Below are positions 1 through 64,000 of a stretch of 64,000 bases of DNA, piece by piece. Position numbers and translations under genes: made by a program. Within the stretch, counting starts at the first letter, position 1, and every line of letters begins with the position of its first letter. This DNA is from Eutreptiella sp. 'Long Island Sound 2002' (taxonomy: Eukaryota > Euglenozoa > Euglenophyceae > Eutreptiales > Eutreptiaceae), in assembly GCA_964036045.1 (NCBI GenBank), contig OZ038384.1:57509355-57573354 (forward strand). The letters run 5' to 3'. The notes under the pieces were generated by a model. The model was given only the letters and a program-made list of their open reading frames with translations. It was not told where the DNA came from and searched no databases.

Positions 1-101
1 ACATGCATGAGGTATGGCGGGGCATTGGTACATGCATGAGGGATGGCGGGGCTTTGGTACATGCATGAGGTATGGCGGGGCTTCGGTACATGCATGAGGT
101 A

Positions 102-840
102 TGGCGGGGCTTCGGTACATGCATGAGGTATTGCGGGGCCTTGGTACATGCATGAGGTGTGGCGGGGCCTTGGTACATGCATGAGGGATGGCGGGGCCTT
201 GGTACATGCATGAGGGAAGGCGGGGCTTTGATACATGCATCAGGTATGGCGGGGCATTGGTACATGCATGAGGTATGGCGGGGCTTTGGTACATGCATGA
301 GGTATGGCGGGGCTTTGGTACATGCATGAGGTATGGCGGGGCATTGGTACATGCATGAGGTATGGCGGGGCCTTGGTACATGCATGAGGTATGGCGGGGC
401 TTTGGTACATGCATGAGGTATGGCGGGGCATTGGTACATGCATGAGGGATGGCGGGGCTTTGGTACATGCATGAGGTATGGCGGGGCTTCGGTACATGCA
501 TGAGGTATGGCGGGGCTTCGGTACATGCATGAGGTATTGAGGGGCCTTGGTACATGCATGAGGTATGTCGGGGCTTTGGTACATGCATGAGGTATGGCGG
601 GGCATTGGTACATGCATGAGGGATGGCGGGGCTTTGGTACATGCATGAGGTATGGCGGGGCTTCGGTACATGCATGAGGTATGGCGGGGCTTCGGTACAT
701 GCATGAGGTATTGCGGGGCCTTGGTACATGCATGAGGTGTGGCGGGGCCTTGGTACATGCATGAGGGATGGCGGGGCTTTGGTACATGCATGAGGGAAGG
801 CGGGGCTTTGATACATCCATGAGGTATGGCGGGGCATTGG
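102..840 (+). repeat. Higher-order repeat with 580-bp spacing
   Basis: A run of variant units (TTG at 16-18 followed by TGT, GAT and GAA units, then a unit starting GAT) occurs near 131-240 and again near 711-820. The spacing is 580 bp, exactly 20 satellite units. The order of variants is shared, with a few single-base differences. This marks a local block duplication inside the 29-bp array. Block limits are approximate. Confidence 0.75.
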
Positions 841-1109
841 TACATGCATGAGGTATGGCGGGGCTTTCGTACATGCATGAGGTATGGCGGGGCTTTGGTA
901 CATGCATGAGGTATGGCGGGGCCTTGGTATATGCATGAGCTATGGCGGGGCCTTGGTACATGCATGAGGGATGGCGGGGCTTTGGTCCATGTATGAGGTA
1001 TGGCGGGGCTTTGGTACATGCATGAGGTATGGCGGGGCCTTGGTACATGCATGAGGTATGGCGGGGCATTGGTATATGCATGAGGTATGGCGGGTCTTTG
1101 GTACATGCA

Positions 1110-4064
1110 TCAGGTATGGCGGGGCTTTGGTACATGCATGAGGTATGGCGGGGCCTTGGTACATGCATGAGGTATGGCGGGGCTTCCGTACATGCATGAG
1201 GTATGGCGGGGCTTTGATACATGCATGAGGTGTGGCGGGGCTTTGGTACATGCATGAGGTATGGCGGGGCATTGGTACATGCATGAGGTATGGCGGGGCA
1301 TTGGTACATGCATGAGGGAAGGCGGGGCTTTGGTACATGCCTGAGGTATGGCGGGGCTTTGGTACATGCATGAGGTATGGCGGGGCTTTGGTACATGCAT
1401 GAGGTATGGCCGGTCTTCGGTACATGCATGAGGTGTGGCGGGGCTTTGGCCCATGCATGAGGTATGGCGGGGCTTTGATACATGCATGAGGTATGGCGGG
1501 GCTTCGGTACATGCATGAGGTATGGCGGGGCTTCGGTACATGCATGAGGTGTGGCGGGGCTTTGGTACTTGCATGAGGTATGGCGGGGCATTGGTACATG
1601 CATGAGGGATGGCGGGGCGTCGGTACATGCATGAGGTATGGCGGGGCATTGGTACATGCATGAGGTATGGCGGGTCTTTGGTACATGCATGAGGTATGGC
1701 GGGGCTTTGGTACATGCATGAGGTATGGCGGGGCCTTGGTACATGCATGAGGGATGGCGGGGCTTTGGTACATGCATGAGGTATGGCGGGGCTTTGGTAC
1801 ATGCATGAGGTGTGGCGGGGCTTTGGTACATGCATGAGGTATGGCGGGGCATTGGTACATGCATGAGGTATGGCGGGGCATTGGTACATGCATGAGGGAA
1901 CGCGGGGCTTTGGTACATGCCTGAGGTATGGCGGGGCTTTGGTACATGCATGAGGGATCGCGGGGCTTTGGTACATGCATGAGGTATGGCCGGGCTTCGG
2001 TACATGCATGAGGTGTGGCGGGGCTTCGGCCCATGCATGAGGTGTGGCGGGCCTTTGGTACATGCATGAGGTATGGCGGGGCTTTGGTACATGCATGAGG
2101 TATGGCGGGGCTTCGGTACATGCATGAGGTATGGCGGGGCTTCGGTACATGCATGAGGTATGGCGGAGCTTTGATACATGCATGAGGTATGGCAGGGCTT
2201 CGGTACATGCATGAGGTATGGCGGGGCTTTGGTACATGCATGAGGTATGTCGGGGCTTTGGTACATGCATGAGGTATGGCGGGGCTTCGGTACATGCATG
2301 AGGTATGGCGGGGCTTCGGTACATGCATGAGGTATTGCGGGGCCTTGGTACATGCATGAGGTGTGGCGGGGCCTTGGTACATGCATGAGGGATGGCGGGG
2401 CTTTGGTACATGCATCAGGTATGGCGGGGCATTGGTACATGCATGAGGTATGGCGGGGCTTTGGTACATGCATGAGGTATGGCGGGGCTTTGGTACATGC
2501 ATGAGGTATGGCGGGGCCTTGGTACATGCATGAGGTATGGCGGGGCTTTGGTACATGCATGAGGTATGGCGGGGCATTGGTACATGCATGAGGGATGGCG
2601 GGGCTTTGGTACATGCATGAGGTATGGCGGGGCTTCGGTACATGCATGAGGTATGGCGGGGCTCCGGTACATGCATGAGGTATTGCGGGGCCTTGGTACA
2701 TGCATGAGGGATGGCGGGGCTTTGGTACATGCATGAGGGAAGGCGGGGCTTTGATACATGCATCAGGTATGGCGGGGCATTGGTACATGCATGAGGTATG
2801 GCGGGGCTTTGGTACATGCATGAGGTATGGCGGGGCTTTGGTACATGCATGAGGTATGGCGGGGCCTTGGTACATGCATGAGGTATGGCGGGGCCTTGGT
2901 ACATGCATGAGGGATGGCGGGGCTTTGGTACATGCATGAGGGAAGGCGGGGCTTTGGTACATGCATGAGGTATGGTGGGGCATTGGTACATGCATGAGGG
3001 ATGGCGGGGCTTTGGTACATGCATGAGGTATGGCGGGGCTTTGGTTCATGCATGAGGTATGGCCGTGCTTCGGTACATGCATGAGGTGTGGCGGGGCTTT
3101 GGCCCATGCATGAGGTATGGCGGGGCTTTGATACATGCATGAGGTATGGCGGGGCTTCGGTACATGCATGAGGTATGGCGGGGCTTCGGTACATGCATGA
3201 GGTGTGGCGGGGCTTTGGTACATGCATGAGGTATGGCGGGGCATTGGTACATGCATGAGGGATGGCGGGGCGTCGGTACATGCATGAGGTATGGCGGGGC
3301 ATTGGTACATGCATGAGGTATGGCGGGTCTTTGGTACATGCATGAGGTATGGCGGGGCTTTGGTACATGCATGAGGTATGGCGGGGCCTTGGTACATGCA
3401 TGAGGGATGGCGGGGCTTTGGTACATGCATGAGGTATGGCGGGGCTTTGGTACATGCATGAGGTGTGGCGGGGCTTTGGTACATGCATGAGGTATGGCGG
3501 GGCATTGGTACATGCATGAGGTATGGCGGGGCATTGGTACATGCATGAGGGAACGCGGGGCTTTGGTACATGCCTGAGGTAAGGCGGGGCTTTGGTACAT
3601 GCATGAGGGATCGCGGGGCTTTGGTACATGCATGAGGTATGGCCGGGCTTCGGTACATGCATGAGGTGTGGCGGGGCTTCGGCCCATGCATGAGGTGTGG
3701 CGGGCCTTTGGTACATGCATGAGGTATGGCGGGGCTTTGGTACATGCATGAGGTATGGCGGGGCTTCGGTACATGCATGAGGTATGGCGGGGCTTCGGTA
3801 CATGCATGAGGGAGGGCGGGGCTTTGGTACATGCATGAGGTATGGCAGGGCTTCGGTACATGCATGAGGTATGGCGGGGCTTTGGTACATGCATGAGGTA
3901 TGTCGGGGCTTTGGTACATGCATGAGGTATGGCGGGGCTTCGGTACATGCATGAGGTATGGCGGGGCTTCGGTACATGCATGAGGTATTGCGGGGCCTTG
4001 GTACATGCATGAGGTGTGGCGGGGCCTTGGTACATGCATGAGGGATGGCGGGGCTTTGGTACAT
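1110..4064 (+). repeat. Higher-order repeat, 1,653 bp (57 units), two copies
   Basis: The segments 1,110-2,411 and 2,763-4,064 carry almost the same order of variant units, offset by 1,653 bp = 57 x 29. Diagnostic variants confirm it: a unit with CTGAGG in place of ATGAGG at 1,921 and 3,574, and a unit with AACGCGG at 1,899 and 3,552. A few substitutions separate the copies. This is a block duplication of the array, not a gene pair, although it gives two equal-length minus-strand open frames of 433 codons. Confidence 0.85.
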
Positions 4065-7000
4065 GCATCAGGTATGGCGGGGCATTGGTACATGCATGAG
4101 GTATGGCGGGGCTTTGGTACATGCATGAGGTATGGCGGGGCTTTGGTACATGCATGAGGGATGGCGGGGCCTTGGTACATGCATGAGGTATGGCGGGGCT
4201 TTGGTACATGCATGAGGTATGGCGGGGCATTGGTACATGCATGAGGGATGGCGGGGCTTTGGTACATGCATGAGGTATGGCGGGGCTTCGGTACATGCAT
4301 GAGGTATGGCGGGGCTCCGGTACATGCATGAGGTATTGCGGGGCCTTGGTACATGCATGAGGTGTGGCGGTGCCTTGGTACATGCATGAGGGATGGCGGG
4401 GCTTTGGTACATGCATGAGGGAAGGCGGGGCTTTGATACATGCATCAGGTATGGCGGGGCATTGGTACATGCATGAGGTATGGCGGGGCTTTGGTACATG
4501 CATGAGGTATGGCGGGGCTTTGGTACATGCATGAGGTATGGCGGGGCCTTGGTACATGCATGAGGTATGGCGGGGCCTTGGTACATGCATGAGGGATGGC
4601 GGGGCTTTGGTACATGCATGAGGGAAGGCGGGGCTTTGGTACATGCATGAGGTATGGTGGGGCATTGGTACATGCATGAGGGATGGCGGGGCTTTGGTAC
4701 ATGCATGAGGTATGGCGGGGCATTGGTACATGCATGAGGTATGGCGGGGCTTTGGTACATGCATGAGGTATGGCGGGGCTTTGGTACATGCATGAGGTAT
4801 GGCGGGGCCTTGGTACATGCATGAGGTATGGCGGGGCCTTGCTACATGCATGAGGGATGGCGGGGCTTTGGTACATGCATGAGGTATGGCGGGGCTTTGA
4901 TACATGCATGAGGTGTGGCGGGGCTTTGGTACATGCATGAGGTATGGCGGGGCATTGGTACATGCATGAGGTATGGCGGGGCATTGGTACATGCATGAGG
5001 GAAGGCGGGGCTTTGGTACATGCCTGAGGTATGGCGGGGCTTTGGTACATGCATGAGGGATGGCGGGGCTTTGGTACATGCATGAGGTATGACGCGGCTT
5101 TGATACATGCATGAGGGATGGCGGGGCATTGGTACATGCATGAGGGATGGCGGGGCATTGATACATGCATGAGGTGTGGCGGGGCTTTGGTACATGCATG
5201 AGGGATGGCGGGGCCTTGGTACATGCATGAGGTATGGCGGGACATTGGTACATGCATGAGGGATGGCGGGGCTTTGGTACATGCATGAGGGAAGGCGGGG
5301 CGTTGATACATGCATGAGGTATGGTGGGGCTTTGGTACATGCATGAGGTATGGCGGGGCTTTCGTACATGCATGAGGTATGGCGGGGCTTCGGTACATGC
5401 ATGAGGTATGGCGGGGCTTCGGTACATGCATGAGGTATTGCGGGGCCTTGGTACATGCATGAGGTGTGGCGGGGCCTTGGTACATGCATGAGGGATGGCG
5501 GGGCTTTGGTACATGCATGAGGTATGGCGGGGCTTTGATACATGCATCAGGTATGGCGGGGCATTGGTACATGCATGAGGTATGGCGGCACTTTGGTACA
5601 TGCATGAGGTATGGCGGGGCTTTGGTACATGCATGAGGTATGGCGGGGCTTTGGTACATGCATGAGGTATGGCGGGGCCTTGGTACATGCATGAGGGATG
5701 GCGGGGCTTTGGTACATGCATGAGGTATGGCGGGGCTTTGGTACATGCATGAGGTATGGCGGGGCATTGGTACATGCATGAGGGATGGCGGGGCTTTGGT
5801 ACATGCATGAGGTATGGCGGGGCATTGGTACATGCATGAGATATGGCGGGGCTTTCGTACATGCATGAGGTATGGCGGGGCTTTGGTACATGCATCAGGT
5901 ATGGCGGGGCATTGGTACATGCATGAGGTATGGCGGGGCTTTGGTACATGCATGAGGTATGGCGGGGCTTTGGTACATGCATGAGGTATGGCGGGGCCTT
6001 GGTACATGCATGAGGTATGGCGGGGCTTTGATACATGCATGAGGTGTGGCGGGGCTTTGGTACATGCATGAGGTACGGCGGGGCTTTGGTACATGCATGA
6101 GGTATGGCGGGGCATTGGTACATGCATGAGGGAAGGCGGGGCTTTGGTACATGCCTGAGGTATGGCGGGGTTTTGGTACATGCATGAGGGATGGCGGGGC
6201 ATTGGTACATGCATGAGGTATGGCGGGGCTTTGATACATGCATGAGGGATGGCGGGGCTTTGGTACATGCATGATGGAAGGCGGGGCTTTGGTACATGCC
6301 TGAGGTATGGCGGGGCTTTGGTACATGCATGACGTATGGCGGGGCTTCGGTACATGCATGAGGTATGGCGGGGCCTTGGTACATGCATGAGGTATGGCGG
6401 GGCTTTGGTACATGCATGACGTATGGCGGGGCTTCGGTACATGCATGAGGTATGGCGGGGCCTTGGTACATGCATGAGGTATGGCGGGGCTTTGGTACAT
6501 GCATGAGGTGTCGCGGGGCTTCGGTACATGCATGAGGTATGGCGGGGCTTTGGTACATGCATGAGGTATGGCGGGGCATTGGTACATGCATGAGGTATGG
6601 CGGGGCCTTGGTACATGCATGAGGTATGGCGGGGCATTGGTACATGCATGAGGGATGGCGGGGCTTTGGTACATGCATGAGGTGTGGCGGGGCTTCGGTA
6701 CATGCATGAGGTATTCCGGGGCCTTGGTACATGCATGAGGTATGGCGGGGCTTTGGTACATGCATGAGGGAAGGCGGGGCCTTGGTACATGCATGAGGGA
6801 TGGCGGGGCTTTGGTACATGCATGAGGTATGGCGGGGCTTTGGTACATGCATGAGGTATGGCGGGGCTTTGGTACATGCATGAGGGATGGCGGGGCTTTG
6901 GTACATGCATGACGGAAGGCGGGGCTTTGGTACATGCATGAGGTACGGCGGGGCCTTGGTACATGCATGAGGTATGGCGGGGCTTCGGTACATGCATGAG

Positions 7001-8499
7001 GTATGGCGGGGCTTCGGTACATGCATGAGGTATGGCGGGGCCTTGGTACATGCATGAGGGATGGCCGGGCTTTGGTACATGCATGAGGTATGGCGGGGCT
7101 TTGGTACATGCATGAGGTATGGCGGGGCTTCGGTACATGCATGAGGTATGGCGGGGCCTTGGTACGTGCATGAGGTATGGTGGGGCCTTGGTACATGCAT
7201 GAGGTATGGCGGGGGTTCGGTACATGCATGAGGTATGGCGGGGCTTTGGTACATGCATGAGGTATGGCGGGGCATTGGTACATGCATGAGGTATGGCCGG
7301 GCTTCGGTACATGCATGAGGTATGGCGGGGTCTTGGTACATGCATGAGGTATGGCGGGGCATCGGTACATGCACGAGGGATGGCGGGGCTTTGGTACATG
7401 CAACAGCTATGGCGGGGCTTCGGTACATGCATTAGGTATGGCGGGGCCTTGGTACATGCATGAGGTATGGCGGGGCTTCGGTACATGCATGAGGTATGGC
7501 GGGGCTTTGGTACATGCATGAGGGATGGCGGGGCCTTGGTACATGCATGAGGGATGGCGGGGCTTCGGTACATGCATGAGGTATGGCGGGCCTTTGGTAC
7601 ATGCATGAGGTATGGCGGGGCATTGGTACATGCATGAGGTATGGCCGGGTCTCGTTACATGCATGAGGTATGGCGTGGCTTTGGCACATGCATGAGGTGT
7701 CGCGGGGCTTTGGTACATGCATGAGGTATGGCGCGGCTTTGGTACATGCATGAGGTATGGCGGGGCTTCGGTACATGCATGAGGTATGGCGGGGCTTCGG
7801 TACATGCATGAGGTATGGCGGAGCTTTGGTACATGCATGAGGGATGGCGGGGCTTTGGTACATGCATGAGGTATGGCGGGGCTTTGGTACATGCATGAGG
7901 TATGGCGGGGCTTCGGTACATGCATGAGGTATTGCGGGGCCTTGGTACATGCATGAGGTATGGCGGGGCGTTGGTACATGCATGAGGGATGGCGGGGCCT
8001 TGGTACATGCATGAGGCAAGGCGGGGCTTTGGTACATGCATGATGTATGGCCGGGCTTCGGTACATGCATGAGGTATGGCGGGGCTTTGGTACATGCATG
8101 AGGTACGTCGGGGCTTCGGTACATGCATGAGGTATGGCGGGGCATTGGTACATGCATGAGGCATGGCCAGGCTTTGGTACATGCATGAGGTATGGCGGGG
8201 CTTCGGTACATGCATGAGGTATGGCGGGGCTTCGGTACATGCATGAGGTATTTCGGGGCCTTGGTACATGCATGAGGTATGGCGCGGCTTTGGTACATGC
8301 ATGAGGGATGGCGGGGCCTTGGTACATGCATGAGGGATGGCGGGGCTTTGGTACATGCATGAGGTATGGCGGGGCTTTGGCACATGCATGAGGTATGGCG
8401 GGGCTTTGGTACATGCATGAGGGATGGCGGGGCTTTGGTACATGCATGAGGGAAGGCGGGGCTTTGGTACATGCATGAGGTACGGCGGGGCCTTGGTAC

Positions 8500-11400
8500 A
8501 TGCATGAGGTATGGCGGGGCTTCGGTACATGCATGAGGTATGGCGGGGCTTCAGTACATGCATGAGGTACGGCGGGGCCTTAGTACATGCATGAGGGATG
8601 GCGGGGCTTTGGTACATGCATGAGGTGTGGCGGGGCCTTGGTACATGCATGAGGGATGGCGGGGCTTTGGTACATGCATGAGGGAAGGCGGGGCTTTGGT
8701 ACATGCCTGAGGTATGGCGGGGCTTCGGTACATGCATGAGGTATGGCGGGGCTTCGGTACATGCATGAGGGATGGCGGTGCTTTGGTACATGCAACAGGT
8801 ATGGCGGGGCTTCGGTACATGCATGAGGTATGGCGGGGCCTTGGTACATGCATGAGGTATGGCGGAGCTTCGGTACATGCATGAGGTATGGCGGGGCTTT
8901 GGTACATGCATGAGGTATGGCGGGGCATTGGTACATGCATGAGGTATGGCGGGGCTTCGGTACATGCATGAGGTATGGCGGGGCTTCGGTACATGCATGA
9001 GGTATGGCGGGGCTTTGGTACATGCATGAGGTTCGTCGGGGCTTTGGTACATGCATGAGGTATGGCGGGGTATTGGTACATGCATGAGGGATGGCGGGGC
9101 TTTGGTACATGCATGAGGTATGGCGGGGCTTCGGTACATGCATGAGGTATGGCGGGGCTTCGGTACATGCATGAGGTATTGCGTGGCCTTGGTACATGCA
9201 TGAGGTATGCCGGGGCTTTGGTACATGCATGAGGTATGGCGGGGCCTTGGTACATGCATGAGGTATGGCGGGGCTTCGGTACATGCATGAGGTATGGCGG
9301 GGCTTTGGTACATGCATGAGGGAAGCCGGGGTTTTGGTACATGCATGAGGTATGGCGGGGCTTCGGTACATGCATGAGGTATGGCGGGGCTTTGGTACAT
9401 GCGTGAGGTATGGCGGGGCTTCGGTACATGCATGAGGTATGGCGGGGCCTTGGTACATGCATGAGCTGAGGCGGGGCTTTGGTACATGCATGAGGTATTG
9501 CGGGGCTTTGGTACATGCATGAGGTATGGCGTGGCATTGGTACATGCATGAGGGAAGTCGGGGCTTTGGTACATGCATGAGGGATGGCGGGGCTTTGGTA
9601 CATGCATGAGGCAAGGCGGGGCCTTGGTACATGCATGAGGGATGGCGGGGCTTCGGTACATGCATGAGGTGTGGCGGGGCCTTTGTACATGCATGAGGTA
9701 TGGCGGGGCTTTGGTACATGCATGAGGTATGGCGGAGCTTCGGTACATGCATGAGGTATGGCGGGGCTTCGGTACATGCATGAGGTATGGCGGGGCTTCG
9801 GTACATGCATGGGGTATGGCGGGGCTTTGGTACATGCATGAGGTATGGCGGGGCTTTGGTACATGCATGAGGTATGGCGGGGCCTTGGTACATGCATGAG
9901 GTATGGCGGGGCTTCGGTACATGCATGACGTATGGCGGAGCTTCGGTACATGCATGAGGTATGGCGGGGCCTTGGTACATGCATGAGGGATGGCGGGGCT
10001 TCGGTACATGCATGAGGTGTGGCGGGGCCTTTGTACATGCATGAGGTATGACGGGGCTTTGGTACATGTATGAGGTATGGCGGGGCGTCGGTACATGCAT
10101 GAGGTATGGCGGGGCTTCGGTACATGCATGAGGTATGGCGGGGCCTTGGTTCATGCATGAGGGATGGCGGGGCTTTGGTACATGCATGAGGTATGGCGGG
10201 GCTTTGGTACATGCATGAGGGATGGCGGGGCTTTGGTACATGCATGAGGGAAAGCAGGGCTTTGGTACATACATGAGGGATGGCGGGGCTTCGGTACATG
10301 CATGAGGTATGGCGGGGCTTTGGTACATGCGTGAGGTATGGCGGGGCTTCAGTACATGCATGAGGTATGGCGGGGCTTCGGTACATGCATGAGGTATGGC
10401 GGGGCCTTGGTACATGCATGAGCTATGGCGGGGCTTTGGTACATGCATGAGGTATTGCGGGGCTTTGGTACATGCATGAGGTATGGCGGGGCATTGGTAC
10501 ATGCATGAGGGAAGTCGGGGCTTTGGTACATGCATGAGGGATGGCGGGGCCTTGGTACATGCATGAGGGAAGGCGGGGCCTTGGTACATGCATGAGGGAT
10601 GGCGGGGACTCGGTACATGTATGAGGTATGGCGGGGCTTTAGTACATGCATGAGGTATGGCGGGGCTTCGGTACATGCATGAGGTATGGCGGGGCTTCGG
10701 TACATGCATGAGGTATGGCGGAGCTTTGGTACAGGCGTGAGGTATGGCGGGGCATTGGTACATGTATCAGGGATGGCGGGGCATTGGTACATGCATGAGG
10801 TATGGCGGGGCCTTGGTACATGCATGAGGTATTGCGGGGCCTTGGTACATGCATGAGGTATGGCGGGGCTTCATTGCATGCATGAGGTATGGCAGGGCTT
10901 CGGTACATGCATGAGGTATGGCGGGGCCTTGGTACATGCATGAGGCATGGCGGGGCTTTGGTACATGCATGAGGTATGGCGGGGCCTTGGTACATGCATG
11001 AGGGATGGCGGGGCTTTGGTACATGCATGAGGTATGGCGGGGCTTCGGTACATGCATGAGGTATGGCGGGGCTTTGGTACATGCATGAGGGAAGCCGGGG
11101 TTTTGGTACATGCATGAGGTATGGCGGGGCTTCGGTACATGCATGAGGTATGGCGGGGCTTTGGTACATGCGTGAGGTATGGCGGGGCTTCAGTACATGC
11201 ATGAGGTATGGCGGGGCTTCGGTACATGCATGAGGTATGGCGGGGCCTTGGTACATGCATGAGCTGAGGCGGGGCTTTGGTACATGCATGAGGTATTGCG
11301 GGGCTTTGGTACATGCATCAGGTATGGCGGGGCATTGGTACATGCATGAGGGAAGTCGGGGCTTTGGTACATGCATGAGGGATGGCGGGGCTTTGGTACA

Positions 11401-14400
11401 TGCATGAGGCAAGGCGGGGCCTTGGTACATGCATGAGGGATGGCGGGGCTTCGGTACATGCATGAGGTGTGGCGGGGCCTTTGTACATGCATGAGGTATG
11501 GCGGGGCTTTGGTACATGCATGAGGTATGGCGGAGCTTCGGTACATGCATGAGGTATGGCGGGGCTTCGGTACATGCATGAGGTATGGCGGGGCTTCGGT
11601 ACATGCATGGGGTATGGCGGGGCTTTGGTACATGCATGAGGTATGGCGGGGCTTTGGTACATGCATGAGGTATGGCGGGGCCTTGGTACATGCATGAGGT
11701 ATGGCGGGGCTTCGGTACATGCATGAGGTATGGCGGAGCTTCGGTACATGCATGAGGTATGGCGGGGCCTTGGTACATGCATGAGGGATGGCGGGGCTTC
11801 GGTACATGCATGAGGTGTGGCGGGGCCTTTGTACATGCATGAGGTATGGCGGGGCTTTGGTACATGCATGAGGTATGGCGGGGCGTCGGTACATGCATGA
11901 GGTATGGCGGGGCTTCGGTACATGCATGAGGTATGGCGGGGCCTTGGTTCATGCATGAGGGATGGCGGGGCTTTGGTACATGCATGAGGTATGGCGGGGC
12001 TTTGGTACATGCATGAGGGATGGCGGGGCTTTGGTACATGCATGAGGGAAAGCAGGGCTTTGGTACATGCATGAGGTATGGCGGGGCTTCGGTACATGCA
12101 TGAGGTATGGCGGGGCTTTGGTACATGCGTGAGGTATGGCGGGGCTTCAGTACATGCATGAGGTATGGCGGGGCTTCGGTACATGCATGAGGTATGGCGG
12201 GGCCTTGGTACATGCATGAGCTATGGCGGGGCTTTGGTACATGCATGAGGTATTGCGGGGCTTTGGTACATGCATGAGGTATGGCGGGGCATTGGTACAT
12301 GCATGAGGGAAGTCGGGGCTTTGGTACATGCATGAGGGATGGCGGGGCCTTGGTACATGCATGAGGGAAGGCGGGGCCTTGGTACATGCATGAGGGATGG
12401 CGGGGCTTCGGTACATGTATGAGGTATGGCGGGGCTTTAGTACATGCATGAGGTATGGCGGGGCTTCGGTACATGCATGAGGTATGGCGGGGCTTCGGTA
12501 CATGCATGAGGTATGGCGGAGCTTTGGTACATGCGTGAGGTATGGCGGGGCATTGGTACATGCATGAGGTATGGCGGGGCATTGGTACGTGCATGAGGTA
12601 TGGCGGGGCCTTGGTACATGCATGAGGTATGGCGGGGCCTTGGTACATGCATGAGGTATGGCGGGGCTTCATTGCATGCATGAGGTATGGCAGGGCTTCG
12701 GTACATGCATGAGGTATGGCGGGGCCTTGGTACATGCATGAGGCATGGCGGGGCTTTGGTACATGCATGAGGTATGGCGGGGCTTTGGCACATGCATGAG
12801 GTATGGCGGGGCTTTGGTAAATGCAAGAGGGATGGCGGGGCTTTGGTACATGCATGAGGGAAGGCGGGGCTTTGGTACATGCATGAGGTACGGCGGGGCC
12901 TTGGTACATGCATGAGGTATGGCGGGGCTTCGGTACATGCATGAGGTATGGCGGGGCTTCGGTACATGCATGAGGTACGGCGGGGCCTTAGTACATGCAT
13001 GAGGGATGGCGGGGCTTTGGTACATGCATGAGGTGTGGCGGGGCCTTGGTACATGCATGAGGGATGGCGGGGCTTTGGTACATGCATGAGGGAAGGCGGG
13101 GCTTTGGTACATGCCTGAGGTATGGCGGGGCTTCGGTACATGCATGAGGTATGGCGGGGCTTCGGTACATGCATGAGGGATGGCGGTGCTTTGGTACATG
13201 CAACAGGTATGGCGGGGCTTCGGTACATGCATGAGGTATGGCGGGGCCTTGGTACATGCATGAGGTATGGCGGGGCTTCGGTACATGCATGAGGTATGGC
13301 GGGGCTTTGGTACATGCATGAGGTATGGCGGGGCATTGGTACATGCATGAGGTATGGCGGGGCTTCGGTACATGCATGAGGTATGGCGGGGCTTCGGTAC
13401 ATGCATGAGGTATGGCGGGGCTTTGGTACATGCATGAGGTACGTCGGGGCTTTGGTACATGCATGAGGTATGGCGGGGCATTGGTACATGCATGAGGGAT
13501 GGCGGGGCTTTGGTACATGCATGAGGTATGGCGGGGCTTCGGTACATGCATGAGGTATGGCGGGGCTTCGGTACATGCATGAGGTATTGCGTGGCCTTGG
13601 TACATGCATGAGGTATGCCGGGGCTTTGATACATGCATGAGGGATGGCGGGGCCTTGGAACATGCATGAGGGATGGATGGGCTTTGATACATGCATGAGG
13701 TATGGCGGGGCTTCGGTACATGCATGAGGTATGGCGGGGCTTTGGTACATGCATGAGGGAAGCCGGGGCTTTGGTACATGCATGAGGTATGGCGGGGCTT
13801 CGGTACATGCATGAGGTATGGCGGGGCTTTGGTACATGCGTGAGGTATGGCGGGGCTTCAGTACATGCATGAGGTATGGCGGGGCTTCGGTACATGCATG
13901 AGGTATGGCGGGGCCTTGGTACATGCATGAGGTATGGCGGGGCTTTGGTACATGCATGAGGTATTGCGGGGCTTTGGTACATGCATGAGGTATGGCGGGG
14001 CATTGGTACATGCATGAGGGAAGTCGGGGCTTTGGTACATGCATGAGGGATGGCGGGGCTCTGGTACATGCATGAGGCAAGGCGGGGCCTTGGTACATGC
14101 ATGAGGGATGGCGGGGCTTCGGTACATGCATGAGGTGTGGCGGGGCCTTTGTACATGCATGAGGTATGGCGGGGCTTTGGTACATGCATGAGGTATGGCG
14201 GGGCGTCGGTACATGCATGAGGTATGGTGGGGCTTCGGTACATGCATGAGGTATGGCGGGGCTTCGGTACATGCATGGGGTATGGCGGGGCTTTGGTACA
14301 TGCATGAGGTATGGCGGGGCTTTGGTACATGCATGAGGTATGGCGGGGCTTCGGTACATGCATGAGGTATGGCGGAGCTTCGGTACATGCATGAGGTATG

Positions 14401-17400
14401 GCGGGGCCTTGGTACATGCATGAGGGATGGCGGGGCTTCGGTACATGCATGAGGTGTGGCGGGGCCTTTGTACATGCATGAGGTATGGCGGGGCTTTGGT
14501 ACATGCATGAGGTATGGCGGGGCGTCGGTACATGCATGAGGTATGGCGGGGCTTCGGTACATGCATGAGGTATGGCGGGGCCTTGGTTCATGCATGAGGG
14601 ATGGCGGGGCTTTGGTACATGCATGAGGTATGGCGGGGCTTTGGTACATGCATGAGGGATGGCGGGGCTTTGGTACATGCATGAGGGAAAGCAGGGCTTT
14701 GGTACATGCATGAGGGATGGCGGGGCTTCGGTACATGCATGAGGTATGGCGGGGCTTTGGTACATGCGTGAGGTATGGCGGGGATTCAGTACATGCATGA
14801 GGTATGGCGGGGCTTCGGTACATGCATGAGGTATGGCGGGGCCTTGGTACATGCATGAGCTATGGCGGGGCTTTGGTACATGCATGAGGTATTGCGGGGC
14901 TTTGGTACATGCATGAGGTATGGCGGGGCATTGGTACATGCATGAGGGAAGTCGGGGCTTTGGTACATGCATGAGGGATGGCGGGGCTTTGGTACATGCA
15001 TGAGGGAGGGCGGGGCTTTGGTACATGCATGAGGTATGGCGGGGCGTCGGTACATGCATGAGGTATGGCGGGGCTTCGGTACATGCATGAGGTATGGCGG
15101 GGCGTCGGTACATGCATGAGGTATGGCGGGGCTTCGGTACATGCATGAGGTATGGCGGGGGCTTGGTTCATGCATGAGGGATGGCGGGGCTTTGGTACAT
15201 GCATGAGGTATGGCGGGGCTTTGGTACATGCATGAGGGATGGCGGGGCTTTGGTACATGCATGAGGGAAAGCAGGGCTTTGGTACATGCATGAGGGATGG
15301 CGGGGCTTCGGTACATGCATGAGGTATGGCGGGGCTTTGGTACATGCGTGAGGTATGGCGGGGCTTCAGTACATGCATGAGGTATGGCGGGGCTTCGGTA
15401 CATGCATGAGGTATGGCGGGGCCTTGGTACATGCATGAGCTATGGCGGGGCTTTGGTACATGCATGAGGTATTGCGGGGCTTTGGTACATGCATGAGGTA
15501 TGGCGGGGCATTGGTACATGCATGAGGGAAGTCGGGGCTTTGGTACATGCATGAGGGATGGCGGGGCTTTGGTACATGCATGAGGGAAGGCGGGGCCTTG
15601 GTACATGCATGAGGGATGGCGGGGCTTCGGTACATGTATGAGGTATGGCGGCGCTTTAGTACATGCATGAGGTATGGCGGGGCTTCGGTACATGCATGAG
15701 GTATGGCGGGGCTTCGGTACATGCATGAGGTATGGCGGAGCTTTGGTACATGCGTGAGGTATGGCGGGGCATTGGTACATGTATCAGGGATGGCGGGGCA
15801 TTGGTACATGCATGAGGTATGGCGGGGCCTTGGTACATGCATGAGGTATGGCGGGGCCTTGGTACATGCATGAGGTATGGCGGGGCTTCATTGCATGCAT
15901 GAGGTATGGCAGGGCTTCGGTACATGCATGAGGTATGGCGGGGCCTTGGTACATGCATGAGGCATGGCGGGGCTTTGGTACATGCATGAGGTATGGCGGG
16001 GCCTTGGTACATGCATGAGGGATGGCGGGGCTTTGGTACATGCATGAGGTATGGCGGGGCTTTGGTACATGCATGAGGTATGGCGGGCCTTTGGTACATG
16101 CATGAGGGATGGCGGGGCTTCGGTACATGCATGAGGTATGGCGGGGCTTTGGCACATGCGTGAGGTATGGCGGGGCATTGGTACATGCATGAGGGATGGC
16201 GGGGCCTTGGTACATGCATGAGGGAAGGCGGGTCTTTGATACATGCATGAGGTGTGGCGGGGCTTTGGTACATGCATGAGGTATGGCGGGGCATTGGTAC
16301 ATGCATGAGGGATGGCGGGGCATTGGTACATGCATGAGGGAAGGCGGGGCTTTGGTACATGCCTGAGGTATGGCGGGGCTTTGGTGCATGCATGAGGTAT
16401 GGCGGGGCTTCAGTACATGCATGAGGTATGGCGGGGCTTCGGTACATGCATGAGGTATGGCGGGGCCTTGGTACATGCATGAGGTATGGCGGGGCTTTGG
16501 TACATGCATGAGGTATTGCGGGGCTTTGGTACATGCATGAGGTATGGCGGGGCATTGGTACATGCATGAGGGAAGTCGGGGCTTTGGTACATGCATGAGG
16601 GATGGCGGGGCTTTGGTACATGCATGAGGCAAGGCAGGGCCTTGGTACATGCATGAGGGATGGCGGGGCTTCGGTACATGCATGAGGTGTGGCGGGGCCT
16701 TTGTACATGCATGAGGTATGGCGGGGCTTTGGTACATGCATGAGGTATGGCGGGGCGTCGGTACATGCATGAGGTATGGTGGGGCTTCGGTACATGCATG
16801 AGGTATGGCGGGGCTTCGGTACATGCATGGGGTATGGCGGGGCTTTGGTACATGCATGAGGTATGGCGGGGCTTTGGTACATGCATGAGGTATGGCGGGG
16901 CCTTGGTACATGCATGAGGTATGGCGGGGCTTCGGTACATGCATGAGGTATGGCGGAGCTTCGGTACATGCATGAGGTATGGCGGGGCCTTGGTACATGC
17001 ATGAGGGATGGCGGGGCTTCGGTACATGCATGAGGTGTGGCGGGGCCTTTGTACATGCATGAGGTATGGCGGGGCTTTGGTACATGCATGAGGTATGGCG
17101 GGGCGTCGGTACATGCATGAGGTATGGCGGGGCTTCGGTACATGCATGAGGTATGGCGGGGCCTTGGTTCATGCATGAGGGATGGCGGGGCTTTGGTACA
17201 TGCATGAGGTATGGCGGGGCTTTGGTACATGCATGAGGGATGGCGGGGCTTTGGTACATGCATGAGGGAAAGCAGGGCTTTGGTACATGCATGAGGGATG
17301 GCGGGGCTTCGGTACATGCATGAGGTATGGCGGGGCTTTGGTACATGCGTGAGGTATGGCGGGGCTTCAGTACATGCATGAGGTATGGCGGGGCTTCGGT

Positions 17401-19260
17401 ACATGCATGAGGTATGGCGGGGCCTTGGTACATGCATGAGCTATGGCGGGGCTTTGGTACATGCATGAGGTATTGCGGGGCTTTGGTACATGCATGAGGT
17501 ATGGCGGGGCATTGGTACATGCATGAGGGAAGTCGGGGCTTTGGTACATGCATGAGGGATGGCGGGGCTTTGGTACATGCATGAGGGAAGGCGGGGCCTT
17601 GGTACATGCATGAGGGATGGCGGGGCTTCGGTACATGTATGAGGTATGGCGGCGCTTTAGTACATGCATGAGGTATGGCGGGGCTTCGGTACATGCATGA
17701 GGTATGGCGGGGCTTCGGTACATGCATGAGGTATGGCGGAGCTTTGGTACATGCGTGAGGTATGGCGGGGCATTGGTACATGTATCAGGGATGGCGGGGC
17801 ATTGGTACATGCATGAGGTATGGCGGGGCCTTGGTACATGCATGAGGTATGGCGGGGCCTTGGTACATGCATGAGGTATGGCGGGGCTTCATTGCATGCA
17901 TGAGGTATGGCAGGGCTTCGGTACATGCATGAGGTATGGCGGGGCCTTGGTACATGCATGAGGCATGGCGGGGCTTTGGTACATGCATGAGGTATGGCGG
18001 GGCCTTGGTTCATGCATGAGGGATGGCGGGGCTTTGGTACATGCATGAGGTATGGCGGGGCTTTGGTACATGCATGAGGGATGGCGGGGCTTTGGTACAT
18101 GCATGAGGGAAAGCAGGGCTTTGGTACATGCATGAGGGATGGCGGGGCTTCGGTACATGCATGAGGTATGGCGGGGCTTTGGTACATGCGTGAGGTATGG
18201 CGGGGCTTCAGTACATGCATGAGGTATGGCGGGGCTTCGGTACATGCATGAGGTATGGCGGGGCCTTGGTACATGCATGAGCTATGGCGGGGCTTTGGTA
18301 CATGCATGAGGTATTGCGGGGCTTTGGTACATGCATGAGGTATGGCGGGGCATTGGTACATGCATGAGGGAAGTCGGGGCTTTGGTACATGCATGAGGGA
18401 TGGCGGGGCTTTGGTACATGCATGAGGGAAGGCGGGGCCTTGGTACATGCATGAGGGATGGCGGGGCTTCGGTACATGTATGAGGTATGGCGGCGCTTTA
18501 GTACATGCATGAGGTATGGCGGGGCTTCGGTACATGCATGAGGTATGGCGGGGCTTCGGTACATGCATGAGGTATGGCGGAGCTTTGGTACATGCGTGAG
18601 GTATGGCGGGGCATTGGTACATGTATCAGGGATGGCGGGGCATTGGTACATGCATGAGGTATGGCGGGGCCTTGGTACATGCATGAGGTATGGCGGGGCC
18701 TTGGTACATGCATGAGGTATGGCGGGGCTTCATTGCATGCATGAGGTATGGCAGGGCTTCGGTACATGCATGAGGTATGGCGGGGCCTTGGTACATGCAT
18801 GAGGCATGGCGGGGCTTTGGTACATGCATGAGGTATGGCGGGGCCTTGGTACATGCATGAGGGATGGCGGGGCTTTGGTACATGCATGAGGTATGGCGGG
18901 GCTTTGGTACATGCATGAGGTATGGCGGGCCTTTGGTAGATGCATGAGGGATGGCGGGGCTTCGGTACATGCATGAGGTATGGCGGGGCTTTGGCACATG
19001 CGTGAGGTATGGCGGGGCATTGGTACATGCATGAGGGATGGCGGGGCCTTGGTACATGCATGAGGGAAGGCGGGTCTTTGATACATGCATGAGGTGTGGC
19101 GGGGCTTTGGTACATGCATGAGGTATGGCGGGGCATTGGTACATGCATGAGGGATGGCGGGGCATTGGTACATGCATGAGGGAAGGCGGGGCTTTGGTAC
19201 ATGCCTGAGGTATGGCGGGGCTTTGGTGCATGCATGAGGTATGGCGGGGCTTCGGTACAT
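8500..19260 (+). repeat. Zone of nested higher-order repeats (841, 1,798, 2,001 bp spacings)
   Basis: One diagnostic unit (ATTGCATG in place of GGTACATG) recurs at 10,873, 12,671, 15,890, 17,891 and 18,732, with spacings 1,798, 3,219, 2,001 and 841 bp. A second marker (AAAGCAGGGC) recurs at 10,251, 12,049, 14,688, 15,268, 17,269 and 18,110, with spacings 1,798, 2,639, 580, 2,001 and 841. All spacings are multiples of 29, and the two markers agree. Copies are highly similar: minus-strand translations of 15,366-15,842, 17,367-17,843 and 18,208-18,684 are identical. This is the most recently amplified part of the window. Outer limits are approximate. Confidence 0.88.
17161..18842 (+). repeat. 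Near-identical 841-bp tandem duplication (29 units of 29 bp)
   Basis: Two adjacent blocks, about 17,161-18,001 and 18,002-18,842, share the same series of variant units. Shared markers include GGTTCATG at the block start, AAAGCAGGGC, ATTGCATG and the GAGGCATGG unit. The offset is 841 bp = 29 x 29. I saw no difference in the parts compared, so this looks like a very recent unequal exchange or an assembly-level duplication. Confidence 0.85.
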
Positions 19261-21510
19261 GCATGGGGTATGGCGGGGCTTTATTACATGCATGAGCTAT
19301 GGCGGGGCTTCGGTACATGCATGAGGTATGGTGGGGGCTTGGTACATGCATGAGGTATGGCGGGGCTTTGGTACATGCATGAGGGATGGCGGGGCCTTGG
19401 TACATGCATGAGGGATGGCGGGGCTTTGGTACATGCATGAGGTATGGCGGGCCTTTGGTACATGCATGAGGTATGGCGGGGCTTTGGTACATGCATGAGG
19501 TATGGCGGGGCTTCGGTACATGCATGAGGTATGGCGGGGCTTCGGTACATGCATGATATATGGCGGGGCTTCGGTACATGCATGAGGTATGGCGGGGCTT
19601 TGGTACATGCATGAGGGATGGCGGGGCTTTGGTACATGCATGAGGTGTCGCGGGGCTTCGGTACATGCATGAGGTATGGCGTGGCTTTATTACATGCATG
19701 AGCTATGGCGGGACTTCGGTACATGCATGAGGTATGGCGGGGCCTTGGTACATGCATGAGGGGTGGCGGGCCCTTGATACATGCATGAGGTATGGCGGGG
19801 CTTCGGTACATGCATGAGGTATGGCGGGGCCTTGGTACATGCATGAGGTACGGCGGGCCCTTGATACATGCATGAGGTATGGCGGAGCTTTGGTACATGC
19901 ATGAGGTATGGCGGGGCTTTGGTACATGCATGAGGTATGGCGGGGCTTTGGTACATGCATGAGGTATGGCGGGGCATTGGTACATACATGAGGGATGGCG
20001 CGGCTTTGGTACATGCATGAGGGCTGGCGGGGCTTTGGTATATGCACGAGGTATGGCGGGGCTTCGGTACATGCATGAGGGATGGCGGGGCTTCAGTACA
20101 TGCATGAGGTTTGGCGGGGCTTCGGTACATGCATGAGGTATGGCGGGGCTTCGGTACATGCATGAGGGATGGCGGGGCATTGGTACATGCATGAGGTATG
20201 GCGGGGCTTCGGTACATGCATGAGGGATGGCGGGGCTTTGGTACATGCATGAGGTATGGCGGGGCTTTGGTACATGCATGAGGGATGGCGAGGCCTTGGT
20301 ACATGCATGAGGGATGGCGGGGCTTTGGTACATGCATGAGGTATGGCGGGGCTATGGTGCATGCATGAGATATGGCGGGGCTTTGGTACATGCATGAGGT
20401 ATGGCGGGGCATTGGTACATGCATGAGGGATGGCGGGGCTTCGGATCATGCATGAGGGAAGGCGGAGCTTTCGATACATGCATGAGGTGTGGCGGGGCTT
20501 TGGTACTTGCATGAGGTACGGCGGGGCATTGGTACATGCATGAGGGATGGCGGGGCATTGGTACATGCATGAGGTGTGGCGGGGCTTCGGTAGATGCATG
20601 AGGTATGCCGGGGCTTCGGTACATGCATGAGCTATGGCGGGGCTTTGGTACATGCATGAGGGAAGGCGGGGCTTTGATACATGCATGAGGTGTGGCGGGG
20701 CTTCGGTACATGCATGAGGTATGGCGGGGCTTTGGTACATGCATGAGGTATGGCGGGGCATTGGTACATGCATGAGGGATGGCGGGGGTTTGGTACATGC
20801 ATGAGGTGTCGCGGGGCTTCGGTACACGCATGAGGTATGGCGGGGCCTTGGTACATGGATGAGGGATGGCGGGGCCTTGGTACATGCATGAGGTATGGCG
20901 GGGCTTCGGTACATGCATGAGGTATGGCGGGGCTTCGGTACATGCATGAGGTATGGCGGGGCATTGGTACATGCATGAGGGACGGCGGGGCTTTGGTACA
21001 TGCATGAGGTGTCCCGGGGCGTCGGTACATGCATGAGGTATGGCGTGGCTTTCTTACATGCATGAGGTATGGCGGGGCTTCGGTACATGCATGAGGTATG
21101 GCGGGGCTTCGGTACATGCATGAGGTATGGCGGGGCTCCGGTACATGCATGAGGTATGGCGGGGCTTCGGTACATGCATGAGGTATGGCGGGGCTTCGGT
21201 ACATGCATGAGGTACGGCGGGGCCTTGGTACATGCATGAGGTATGGCGGGGCTTTGGTACATGCATGAGGCATAGCGGGGTTTTGGTACATGCATGAGGT
21301 ATGGCGGGGCTTTGGTACATGCATGAGGTATGGCGGGACATTGGTACATGCATGAGGGATGGCGCGGCTTTGGTACATGCATGAGGGAAGGCGGGGCTTT
21401 GGTACATGCATGAGGTATGGCGGGGCTTCGGTGCATGCATGAGGTATGGCGGGGCTTCAGTACATGCATGAGGTATGGCGGGGCTTTGGTACATGCATGA
21501 GGTATGGCGG

Positions 21511-22240
21511 GGCTTCGGTTAATGCATGAGGGATGGCGGGGCATTGGTACATGCATGAGGTGTGGCGGGGCCTTGGTACATGCATGAGGGATGGCGGGGC
21601 TTTGGTACATGCATGAGGTATGGCGGGGCATTGGTACATGCATGAGGTATGGCGGGGCCTTGGTACATGCAGGAGGGATGGCGGGGCTTTGGTACATGCA
21701 TGAGGTATGGCGGGGCGTTGGTACACGCATGAGATATGGCGGGGCTTTGGTACATGCATGAGGTATGGCGGGGCATTGGTACATGCATGAGGGATGGCGG
21801 GGCTTTGGTACATGCATGAGTAAAGGCGGAGCTTTGATACAGGCATGAGGTGTGGCGGGGCTTTGGTACATATATGAGGTATGGCGGGGCTTCGGTTAAT
21901 GCATGAGGTATGGCGGGGCTTTGGTACATGCATGAGGTATGGCGGGGCTTCGGTTAATGCATGAGGGATGGCGGGGCATTGGTACATGCATGAGGTGTGG
22001 CGGGGCCTTGGTACATGCATGAGGGATGGCGGGGCTTTGGTACATGCATGAGGTATGGCGGGGCATTGGTACATGCATGAGGTATGGCGGGGCCTTGGTA
22101 CATGCAGGAGGGATGGCGGGGCTTTGGTACATGCATGAGGTATGGCGGGGCGTTGGTACACGCATGAGATATGGCGGGGCTTTGGTACATGCATGAGGTA
22201 TGGCGGGGCATTGGTACATGCATGAGGTATGGCGGGGCAT
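21511..22240 (+). repeat. Higher-order repeat with 435-bp spacing
   Basis: The variant GGTTAATGCATGAGGGA occurs with AATGC at 21,521 and again at 21,956. The units that follow run in the same order in both copies (ATT, CTT, TTT; a TGCAGGAGG unit; a TACACGCATGAGATATGG unit). The spacing is 435 bp = 15 x 29. Copy borders are approximate. Confidence 0.8.
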
Positions 22241-23689
22241 TGGTACATGCTTGAGGTGTGGCGGGGCTTTGGTAGATGCATGAGGTATGCCGGGGCTTCG
22301 GTACATGCATGAGCTATGGCGGGGCTTCGGTACATGCATGAGGTGTCGCGGGGCTTCGGTACATGCATGAGGTATGGCGGGGCGTTGTTACATGCATGAG
22401 ATATGGCGGGGCTTTGGTACATGCATGAGGTATGGCGGGGCATTGGTACATGCATGAGGGATGGTGGGGCTTTGGTACATGCATGGGGTATGGCGGGGCT
22501 TCGGTACATGCAACAGCTATGGCGGGGCTTCGGTACATGCATGAGGTATGGCGGGGCTTCGGTACATGCATGAGGTATGGCGGGGCCTCGGTACATGCAT
22601 GAGGTGTGGCGGGGCTTTGGTAGATGCATGAGGTATGCCGGGGCTTCGGTACATGCATGAGCTATGGCGGGGCTTCGGTACATGCATGAGGTGTCGCGGG
22701 GTTTCGGTACATGCATGAGGTATGGCGGGGCCTTGGTACATGCATGACGTATGGCGGAGCCTTGGTACATGCATGAGGGATGGCGGGGCCTTGGTACATG
22801 CATGAGGGATGGCGGGGCTTTGGTGCATGCATGAGGTATGGCGGGGCTTTGGTACATGCATGAGTTATGGCGGGGCTTTGGTACATGCATGAGGTATGGC
22901 GGGGCTTTGGTACATGCATGAGGTATGGCGGGGCTTCGGTACATGCATGACTTATGGCGGGGCTTTGGTACATGCATGAGGGATGGCGGGGCTTTGGTAC
23001 ATGCATGAGGTATGGCGGGGCTTCGGTACATGCATGAGGTATGGAGGGGCCATGGTACATGCATGAGGTATGCCGGGGCTTTGGTACATGCATGAGGGAT
23101 GGCGGGGCTTTGGTACATGCATGAGGGATGGCGGGGCCTTGGTACATGCATGAGGTAGGGCGGGGCTTTGGTACACGCATGAGGTATGGCGGGGCATTGG
23201 TACATGCATGAGGTATGGCGGGGCTTTGGTACATGCACGAGGTATGGCGGGGCCTTGGTACATGCATGAGGGATGGCCGGGCTTTGGTACATGCATGAGG
23301 TCTGGCGGGACTTCGGTACATGCATGAGGTATGGCGGGGCTTCGGTATAGGCATGAGGTATGGCGGGGCTTTGGTACATGCATGAGGTCTGGCGGGGCCT
23401 TGGTACATGCATGAGGTATGGCGGGGCATCGGTACATGCATGAGGGATGGCGGGGCCTTGGTACATGCATGAGGTATGGCGGGGCTTTGGAACATGCATG
23501 AGGGAAGGCGGGGCCTTGGTACATGCATGAGGGATGGCGGGGCCTTGGTACATGCATGAGGGATGGCGGGGCTTTGGTACATGCATGAGGTATGGCGGGA
23601 CTTTGGTAAATGCATGAGTTATGGCGGGGCTTCGGTACATGCACGAGGGATGGCGGGGCTTTGGTACATGCATGAGGTATGGCGGGGCT

Positions 23690-24900
23690 TCGGTACATGC
23701 ATGAGGTATGGCGGGGCTTTGGTACATGCATGAGGTATGGCGGGGCATTGGTACATGCATGAGGTATGGCGGGGCCTTGGTACATGCATGAGGTATGGCG
23801 GGGCCTTGGTACATGCATGAGGTATGGCGGGGCTTCGGTAAACGCATGAGGTGTGGCGGGGCATTGGTACATGCATGAGGGATGGCGGGGCCTTTGTACA
23901 TGCATGAGGTATGGGGGCCTTCGGTACATGCATGAGGGATGGCGGGGCTTCGGTACACGCATGAGGTGTGGCGGGGCATTGGTACATGCATGAGGGATGG
24001 CGGGGCCTTGGTACATGCATGAGGTATGGGGGGCTTCGGTACATGCATGAGGGATGGCGGGGCCTTAGTACATGCATGAGGGATGGCGGGGCTTTGGTAC
24101 ATGCATGAGGTATGGCGGGGCCTTGGTACATGCATGAGGTATGGCGGGCCTTGGTTCATGCATGAGATGTGGCGGGGCTTTGGTACATGCATGAGGTATG
24201 GCGGGGCTTTGGTACACGCATGAGGTATGGCGGGGCTTTGGTACATGCATGAGGTATGGTGGGGCTTTGGTACATGCATGAGGGATGGCGGGGCTTTGGT
24301 ACATGCATGAGGTATGGCCGGGCTTTGGTACATGCATGAGGGAAGGCGGGGCCTTGGTACATGCATGAGGTATGGCGGGGCTTTGGTACATGCATGAGGT
24401 ATGGCGGGGCTTTGGTAGATGCATGAGGTATGGCGGGGCCTTGGTACATGCATGAGGGATGGCGGGGCTTCGGTACATGCACGAGGGATGGCGGGGCTTT
24501 GGTACATGCATGAGGTATGGCGGGGCTTCGGTACATGCATGAGGTATGGCGGGGCTTTGGTACATGCATGAGGTATGGCGGGGCATTGGTACATGCATGA
24601 GGTATGGCGGGGCCTTGGTACATGCATGAGGTATGGCGGGGCCTTGGTACATGCATGAGGTATGGCGGGGCTTCGGTAAACGCATGAGGTGTGGCGGGGC
24701 ATTGGTACATGCATGAGGGATGGCGGGGCCTTTGTACATGCATGAGTTATGGGGGCCTTCGGTACATGCATGAGGGATGGCGGGGCTTCGGTACACGCAT
24801 GAGGTGTGGCGGGGCATTGGTACATGCATGAGGGATGGCGGGGCCTTGGTACATGCATGAGGTATGGGGGGCTTCGGTACATGCATGAGGGATGGCGGGG
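23690..24900 (+). repeat. Higher-order repeat with 838-bp spacing and shortened units
   Basis: A marker unit with TAAACGCATGAGG lies at 23,841 and 24,679 (coordinates of AACGC), 838 bp apart. That is three short of 29 x 29, because this stretch contains several units with 1-2 bases missing in the GGCGGGGC box (for example near 23,911 and 24,755). It is one of the few places where unit length varies. A third partial copy of the same pattern follows near 24,840. Confidence 0.75.
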
Positions 24901-25379
24901 CCTTAGTACATGCATGAGGGATGGCGGGGCTTTGGTACATGCATGAGGTATGGCGGGGCCTTGGTACATGCATGAGGTATGGCGGGCCTTGGTACATGCA
25001 TGAGATGTGGCGGGGCTTTGGTACATGCATGAGGTATGGCGCAGCTTTGGTACATGCATGAGGTATGGCGGGGCTTTGGTACATGCATGACGTATGGCGG
25101 GGCTTTGGTACATGCATGAGGGATGGCGGGGCCTTGGTAGATGCATGAGGTATGGCGGGGCCTTGGTACATGCATGAGGGATGGCGGGGCTTTGGTACAT
25201 GCATGAGGTATGGCGGGGCCATGGTACATGCATGAGGTATGGCGGGGCCTTGGTACATGCATGAGAGATGGCGGGGCTTTGGTACATGCATGAGGTATGG
25301 CGGGGCATTGGTACATGCATGAGGGATGGCGGGGCTTTGGTACATGCATGAGGTATGGCGGGGCTTTGGTACATGCATG

Positions 25380-26620
25380 ACTTATGGCGGGGCTTTGGTA
25401 CATGCATGAGGTATTGTGGGGCTTCCGTACACGCATGAGGTATGGCGGGGCTTCGGTACATGCATGACTTATGGCGGAGCTTCGGTACATGCATGAGGTA
25501 TGGCGGGGCTTCGGTACATGCATGACTTATGGCGGGGCTTCGGTATATGCATGAGTTCTGGCGGGGCTTTGGTACATGCATGAGGTATGGCGGGGCTTTG
25601 GTACATGCATGAGGGATGGCGAGGCCTTGGTACATGCATGACGTATGGCGGGGCTTCGGTACATGCATTAGGTATGGCGGGGCTTCGGTACATGCATGAT
25701 GTATGGCGGGGCTTTGGTACATGCATGAGGGATGGCGAGGCCTTGGTACATGCATGAGCTATGGCGGGGCTTCGGTACATGCATGAGGTATGGCGGGGCC
25801 TTGGTACATGAATGAGGTATGGCGGGGCTTTGGTACATGCATGAGGGATGTCGGGGCTTCGGTACATGCATCAGGTATGGTCGGGCTTCGGTACATGCAT
25901 GAGGTATGGCGGGGCTTTGGTAAGTGCATGAGGGAAGGCGGGGCTTTGGTACATGCATGAGGTATGGCGGGGCTTCGGTACATGCATGAGGGATGGCGAG
26001 GCCTTGGTAGATGCATGAGGTATGGCGGGGCCTTGGTACATGCATGAGGGATGGCGGGGCTTTGGTACATGCATGAGGTATGGGGGGGCCATGGTACATG
26101 CATGAGGTATGGCGGGGCCTTGGTACATGCATGAGGGATGGCGGGGCTTTGGTACATGCATGAGGTATGGCGGGGCATTGGTACATGCATGAGGGATGGC
26201 GGAGCTTTGGTACATGCATGAGGTATGGCGGGGCTTTGGTACATGCATGACTTATGGCGGGGCTTTGGTACATGCATGAGGTATTGTGGGGCTTCGGTAC
26301 ATGCATGAGGTATGGCGGGGCTTCGGTACATGCATGACTTATGGCGGAGCTTCGGTACATGCATGAGGTATGGCGGGGCTTCGGTACATGCATGACTTTT
26401 GGCGGGGCTTCGGTATATGCATGAGTTCTGGCGGGGCTTTGGTACATGCATGAGGTATGGCGGGGCTTTGGTACATGCATGAGGGATGGCGAGGCCTTGG
26501 TACATGCATGAGGTATGGCGGGGCTTCGGTACATGCATTAGGTACGGCGGGGCTCCGGTACATGCATGATGTATGGCGGGGCTTTGGTACATGCATGAGG
26601 GATGGCGAGGCCTTGGTACA
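25380..26620 (+). repeat. Higher-order repeat with 870-bp spacing
   Basis: The variant series containing GCATGACTTATGGCGGAGC, then a GGTATATGCATGAGTTCTGG unit, occurs with TGCATGACTT at 25,461 and again at 26,331. The spacing is 870 bp = 30 x 29. The same GAGTTCTGG marker recurs many times up to about 36.6 kb, so this repeat belongs to a wider family of blocks. Confidence 0.78.
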
Positions 26621-28455
26621 TGCATGAGCTATGGCGGGGCTTCGGTACATGCATGAGGTATGGCGGGGCTTTGGTACATGCATGAAGTATGGCGGGGCTT
26701 TGGTACATGCATGAGGGATGGCGACGCCTTGGTACATGCATGAGCTATGGCGGGGCTTCGGTACATGCATGAGGTATGGCGGTGCATTGGTACATTCATG
26801 AGGGATAGCAGGGCCTTGGTACATGCATGAGGTATGGCGGGGCTTTGATACATGCATGAGGTATGGCGGGGCCTTTGTACATGCATGAGGTATGGCGGGG
26901 CCTTGGTACATGAATGAGGTCTGGCGGGGCTTTGGTACATGCATGAGGGAAGGCGGGGCCTTGGTACATGCATGAGGTATGGCGGGGCCTTGGTACATGG
27001 ATGAGGTATGGCGGGGCCTTGGTACATGCATGAGGGATGGCGGGGCCTTGGTACATGCATGAGGGATGGCGGGGTTTTGGTACATGCATGAGGTATGGCG
27101 GGGCTTTGGTACATGCATGAGGTATGGCGGGGCCTTGGTACATGAATAAGGTCTGGCGGGGCTTCGGTACATGCATGAGGTATGGCGGGGCTTTGGTACA
27201 TGCATGAGGTATGGCGGGGCCTTGGTACATGCATGAGGGATGGCGGGGCCTTGGTACATGCATGAGGTATGGCGGGGCTTTGGTAAGTGCATGAGGTATG
27301 GCCGGGCTTCGGTACATGCATGAGGTATGGCGGGGCTTTGGTACATGCATGAGGTATATCGGGGCTTCGGTACATGCATGAGGTATGGCGGGGCTTTCGT
27401 ACATGCATGGGGTATGGCGGGGCTTTGGTACATGCATGAGGTATGGCGGGGCATAGGTACATGCATGAGGTATGGCGGGGCTTTGGTACATGCATGAGGT
27501 CTGGCGGGGCTTTGGTACATGCATGAGGAAGCCGGGGCCTTGGTACATGCATGAGGTATGGCGGGGCTTTGGTACATGCATGAGGGATAGCGGGGCCTTG
27601 GTACATGCATGAGGTATGGCGGGGCCTTGGTACATGCATGAGGGATGGCGGGGCCTTGGTACATGCATGAGGGATGGCGGGGCATTGGTACATGCATGAG
27701 GTATGGCGGGGCTTTGGTACATGCATCAGGTATGGCCGGGCTTCGGTACATGCATGAGGTATGGCGGGGCTGTGGTACATGCATGAGGTATGGCGGAGCT
27801 TCGGTACATGCATGATGTATGGCGGGGCTTTGGTACATGCATGAGGGATGGCGGGGCTTTGGTACATGAATGAGGTCTGGCGGGCCTTCCGTACATGCAT
27901 GAGGTATGGCAGGGCTTTGGTACATTCATGAGGTATGGCGGGGCTTCGGTACATGCATGAGGTATGGCGGGGCTTTGATACATGCATGAGGTCTGGCGGG
28001 GCTTTGGTACATGCATGAGGAAGGCAGGGCCTTGGTACATGCATGAGGGAAGGCGGGGCTTTGGTACATGCATGAGGGATGGCGGGGCCTTGGTACATGC
28101 ATGAGGTATGGCGGGGCCTTGGTACATGCATGAGGGATGGCGGGGCCTTGGTACATGCATGAGGTATGGCGGGGTTTTGGTACATGCATGAGGTATGGCG
28201 GGGCTTTGGTACATGCATGAGGTATGGCGGGGCCTTGGTACATGAATAAGGTCTGGCGGGGCTTCGGTATATGCATGAGGTATGGCGGGGCTTTGGTACA
28301 TGCATGAGGTATGGCGGGGCCTTGGTACATGCATGAGGGATGGCGGGGCCTTGGTACATGCATGAGGTATGGCGGGGCTTTGGTACATGCATGAGGTATG
28401 GCCGGGCTTCGGTACATGCATGAGGTATGGCGGGGCTTCGGTACATGCATGAGGT

Positions 28456-31400
28456 ATGGCGGGGCTTCGGTACATGCATGAGGTATGGCGGGGCTTTGGT
28501 ACATGCATGAGGGGTGTCGGGGCTTTGGTACATGCATCAGGTATGGTCGGGCTTCGGTACATGCATGAGGTATGGCGGGGCTTTGGTACATGCATGAGGT
28601 ATGGCGGGGCTTTGGTACATGCATCAGGTATGGCGGGGCTTCGGTACATGCATGAGGTATGGGGGGGCTTTGGTACATGCATGAGGTATGGCGGAGCTTC
28701 GGTACATGCATGAGCTATGGCGGGGCTTTGGTACATGCATGAGGGATGGCGGGGCCTTGGTACATGAATGAGGTCTGGCGGGGCTTTTGTACATGCATGA
28801 GTGATGGCGGGGCTTTGGTACATGCATGAGGTATGGCGGGGCCTTGGTACATGAATAAGGTCTGGCGGGGCTTCGGTATATGCATGAGGTATGGCGGGGC
28901 TTTGGTACATGCATGAGGTATGGCGGGGCCTTGGTACATGCATGAGGGATGGCGGGGCCTTGGTACATGCATGAGGTATGGCGGGGCTTTGGTACATGCA
29001 CGAGGTATGGCCAGGCTTCGGTACATGCATGAGGTCCGGCGGGGCTTCGGTACATGCATGAGGTATGGCGGGGCTTCGGTACATGCATGAGGTATGGCGG
29101 GGCTTTGGTACATGCATGAGGGATGTCGGGGCTTTGGTACATGCATCAGGTATGGTCGGGCTTCGGTACATGCATGAGGTATGGCGGGGCTTTGGTACAT
29201 GCATGATGTATGGCGGGGCTTTGGTACATGCATCAGGTATGGCGGGGCTTCGGTACATGCATGAGGTATGGGGGGGCTTTGGTACATGCATGAGGTATGG
29301 CGGAGCTTCGGTACATGCATGAGGTATGGCGGGGCTTTGGTACATGCATGAGGGATGGCGGGGCCTTGGTACATGAATGAGGTCTGGCGGGGCTTTGGTA
29401 CATGCCTGAGGGATGGCGGGGCTTTGGTACATGCATGAGGTATGGCGGGGCTTTGGTACATGCATGAGGTAATGCGGGGCTTTGTTAAATGCATGAGGGA
29501 AGGCGGGGCTTTGGTACATGCATGAGGTATGCCGGGGCTTCGGTACATGCATGAGGTATGGCGGGGCCTTGGTACATGCATGAGGTATGGCGGGGCTTTG
29601 GTACATGCATGAGGTATGGCGGGGCCATGGTACATGCATGAGGTATGGCGGGGCCTTGGTACATGCATGAGGGATGGCGGGGCTTTGGTACATGCATGAG
29701 GTATGGCGGGGCATTCGTACATGCATGAGGTATGGCGGGGCTTTGGTACATGCATGAGGTATGGCGGGGCATTGGTACATGCATGAGGTATGGCGGGGCT
29801 TTGGTACATGCATGAGGTAATGTGGGGCTTCGGTACATGCATGAGGTATGGCGGGGCTTCGGTACATGCATGACTTATGGCGGGGCTTTGGTACATGCAT
29901 GAGGTATGGCGGGGCTTTGGTACATGCATGACTTATGGCGGGGCTTCGGTATATGCATGAGTTCTGGCGGGGCTTTGGTACATGCATGAGGGATGGCGGG
30001 TTCTTGGTACATGCATGAGGGATGGCGGGGCTTCGGTACATGCATGATGTATGGCGGGGCTTTGGTACATGCATGAGGTATGGCGGGGCTTCGGTACATG
30101 CATGAGGTATGGCGGGGCTTTGGTACATGCATGAGGTATGGCGGGGCATTCGTACATGCATGAGGTATGGCGGGGCTTTGGTACATGCATGAGGTATGGC
30201 GGGGCATTGGTACATGCATGAGGTATGGCGGGGCTTTGGTACATGCATGAGGTATTGTGGGGCTTCGGTACATGCATGAGGTATGGCGGGGCTTCGGTAC
30301 ATGCATGACTTATGGCGGGGCTTTGGTACATGCATGAGGTATGGCGGGGCCTTGGTACATGCATGAGGTATGGCGGGGCTTCGGTATATGCATGAGTTCT
30401 GGCGGGGCTTTGGTACATGCATGAGGTATGGCGGGGCCTTGGTACATGCATGAGGGATGGCGAGGCCTTGGTACATGCATGAGGTATGGCGGGGCTTCGG
30501 TACATGCATGATGTATGGCGGGGCTTTGGTACATGCATGAGGGATGGCGGGGCTTCGGTACATGCATGAGGTATGGCGGGGGTTTGGTACATGCATGAGG
30601 TATGGCGGGGCTTTGGTACATGCATGAGGGATGGCGAGGCCTTGGCACATGCATGAGGGAGGGCGGGGCTTTGGTACATGCATGAGGTATGGCGGTGCAT
30701 TGGTACATTCATGAGGGATGGCGGGGGCTTGGTACATGCATGAGGTATGGCGGGGCTTTGGTACATGCATGAGGTATGGCGGGGCTTTGGTACATGCATG
30801 AGGGAAGGCGGGGCTTCGGTACATGCATGAGGTATGGCGGGGCCTTGGTACATGAATGAGGTCTAGCGGGGCTTTGGTACATGCATGAGGTATGGCGGGG
30901 CCTTGGTACATGAATGAGGTCTGGCGGGGCTTCGGTACATGCATGAGGTATGGCGGGGCTTTGGTACATGCATGAGGTATGGCGGGGCTTTGGTACATGC
31001 ATGAGGTAATGCGGGGCTTTGGTAAATGCATGAGGGAAGGCGGGGCTTTGGTACATGCATGAGGTATGGCGGGGCTTCGGTACATGCATGAGGTATGGCG
31101 GGGCCTTGGTACATGCATGAGGTGTGGCGGGGCTTTGGTACATGCATGAGGTATGGCGGGGCCATGGTACATGCATGAGGTATGGCGGGGCCTTGGTACA
31201 TGCATGAGGGATGGCGGGGCTTTGGTACATGCATGAGGTATGGCGGGCATTCGTACATGCATGAGGTATGGCGGGGCTTTGGTACATGCATGAGGTATGG
31301 CGGGGCATTGGTACATGCATGAGGTATGGCGGGGCTTTGGTACATGCATGAGGTATGGCGGGGCTTCGGTACATGCATGACTTATGGCGGGGCCTTGGTA

Positions 31401-33500
31401 CATGCATGAGGTATGGCGGGGCCTTGGTACATGCATGACTTATGGCGGGGCTTCGGTATATGCATGAGTTCTGGCGGGGCTTTGGTACATGCATGAGGTA
31501 TGGCGGGGCTTTGGTACATGCATGAGGGATGGCGAGGCCTTGGTACATGCATGAGGTATGGCGGGGCTTCGGTACATGCATGATGTATGGCGGGGCTTTG
31601 GTACATGCATGACTTATGGCGGGGCTTCGGTACATGCATGAGGTATGGCGGGGGTTTGGTACATGCATGAGGTATGGCGGGGCTTTGGTACATGCATGAG
31701 GGATGGCGAGGCCTTGGCACATGCATGAGGGAGGGCGGGGCTTTGGTACATGCATGAGGTATGGCGGTGCATTGGTACATTCATGAGGGATGGCGGGGCC
31801 TTGGTACATGCATGAGGTATGGCGGGGCTTTGGTACATGCATGAGGTATGGCGGGGCTTTGGTACATGCATGAGGGAAGGCGGGGCTTCGGTACATGCAT
31901 GAGGTATGGCGGGGCCTTGGTACATGAATGAGGTCTAGCGGGGCTTTGGTACATGCATGAGGTATGGCGGGGCCTTGGTACATGAATGAGGTCTGGCGGT
32001 GCTTCGGTACATGCATGAGGTATGGCGGGGCTTTGGTACATGCATGAGGTATGGCGGGGCTTCGGTACATGCATGAGGTATGGTGGGGCCTTGGTACATG
32101 CATGAGGGATGGCGGGGCCTTGGTACATGCATGAGGAATGGCGGGGTTTTGGTACATGCATGAGGTATGACGGGGCTTTGGTACATGCATGAGGTATGGC
32201 GGGGCCTTGGTACATGAATGAGGTATGGCGGGGCTTTGGTACATGCATGAGGGATGGCGGGGCTTTGCTACATGCATGAGGTATGGCCGGGCTTCGGTAC
32301 ATGCATGAGGCATGGCGGGGCATTGGTACACGCATGAGGTATGGCGGGGCCTTGGTACATGAATGAGGTCTGGCGGGGCTTTGGTACGTGCATGAGGTAT
32401 GGCGGGACCTTGGTACATGCATGAGGGATGGCGGGGCCTTGGTACATGCATGAGGGATGGCGGGGCTTTGGTACATGCATGAGGTATGGCCGGGCTTCGG
32501 TACATGCATGAGGTATGGCGGGGCTTTGATACATGCATGAGGTATGGCGGGGCTTTGGTACATGCATGAGGTATGGCCGGGCTTCGGTACATGCATGAGG
32601 TATGGCGGGGCTTCGGTACATGCATGAGGTATGGCGGGGCTTTGGTACATGCATGAGGTATGGCGGGGCTTTGGTACATGCATGAGGGATGTCGGGGCTT
32701 TGGTACATGCATCAGGTATGGTCGGGCTTCGGTACATGCATGAGGTATGGCGGGGCTTCGGTACATGCATGAGGTATGGTGGGGCCTTGGTACATGCATC
32801 AGGTATGGCGGGGCTTCGGTACATGCATGAGGTATGGGGGGGCTTTGGTACATGCATGAGGTATGGCGGAGCTTCGGTACATGCATGAGGTATGGCGGGG
32901 CTTTGGTACATGCATGAGGGATGGCGGGGCCTTGATACATGCATGAGGTCTGGCGGGGCTTTGGTACATGCATGAGGGATGGCGGGGCTTTGGTACATGC
33001 ATGAGGTATGGCGGGGCTTTGGTACGTGTATGAGGTATGGCGGGGCTTCGGTATATGCATGAGGTATGGCGGGGCTTTGGTACATGCATGAGGTATGGCG
33101 GGGCCTTGGTACATGCATGAGGGATTGCGGGGCCTTGGTACATGCATGAGGTATGGCGGGGCTTTGGTACATGCATGAGGTATGGCCGGGCTTCGGTACA
33201 TGCATGAGGTATGGCGGGGCTTCGGTACATGCATGAGGTATGGCGGGGCTTCGGTACATGCATGAGGTATGGCGGGGGTTTGGTACATGCATGAGGTATG
33301 GCGGGGTCTTGGTACATGCATCAGGTATGGTCGGGCTTTGATACATGCATGAGGTATGGCGGGGCATTGGTACATGCATGAGGTATGGCGGGGCTTTGGT
33401 ACATGCATCAGGTATGGCGGGGCTTCGGTACATGCATGAGGTATGGGGGGGCTTTGGTACATGCATGAGGTATGGCGGAGCTTCGGTACATGCATGAGGT
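28456..33500 (+). repeat. Dispersed copies of a 21-unit block (609 bp and longer spacings)
   Basis: The block 28,456-28,713 is closely repeated at 29,065-29,322 (609 bp = 21 x 29) and at 32,631-32,888. Shared rare variants include GCATCAGGTATGGTCGGG and the unit with GTATGGGGGGGC. Each copy gives an 85-codon plus-strand open frame with nearly the same translation. This follows from the block copying and is not evidence for a gene. Confidence 0.75.
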
Positions 33501-36500
33501 ATGGCGGGGCTTTGATACATGCATGAGGGATGGCGGGGCCTTGGTACATGAATGAGGTCTGGCGGGGCTTTGGTACATGCATGAGGGATGGCGGGGCTTT
33601 GGTACATGCATGAGGTATGGCGGGGCTTTGGTACATGCATGAGGTAATGCGGGGCTTTGGTAAATGCATGAGGGAAGGCGGGGCTTTGGTACATGCATGA
33701 GGTATGGCGGGGCTTCGGTACATGCATGAGGTATGGCGGGGCCTTGGTACATGCATGAGGTATGGCGGGGCTTTGGTACATGCATGAGGTATGGCGGGGC
33801 CATGGTACATGCATGAGGTATGGCGGGGCCTTGGTACATGCATGAGGGATGGTGGGGCTTTGGTACATGCATGAGGTATGGCGGGGCATTCGTACATGCA
33901 TGAGGTATGGCGGGGCTTTGACACATGCATGAGGTATGGCGGGGCATTGGTACATGCATGAGGTATGGCGGGGCTTTGGTACATGCATGAGGTATTGTGG
34001 GGCTTCGGTACATGCATGAGGTATGGCGGGGCTTCGGTACATGCATGACTTATGGCGGGGCTTTGGTACATGCATGAGGTATGGCGGGGCTTTGGTACAT
34101 GCATGACTTATGGCGGGGCTTCGGTATATGCATGAGTTCTGGCGGGGCTTTGGTACATGCATGAGGTATGGCGGGGCTTTCATACATGCATGAGGGATGG
34201 CGAGGCATTGGTACATGCATGAGGTATGGCGGGGCTTCGGTACATGCATGATGTATGGCGGGGCTTTGGTACATGCATGACTTATGGCGGGGCCTCGGTA
34301 CATGCATGAGGTATGGCGGGGGTTTGGTACATGCATGAGGTATGGCGGGGCTTTGGTACATGCATGAGGTATGGCGGGGCTTCGGTACATACATGAGGTA
34401 TGGCGGTGCATTGGTACATTCATGAGGGATGGCGGGGCCTTGGTACATGCATTAGGTATGGCGGGGCTTTGGTACATGCATGAGGTATGGCGGGGCTTTG
34501 GTACATGCATGAGGGAAGGCGGGGCTTCGGTACATGCATGAGGTATAGCGGGGCCTTGGTACATGCATGAGGGATGGCGGGGCTTTGGTACATGCATGAG
34601 GTATGGCGGGGCCTTGGTACATGAATGAGGTCTGGCGGGGCTTCGGTACATGCATGAGGTATGGCGGGGCTTCGGTACATGCATGAGGTATGGCGGAGCT
34701 TCGGTACATGAATGAGGTATGGCGGGGCTTTGGTACATGCATGACTTATGGCGGGGATTCGGTATATGCATGAGTTCTGGCGGGGCTTTGGTACATGCAT
34801 GAGGTATGGCGGGGCTTTGGTACATGCATGAGGGATGGCGACGCCTTGGTACATGCATGAGGTATGGCGGGGCTTCGGTACATGCATGATGTATGGCGGG
34901 GCCTTGGTACATGCATGACTTATGGCGGGGCTTCGGTACATGCATGAGGTATGGCGGGGGTTTGGTACATGCATGAGGTATGGCGGGGCTTTGGTACATG
35001 CATGAGGGAAGGCGAGGCCTTGGCACATGCATGAGGGAGGGCGGGGCTTTGGTACATGCATGAGGTATGGCGGTGCATTGGTACATTCATGAGGGATGGC
35101 GGGGCCTTGGTACATGCATGAGGTATGGCGGGGCTTTGGTACATGCATGAGGTATGGCGGGGCTTTGGTACATGCATGAGGGAAGGCGGGGCTTCGGTAC
35201 ATGCCTGAGGTATGGCGGGGCCTTGGTACATGAATGAGGTCTAGCGGGGCTTTGGTACATGCATGAGGTATGGCGGGGCCTTGGTACATGAATGAGGTCT
35301 GGCGGGGCTTCGGTACATGCATGAGGTATGGCGGGGCTTTGGTACATGCATGAGGTATGGCGGAGCTTCGGTACATGCATGAGGTATGGTGGGGCCTTGG
35401 TACATGCATGAGGGATGGCGGGGCCTTGGTACATGCATGAGGGATGGCGGGGTTTTGGTACATGCATGAGGTATGACGGGGCTTTGGTACATGCATGAGG
35501 TATGGCGGGGCCTTGGTACATGAATGAGGTATGGCGGGGCTTTGGTACATGCATGAGGGATGGCGGGGCTTTGGTACATGCATGAAGTATGGCCGGGCTT
35601 CGGTACATGCATGAGGCATGGCGGGGCATTGGTACATGCATGAGGTATGGCGGGGCTTTTGTACCTGCATGAGGGATGGCGAGGCCTTGGTACATGCATG
35701 AGGTATGGCGGGGCTTCGGTACATGCATGATGTATGGCGGGGCTTTGGTACATGCATGACTTATGGCGGGGCTTCGGTACATGCATGAGGTATGGCGGGG
35801 GTTTGGTACATGCATGAGGTATGGCGGGGCTTTGGTACATGCATGAGGGAAAGCGAGGCCTTGGCACATGCATGAGGGAGGGCGGGGCTTTGGTACATGC
35901 ATGAGGTATGGCGGTGCATTGGTACATTCATGAGGGATGGCGGGGCCTTGGTACATGCATGAGATATGGCGGGGCTTTGGTACATGCATGAGGTATGGCG
36001 GGGCTTTGGTACATGCATGAGGGAAGGCGGGGCTTCGGTAGATGCATGAACTATGGCGGGGCCTTGGTACATGAATCAGGTCTAGCGGGGCTTTGGTACA
36101 TGCATGAGGTATGGCGGGGCCTTGGTACATGAATGAGGTCTGGCGGGGCTTCGGTACATGCATGAGGTATGGCGGGGCTTTGGTACATGCATGAGGTATG
36201 GCGGGGCTTCGGTACATGCATGAGGTATGGTGGGGCCTTGGTACATGCATGAGGTCTGGCGGGGCTTCGGTACATGCATGAGGTATGGCGGGGCCTTGGT
36301 ACATGCATGAGGTCTGGCGGGGCTTCGGTACATGCATGAGGTATGGCGGGGCTTTGGTACATGCATGAGGGATGGCGGGGCTTTGGTACATGCATGAGGT
36401 ATGGCGGGGCATTCGTACATGCATGAGGTATGGCGGGGCTTTGGTACATGCATGAGGTATGGCGGGGCATTGGTACATGCATGAGGTATGGCGGGGCTTT

Positions 36501-37110
36501 GGTACATGCATGAGGTATTGTGGGGCTTGGGTACATGCATGAGGTATGGCGGAGCTTCGGTACATGCATGAGGTATGGCGGGGCTTTGGTACATGCATGA
36601 CTTATGGCGGGGCTTCGGTATATGCATGAGTTCTGGCGGGGCTTTGGTACATGCATGAGGTATGGCGGGGCTTTTGTACCTGCATGAGGGATGGCGAGGC
36701 CTTGGTACATGCATGAGGTATGGCGGGGCTTCGGTACATGCATGATGTATGGCGGGGCTTTGGTACATGCATGACTTATGGCGGGGCTTCGGTACATGCA
36801 TGAGGTATGGCGGGGGTTTGGTACATGCATGAGGTATGGCGGGGCTTTGGTACATGCATGAGGGAAAGCGAGGCCTTGGCACATGCATGAGGGAGGGCGG
36901 GGCTTTGGTACATGCATGAGGTATGGCGGTGCATTGGTACATTCATGAGGGATGGCGGGGCCTTGGTACATGCATGAGATATGGCGGGGCTTTGGTACAT
37001 GCATGAGGTATGGCGGGGCTTTGGTACATGCATGAGGGAAGGCGGGGCTTCGGTAGATGCATGAGGTATGGCGGGGCCTTGGTACATGAATCAGGTCTAG
37101 CGGGGCTTTG
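31590..37110 (+). repeat. Higher-order repeat family, copies at 31.6, 34.9, 35.8 and 36.8 kb
   Basis: A block marked by TACATTCATGAGGG, GAGGGAGGGCGGGG and GACTTATGG units occurs at about 31,614, 34,920, 35,761 and 36,776. Spacings are 3,306, 841 and 1,015 bp (114, 29 and 35 units). The copies differ by a small number of substitutions. The 841-bp spacing equals the one at 17-19 kb, although the variants involved are different. Confidence 0.8.
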
Positions 37111-37739
37111 GTACATGCATGAGGTATGGCGGGGCCCTGGTACATGAATGAGGTCTGGCGGGGCTTCGGTACATGCATGAGGTATGGCGGGGCTTTGGTA
37201 CATGCATGAGGTATGGCGGGGCTTCGGTACATGCATGAGGTATGGTGGGGCCTTGGTACATGCATGAGGGATGGCGGGGCCTTGGTACATGCATGAGGGA
37301 TGGCGGGGTTTTGGTACATGCATGAGGTATGACGGGGCTTTGGTACATGCATGAGGTATGGCGGGGCCTTGGTACATGAATGAGGTATGGCGGGGCTTTG
37401 ATACATGCATGAGGGATGGCGGGGCTTTGGTACATGCATGAGGTATGGCCGGGCTTCGGTACATGCATGAGGCATGGCGGGGCATTGGTACATGCATGAG
37501 GTATGGCGGAGCCTTGGTACATGAATGAGGTCTGGCGGGGCTTTGGTACGTGCATGAGGTATGGCGGGACCTTGGTACATGCATGAGGGATGGCGCGGCC
37601 TTGGTACATGCATGAGGGATGGCGGGGCTTTGGTACATGCATGAGGTATGGCCGGGCTTCGGTACATGCATGAGGTATGGCGGGGCTTTGGTACATGCAT
37701 GAGGTATGGCGGGGCTTTGGTACATGCATGAGGTATGGC

Positions 37740-40700
37740 GGGGCATTGGTACATGCATGAGGGATTGCGGGGCTTTGGTACATGCATGAGGTGTGGCGGG
37801 GCTTTGGTACATGCATGAGGTATGGCGGGGCGTTGGTACATGCATGAGGGATTGCGGGGCTTTGGTACATGCATGAGGTGTGGCGGGGCTTTGGTACATG
37901 CATGAGGTATGGCGGGGCTTTGGTACATGCATGAAGGATGGCGAGGCCTTGGTACATGCATGAGGGATGGCGGGGCTTTGGTATATGCATGACGGATGGC
38001 GGGGTTCTGGTACATGCATGAGGGATGGCCGGGCTTCGGTACATGCATGAGGTATGGCGGGGCTTTGTCACATGCATGAGGTATGGCGGGGCTTCGGTAC
38101 ATGCATGAGGAATGGCGGGGCTTTGGTACATGAATGAGGTATGGCGGGGCTTCGGTACATGCATGAGGTATGGCGGGGCTTTGGTACATCCATGAGGTAT
38201 GGCGGGGCTTTGGTACATGCATGAGGTATGGCGGGGCTTCGGTACATGCATGAGGTATGGTGGGGCCTCCGTACATGCATGAGGTATGGCGGGGCTTTGG
38301 TACATGCATGAGGTATGGCGGGGCATTGGTACATGCATGAGGCATGGCGGGGGTTGGTACATGCATGAGGTATGGCGGGGCTCCGGTACATGCATGAGGT
38401 CTGGCGGGGCCTTGGTACATGCATGAGGGCTGGCGGGGCTTTGGTACATGCATGAGGTATGGCGGGGCATTGGTACATGCATGACTTATTGCGGAGCTTC
38501 GGTACATGCATGAGGTATGGCGGGGCTTTGGTACATGCATGAGGAATGGCGGGGCTTTGGTACATGCATGAGGGATGGCGGGGTTTTGGTACATGCATGA
38601 GGTATGACGGGGCTTTGGTACATGCATGAGGTATGGCGGGGCCTTGGTACATGAATGAGGTATGGCGGGGCTTTGGTACATGCATGAGGGATGGCGGGGC
38701 TTTGGTACATGCATGAGGTATGGCCGGGCTTCGGTACATGCATGAGGCATGGCGGGGCATTGGTACATGCATGAGGTATGGCGGAGCCTTGGTACATGAA
38801 TGAGGTCTGGCGGGGCTTTGGTACGTGCATGAGGTATGGCGGGACCTTGGTACATGCATGAGGGATGGCGGGGCCTTGGTACATGCATGAGGGATGGCGG
38901 GGCTTTGGTACATGCATGAGGTTCGGCCGGGCTTCGGTACATGCATGAGGTATGGCGGGGCTTTGGTACATGCATGAGGCATGGCGGGGCATTGGTACAT
39001 GCATGAGGTATGGCGCAGCCTTGGTACATGAATGAGGTCTGGCGGGGCTTTGGTACGTGCATGAGGTATGGCGGGACCTTGGTACATGCATGAGGGATGG
39101 CGGGGCCTTGGTACATGCATGAGGGATGGCGGGGCTTTGGTACATGCATGAGGTATGGCGGGGCTTTGGTACATGCATGAGGTATGGCGGGGCTTTGGTA
39201 CATGCATGAGGTATGGCGGGGCATTGGTACATGCATGAGGGATTGCGGGGCTTTGGTACATGCATGAGGTGTGGCGGGGCTTTGGTACATGCATGAGGTA
39301 TGGCGGGGCTTTGGTACATGCATGAGGTATGGCGGGGCTTTGGTACATGCATGAGGTATGGCGGGGCATTGGTACATGCATGAGGGATTGCGGGGCTTTG
39401 GTACATGCATGAGGTGTGGCGGGGCTTTGGTACATGCATGAGGTATGGCGGGCCTTTGGTACATGCATGAAGGATGGCGAGGCCTTGGTACATGCATGAG
39501 GGATGGCGGGGCTTTGGTACATGCATGACGGATGGCGGGGTTCTGGTACATGCATGAGGGATGGCCGGGCTTCGGTACATGCATGAGGTATGGCGGGGCT
39601 TTGTCACATGCATGAGGTATGGCGGGGCTTCGGTACATGCATGAGGGATGGCGGGGCTTTGGTACATGCATGAGGTATGGCGGGGCTTCGGTACATGCAT
39701 GAGGTATGGCGGGGCTTTGGTACATCCATGAGGTATGGCGGGGCTTTGGTACATGCATGAGGTATGGCGGGGCTTCGGTACATGCATGAGGTATGGTGGG
39801 GCCTCCGTACATGCATGAGGTATGGCGGGGCTTTGGTACATGCATGAGGTATGGCGGGGCATTGGTACATGCATGAGGCATGGCGGGGCTTTGGTACATG
39901 CATGAGGTATGGCGGGGCATTGGTACATGCAATAGGTATGGCGGGGCTTTGGTACATGCATGAGGTATGGCGGGGCTTCGGTACATGCATGAGGTCTGGC
40001 GGGGCATTGGTACATGCATGAGGGCTGGCGGGGCTTTGGTACATGCATGAGGTATGGCGGGGCATTGGTACATGCATGACTTATTGCGGAGCTTCGGTAC
40101 ATGCATGAGGTATGGCGGGGCCTTGGTACATGCACGAGGTATGGCGGGGCTTTGGTACATGCATGAGGAATGGCGGGGCTTTGGTACATGCATGAGGTAT
40201 GGCCGGGCTTCGGTACATGCATGAGGCATGGCGGGGCATTGGTACATGCATGAGGGAAGGCGAGGCCTTGGCACATGCATGAGGGAGGGCGGGGCTTTGG
40301 TACATGCATGAGGTATGGCGGTGCATTGGTACATTCATGAGGGATGGCGGGGCCTTGGTACATGCATGAGGTATGGCGGGGCTTTGGTACATGCATGAGG
40401 TATGGCGGGGCTTTGGTACATGCATGAGGGAAGGCGGGGCTTCGGTACATGCATGAGGTATGGCGGGGCCTTGGTACATGCATGAGGTATGGCGGGGCCT
40501 TGGTACATGAATGAGGTCTGGTGGGCCTTCGGTACATGCATGAGTTATGGCGGGGCTTTGGTACATGCATGAGGTATGGCGGGGCTTCGGTACATGCATG
40601 AGGTACGGCGGGGCCTTGATACATGCATGAGGGATGGCGGGGCCTTGGTACATGCATGAGGGATGGCGGGGCCTTGGTACATGCACGAGGTATGACGGGG

Positions 40701-43700
40701 CTTTGGTACATGCATGAGGTATGGCGGGGCCTTGGTACATGAATGAGGTATTACGGGGCATTGGTACATGCATGAGGCATGGCGGGGCATTGGTACATGC
40801 ATGAGGTATGGCGGGGCCTTGGTACATGAATGAGGTCTGGCGGGGCTTTGGTACATGCATGAGGTATGGCGGGGCCTTGGTACATGAATGAGGTCTGGCG
40901 GGGCTTCGGTACATGCATGAGGTATGGCGGGGCTTTGGTACATGCATGAGGTATGGCGGGGCTTTGGTACATGCATGAGGTACGGCGGGGCCTTGGTACA
41001 TGCATGAGGGATGGCGGGGCCTTGATACATGCATGAGGGATGGCGGGGTTTTGGTACATGCATGAGGCATGGCGGGGCTTTGGTACATGCATGAGGTATG
41101 GCGGGGCCTTGGTACATGAATGAGGTCTGGCGGGGCTTTGGTACGTGCATGAGGTACGGCGGGACCTTGGTACATGCATGAGGGATGGCGGGGCTTTGGT
41201 ACATGCATGAGGGATGGCGGGGCTTTGGTACATGCATGAGGTATGGCCGGGCCTCGGTACATGCATGAGGTATGGCGGGGCTTTGGTACATGCATGAGGT
41301 ATGGCGGGGCTTTGTTACATGCATGAGGTATGGCGGGGCATTGGTACATGCATGAGGTGTGGCGGGGCTTTGGTACATGCATGAGGTATGGCGGGGCTTT
41401 GGTACATGCATGAGGTATGGCGGGGCATTGGTACATGCATGAGGGATTGCGGGGCTTCGGTACATGCATGAGGTATGGCGGGGCCTTGGTACATGCATGA
41501 GGTAGGGCGGGGCTTTGGTACATGCATGACGTATGGCGGGGCTTTGGTACATGCATGAGGTATGGTAGGGCCTCCGTACATGCACGAGGTATGGCGGGGC
41601 TTTGGTACATGCATGAGGTATGGCGGGGCATTGGTACATGCATGAGGCATGGCGGGGCTTTGGTACATGCATGAGGTATGGCGGGGCATTGGTACATGCA
41701 TTAGGTATGGCGGGGCTTTGGTACATGCATGAGGTATGGCGGGGCTTCGGTACATGCATGAGGTCTGGCGGGGCATTGGTACATGCATGAGGGCTGGCGG
41801 GGCTTTGGTACATGCATGAGGTATGGCGGGGCATCGGTACATGCATGACTTATTGCGGAGCTTCGGGACATGCATGAGGTATGGCGGGGCCTTGGTACAT
41901 GCACGAGGTATGGCGGGGCTTTGGTACATGCATGAGGTACGGCCGGGCTTCGGTACATGCATGAGGCATGGCGGGGCATTGGTACATGCATGAGGTATGG
42001 CGGGGCCTTGGTACATGAATGAGGTATGGCGGGGCTTCGGTACATGCATGAGGTATGGCGGGGCTTCGGTACATGCATGAGGAATGGCGGGGCCTTGGTA
42101 CATGCATGAGGTATGGCGGGGCCTTGGTACATGCATGAGGTATGGCGGGGCTTTGGTACATGCATGAGGTATGGCGGGGCATTGGTACATGCATGAGGCA
42201 TGGCGGGGCTTTGGTACATGCATGAGGTATGGCGGGGCATTGGTACATGCATTAGGTATGGCGGGGCTTTGGTACATGCATGAGGTATGGCGGGGCTTCG
42301 GTACATGCATGAGGTCTGGCGGGGCATTGGTACATGCATGAGGGCTGGCGGGGCTTTGGTACATGCATGAGGTATGGCGGGGCATTGGTACATGCATGAC
42401 TTATTGCGGAGCTTCGGTACATGCATGAGGTATGGCGGGGCCTTGGTACATGCACGAGGTATGGCGGGGCTTTGGTACATGCATGAGGTACGGCCGGGCT
42501 TCGGTACATGCATGAGGCATGGCGGGGCATTGGTACATGCATGAGGTATGGCGGGGCCTTGGTACATGAATGAGGTATGGCGGGGCTTTGGTACATGCAT
42601 GAGGTATGGCGGGGCTTCGGTACATGCATGAGGAATGGCGGGGCCTTGGTACATGCATGAGGTATGGCGGGGCCTTGGTACATGCATGAGGGATGGCGGG
42701 GCTTTGGTACATGCATGAGGTATGGCGGGGCTTCGGTACATGCATGAGGTATGGCGGGGCAGGGGTACATGCATGAGGGATGGCGGGGCGTCGGTACATG
42801 CATGAGGTATGGCGGGGCTTTGGTACATGCATGAGGTATTTCGGGCCTTCGGTACATGCATGAGGTATGGCGGGGATTTGGTACATGCATGAAGTATGGC
42901 GGGGCTTTGGTACATGCATGAGGGATGGCGGGGCTTTGTTACATGCATGAGGTATGGCCGGGCTTCGGTACATGCATGCGGGATGGCGGGGCTTTGGTAC
43001 ATGCATGAGGTATGGCCGGGCTTCGGTACATGCATGAGGTATGGCGGGGCATGGGTACATGCATGAGGGATGGCGGGGCGTCGGTACATGCATGAGGGAA
43101 GGCGGGGCTTTGGTACATGCATGAGGTATGGCGGGCCTTCGGTACATGCATGAGGTATGGCGGGGCTTTGGTACATGCATGAAGTATGGCGGGGCTTTGG
43201 TACATGCATGAGGGATGGCGGGGCTTTGGTACATGCATGAGGGATGGCCGGGCTTCGGTACATGCATGAGGTATGGTGGGGCTTTGGTACATGCATGAGG
43301 TATGGCCGGGCTTCGGTACATGCATGAGGTATGGCGGGGCTTTGGTACATGCATGAGGTCTGGCGGGGCTTCAGTACATGCATGAGGTCTGGCGGGGCAT
43401 TGGTACATGCATGAGGGCTGGCGGGGCTTTGGTACATGCATGAGGGACGGCGGGGCCTAGGTACATGCATGACTTATTGCGGAGCTTCGGTACATGCATG
43501 AGGTATGGCGGGGCCTGGGTACATGCACGAGGTATGGTGGGGCTTTGGTACATGCATGAGGGATGGCGGGGCTTTGGTACATGCATGAGGTATGGCCGGG
43601 CTTCGGTACATGCATGAGGTATGGCGGGGCCTTGGTACATGAATGAGGTCTGGCGGGGCTTCGGTACATGCATGAGGTATGGCGGGGCTTCGGTACATGC

Positions 43701-44110
43701 ATGAGGGATGGCGGGGCCTTGGTACATGCATGAGGTATGGCGGGGCATTGGTACATGCATGAGGGATGGCGGGGCATTGGTACATGCATGACTTATGGCG
43801 GGGCGTCGGTACATGCATGAGGTATGGCGGGGCATGGGTACATGCATGAGGGATGGCGGCGCGTCGGTACATGCATGAGGGAAGGCGGGGCTTTGGTACA
43901 TGCATGAGGTATGGCGGGCCTTCGGTACATGCATGAGGTATGGCGGGGCTTTGGTACATGCATGAAGTATGGCGGGGCTTTGGTACATGCATGAGGTATG
44001 GCGGGGCATTGGTACATGCATGAGGGCTGGCGGGGCTTTGGTACATGCATGAGGTATGGCGGGGCCTAGGTACATGCATGACTTATTGCGGAGCTTCGGT
44101 ACATGCATGA
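37740..44110 (+). repeat. Higher-order repeat family of the right part of the left array
   Basis: A marker of TTTGTCACATGC occurs at 38,065 and 39,601 (1,536 bp, one short of 53 units). A second marker, GACTTATTGCGGAGCTTCGG, recurs at about 38,484, 40,078, 41,847, 42,398, 43,468 and 44,080; the 41,849/42,400 pair is 551 bp apart = 19 units. Several units here lack one base (for example near 38,350). Borders of single copies are not sharp, because blocks have been shuffled and recopied. Confidence 0.72.
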
Positions 44111-46474
44111 GGTATGGCGGGGCCTGGGTACATGCACGAGATATGGCGGGGCTTTGGTACATGCATGAGGGATGGCGGGGCTTTGGTACATGCATGAGGT
44201 ATGGCGTGGCTTCGGTACATGCATGAGGTATGGCGGGGCCTTGGTACATGAATAAGGTCTGGCGGGGCTTCGATACATGCATGAGGTATGGCGGGGCCTT
44301 GGTACATGAATGAGGTCTGGCGGGGCTTCGGTACATGCATGAGGTATGGCGGGGCTTCGGTACATGCATGAGGGATGGCGGGGCCTTGGTACATGCATGA
44401 GGTATGGCGGGGCATTGGTACATGCATGAGGTATGGCGGGGCTTTGGTACATGCATGACTTATGGCGGGGCGTCGGTACATGCATGAGGTATGGCGGGGC
44501 ATGGGTACATGCATGAGGGATGGCGGCGCGTCGGTACATGCATGAGGGAAGGCGGGGCTTTGGTACATGCATGAGGTATGGCGGACCTTCGGTACATGCA
44601 TGAGCTTTGGCGGGGCTTTGGTACATGCATGAAGTATGGCGGGGCTTTGGTACATGCATGAGGGATGGCGGGGCTTTGGTACATGCATGAGGTATGGCCG
44701 GGCTTCGGTACATGCATGAGGTATGGCGGGGCTTTGGTACATGCATGAGGTATGGCGGGGCCTTGGTACATGCATGAGGTATGGCGGGGCCTTCGTACAT
44801 GCATGAGGTATGGCGGGGCTTTGGTACATGCATGAGGTATGGCGGGGCCTTGGTACATGAATGTGGTATGGCGGGGCTTTGGTACATGCATGACTCATGG
44901 CGGGGCATTGGTACATGCATGAGGTATGGCGGGGCTTTGGTACATGCATGAGGGATGGCGGGGCTTCGGTACATGCATGAGGTATGGCGGGGCTTCGGTA
45001 CATGCATGAGGTATGGCGGGGCTTCGGTACATGCATGAGGTATGGCGGGGCTTCGGTACATGCATGACTTATGGCGGGGCTTCGGTACATGCATGAGGTA
45101 TGGCGGGGCTTTTGTACATGCATGAGGTATGGCGGGGCTTTGGTACATGCATGAGGGATGGCGTGGCCTTGGTACATGCATGAGGTATGGCGGGGCATTG
45201 GTACATGCATGAGGTATGGCGGGGCTTTGATACATGCATGAGGGAGGGCGGGGCTTTGGTACATGCATGGAGTATGGCGGGCCTTGGTACATGCATGAGG
45301 TATGGCGAGGCTTCGGTACATGCATGAGGTATGGCGGGGCATTGGTACATGCATGAGGGATGGCGGGGCTTCGGTACATGCATGAGGTATGGCGGGGCTT
45401 TGGTACATGCATTAGGTATGGCGGGCTTTTGGTACATGCATGAGGTATGGCGGAGCTTTGGTACATGCATCACTTATGGCGGAGCTTCGGTAAATGCATG
45501 AGGTATGGCGGGGCTTTGGTACATGCATGAGGTATTGCGGGGCTTTGGTACATGCATGAGGTATGGCGGGGCATTGGTACATGCATGAGGGAAGGCGGGG
45601 CTTTGATACATACATGAGGTATGGCGGGGCTTTGGTGCATGCATGAGGTATGGCGGGGCTTTGGTACATGCATGAGGTATGGCGGGGCTTCGGTACATGC
45701 ATGAGGTATGGCGGGGCCTTGGTACATGCATGAGGTATGGCGGAGCTTTGGTACATGCATGAGGTATGGCGGGGCCTTGGTACATGCATTAGGGATGGCG
45801 GGGCTTTGATACATGCATGAGGTATGGCGGGGCATTGGTACATGCATGAGGTATGGCGGGGCTTTGGTACATGCATGAGGTATGGCGGGGCTTCGGTACA
45901 TGCATGAGGTCTGGCGCGGCTTTGGTACATGCATGAGGTATGGCGGGGCTTTGGTACATGCATGAGGTATGGCGGGGCCTGGGTACATGCATGACTCATG
46001 GCGCAGCTTCAGTACATGCATGAGGTATGGCGGGGCCTTGGTACATGCATGAGGGATGGCGGGGCTTTGGTACATGCATGAGGGATGGCGGGGCTTTGGT
46101 ACATGCATGAGGGAAGGCGGAGCGTTGGTACATACATGAGGTATGGCGGGGCTTTGGTACATGCATGAGGTATGGCGGGGCTTCCGTACATGCATGAGGT
46201 ATGGCGGGGCCTTGGTACATGAATGAGGGATGGCGGGGCTTTGGTACATGCATGAGGTATGGCGGGGCCTAGGTACATGCATGACTTATGGCGGGGCTTT
46301 GGTACATGCATGAGGTATGGCGGGGCATTGGTACATGCATGAGGTATGGCGGGGCTCTGGTACATGCATGAGGTATGGCGGGGATTCGGTACATGCATGA
46401 GGTCTGGCGCGGCTTTGGTACATGCATGAGGTATGGCGGGGCTTTGGTACATGCATGAGGTATGGCGGGGCCTA

Positions 46475-46487
46475 GGTACATGCATGA
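46475..46487 (+). repeat. Candidate target-site duplication, left copy
   Basis: GGTACATGCATGA is the last satellite sequence before the interlude and is followed at once by (TTG)n. The same 13 bp begins the satellite on the far side at 55,638-55,650. Without a duplication the right side should resume at position 14 of the unit, but it restarts at position 1. The bases just outside the 13 bp differ between the two sides. Confidence 0.6.
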
Positions 46488-46506
46488 TGTTGTTGTTGTT
46501 GTTGTG
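46488..46506 (+). repeat. (TTG)n microsatellite, possible (CAA)n 3' tail of a minus-strand insertion
   Basis: Six TTG/TGT repeats directly abut the satellite sequence. On the minus strand they read as a (CAA)n tail ending at the 13-bp duplication. Simple-repeat tails of this kind end many non-LTR retroelements, but the tract is short and could also be an ordinary microsatellite. Confidence 0.7.
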
Positions 46507-46637
46507 AGGGCACCCAGCACGTGCCGGCGGGAGAAATTGCCAGACACGCTCTCCCTGGGCAGGGCGCAAGGGAGCAGTCGGCCGGCGTCACGCTGGCCGG
46601 GCGTGTGCCGACGACGACCGAGGGGGGGGGGGGGGGG
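46507..46637. other. Unique spacer ending in a run of 16 G
   Basis: Low-copy sequence not seen elsewhere in the window. It is less G-rich than what follows and contains CACGTG at about 46,518. It ends in a run of 16 G at 46,622-46,637. No gene or RNA is recognised. On the minus strand this would be the last part before the (CAA)n tail. Confidence 0.6.
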
Positions 46638-46639
46638 TG

Positions 46640-46870
46640 CTGCCTTCTGTTTGGGGTGGGGAGGGGGCGCGTGTCGCTGTGAGAGGGACCACCTGTCCGT
46701 GTGACCCTGGTTCCCTCCCCCGCCGTCGGGGGAGGGCGTGCGCACCTGTGGGAAACGGAGGCGGGATGGGGGGCGGGATGGGGGGACCACCTGTCTGGGG
46801 ACCTGCGGGGCCCCGGTTCCCCTTCCTTCCAGCCGCCCCTCCCCCGCGACAGGGGAGGGGGCTACGTCCT
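46640..46870 (+). repeat. Diverged tandem pair beginning GACCACCTGTC
   Basis: Two imperfect copies of roughly 105 bp follow each other. Each starts GACCACCTGTC, carries a CCGGTTCCC- or CTGGTTCCC-like stretch, then a C-rich run, then a G-rich run ending GGGGAGGG (starts near 46,687 and 46,784). Within each copy the C-rich and G-rich runs can pair as a hairpin. They differ by indels and many substitutions, so this is an old duplication. No coding signal. Confidence 0.55.
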
Positions 46871-47002
46871 GTGCGGAGGTGGAACAATGGGGTGGAGGGG
46901 GCGGGGACTATGTATGGTCTATTCCCTGGTGCCCGTCCCTGTGTCCCGTGTGCGGGAGGCCGCGCGGCACGGCCGGCGGGGGGGTCCAGGCCTGGGTCGG
47001 GC
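46871..47002. other. Unique G+C-rich sequence, nothing recognised
   Basis: Low-copy stretch between the diverged pair and the 281-bp duplication. It contains a short A/T-containing patch (near 46,905-46,925) in an otherwise G-rich context. I see no gene, promoter element or RNA fold that I would defend. Confidence 0.5.
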
Positions 47003-47541
47003 GCGTGGGTAGCGGCGGGCGGCCGAGGCGGAGGCGGCGCCATGCGGGTGCGGGGCCCGTGGCGGTCGCGGGGCGGTGTGGGCGGACCGGCCGGAGGCCG
47101 TCGGTGGCCCTGAGAGCCCCACTCCATGGGGTCGGCGGGGTCGGCGGGCGCGCCGGGGGCGCGCGCGCCGCGTAGGCCAGGCCGTGGGGGGCGCGTGTGC
47201 AAGGGCGTCGGCGCGCCCGATGCGGGCCGCGGGACCAGCGGCAAGGGCGCAGCGTGGTCTGGGGGCCGAGGACGGGGCCGGGTGCGTGGGTAGCGGCGGG
47301 CGGCCGAGATGGAAGCGGCGCCATGCGGGTGTGGGGCCCGCGGCGGCCGCGGGGCGGCGCGGGCGGACCGGCCGGTGGTCGGCGGCGGCTTTGAGAGCCC
47401 CACTCCATGGGGTCGGCGGGCGCGCTGGGGGCACGCGCGCCGCGCAGGCCAGGCTGCGGGAGGCGCGCGTGCAAGGGCGCCGGCGCGCCCGATGAGGGCC
47501 CCTCTGTGGGCTGCGGGACCAGCAGTAAGGGCGCAGCGTGG
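47003..47541 (+). repeat. 281-bp tandem duplication next to the minisatellite
   Basis: Copy 1 is 47,003-47,283 and copy 2 is 47,284 to about 47,541. Both start GCGTGGGTAGCGGCGGGCGG and share GAGAGCCCCACTCCATGGGG, a GCGCGCGCGCCGCG-like CpG run, CGGCGCGCCCGATG and GGGACCAGC. They differ by scattered substitutions and small indels. Both contain the 11-mer GCGCAGCGTGG (47,247-47,257 and 47,531-47,541). In copy 2 this 11-mer runs straight into the minisatellite, so it is the likely seed of that array. Long open frames on both strands come from G+C richness and show no recognisable protein. Confidence 0.85.
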
Positions 47542-48497
47542 GGCTGCGCCGGGGCGCGGCATGGGGCCGCGCAGGGGCGCAGCAGCGTGGGGCCGCGCAG
47601 GGGCGCAGCGTGGGGCTGTGTAGGGGCTGCGCAGGGGCGCAGCGTGGTGCGGTGAAGGGGCGCAGTCGTGTGGGGCGGCGCAGGGGCGCTGTAGTGTGGG
47701 GCCGCGCAGGGGCGCGGCGCGGGGCTGCGTAGGGGCGCAGCGTGGGGTTGCGTAGGGGTTGCGCAGGGGCACAGCGTGGTGCGGAGCAGGGGCGCAGGCG
47801 TGTGGGGCGGTGCAGGGGCGCAACAGTGTGGGGCCGCGCAGGGGCGCAGCATGGGGCTGCGTAGGGGCTGCGCAGAAGTGCAGCGTGGTGCAGTGTGGGG
47901 CCGCGCATGGGCGCGGCGCGGGGCCGCGTAGGGGCGCGGCGTGGGGCTGCACAGGGGCGCAGCAGCGCTGGGCTGCGCAGGGGCGCAGCGTGTGGCTGCG
48001 CGGGGGCGCGGCGCGGGGCTGCGCAGGGGCGCAGCAGCGTGGGGCTGCGCAGGGGCGCAGCGTGGGGCTGCGCAAGGGCGCAGCAGCGTGGGGCTGCGCC
48101 GGGGCGCGGCATGGGGCCGTGAAGGGGCGCAGCAGCGTGGGGCTGCGCCGGGGCGCGGCATGGGGCCGTGAAGGGGCGCAGCAGCGTGGGGCTGCACAGG
48201 GGCGCAGCGTGGTGCGGCGCAGGTACGCGGCAGTGTGGAGCGGCGCAGGGGTGCAGCAGCGTGGGGCTGTGCAGGGGCGCAGCGCGGGGCTGCGCATGGG
48301 CGCGGCATGGGGGCGTGGAGGGGTGCAGCAGCGTGGGGCTGCGCGGGGCTGCGTAGGGGCGCACCGTGGGGCTGCGCAGGGGCGCCGCGTGGTGCGGCGC
48401 AGGGGCGCAGTAGCGGGGGGCGGCGCCGGGGCGAAGCAGTGTGGGGCTGCGCAGGGGCGCAGCGCGGGGCTGCGCAGGGGCGCAGCAGCGTGTCGCT
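47542..48497 (+). repeat. Hairpin-forming G+C-rich minisatellite, first block
   Basis: Tandem units of mostly 23 or 26 bp built on GGGG-CTGCGCA-GGGG-CGCAGC followed by GT or AGCGT. Inside each unit GCTGCGC and GCGCAGC are perfect 7-base complements separated by AGGG. Many units have C/T changes, and several have paired changes (GCCGCGC with GCGCGGC). Unit length is less regular here than in the second block. GGGG runs recur every 7-11 bp. The block ends where the 574-bp repeat begins. Confidence 0.92.
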
Positions 48498-49071
48498 GAC
48501 CGGGCAGAGGAGCGGCCGGGGCTGGCCAAAGTCGGCCGGGGACCCCGGGGCGCTCGAGGTGTCGGGGGGGCCGCGGTCAGCAGTGGGGCCCGCACCCCGC
48601 TCGGCAGGGACGAATCCCGCCGAGCATCATCCACGGGGGCGAATCCTGGTGGAGGCAGGGGGGAGCGCCACGCCGTCCCCTCGCGGCCGAACCGGACCGG
48701 GACGGGCCCCGCCGGATGGATACCGGGGGGGCGGGCGGGGCTGGGCACCGGGGCTCCGGGGCCCGGGTCCCTGGTGGTTGTGGGCCGGCGCGGGGGAGAC
48801 CGGGCGGGCCCCTTGGCTGCGGCTGGTGAGGGGGGGGCGTGGAAGGGCCGGGCGGGCTCGGGGGCGAACCCCGAGAGGCCCCCGGGGGCTGGGCGAGGGC
48901 TCCCGAGGGCGGCCGTTCCTTGAGGGGGGGGGGGGTTGCTCCCTGCCCGGGGGACGACGGGGGCCCCTCTTGGACGAGGGGGGGGGGAGGGCGTGTATCG
49001 CCCGGTGTAGGGCCATGTGGATTCATGGCCGCGCGGCATGGGACCATATCCCCAACCCTCTGCGCCGGAGT
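48498..49071 (+). repeat. 574-bp dispersed repeat, copy 1 (inside the minisatellite)
   Basis: This unique-looking segment interrupts the minisatellite, with minisatellite on both sides. It matches 54,887-55,459 nearly base for base: I count about ten differences including one single-base indel, or roughly 98% identity. Features include GACCGGGCAGAGGAGCGGCC at the start, GGGACGAATCCC and GGGGGCGAATCC motifs near 48,608 and 48,636, two runs of nine to ten G, and GATTCATGGCCGCGCGGCATG near the end. No protein or structural RNA is recognised. It could be a mobile sequence or part of a roughly 6.4-kb larger unit. Confidence 0.93.
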
Positions 49072-51490
49072 GCAGTGTGGGGCCGTGCATTAGCGCGGCG
49101 CGGGGCCGCGCAGGGGCGCGGCGTGGGGCTGCGCAGGGGCGCAGCAGCGCTGGTCTGCGCAGGGGCGCAGTTTGGGGCTGAGCGGGGGCGCGGCGCGGGG
49201 CTGCGCAGGGGCGCAGCAGCGCGGAGCTGCTCAGAGGCGCAGCGTGGGGCTGCGCAGGGGCGCAGCAGCGTGGGGCCGCGCCGGGGCGCGACACGGGGCC
49301 GTGAAGGGGCGCAGCAGCGTGGATCTGCGCAGGGGCGCAGCGTGGGGCTGAGTAGCGGCGCAGCGTGGGGCTGAGTAGGGGCGCAGCGTGGTGCGGCGCA
49401 GGGACGCAGCAGCGTGGGGCTGGGCAGGGGCGCAGCGCGGGGCCGCGCATGGGCGCGGCATGGGGGCGTAAAGGGCCGCAGCAGCGCGGGGCTGCGCAGG
49501 GGAGCAGCAGCGCGGGGCTGCGCAGGGGCGCAGCGCGGGGCTGGGCCGGGGCGCAGCGGGGGGCCGTGAAGGGGTGCGGCGCGGGGCTGCGCAATGGCGC
49601 AGCAGCGTGGGGCTGCGCAGGGGCGTAGCAGCGCGCGGCTGCGCCGGGGCGCAGCTTGGGGCCGCGAATGGGGCGCAGCAGGGGGTTGAGTAGGGGCGCA
49701 GCAGCGTGGGGCTGCGCAAGGGCGCAGCGTGGGGCTGCGTAGGGGCGCAGCAGCGTGGTGCGGCGCAGGGGCACAGCGTGGTGCGGCACAGGGGCGCAGC
49801 AGTGTGGGGCTGCGCAGGGGCGCAGCGTGGGGCTGCGCAGATGCGAAGCGCGGGGCTGCGCAGGGGCGCAGCAGCGTGGGGCCGCGCAGGGGCGCAGCAG
49901 CGTGGGGCTGGGCAGGGGCGCAGCGTGCGGCCGCGCAGGAGTGCAGCGTGGGGCCGCGTATGGGTGCGGCATGGGGCCGTGCAGGGGCGCGGCGCGGGGC
50001 CGCGCAAGGGCGCAGCAGCGTGAAGCTGCGCAGGGGCGTAGCAGCATGGGGCTGCGCCGGGGCGCGGCATGGGGCCGTGCAGGGGCGTCGCAGCGTGGGG
50101 CTGCGCAGGGGCGCAGCGTGGGGCTGCGTAGGGGCGCCGCGTGGGGCTGCGTAGGGGCGCAACGGTTTGGCGCAGCCCAGGGGCGTAGCAGTGCGGGGCT
50201 GCGCAGGGGAGCAGCGCGGGGTTGCGCAGGGGCGCAGCGTGGGGCTGCGCAGGGGCTAAGCGCGGGGTTGTGCAGGGGCGCAACAGCGTGGGGCCGCGCA
50301 GGGGCGCAGCGTGGGGCTGCGCAGGGGCGCAGCGTGGGGCTGCGCAGGGGCGCAACGTGGGCCCGCGCAGGAGTGCCGCGTGGGGCCGCGTATGGGCACG
50401 GCATGGGGCCGCGCAGGGGCGCGGCGCGGGGCTGCGTAGGGGCTGCGTAGGGGCGCAGCGTGGGGCTGAGTAGGGGCGCAGCGTGGGGCTGCGTAGGGGC
50501 GCAGCAGCGTGGGGCTGCGCAGGGGCGCAGCATGGGGCCGCGCAGGGGCGCGGCGCGGGGCCGTGCAGGGGCGCGGCGCGGGGCCGCGCAGGAGCGCAGC
50601 AGCGTGGGGCTGCGCCGGGGCGCAGCGCGGGGCTGCGCAGGGGCGCAGCGTGGGGCCGTGTATGGGCGCGGCATGAAGCCGTGCAGGGGCGCGACGCGGG
50701 GCTGCGCAGGGGCGCAGCAGCGTGGGGCTGCGCAGGGGCGCGGCATGGGGCCTTGCAGGGGCGCTACAGTGTGAGGCCGCGCAGGGGCGCAGCGCGGTGC
50801 GGCGCAGGGGCGCAGCAGTGTGGGGCTGCGCAGGGGCGCAGCGTGGGGCCGCGTATGGGTGCGGCATGGGGCCGTGCAGCAGCGCAGTGCGGGGCTGTGC
50901 CGGGGCGCAGCAGCGTGGGGCTGCGCAGGGGAGCAGCAGCGTGGGGCTGTGCAGGGGCGCAGCATCGTGGGGCTGCGCAGGGGCGCAGCAGCGTGGGGCT
51001 GTGCAGGGACGCAGTAGCGTGGGGCTGCACAGGGGCGCAGCAGCGAGGGCTGTGCGGGGGCGTAGCAGCGTGGGGCTATGCAGGGGCGTAGCAGCGTGGG
51101 CGCAGCAACCTGGGGCTGCGCAGGGGCGCAGCAGCGTGGGGCTGCGCTGGAGTGCAGCGTGGGGCTGCGCAGGTGCGCAGCAGCGTGGGGCTGTGCAGGG
51201 GCGAATCAGCGTGGGGCTGTGCAGGGGCGTAGCAGCGTGGGCGTAGCAAACCGGGGCTGCGCAGGGGCGCAGCAGCGTGGGGCTGCGCTGGAGTGCAGTG
51301 TTGGGCTGCGCAGTGGCGCAGCAGCGTGGGGCTGCGCAGGGGCGCAGCAACGTGGGGCTGCGCAGGGGCGCGGCAACGTGGGGCTGCGCAGGGGCGCAGC
51401 AACGTGGGGCTGCGCAGGGGCGCAGCAGCGTGGGGCTGCGCTGGGGTGCAGCGTGGGGCTGCGCAGGGGCGCAGCAGCGTGGGGCTGCGC

Positions 51491-52340
51491 AGGGGTGCAG
51501 CAACGTGGGGCTACGCAGGGGCGCAGCAGCGTGGGGCCGCGCAGGGGCGCAGCAGCGTGGGGCTGTGCAGGGGCGCAGCAACGTGGGGCTGCGCAGGGGC
51601 GCAGCAGCGTGGGGCTGCGCTGGAGTGCAGCGTGGGGCTGCGCAGGGGCGCAGCTGCGTGGTGCTGCGTAGGGGCGCAGCAGCGTGGGGCTGCGCAGGGG
51701 CGCAGCAGCGTGGGGCTGCGCAGGGGTGCAGCAGCGTGGGGCTGCGCAGAGCAGCTGTGTGGGGCGGCGCAGTGGTGGGGGCGCTGTGTAGGGGCGCAGC
51801 GGCATGGGGGTGCGCTGGGGCGCAGCATGTGGCTGTACAGGGGCGCAGTGCGGGGCTGCGCAGGGGCGCAGGGTGGGGCTGCGCAGGGGTGCAGCAACGT
51901 GGGGCTACGCAGGGGCGCAGCAGCGTGGGGCCGCGCAGGGGCGCAGCAGCGTGGGGCTGTGCAGGGGCGCAGCAACGTGGGGCTGCGCAGGGGCGCAGCA
52001 GCGTGGGGCTGCGCTGGAGTGCAGCGTGGGGCTGCGCAGGGGCGCAGCTGCGTGGTGCTGCGTAGGGGCGCAGCAGCGTGGGGCTGCGCAGGGGCGCAGC
52101 AGCGTGGGGCTGCGCAGGGGTGCAGCAGCGTGGGGCTGCGCAGAGCAGCTGTGTGGGGCGGCGCAGTGGTGGGGGCGCTGCGTAGGGGCGCAGCGGCATG
52201 GGGGTGCGCTGGGGCGCAGCATGTGGCTGTACAGGGGCGCAGTGCGGGGCTGCGCAGGGGCGCAGTGTGGGGCTGCGTAGGGGCGCAGCAGCGTGGGGCT
52301 GCGCAGGGGTGCAGCAGCGCGGGGCCGCGCAGAGCAGCCG
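51491..52340 (+). repeat. 394-bp higher-order repeat within the minisatellite
   Basis: A series beginning AGGGGTGCAGCAACGTGG occurs at 51,491 and again at 51,885, and the marker GCAGCTGTGTGGGGCGGCGC at 51,751 and 52,145. Both pairs are 394 bp apart. A third, partial copy of the marker (GCAGCCGTGTGG) is at 52,334. The two full copies look almost identical, so this part of the minisatellite was copied recently. Confidence 0.85.
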
Positions 52341-52733
52341 TGTGGGGCGGCGCATTGGTGGGGGGGGCACGTAGGGGCGCAGCGGCATGGGGGTGCGCTG
52401 GGGCGCAGCTTGTGGCTGTACAGGGGCACAGTGCGGGGCTGCGCAGGGTCGCAGCGTGGGGCTGCGCAGGGGCGCAGCAGCGTGGGGCTGCGCAGGGGCG
52501 CAGCGCGGAGCAGCCCAGGGGAGCAGCGTGGGGCTGCGCAGGGGCGCACCATGGGGCTGCGCAGGGGCGCAGCAGCGTGGGGCAGTGCAGGGGCGCAGCG
52601 AGCGGCGGCGCAGTGGTGGGAGGCTGCGCAGGGGCGCATCATGGGGCGGCGTATGGGCGCGGCGCGGAGCTGCGCAGGGGCGTAGCAGCGTGGGGCTGCG
52701 CTTGGGCGCAGTGTGGGGCTGCACAGGTGTTTT

Positions 52734-53500
52734 ATGTGGCTGCGTAGGGGCGCAGCAGCGTGGGGCCGCGCAGGGGCGCGGCAGCGGGGGGCTGTGCAGG
52801 TGCGCAGCAGCGTGGGGCTGCGCGGGGGCGCAGCAGTGTCGGCTGCGCGGGGGCGCAGTGGCGTGGGGCCGCGCATGGGCGCAGCAGCGAGGGCTGTGCT
52901 GGGGCGCAGCGTGGGGCTGCGCAGGGGCGCTGCAGCGTGGGGCTGCGCAAGGGCGCGGCGAGCGGCGGTGTAGTGGTGGGAGACTGCGCCGGGGCGTATC
53001 ATGGGGCCGCGTATGGGTGCGGCGCGGAGCTGCGCAGGGGCGCAGCAGCGTGGGGCTGCGCTTGGGCGCAGTGTGGGGCTGCACAGGGGCGCAGCAGCGT
53101 GGGGTTGCGCAAAGGTGTTGTATGTGGCTGCGTAGGGGCGCAGCAGCGTGGGGCCGCGCATGGGCGCGGCAGCGGGGGGCTGTGCAGGTGCGCAGCAGCG
53201 TGGGGCTGCGCAGGGGCGCCGCAGTGTGGGCTGCGCGGGGGCGCAGTGGCGTTGGGCTGTGCATGGGCGCAGCAATGAGGGCTGTGCAGGGGCGCAGCAG
53301 CGCGGGGCCGCGCGGGGGCGCTGCAGCGTGGGGCTGCGCAGGGGTGCAGCAGCGTTGGGATGCGAAAGGGGCGCAGCGTGGGGCCGCGCATGGGCGCAGC
53401 AGCGAGGGCTGTGCAGGGGCGCAGCAGCGCGGGGCCGCGCGGGGGCGCTGCAGCGTGGGGCTGCGCAGGGGTGCAGCAGCGTGGGGATGCGAAGGGGCGC
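52734..53500 (+). repeat. Further block duplications in the minisatellite (388 and 127 bp)
   Basis: ATGTGGCTGCGTAGGGGCGC occurs at 52,734 and 53,122 (388 bp apart). A block containing GAGGGCTGTGCAGGGG followed by CGCGGGGGCGCTGCAGCG occurs with GCTGTGCAGG at 53,281 and 53,408 (127 bp apart). Copies differ by a few bases. These show the same mode of growth by block copying as the 29-bp satellite, at a smaller scale. Confidence 0.75.
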
Positions 53501-53590
53501 AGCGTGGTGCTGTGCAGGGGCGCAGCAGCGCGGGGCCACGCAGGGGCGCAGCAGTGTGGGGCTGCGCAGGGGCGCAGCGGCGTGGGGCTG

Positions 53591-54260
53591 TCGTGTAGGG
53601 TAGAGGTAGGGGTGGCGTGAGGGCTCCAGAGCTGGGCCCCCGGTGGGAGGCCGGGGGCGGCATGGGGCGCGTGGGGGGCGTGCTGGTGAGTGGTGTGGGG
53701 GTGTGGCCTGCTACCTAGCCGTTCACTACGAGGATGTGGCGAGGAAGACGCAGGGGAACTGAGGCCGGAAAGCCTTGGGATGGGGGCTGGGGCGCTGGCG
53801 GCGGGTTATCCCCGGCGGGGATGGCCGGGGTGCCCTGGGGTCCCGTGGGGGCGGAGGCTCCCCACGTCGGCCGGGTGCGAAACCACGACCTGTGTTTCCG
53901 TCACCAAAGTTCTTAGGGTTCTACCCCAGGAACTTACCCGCCGCGGGCACTGTGGGCCGGGACGGCCAAGGGGGATGACAATGAAGAGGAAATGGGGGGC
54001 CAGGATGAGCCTGGCGGTCGGCACCATCCCTCGGCCTGGGGGAGGCCGTTGCCCGGGGCTATTCCCTTTCTCCCGTGGCCGTGGTGCTGTGGTGGGTGGC
54101 GGTGTCGCTACCCCCCAACGGGTGTCTGTGCCCGGTGCCGTGGGTACAGACCCCCGTTGGGGGCGGGTACGAAGCGCCCGGTCACCTCGTCCCCCCTGCA
54201 CAACAGCCCGCCAGGCGCCGGTTGGCCTTTAGCACCAGCTGTTGTGGGGGGGGGCGCTCA
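53591..54260. other. Unique sequence between minisatellite and hairpin cluster
   Basis: Low-copy stretch, more balanced in base composition than the rest of the interlude. It includes an A-containing patch at 53,890-53,990 (with CCAAAGTTCTTAGGG, and AATGAAGAGGAAATGG near 53,980). Open frames exist on both strands (for example 53,690-54,232 plus and 53,806-54,201 minus). I recognise no domain in them, they overlap one another, and their composition looks like translated G+C-rich DNA. No splice or promoter signal is convincing. Confidence 0.5.
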
Positions 54261-54303
54261 GGGCGATGCGGGGCCCCTCCGCTCTGCGGGGCCCGCACTG
54301 CCC
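54261..54303. repeat. Imperfect inverted repeat (16-17 bp arms)
   Basis: The left arm GGGCGATGCGGGGCCCC (54,261-54,277) pairs with GGGGCCCGCACTGCCC (54,288-54,303). There is one two-base mismatch and one bulge, and the loop is 10 nt. It is the first of three closely spaced stem-loops in 54.26-54.47 kb, and the only one without a B-box-like loop. It may be part of the same structured region as the two that follow. Confidence 0.6.
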
Positions 54304-54317
54304 GTATAATGCAACAA

Positions 54318-54361
54318 GGGGCGGCGCGGGCTCGAACCGCACACGCGGGCCGCGCCGCCCC
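54318..54361 (-). other. tRNA-like minihelix 1 (acceptor stem plus T-arm, B-box motif)
   Basis: Read on the minus strand: 5' GGGGCGG, a 13-nt linker, T-stem TGCGG, loop TTCGAGC, T-stem CCGCG, 3' CCGCCCC. The 7-bp acceptor-like stem is perfect and the T-stem has four Watson-Crick pairs plus one G-T. GGTTCGAGCC fits the RNA polymerase III B box of tRNA genes. D-arm and anticodon arm are absent, no good A box is seen, and no T run follows. An alternative fold is a 12-bp perfect hairpin (54,318-54,329 with 54,350-54,361). Compare minihelix 2. It could be a remnant of a tRNA-derived SINE head, a transposon inverted repeat, or chance in G+C-rich DNA. Confidence 0.4.
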
Positions 54362-54419
54362 ACCCGGGGTGGGGGACAGGGGGGGACAAGGGGGGGGGTC
54401 AGGGGGTCGCGGCAGGTGG

Positions 54420-54473
54420 CTGGAGGGTGGCAGGGGCTCGAACCGCGCACCGGCGGGCCCTACCACCCTCCAG
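54420..54473 (-). other. tRNA-like minihelix 2 (acceptor stem plus T-arm, B-box motif)
   Basis: Read on the minus strand, the core (54,469 down to 54,424) is AGGGTGG, a 15-nt linker, CGCGG, loop TTCGAGC, CCCTG, CCACCCT. The acceptor-like stem is perfect and is extended by four further pairs (CTGG with CCAG), giving an 11-bp perfect inverted repeat, 54,420-54,430 with 54,463-54,473. The T-stem has three Watson-Crick pairs, one G-T and one mismatch. GGTTCGAGCC is again present. Linker and loop align with minihelix 1 (shared GGCCCGC and CGGTTCGAGCCC), so the two are related. Against copy 1, stem pairs G-C and C-G have become A-T and T-A with pairing kept. Function is not known. Confidence 0.4.
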
Positions 54474-54886
54474 TCGGGAGGCGCAGCTGCAGGGGTTCTG
54501 AGGGCCCCACCCAGGGGCCTTCGCCCCCCCCCGTGCGGTTTTGGTGTGGGGGAGGGGAGGCAAAGGCCACTCGCGGCCATGACACATGGTGCATAGGGAG
54601 GGAGGTATGACGCATGCAACGCCTTGACGCGTGTGGCAGGGGAAGGGGTCCAAGGCTTGGACCCCCACCGCGTGCGGGGGGTCCTCTTGTTCGCAAGGCG
54701 GCCGTCCGTCGGCGGCTGCGGCAGCCCACCTCGGGGGCTTTGCTACCTGAGAGAGGAGAGGCGGGAGAGTGGGGGGGCGGTGGGGGCACGGCGTGCTCGT
54801 TGGGGGGGGGTGGGCTGGTGGGTGGGCGCGCGCGCGAGGGGGACGAGGGTGCGGTGAGCTCAGCCGCAGAGCGTCACCGTGCGGCC
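54474..54886. other. Unique sequence between the minihelices and the second 573-bp repeat
   Basis: Low-copy G+C-rich DNA. It contains a small inverted repeat GGCCCC-ACCCA-GGGGCC at 54,503-54,519, C- and G-runs, and a short more A/T-rich patch at 54,570-54,615 with CATGACACATGGTGCATAGG. A purine-rich run GAGAGAGGAGAGGCGGGAGAG lies near 54,748. No gene, tRNA or promoter is recognised. Confidence 0.5.
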
Positions 54887-55459
54887 GACCGGGCAGAGGA
54901 GCGGCCGGGGCTGGCCAAAGTCGGCCGGGGAGCCCGGGGCGCTCGAGGTGTCGGGGGGGCCGCGGTCAGCAGTGGGGCCCGCACCCCGCTCGGCAGGGAC
55001 GAATCCCGCCGAGCATCATCCACGGGGGCGAATCCTGGTGGAGGCGGGGGGGAGCGCCACGCCGTCCCCTCGCGGCCGAACCGGACCGGGACGGGCCCCG
55101 CCGGATGGATACCGGGGGGGCGGGCGGGGCTGGGCACCGGGGCTCCGGGGCCCGGGTCCCTGGTGGTTGTGGGCCGGCGCGGGGGAGACCGGGCGGGCCC
55201 CCGGGCTGCGGCCGGTGAGGGGGGGCGTGGAAGGGCCGGGCGGGCTCGGGGGCGAACCCCGAGAGGCCCCCGGGGGCTGGGCGAGGGCTCCCGAGGGCGG
55301 CCGTTCCTTGAGGGGGGGGGGGGTTGCTCCCTGCCCGGGGGACGACGGGGGCCCCTCTTGGACGAGGGGGGGGGGAGGGCGTGTATCGCCCGGTGTAGGG
55401 CCATGTCGATTCATGGCCGCGCGGCATGGGACTATATCCCCAACCCTCCGTGCCGGAGT
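54887..55459 (+). repeat. 573-bp dispersed repeat, copy 2
   Basis: Same orientation as copy 1 (48,498-49,071), offset 6,388-6,389 bp. Differences from copy 1 include AGCCC for ACCCC near the start, a C-rich change in the GGGCCCCCGGG stretch, one G fewer in a G run, and ATGTCGATT for ATGTGGATT near the end. Here it is flanked by unique sequence on both sides rather than minisatellite. The match stops abruptly at GCCGGAGT on the right and at GACCGGG on the left, so the borders of the repeat are well defined by comparing the two copies. Confidence 0.93.
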
Positions 55460-55637
55460 CCCTTCTTTTTGGGGGGGGCTGAGGGGGGGGGGGGGGGCTG
55501 GCGGTTGTTGTGTGCACCAACTAATGCGCGGTGGGGACTGCCGGTGGGAGCTCTGTCCGGCTTGGCCGATAAAACCCGGTGGCGTCCCCTGGGCTTCGAG
55601 GAAGAACCTCGGATTCGCCGGGGGGGACTCCGCTATG
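55460..55637. other. Right end of the interlude (5' end in minus orientation), with G runs
   Basis: Unique 178 bp between the 573-bp repeat and the satellite. It starts with a T run followed by eight G and then a run of about 15 G (55,483-55,497), and then has TTGTTGTGTGCACCAAC and GATAAAACCC. It ends CCGCTATG just before the satellite restarts. No gene is recognised. If the interlude is a minus-strand retro-insertion, this is its 5' end. Confidence 0.55.
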
Positions 55638-55650
55638 GGTACATGCATGA
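55638..55650 (+). repeat. Candidate target-site duplication, right copy
   Basis: GGTACATGCATGA opens the right satellite block and matches 46,475-46,487 exactly. It continues into CTAATGGCGGAG, so left and right halves join into one normal 29-bp unit when the interlude and one copy of the 13 bp are removed. Confidence 0.6.
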
Positions 55651-57000
55651 CTAATGGCGGAGCTTCGGTACATGCATGAGGTATGGCGGGGCCTTGGTAC
55701 ATGCATGAGGTATGGCGGGGCTTTGGTACATGCATGAGGGATGGCGGGGCTTTGGTACATGCATGAGGTATGGCCGGGCTTCGGTACATGCATGAGGTAT
55801 GGCGGGGCCTTGGTACATGCATGAGGTATGGCGGGGCTTCGGTACATGAATGAGCTATGGCGGGGCTTCGGTACATGCATGAGGTATGACGGGGCTTTGG
55901 TACATGCATGAGGTATGGCGGGGCTTTGGTACATGCATGAGGTATGGCGGGGCATCGGTACATGCATGAGGGAAGGCGCGGCTTTGGTACATGCATGAGG
56001 TATGGCGGGGCTTTGGTACATGCATGAGCTATGGCGGGGCTTCGGTACATGCATGAGGTATGACGGGCCTTTGGTACATGCATGAGGTATGGCGGGGCTT
56101 TGGTACATGCATGAGGTATGGCGGGGCTTCGGTACATGCATGAGGTATGGCGGGGCTTCGGTACATGGATGAGGTATGGCTGGGCTTCGGTACATGCATG
56201 AGGTATGGCGGGGCCTTGGTACATGAATGAGGTCTGGTGCGGCTTCGGTACATGCACGAGGTATGGCGGGGCTTTGGTACATGCATGAGGTATGGCGGGG
56301 CCTTGGTACGTGCATGAGGGATAGCGGGGCCTTGGTACATGCATGAGGTATGGCGGGGCCTTGGTACATGCATGAGGTATGGCGGGGCATTGGTACATGC
56401 ATGAGGTATGGCGGGGCTTTGGTACATGCATGAGGTAAGGCGGGGCTTTGGTACATGCATGAGGTATGGCGGGGTTTCGGTACATGCATGGGGGATGGCG
56501 GGGCTTTGGTACATGCATGAGGTATGGCGGGGCTTTGTCACATGCATGAGGTATGGCCGGGCTTCGGTACATGCATGAGGTATGGCGGGGCTTTGTCACA
56601 TGCATGAGGTATGGCGGGGCTTTGCCACATGCATGAGGTATGGCTGGGCTTTGGTACATGCATGAGGGATGGCGGGGCTTTGGTACATGCATGAGGTATG
56701 GCGGGGCTTTGGTACATGCATGAGGTATGGCGGGGCTTTGGTACATGCATGAGGTATGGCGGAGCGCTGGTACATGCATGAGGTAAGGCGGGGCTTTGGT
56801 ACATGCATGAGGTATGGCGGGGCATTCGCACATGCATGAGGTATGGCAGGGCTTTGGTACATGCATGAGGTATGGCGGGGCTTTGATAAATGCATGAGGT
56901 ATGGCGGGGCTTCGGTACATGCATGAGGTATGGCGGGGCTTCGGTACATGCATGGGGGATGGCGGGGCTTCGGTACATGCATGAGGTATGGCGGGGCCTT

Positions 57001-57700
57001 GGTACATGCATCAGTTATGGCGTAGCTTTGGTACATGCATGAGGGATGGCGGGGCTTTGGTACATGCATGAGGTATGGCCGGGCTTCGGTACATGCATGA
57101 GGTATGGCGGGGCTTTGGTACATGCATGACTTATGGCGGGGCTTCGGTACATGCATGAGGTATGGCGGGGCTTCGGTACATGCATGAGGTATGGCCGGGC
57201 TTTGGTACATGCATGAGGTATGGCGGGGCTTTGATACATGCATGACTTATGGCGGGGCTTCGGTACATGCATGAGGTATGGCGGGGCTTCGGTACATGCA
57301 TGGGGGATGGCGGGGCTTCGGTACATGCATGAGGTATGGCGGGGCCTTGGTACATGCATCAGTTATGGCGTAGCTTTGGTACATGCATGAGGGATGGCGG
57401 GGCTTTGGTACATGCATGAGGTATGGCCGGGCTTCGGTACATGCATGAGGTATGGCGGGGCTTTGGTACATGCATGAGGTATGGCGGGGCCTTGGTACAT
57501 GAATGAGGTCTGGCGGGGCTTCGGTACATGCATGACTTATGGCGGGGCTTCGGTACATGCATGAGGTATGGCGGGGCTTCGGTACATGCATGGGGGATGG
57601 CGGGGCTTTGGTACATGCATGAGGTATGGCGGGGCCTTGGTACATGCATCAGTTATGGCGTAGCTTTGGTACATGCATGAGGGATGGCGGGGCTTTGGTA
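57001..57700 (+). repeat. Local higher-order repeat, three copies (348 and 290 bp spacings)
   Basis: The rare unit TCAGTTATGGCGTAGC begins at 57,011, 57,359 and 57,649. Spacings are 348 bp (12 units) and 290 bp (10 units). Neighbouring units (a GCATGGGGGATGG unit before, GAGGTATGGCCGGG after) keep the same order in all three. Confidence 0.82.
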
Positions 57701-58399
57701 CATGCATGAGGTATGGCCGGGCTTCGGTACATGCATGAGGTATGGCGGGGCTTTGGTACATGCATGAGGTATGGCGGGGCCTTGGTACATGAATGGGGTC
57801 TGGCGGGGCTTCGGTACATGCATTAGGTATGGCGGGGCTTTGGTATATGCATGAGCTATGGCGGGGCTTCGGTACATGCATGAGGTATGGCAGTGCATTG
57901 GTACATGCATGAGGTATGGCGGGGCTTTGGTGCATGCATGAGGAATGGCGGAGCCTTGGTACATGAATGACGTGTGGCGGGCCTTCGGTACATGCATGAG
58001 GTATGGCGGGGCTTTGGTACATGCATGAGGTATGGCGGGGCTTTGGTACATGCATGAGGTATGGCGGTGCCTAGGTACATGCATGACTTATGGCGGGGCT
58101 TTGGTACATGCATGAGGTATGGCGGGGCCTTGGTACATGCATGAGGTATGGCGTGGCTTCGGTACATGCATGAGGAATGGCGGGGCTTTGGTACATGCAT
58201 GAGGTATGGCCGGGCTTCGGTACATCCATGAGGTATGGCGGGGCTTTGTCACATGCATGAGGTATGGCGGGGTATCGGTACATGCATGAGGTATGGCGGG
58301 GCTTTGGTACATGCATGAGGTATGGCGGGGCCTTGGTACATGAATGAGGTCTGGCGGGGCTTCGGTACATGCATTAGGTATGGCGGTGCTTTGGTACAT

Positions 58400-61300
58400 G
58401 CATGAGGTATGGCGGGGCTTTGGTACATGCATGAGGTATGGCGGGGCATTGGTACATGCATGAGGTAAGGCGGGGCTTTGGTACATGCATGAGGTATGGC
58501 GGGGCATTGGTACATGCATGAGGTATGGCAGGGCTTTGGTACATGCATGAGGTATGGCGGGGCTTTGAGACATGCATGAGGTATGGCGGGGCCTCGGTAC
58601 ATGCATGACTTACGGCGGGGCTTCGGTACATGCATGAGGTATGGCGGGGCTTCGGTACATGCATGGGGGATGGTGGGGCTTCGGTACATGCATGAGGTAT
58701 GGCCGGGCTTTGGTACATGCATGAGGTATGGCGGTGCTTTGTCACATGCATCAGGTATGGCGGGGCTTCGGTACATGCATGAGGTATGGCGGGGCTTTGG
58801 TACATGCATGAGGTATGGCGGGGCCTTGGTACATGCATGAGGTTTGGCGGGGCTTTGGTACATGCATGAGGTATGGCGGGGCTTTGGTACATGCATGAGG
58901 TATGGCGGGGCTTTGGTACATGCATGAGGTATGGCGGGGCATTGGTACATGCATGAGGTATGGCAGGGCTTTGGTACATGCATGAGGTATGGCGGGGCTT
59001 TGGTACATGCATGAGGTATGGCGGGGCTTCGGTACATGCATGAGGTATGGCGGGGCTTCGGTACATGCATGAGATATGGCGGGGCTTCGGTACATGCATG
59101 AGGTATGGCGGGGCTTTGGTACATGCATGAGGTATGGCGGGGCTTTGGTACATGCATGAGGGATGGCGAGGCCTTGGTACATGCATGAGGTATGGTGGGG
59201 CTTCGGTACATGCATGAGGTATGGCGGGGCTTTGGTACATGCATGAGGTATGGCGGTGCATTGGTACATGCATGAGGGATGGCGGGGCCTTGGTACATGT
59301 ATGAGGTATGGCGGGGATTTGGTTCATGCATGAGGTATGGCGGGGCTTCGGTACATGCATGAGGTATGGCGGGGCTTTGGTACATGCATGAGGGATGGCG
59401 GGGCCTTGGTACATGCATGAGGGATGGCGGGGCTTTGGTACATGCATGAGGTGTGGCGGGCCTTCGGTACATGCATGAGGTATGGCGGGGCTTTGGTACA
59501 TGCATGAGGTATGGCGGGGCTTTGGTACATGCATGAGCTATGGCGGGGCCTAGGTACATGCATGACTTATGGCGGAGCTTCGGTACATGCATGAGGTATG
59601 GCGGGGCCTTGGTACATGCATGAGGTATGGCGGGGCTTTGGTACATGCATGACGTCTGGCGTGGCCTTGGTACATGCATGAGGTCTGGCGGGGCTTCGGT
59701 ACATGCATGACGGAAGGCGGGGCATTGGTACATGCATGAGGTATGGCGGGGCTTTGGTACATGCATGAGGTATGGCGGGGCATCGGTACATGCATGAGGG
59801 ATGGCGGGGCTTTGGTACATGCATGAGGTATGGCGGCGCTTCGGTACATGCATGAGGGATGGCGGGGCTTCGGTACATGCATGAGGTATGGCGGGGCCTT
59901 GGTACATGCATGAGGTATGGCGGGGCTTCGGTACATGCATGAGGTATGGCGGGGCTTTGGTACATGCATGAGGTATGGCGGGGCTTCGGTACATGCATGA
60001 GGGATGGCGGGGCTTCGGTACATGCATGAGATATGGCGGGGCTTCGGTACATGCATGAGGTATGGCGGGGCTTTGGTACATGCATGAGGTATGGCGGGGC
60101 TTTGGTACATGCATGAGGGATGGCGAGGCCTTGGTACATGCATGAGGTATGGCGGTGCATTGGTACATGCATAAGGTATGGCGGGGCCTTGGTACATGTA
60201 TGAGGTATGGCGGGGTCTCGGTTCATGCATGAGGGATGGCGGGGCTTCGGTACATGCATGAGGTATGGCGGGGATTTGGTTCATGCATGAGGTATGGCGG
60301 GGCTTCGGTACATGCATGAGGTATGGCGGGGGTTTGGTACATGCATGGGGGATGGCGGGGCCTTGGTACATGCATGAGGGATGGCGGGGCTTTGGTACAT
60401 GCATGAGGTGTGGCGGGCCTTCGGTACATGCATGAGGTATGGCGGGGCTTTGGTACATGCATGAGGTATGGCGGGGCTTTGGTACATGCATGAGCTATGG
60501 CGGGGCCTAGGTACATGCATGACTTATGGCGGAGCTTCGGTACATGCATGAGGTATGGCGGGGCCTTGGTACATGCATGAGGTATGGCGGGGCTTTGGTA
60601 CATGCATGACGTCTGGCGTGGCCTTGGTACATGCATGAGGTCTGGCGGGGCTTCGGTACATGCATGAGGTATGGCGGGGCTTTGGTACATGCATGAGGTA
60701 TGGCGGGGCTTTGGTACATGCATGAGGTATGGCGGGGCATCGCTACATGCATGAGGTATGGCGGGGCTTTGGTACATGCATGAGGTATGGCGGCGCTTCG
60801 GTACATGCATGAGGGATGGCGGGGCTTCGGTACATGCATGAGGTATGGCGGGGCCTTGGTACATGCATGAGGTATGGCGGGGCTTCGGTACATGCATGAG
60901 GTATGGCGGGGCTTTGGTACATGCATGAGGTATGGCGGGGCTTCGGTACATGCATGAGGGATGGCGGGGCTTTGGTACATGCATGAGGTATGGCGGGGCC
61001 TTGGTACATGAATGAGGTGTGGCGAGGCCTTGGTACATGCATGAGGTATGGCGGTGCATTGGTACATGCATGAGGGATGGCGGGGCCTTGGTACATGCAT
61101 GAGGTATGGCGGGGCTTCGGTTCATGCATGATGTATGGCGGGGCTTCGGTACATGCATGAGGTATGGCGGGGCTTCGGTACATGCATGAGGTATGGCGGG
61201 GCATTGGTACATGCATGAGGGAAGGCGGGGCTTTGGTACATGCATGACGTGTGGCGGGCCTTCGGTACATGCATGAGGTATGGCGGGGCTTTGGTACATG

Positions 61301-61400
61301 CATGAGGTATGGCGGGGCTTTGGTACATGCACGAGCTATGGCGGGGCCTAGGTACATGCATGGCTTATGGCGGAGCTTTGGTACATGCATGACGTCTGGC
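58400..61400 (+). repeat. Higher-order repeat with 957-bp spacing
   Basis: The marker GGGGCCTAGG followed by GCATGACTTATGGCGGAGC occurs with TAGG at 59,551 and 60,508, 957 bp = 33 units apart. The following units (GACGTCTGGCGTGG, then GAGGTCTGG) also match. Related copies lie near 61,350 and 63,873. Borders are approximate. Confidence 0.8.
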
Positions 61401-64000
61401 GTGGCCTTGGTACATGCATGAGGTCTGGCGGGGCTTCGGTACATGCATGAGGTATGGCGGGGCTTTGGTACATGCATGAGGTATGGCGGGGCTTTGGTAC
61501 ATGCATGAGGTATGGCGGGGCATCGGTACATGCATGAGGGAAGGCGGGGCTTTGGTACATGCATGAGGTATGGCGGCGCTTCGGTACATGCATGAGGGAT
61601 GGCGGGGCTTCGGTACATGCATGAGGTATGGCGGGGCCTTGGTACATGCATGAGGTATGGCGGGGCTTCGGTACATGCATGAGGTATGGCGGGGCTTCGG
61701 TACATGCATGAGGGATGGCGGGGCTTTGGTACATGCATGAGGTATGGCGGGGCCTTGGTACATGAATGAGGTGTGGCGGGGCTTCGGTACATGCATGAGG
61801 TATGGCGGGGCTTCGGTACATGCATGAGGTATGGCGGGGCATTGGTACATGCATGAGGTATAGCGGGGCTTCGGTACATGCATGAGGTCTGGCGGGGCTT
61901 CGGTACATGCATGAGGTATGGCGGGGCCTTGGTACATGCATGAGGTATGGCGGGGCTTCGGTACATGCATGAGGGATGGCGGGGCATTGGTACATTCATG
62001 AGGGAAGGCGGGGCTTTGGTACATGCATGAGGTATGGCGGGGCTTTGGTACATGCATGAGGGAAGGCGGGGCTTTGGTACATGCATGAGGTATGGCGGGG
62101 CTTCGGTACATGCATGAGGTATGGCGGGGCTTCGGTACATGCATGAGGGAAGGCGGGGCCTTGGTACATGCATGAGGGAAGGCGGGGCATTGGTACATGC
62201 ATGAGGTATGGCGGGGCTTTGGTACATGCATGAGGTATGGCGGGGCTTTGGTACATGCATGAGGTATGGCGGGGCGTTGGTACATGCATGAGGTATCGCG
62301 GGGCTTTGGTACATGCATGACGGAAGGCGGGGCTTTGGTACATGCATGAGGTCTGGCGGGGCTTTGGTACATGCATGAGGTATGGCGGGGCTTCGGTACA
62401 TGCATGAGGTATGGTGGGGCTTCGGTACATGCATGAGGTATGGCGGGGCTTCGGTACATGCATGAGGTATGGCGGGGCTTCGGTACATGCATGAGGTATG
62501 GCTGGGCCTTGGTACATGCATGAGGGATGGCGGGGCTTTGGTACATGCATGAGGGATGGCAGGGCCTTGGTACATGCATGGGGGATGGCGGGGCTTTGGT
62601 ACATGCATGAGGTATGGCGGGGCTTTGGTACATGCATGAGGTATGGCGGGCCTTTGGTACATGCATGAGGTATGGCGGGGCTTTGGTACATGGATTAGGT
62701 ATGGCGGGGCTTCGGTACATGCATGAGGGATGGCGGGGCTTTGGTGCGTGCATGAGGTGTGGCGGGGCTTCAGTACATGCATGAGGTATGGCGGGGCTTC
62801 GGTACATGCATGAGGTGTGGCGGGGCTTCGGTACATGCATGAGGGATGGCGGGGCATTGGTACATGCATGAGGTATGGCGGGGCCTTGGTACATGCATGA
62901 GTTATGGCGGGGCTTTGGTTCATGCATGAGGGATGGCGGGGCCTTGGTACATGCATGAGGGATGGCGGGGCTTTGGTACATGCATGAGGTATGGCGGGGC
63001 TTCGGTACATGCGAGAGGTATGGCGGGGCCTTGGCACATGCATGACGGAAGGCGGGGCATTGGTACATGCATGAGGTATGGCGGGGCTTCGGAACATGCA
63101 TGACTTATGGCGGGGCTTCGGTACATGCATGAGGTATGGCGGGGCATTGGTACATGCATGAGGTATAGCGGGGCTTCGGTACATGCATGAGGTCTGGCGG
63201 GGCTTCGGTACATGCATGAGCTATGGCAGGGCTTCGTTACATGCATGAGGTATGGCGGGGCCTTGGTACGTGCATGACTTATGGCGGGGCTTCGGTACAT
63301 GCATGAGGTCTGGCGGGGCTTTGGTACATGCATGAGGTGTGGCGGGGCTTTGGTACATGCATGAGGGAAGGCGGGGCCTTGGTACATGCATGAGGGAAGG
63401 CGGGGCATTGATACATGCATGAGGGAAGGCGGGGCTTTGGTACATGCATGAGGTATGGCGGGGCTTTGATACATGCATGAGCTATGGCGGGGCTTTGGTA
63501 CATGCATGACCTATGGCGGGGCTTCGGTACATGCATGAGGTATGGCGGGGCTTCGGTACATGCATGAGGGAAGGCGCGGCCTTGGTACATGCATGAGGTA
63601 TGGCGGGGCCTTGGTACATGCATGAGGTATGGCGGGGCTTTGGTACATGCATGAGGTATGGCGGGGCTTCGGTACATGCATGAGGTATGGCGGGGTTTCG
63701 GTACATGCATGAGGTATGGCGGGGTATTGGTACATGCATGAGGGAAGGCGGGGCTTTGGTACATGCATGACGTGTGGCGGGCCTTCGGTACATGCATGAG
63801 GTATGGCGGGGCTTTGGTACATGCATGAGGTATGGCGGGGCTTTGGTACATGCACGAGCTATGGCGGGGCCTAGGTACATGCATGGCTTATGGCGGAGCT
63901 TTGGTACATGCATGACGTCTGGCGTGGCCTTGGTACATGCATGAGGTCTGGCGGGGCTTCGGTACATGCATGAGGTATGGCGGGGCTTTGGTACATGCAT
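61331..64000 (+). repeat. Higher-order repeat with 2,523-bp spacing, cut by the window end
   Basis: The marker ACGAGCTATGG, then GGCCTAGG and GCATGGCTTATGGCGGAGC, occurs at 61,331 and 63,854. The spacing is 2,523 bp = 87 units. The second copy continues to the end of the window with the same variant order (GACGTCTGGCGTGG, GAGGTCTGG), so its full length is not visible. Confidence 0.8.

Follow-up and report, generated by a model that had tools for sequence, protein, structure and literature searches.

VNTR composites have been described as hominoid-specific (PMC4432496). As presented in that source, SVA, LAVA, PVA and FVA are non-autonomous elements that enclose a GC-rich tandem core between an unrelated head and tail and have target-site duplications; a two-part core is reported there for young human SVAs. 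The Chlamydomonas elements SINEX-3_CR and L1-1_CR are presented as a stringent-type SINE/LINE pair with a shared 3' tail of about 80 nt, and a table row of the same source gives (CAA)n as one of the 3' repeats found in L1 and RTEX LINEs of green algae (PMC3747384). Target-specific non-LTR elements are described as inserting in microsatellites and telomeric repeats (PMC5035012). In the portions of the literature available for this study, no family of VNTR composites of this kind was recognised outside hominoids.

The window analysed here (the whole stretch of 64,000 nucleotides) contains an insert of 9,150 bp at positions 46488-55637, which is read as a minus-oriented copy of a non-LTR retroelement of the VNTR-composite type, dispersed and non-autonomous (probability roughly 0.77).

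Junctions of the insert with the satellite

The insert interrupts a satellite array of 29-bp units, which is found on both sides (1-46487 and 55638-64000). The original prediction had described an identical repeat on either side and a minus strand ending in (CAA)n against it. Both were found exactly so: the two copies of the 13-bp repeat are identical, the match extends no further, and the (CAA)n run, appearing as (TTG)n on the plus strand, adjoins the left copy (Table 1). The satellite units show no marked CpG decay, since C-to-T changes at the CpG amount to 1.9% compared to 0.8-1.3% at the remaining C positions, and G-to-A changes (1.2%) lie inside the 0.3-2.9% range of the other G positions.

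Because the array is periodic, a phase-matched overlap of 13 bp is weak evidence alone and was therefore tested. With one repeat deleted, the left flank (a CCTA-ending unit) and the right flank (CT at positions 14-15) form a linked variant pair, which is rare and present at nine further sites of the array. With the junction left out, a CT unit comes next after 9 of 11 units ending in CCTR, compared to 36 of 1876 other units (Fisher p 6e-14, a value overstated because some of the nine pairs are near-identical copies of one another). When the 116-bp flanks were searched separately, the best matches of both sides included one common site, located 17 units upstream. Such a common best site was obtained for none of the artificial same-phase junctions (0/200 and 0/300 in two runs), but for many truly contiguous ones (82/200 and 122/300, likewise in two runs). 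With flanks of 87 or 145 bp, the top matches of the two sides of the real junction differ; the two top sites of the 87-bp right flank are two of the nine linked-pair sites. The best-match test supports the insertion reading at 116 bp only and is supportive, not conclusive. Chance satellite phase as origin of the 13-bp repeat was rejected by the linked-unit test, with which the best-match test agreed at 116 bp alone. In our reading, the insertion was clean and duplicated 13 bp of the target site.

Internal architecture

The features of the insert are listed in Table 1 in plus-strand order, the sense of the element being the minus strand. The predicted minisatellite core is present and totals 5,475 bp, split into two blocks. 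Three further features had not been described before, namely a block of 585 bp occurring twice, another tandem repeat (unit about 281 bp), and a set of strong hairpins within 54100-54480. Folding of the 3' end was no better than that of shuffled sequences, and a special fold of this end was rejected accordingly.

Table 1. Features of the insert and its borders in the window.
Feature	Position	Strand	Support or remark
Left target-site duplication copy, GGTACATGCATGA	46475-46487	.	Exact repeat and flank-joining tests
(CAA)n tail, 18 bp, element 3' end	46488-46505	-	16 of 17 full-3'-motif relatives show T/N/Q homopeptides at the equivalent place
Conserved 3'-terminal region, about 115 nt, presumed reverse transcriptase recognition site	46506-46621	-	Matched by 18 of 39 relatives listed
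C-run (46622-46637, G on plus strand) and 3' region	46622-46980	-	74-88% in P0021, P0037, P0038, P0040
Two units of a second tandem repeat, each about 281 bp	about 46980-47530	-	By motif count, two units also in P0037 and P0040
26-bp GC-rich minisatellite, 3' block	47531-48486	-	Border with 281-bp units matched in P0040 and P0037
Block A, second copy, within minisatellite	about 48486-49071	-	Matches 54875-55459 at 97.6% across 586 bp
Main block of the 26-bp GC-rich minisatellite, about 180 copies	49072-53590	-	Part of the 5,475-bp core
Single-copy region U with hairpin run	53591-54875	-	Part recurs in P0034
Hairpin, 12-bp perfect stem, pol III B-box-like loop GGTTCGAGCCC	54318-54361	-	Fold 54310-54372, z -1.51, not clearly above shuffles
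Hairpin, 16-bp stem of different sequence, loop likewise GGTTCGAGCCC	54420-54473	-	z -2.79 for 54412-54490
Block A', adjoining 5' head	about 54875-55459	-	Pairs with inner block A copy
5' head, 178 bp, element start (CAT)AGCGGAGTCC	55460-55637	-	5' end recurs in six relatives
Right target-site duplication copy, GGTACATGCATGA	55638-55650	.	Exact repeat

The length, the flank duplication and the internal 585-bp direct repeats could be expected of a DNA transposon, a Helitron or an LTR element as well, an origin that is nevertheless extremely improbable. The first and last 600 bp share short or weak matches only, none of which pairs the termini, so that no long terminal direct repeats of an LTR retrotransposon were found; the terminal 30 nt agree in inverted orientation at 9 of 30 positions, which does not place the insert among terminal-inverted-repeat DNA transposons; and the 585-bp repeats are internal. 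Moreover, 13 bp is an unusual duplication size for a DNA transposon.

In this region, 49 stop-to-stop ORFs reach 120 aa or more; 13 of them were scanned against Pfam (eight at E 0.1, five at E 0.01), including the five longest kinds on the minus strand and eight located outside the main minisatellite. None of the 13 contained a Pfam domain, and hence neither a reverse transcriptase nor an endonuclease domain was detected among them, in agreement with the claim that the insert has no visible protein genes; membership among autonomous LINEs was not supported on this sample. The minus strand stays open for as many as 1,428 codons; this is ascribed to composition, since each of its three frames has an ORF of 662 codons or more. 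A coding gene was rejected on the basis of the 13 ORFs scanned. No RNA gene or tRNA was found (two miRNA rows of the Rfam scan were far below gathering scores), and the Rfam scan revealed no SRP/Alu-type RNA family, although a short Alu-like piece could escape such a scan. Two B-box-like sites (54328-54338 and 54434-54444) are located more than 1 kb from the 5' end of the element, the A-box pattern used for pol III found no match in the insert, a CCCTCT tandem is absent in sense orientation, and AATAAA is absent from the insert. SINEs are short and have their internal pol III promoter, made up of A and B boxes, close to the 5' end; a SINE was rejected in view of the 9,150 bp, the distant B-box-like sites and the missing A-box match.

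No CT-hexamer or Alu-like region as in SVA, LAVA, PVA and FVA was found in the insert, which ends in (CAA)n, unlike SVA with its poly(A) tail. It also differs from these families by combining 26-bp and 281-bp repeats, by its 9.15 kb and by its landing in a satellite. The hominoid families are characterised further by mobilisation in trans by L1. The likeness to the hominoid composites, as far as these are described in the source consulted, lies in the GC-rich tandem core, the border of which is common to P0037 and P0040, in the unrelated ends, the target-site duplication and the apparently non-autonomous state. The designation as an SVA-like composite was thus appropriate for architecture and mode, but not for membership. 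Like SINEX-3_CR and L1-1_CR as portrayed in the source, the insert has a conserved 3' end (about 115 nt), which a partner LINE presumably recognises; it is far longer, however, and has a tandem-repeat core. The (CAA)n tail repeat likens it to the green-algal L1 and RTEX LINEs by tabulated description, and those LINEs are autonomous.

Relatives of the insert

At least 39 translated ORFs match the insert, which therefore belongs to a repeat family. The relatives are known as translated ORFs alone, all identities to them refer to the amino acid level, and the counts are lower bounds, two of the three protein searches having scored 7,983 and 7,973 candidates, part of the total. The full 3'-end motif is present in 17 of the 39 relatives listed. 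In 16 of the 17 it is followed by a homopeptide of T, N or Q, 5-10 residues long, which is taken as (CAA)n because the three frames of that repeat would yield such stretches. P0031 is without a CAA run. The length of (CAA)n varies among relatives, and the flanks after the homopeptide differ, P0021 stopping at the homopeptide. In 5 of the 17, (TACCA)n follows the 3' end; elsewhere (TA)n, a minisatellite or non-repeat flanks were found. The 5' end was found in six of the 39 listed (P0001, P0007, P0012, P0027, P0029 and P0038), each time preceded by differing sequence. At the level of translations, the two ends were thus encountered at other places in one orientation and next to (CAA)n, as had been expected. 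Four relatives are head-to-tail pairs, in which the 3' end leads through (CAA)n and a short stretch of (TACCA)n into the next 5' end.

Internal parts are shared as well. In P0037 and P0040 the minisatellite is likewise followed by 281-bp units, then by the 3' region and the tail, with some 35-55 residues of minisatellite visible in each. None of the sequences covers another copy from end to end. The border between minisatellite and 281-bp units is conserved at 88% over 67 aa in P0040 and 73% over 88 aa in P0037, whereas over the entire 47531-48486 block both align at 36%, barely over the approximately 30% of other A/P-rich matches. By motif count, two 281-bp units are present in P0037 and P0040 and three in P0038, P0039 and P0041. 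The insert is not merely a single decayed copy, since relatives share the 281-bp units and the minisatellite border.

Constant ends beside differing flanks, a variable (CAA)n length and the linked unit pair restored at the empty site all speak against spread at the DNA level (segmental duplication, circular DNA or tandem-repeat recombination), with the 13-bp repeat as satellite phase or microhomology. This explanation is considered very unlikely, even though the satellite around the insert and the tandem repeats beside several relatives are recombination-prone places and P0034, in which the tail is broken and fused to region U, looks like a recombinant.

Had the insert arisen from an autonomous LINE by internal rearrangement (a 'half-LINE'), it would have inserted in the same way; head, block A, region U and tail would then be the long 5' and 3' UTRs, and tandem repeats would stand in place of the lost ORFs. 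Defined ends, a (CAA)n tail and apparent 5' truncation (P0010, P0015 and P0016, judged by eye in translation) suit a LINE equally. The tail is the best conserved part: the 3'-terminal approximately 115 nt are matched by 18 of the 39 relatives at a median amino-acid identity of 94% in the translated frame. In P0038 the tail (85%) is not better conserved than the region preceding it (88%). In P0020, block A passes into protein-like sequence, as might be expected of a LINE. We regard this origin as unlikely, since the 281-bp units and the minisatellite border are common to relatives, and no reverse transcriptase or endonuclease domain was found in the 13 insert ORFs or in the 12 of 39 relatives scanned (seven and five).

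P0024, alone of the first seven relatives scanned, gave three Pfam rows, all under the cut-offs. To the eye, one flank of P0030 resembles the terminal part of a non-LTR reverse transcriptase, but it had no match in Pfam or among solved structures and is given no weight here; a viral-contig match to this flank covers 27 residues inside a phage-like ORF and was rejected as a relative. Exact short patterns of the insert had no match in viral or genome contigs, and blastn of 53590-55637 found nothing in phages or plasmids.

Proposed route of insertion

The insert most likely entered the satellite by copying through RNA. Two hallmarks of target-primed reverse transcription were observed, i.e. a target-site duplication (13 bp at this copy) and a 3' end that stays constant among independent copies and carries a simple-repeat tail (16 of 17 relatives, in translations). 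Taken together with the recurring ends and the 13 ORFs devoid of Pfam domains, the duplication and the (CAA)n run support the original prediction of a non-autonomous, minisatellite-centred retroelement. The reverse transcriptase of a putative host LINE would bind the conserved last approximately 115 nt and the (CAA)n of the element RNA, while an endonuclease would nick the plus strand of the satellite after GGTACATGCATGA. The freed 3' end might then prime cDNA synthesis starting within the CAA repeats, and a second-strand nick 13 bp away would give rise to the 13-bp duplication. Tandem repeats may be favoured landing sites, because several relatives run into (TACCA)n, (TA)n or other repeats after the tail. 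Insertion in tandem repeats is shared with the target-specific non-LTR elements as they are described, but unlike in these, the flanks of the present family vary ((TACCA)n, (TA)n, minisatellite, non-repeat, 29-bp satellite), so that this is a preference at most. Against the retroelement reading count the lack of any partner LINE among the results, the length of 9.15 kb, which is considerable for a non-autonomous retroposon, and, as given above, the deviating relatives P0031, P0034 and P0038, the low identity across the 47531-48486 block, the unremarkable fold of the 3' end and the flank test at 87 and 145 bp.

Significance

In a wider sense, a LINE of the stringent-tail type favouring tandem-repeat DNA might move a 9-kb non-hominoid VNTR composite with its own head, two repeat tiers and a (CAA)n tail, and would so build head-to-tail arrays in (TACCA)n and seed satellite blocks; for this proposal we see even odds. 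If true, an unrelated composite of like plan with another tail would mean that a tandem core in non-autonomous retroelements arose more than once, and the role of the core in mobilisation would become testable. Landing in satellites and microsatellites would then give retroelements a way to build as well as break tandem arrays.

Structure of the insertion

A 29-bp satellite, GGTACATGCATGAGGTATGGCGGGGCTTT, fills both sides of the window (repeat finder, 90% matches) and is interrupted by 9,150 bp, the parts of which have a G+C content of 67–82%. An exact 13-bp repeat is found on both sides of this insert and is adjoined by (CAA)n at the insert's minus-strand end; the insertion, its 13-bp duplication and its (CAA)n tail, as described in the original prediction, were thus seen again. 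No marked C-to-T or G-to-A excess was detected at the CpG of the satellite unit.

Read on the minus strand, the insert consists of a minisatellite core between unrelated ends, an arrangement that had been proposed on first reading and is confirmed by the repeat anatomy (see table). A 585-bp block is present twice, at 54875–55459 beside the head (the 5' end) and at 48486–49071 within the minisatellite. This placement shows that the core underwent rearrangement, perhaps of recent date or through template switching.

Features of the satellite array and the insert (window coordinates)
Feature	Position	Strand
29-bp satellite, left part	1–46487	
13-bp repeat, left copy	46475–46487	
Insert	46488–55637	-
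Head, 178 bp	55637–55460	-
Block A'	55459–54876	-
Region U, run of hairpins	54875–53591	-
First hairpin of region U	54318–54361	
Second hairpin of region U	54420–54473	
26-bp GC-rich minisatellite, first block	53590–49072	-
Block A, second copy (97.6% identity)	49071–48487	-
Minisatellite, further block	48486–47531	-
Two ~281-bp units	47530–46981	-
3' region with C-run	46980–46622	-
Conserved terminal ~115 nt, then (CAA)n	46621–46506, then 46505–46488	-
29-bp satellite, right part	55638–64000	
13-bp repeat, right copy	55638–55650	

The two hairpins listed for region U have different, unrelated stems and an identical loop, GGTTCGAGCCC, which fits the pol III B box consensus; an A box was not found with the pattern used. 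Compared to shuffled sequences, folding was quantified for 54105–54170 (z -3.75), 54412–54490 (z -2.79) and 54310–54372 (z -1.51). On the minus strand, the first hairpin resembles by eye a tRNA acceptor and T arm lacking D and anticodon arms.

Validity of the proposed target-site duplication

The 13-bp repeat alone is little proof of a duplication, because any two breakpoints in a periodic array yield an apparent overlap. One copy was therefore deleted by script and the rejoined array was checked for naturalness. The left flank terminates in a rare unit variant (...CCTA), while the right flank resumes with a rare variant carrying CT at positions 14–15. In the array excluding the junction, a CT unit follows a unit ending in CCTR in 9 of 11 cases, compared to 36 of 1876 other units; some of the nine pairs are near-identical copies and thus not independent events. 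The rejoined site forms a tenth such pair. This linked two-unit variant, located at nine places besides the junction, is a trace of higher-order structure in the array.

In a second test, the left and right 116-bp flanks were each matched alone to the remaining array, and the best matches of both include one common place, 17 units upstream. Such a common place was obtained for none of the artificial same-phase junctions (0/200 and 0/300) and for 82/200 and 122/300 contiguous junctions. The real junction failed this test at flank lengths of 87 and 145 bp. Most likely, the array was opened at one point and 13 bp were duplicated, without loss of units.

Relatives and their conservation

Relatives were sought with minus-strand translations in a very large protein collection; all statements on them rest on these translations, with DNA codons inferred from protein. 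Gene callers seem to have predicted spurious A/P-rich ORFs on this non-coding DNA, which have stayed in public protein collections. Head and block A' gave at least 20 matches, the 3' end 15, and the 281-bp units with the 3' region at least five; with one match common to the searches, at least 39 proteins were obtained, each from a single contig with ENA as source. Seventeen of the 39 have the complete 3'-end motif (17 residues, with a tolerance of four substitutions), and in 16 of these it is directly followed by 5–10 T, N or Q residues, as expected if (CAA)n is read in its three frames (ACA, AAC or CAA). P0031 has the motif without this run, and in P0034 the motif is broken and joined to region U. 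The 5' end was detected in 6/39 relatives; the sequence before it is (TA)n, (TACCA)n or unrelated. At the level of translations, the ends thus appear to recur beside (CAA)n as predicted.

P0037 and P0040 share the window's order of minisatellite, two 281-bp units, 3' region and tail. At the border between minisatellite and 281-bp units, P0040 is 88% identical over 67 residues and P0037 73% over 88 residues, with ~35–55 residues of minisatellite visible in each; over the whole 47531–48486 block, both align at 36%, close to the ~30% background level of other A/P-rich matches. The 281-bp units are 87% (P0037) and 73% (P0040) identical. P0038, P0039 and P0041 contain three such units by motif count, and no minisatellite was recognised in the part seen. 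Matching contig sizes suggest that P0009 (block A) and P0027 (tail) share one contig (both 1,121,243), as do P0006 (block A) and P0041 (281-bp units; both 2,937,857).

The terminal ~115 nt were matched in 18/39 relatives (median identity 94%). The region just upstream is 74–88% identical in four clear cases (P0021, P0037, P0038, P0040) and of lower identity or unaligned in others; frame shifts at the C-run account for part of this. The tail exceeds the upstream region in three of the four (89 vs 81, 95 vs 88, 100 vs 74), but not in P0038 (85 vs 88); being amino-acid identities of non-coding DNA in one frame, these figures rank conservation and do not measure it.

Probable insertion mechanism and classification

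The 13-bp duplication, the constant 3' end, the simple-repeat tail of variable length and the varied flanks match the traces that non-LTR elements leave by target-primed reverse transcription, the probable mechanism here. The + strand end ...GGTACATGCATGA would prime cDNA synthesis within the CAA repeats. In line with the predicted lack of visible protein genes, no reverse transcriptase or endonuclease domain was detected in the 13 insert ORFs scanned, and the machinery should therefore come from elsewhere. No domain match above cut-off was obtained for 12 relatives either; from these and the window copy, we infer that the element is non-autonomous. The conserved terminal stretch points to a partner LINE of the 'stringent' type, described in PMC3747384 as reading the 3' end. 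In a table row of the same review, (CAA)n is given as one of the 3' repeats found in green-algal L1 and RTEX LINEs, which is a precedent for the tail and not a host identification.

SVA, LAVA, PVA and FVA are described in PMC4432496 as VNTR composites, i.e. non-autonomous elements with unrelated head and tail on either side of GC-rich tandem repeats. The element follows the same plan of unrelated ends flanking such repeats, whereas tests for the CT-hexamer/Alu-like head and the poly(A) tail of SVA found neither. The suggested likeness to SVA is borne out in plan and mode but does not extend to membership: the element works like SVA but is no SVA. SINE, LTR element and DNA transposon were ruled out by tests of their defining features.

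Flanks of the relatives

Past the T/N/Q run, (TACCA)n, as read from YHTIP repeats, is located in P0012, P0025, P0027, P0029 and P0038, (TA)n in P0033, minisatellite in P0026 and an ORF resembling reverse transcriptase by eye in P0030. P0021 stops at the run, and most remaining relatives continue with other sequence. P0024 and P0032 have a common P-rich stretch ending in SKVGGG, and some landing sites may therefore be copies of one repeat. In P0020, block A gives way at residues 146–181 to protein-like sequence with a coiled-coil look; it has no Pfam match and may belong to a neighbouring gene or to a relative that is autonomous.

In P0012, P0027, P0029 and P0038, the 3' end of one copy is followed by (CAA)n, (TACCA)n and the 5' end of the next copy, head to tail; other orientations would hardly be detected by this single-frame, single-strand search. 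With (TACCA)n between successive copies, the family looks to be accumulating within a single microsatellite.
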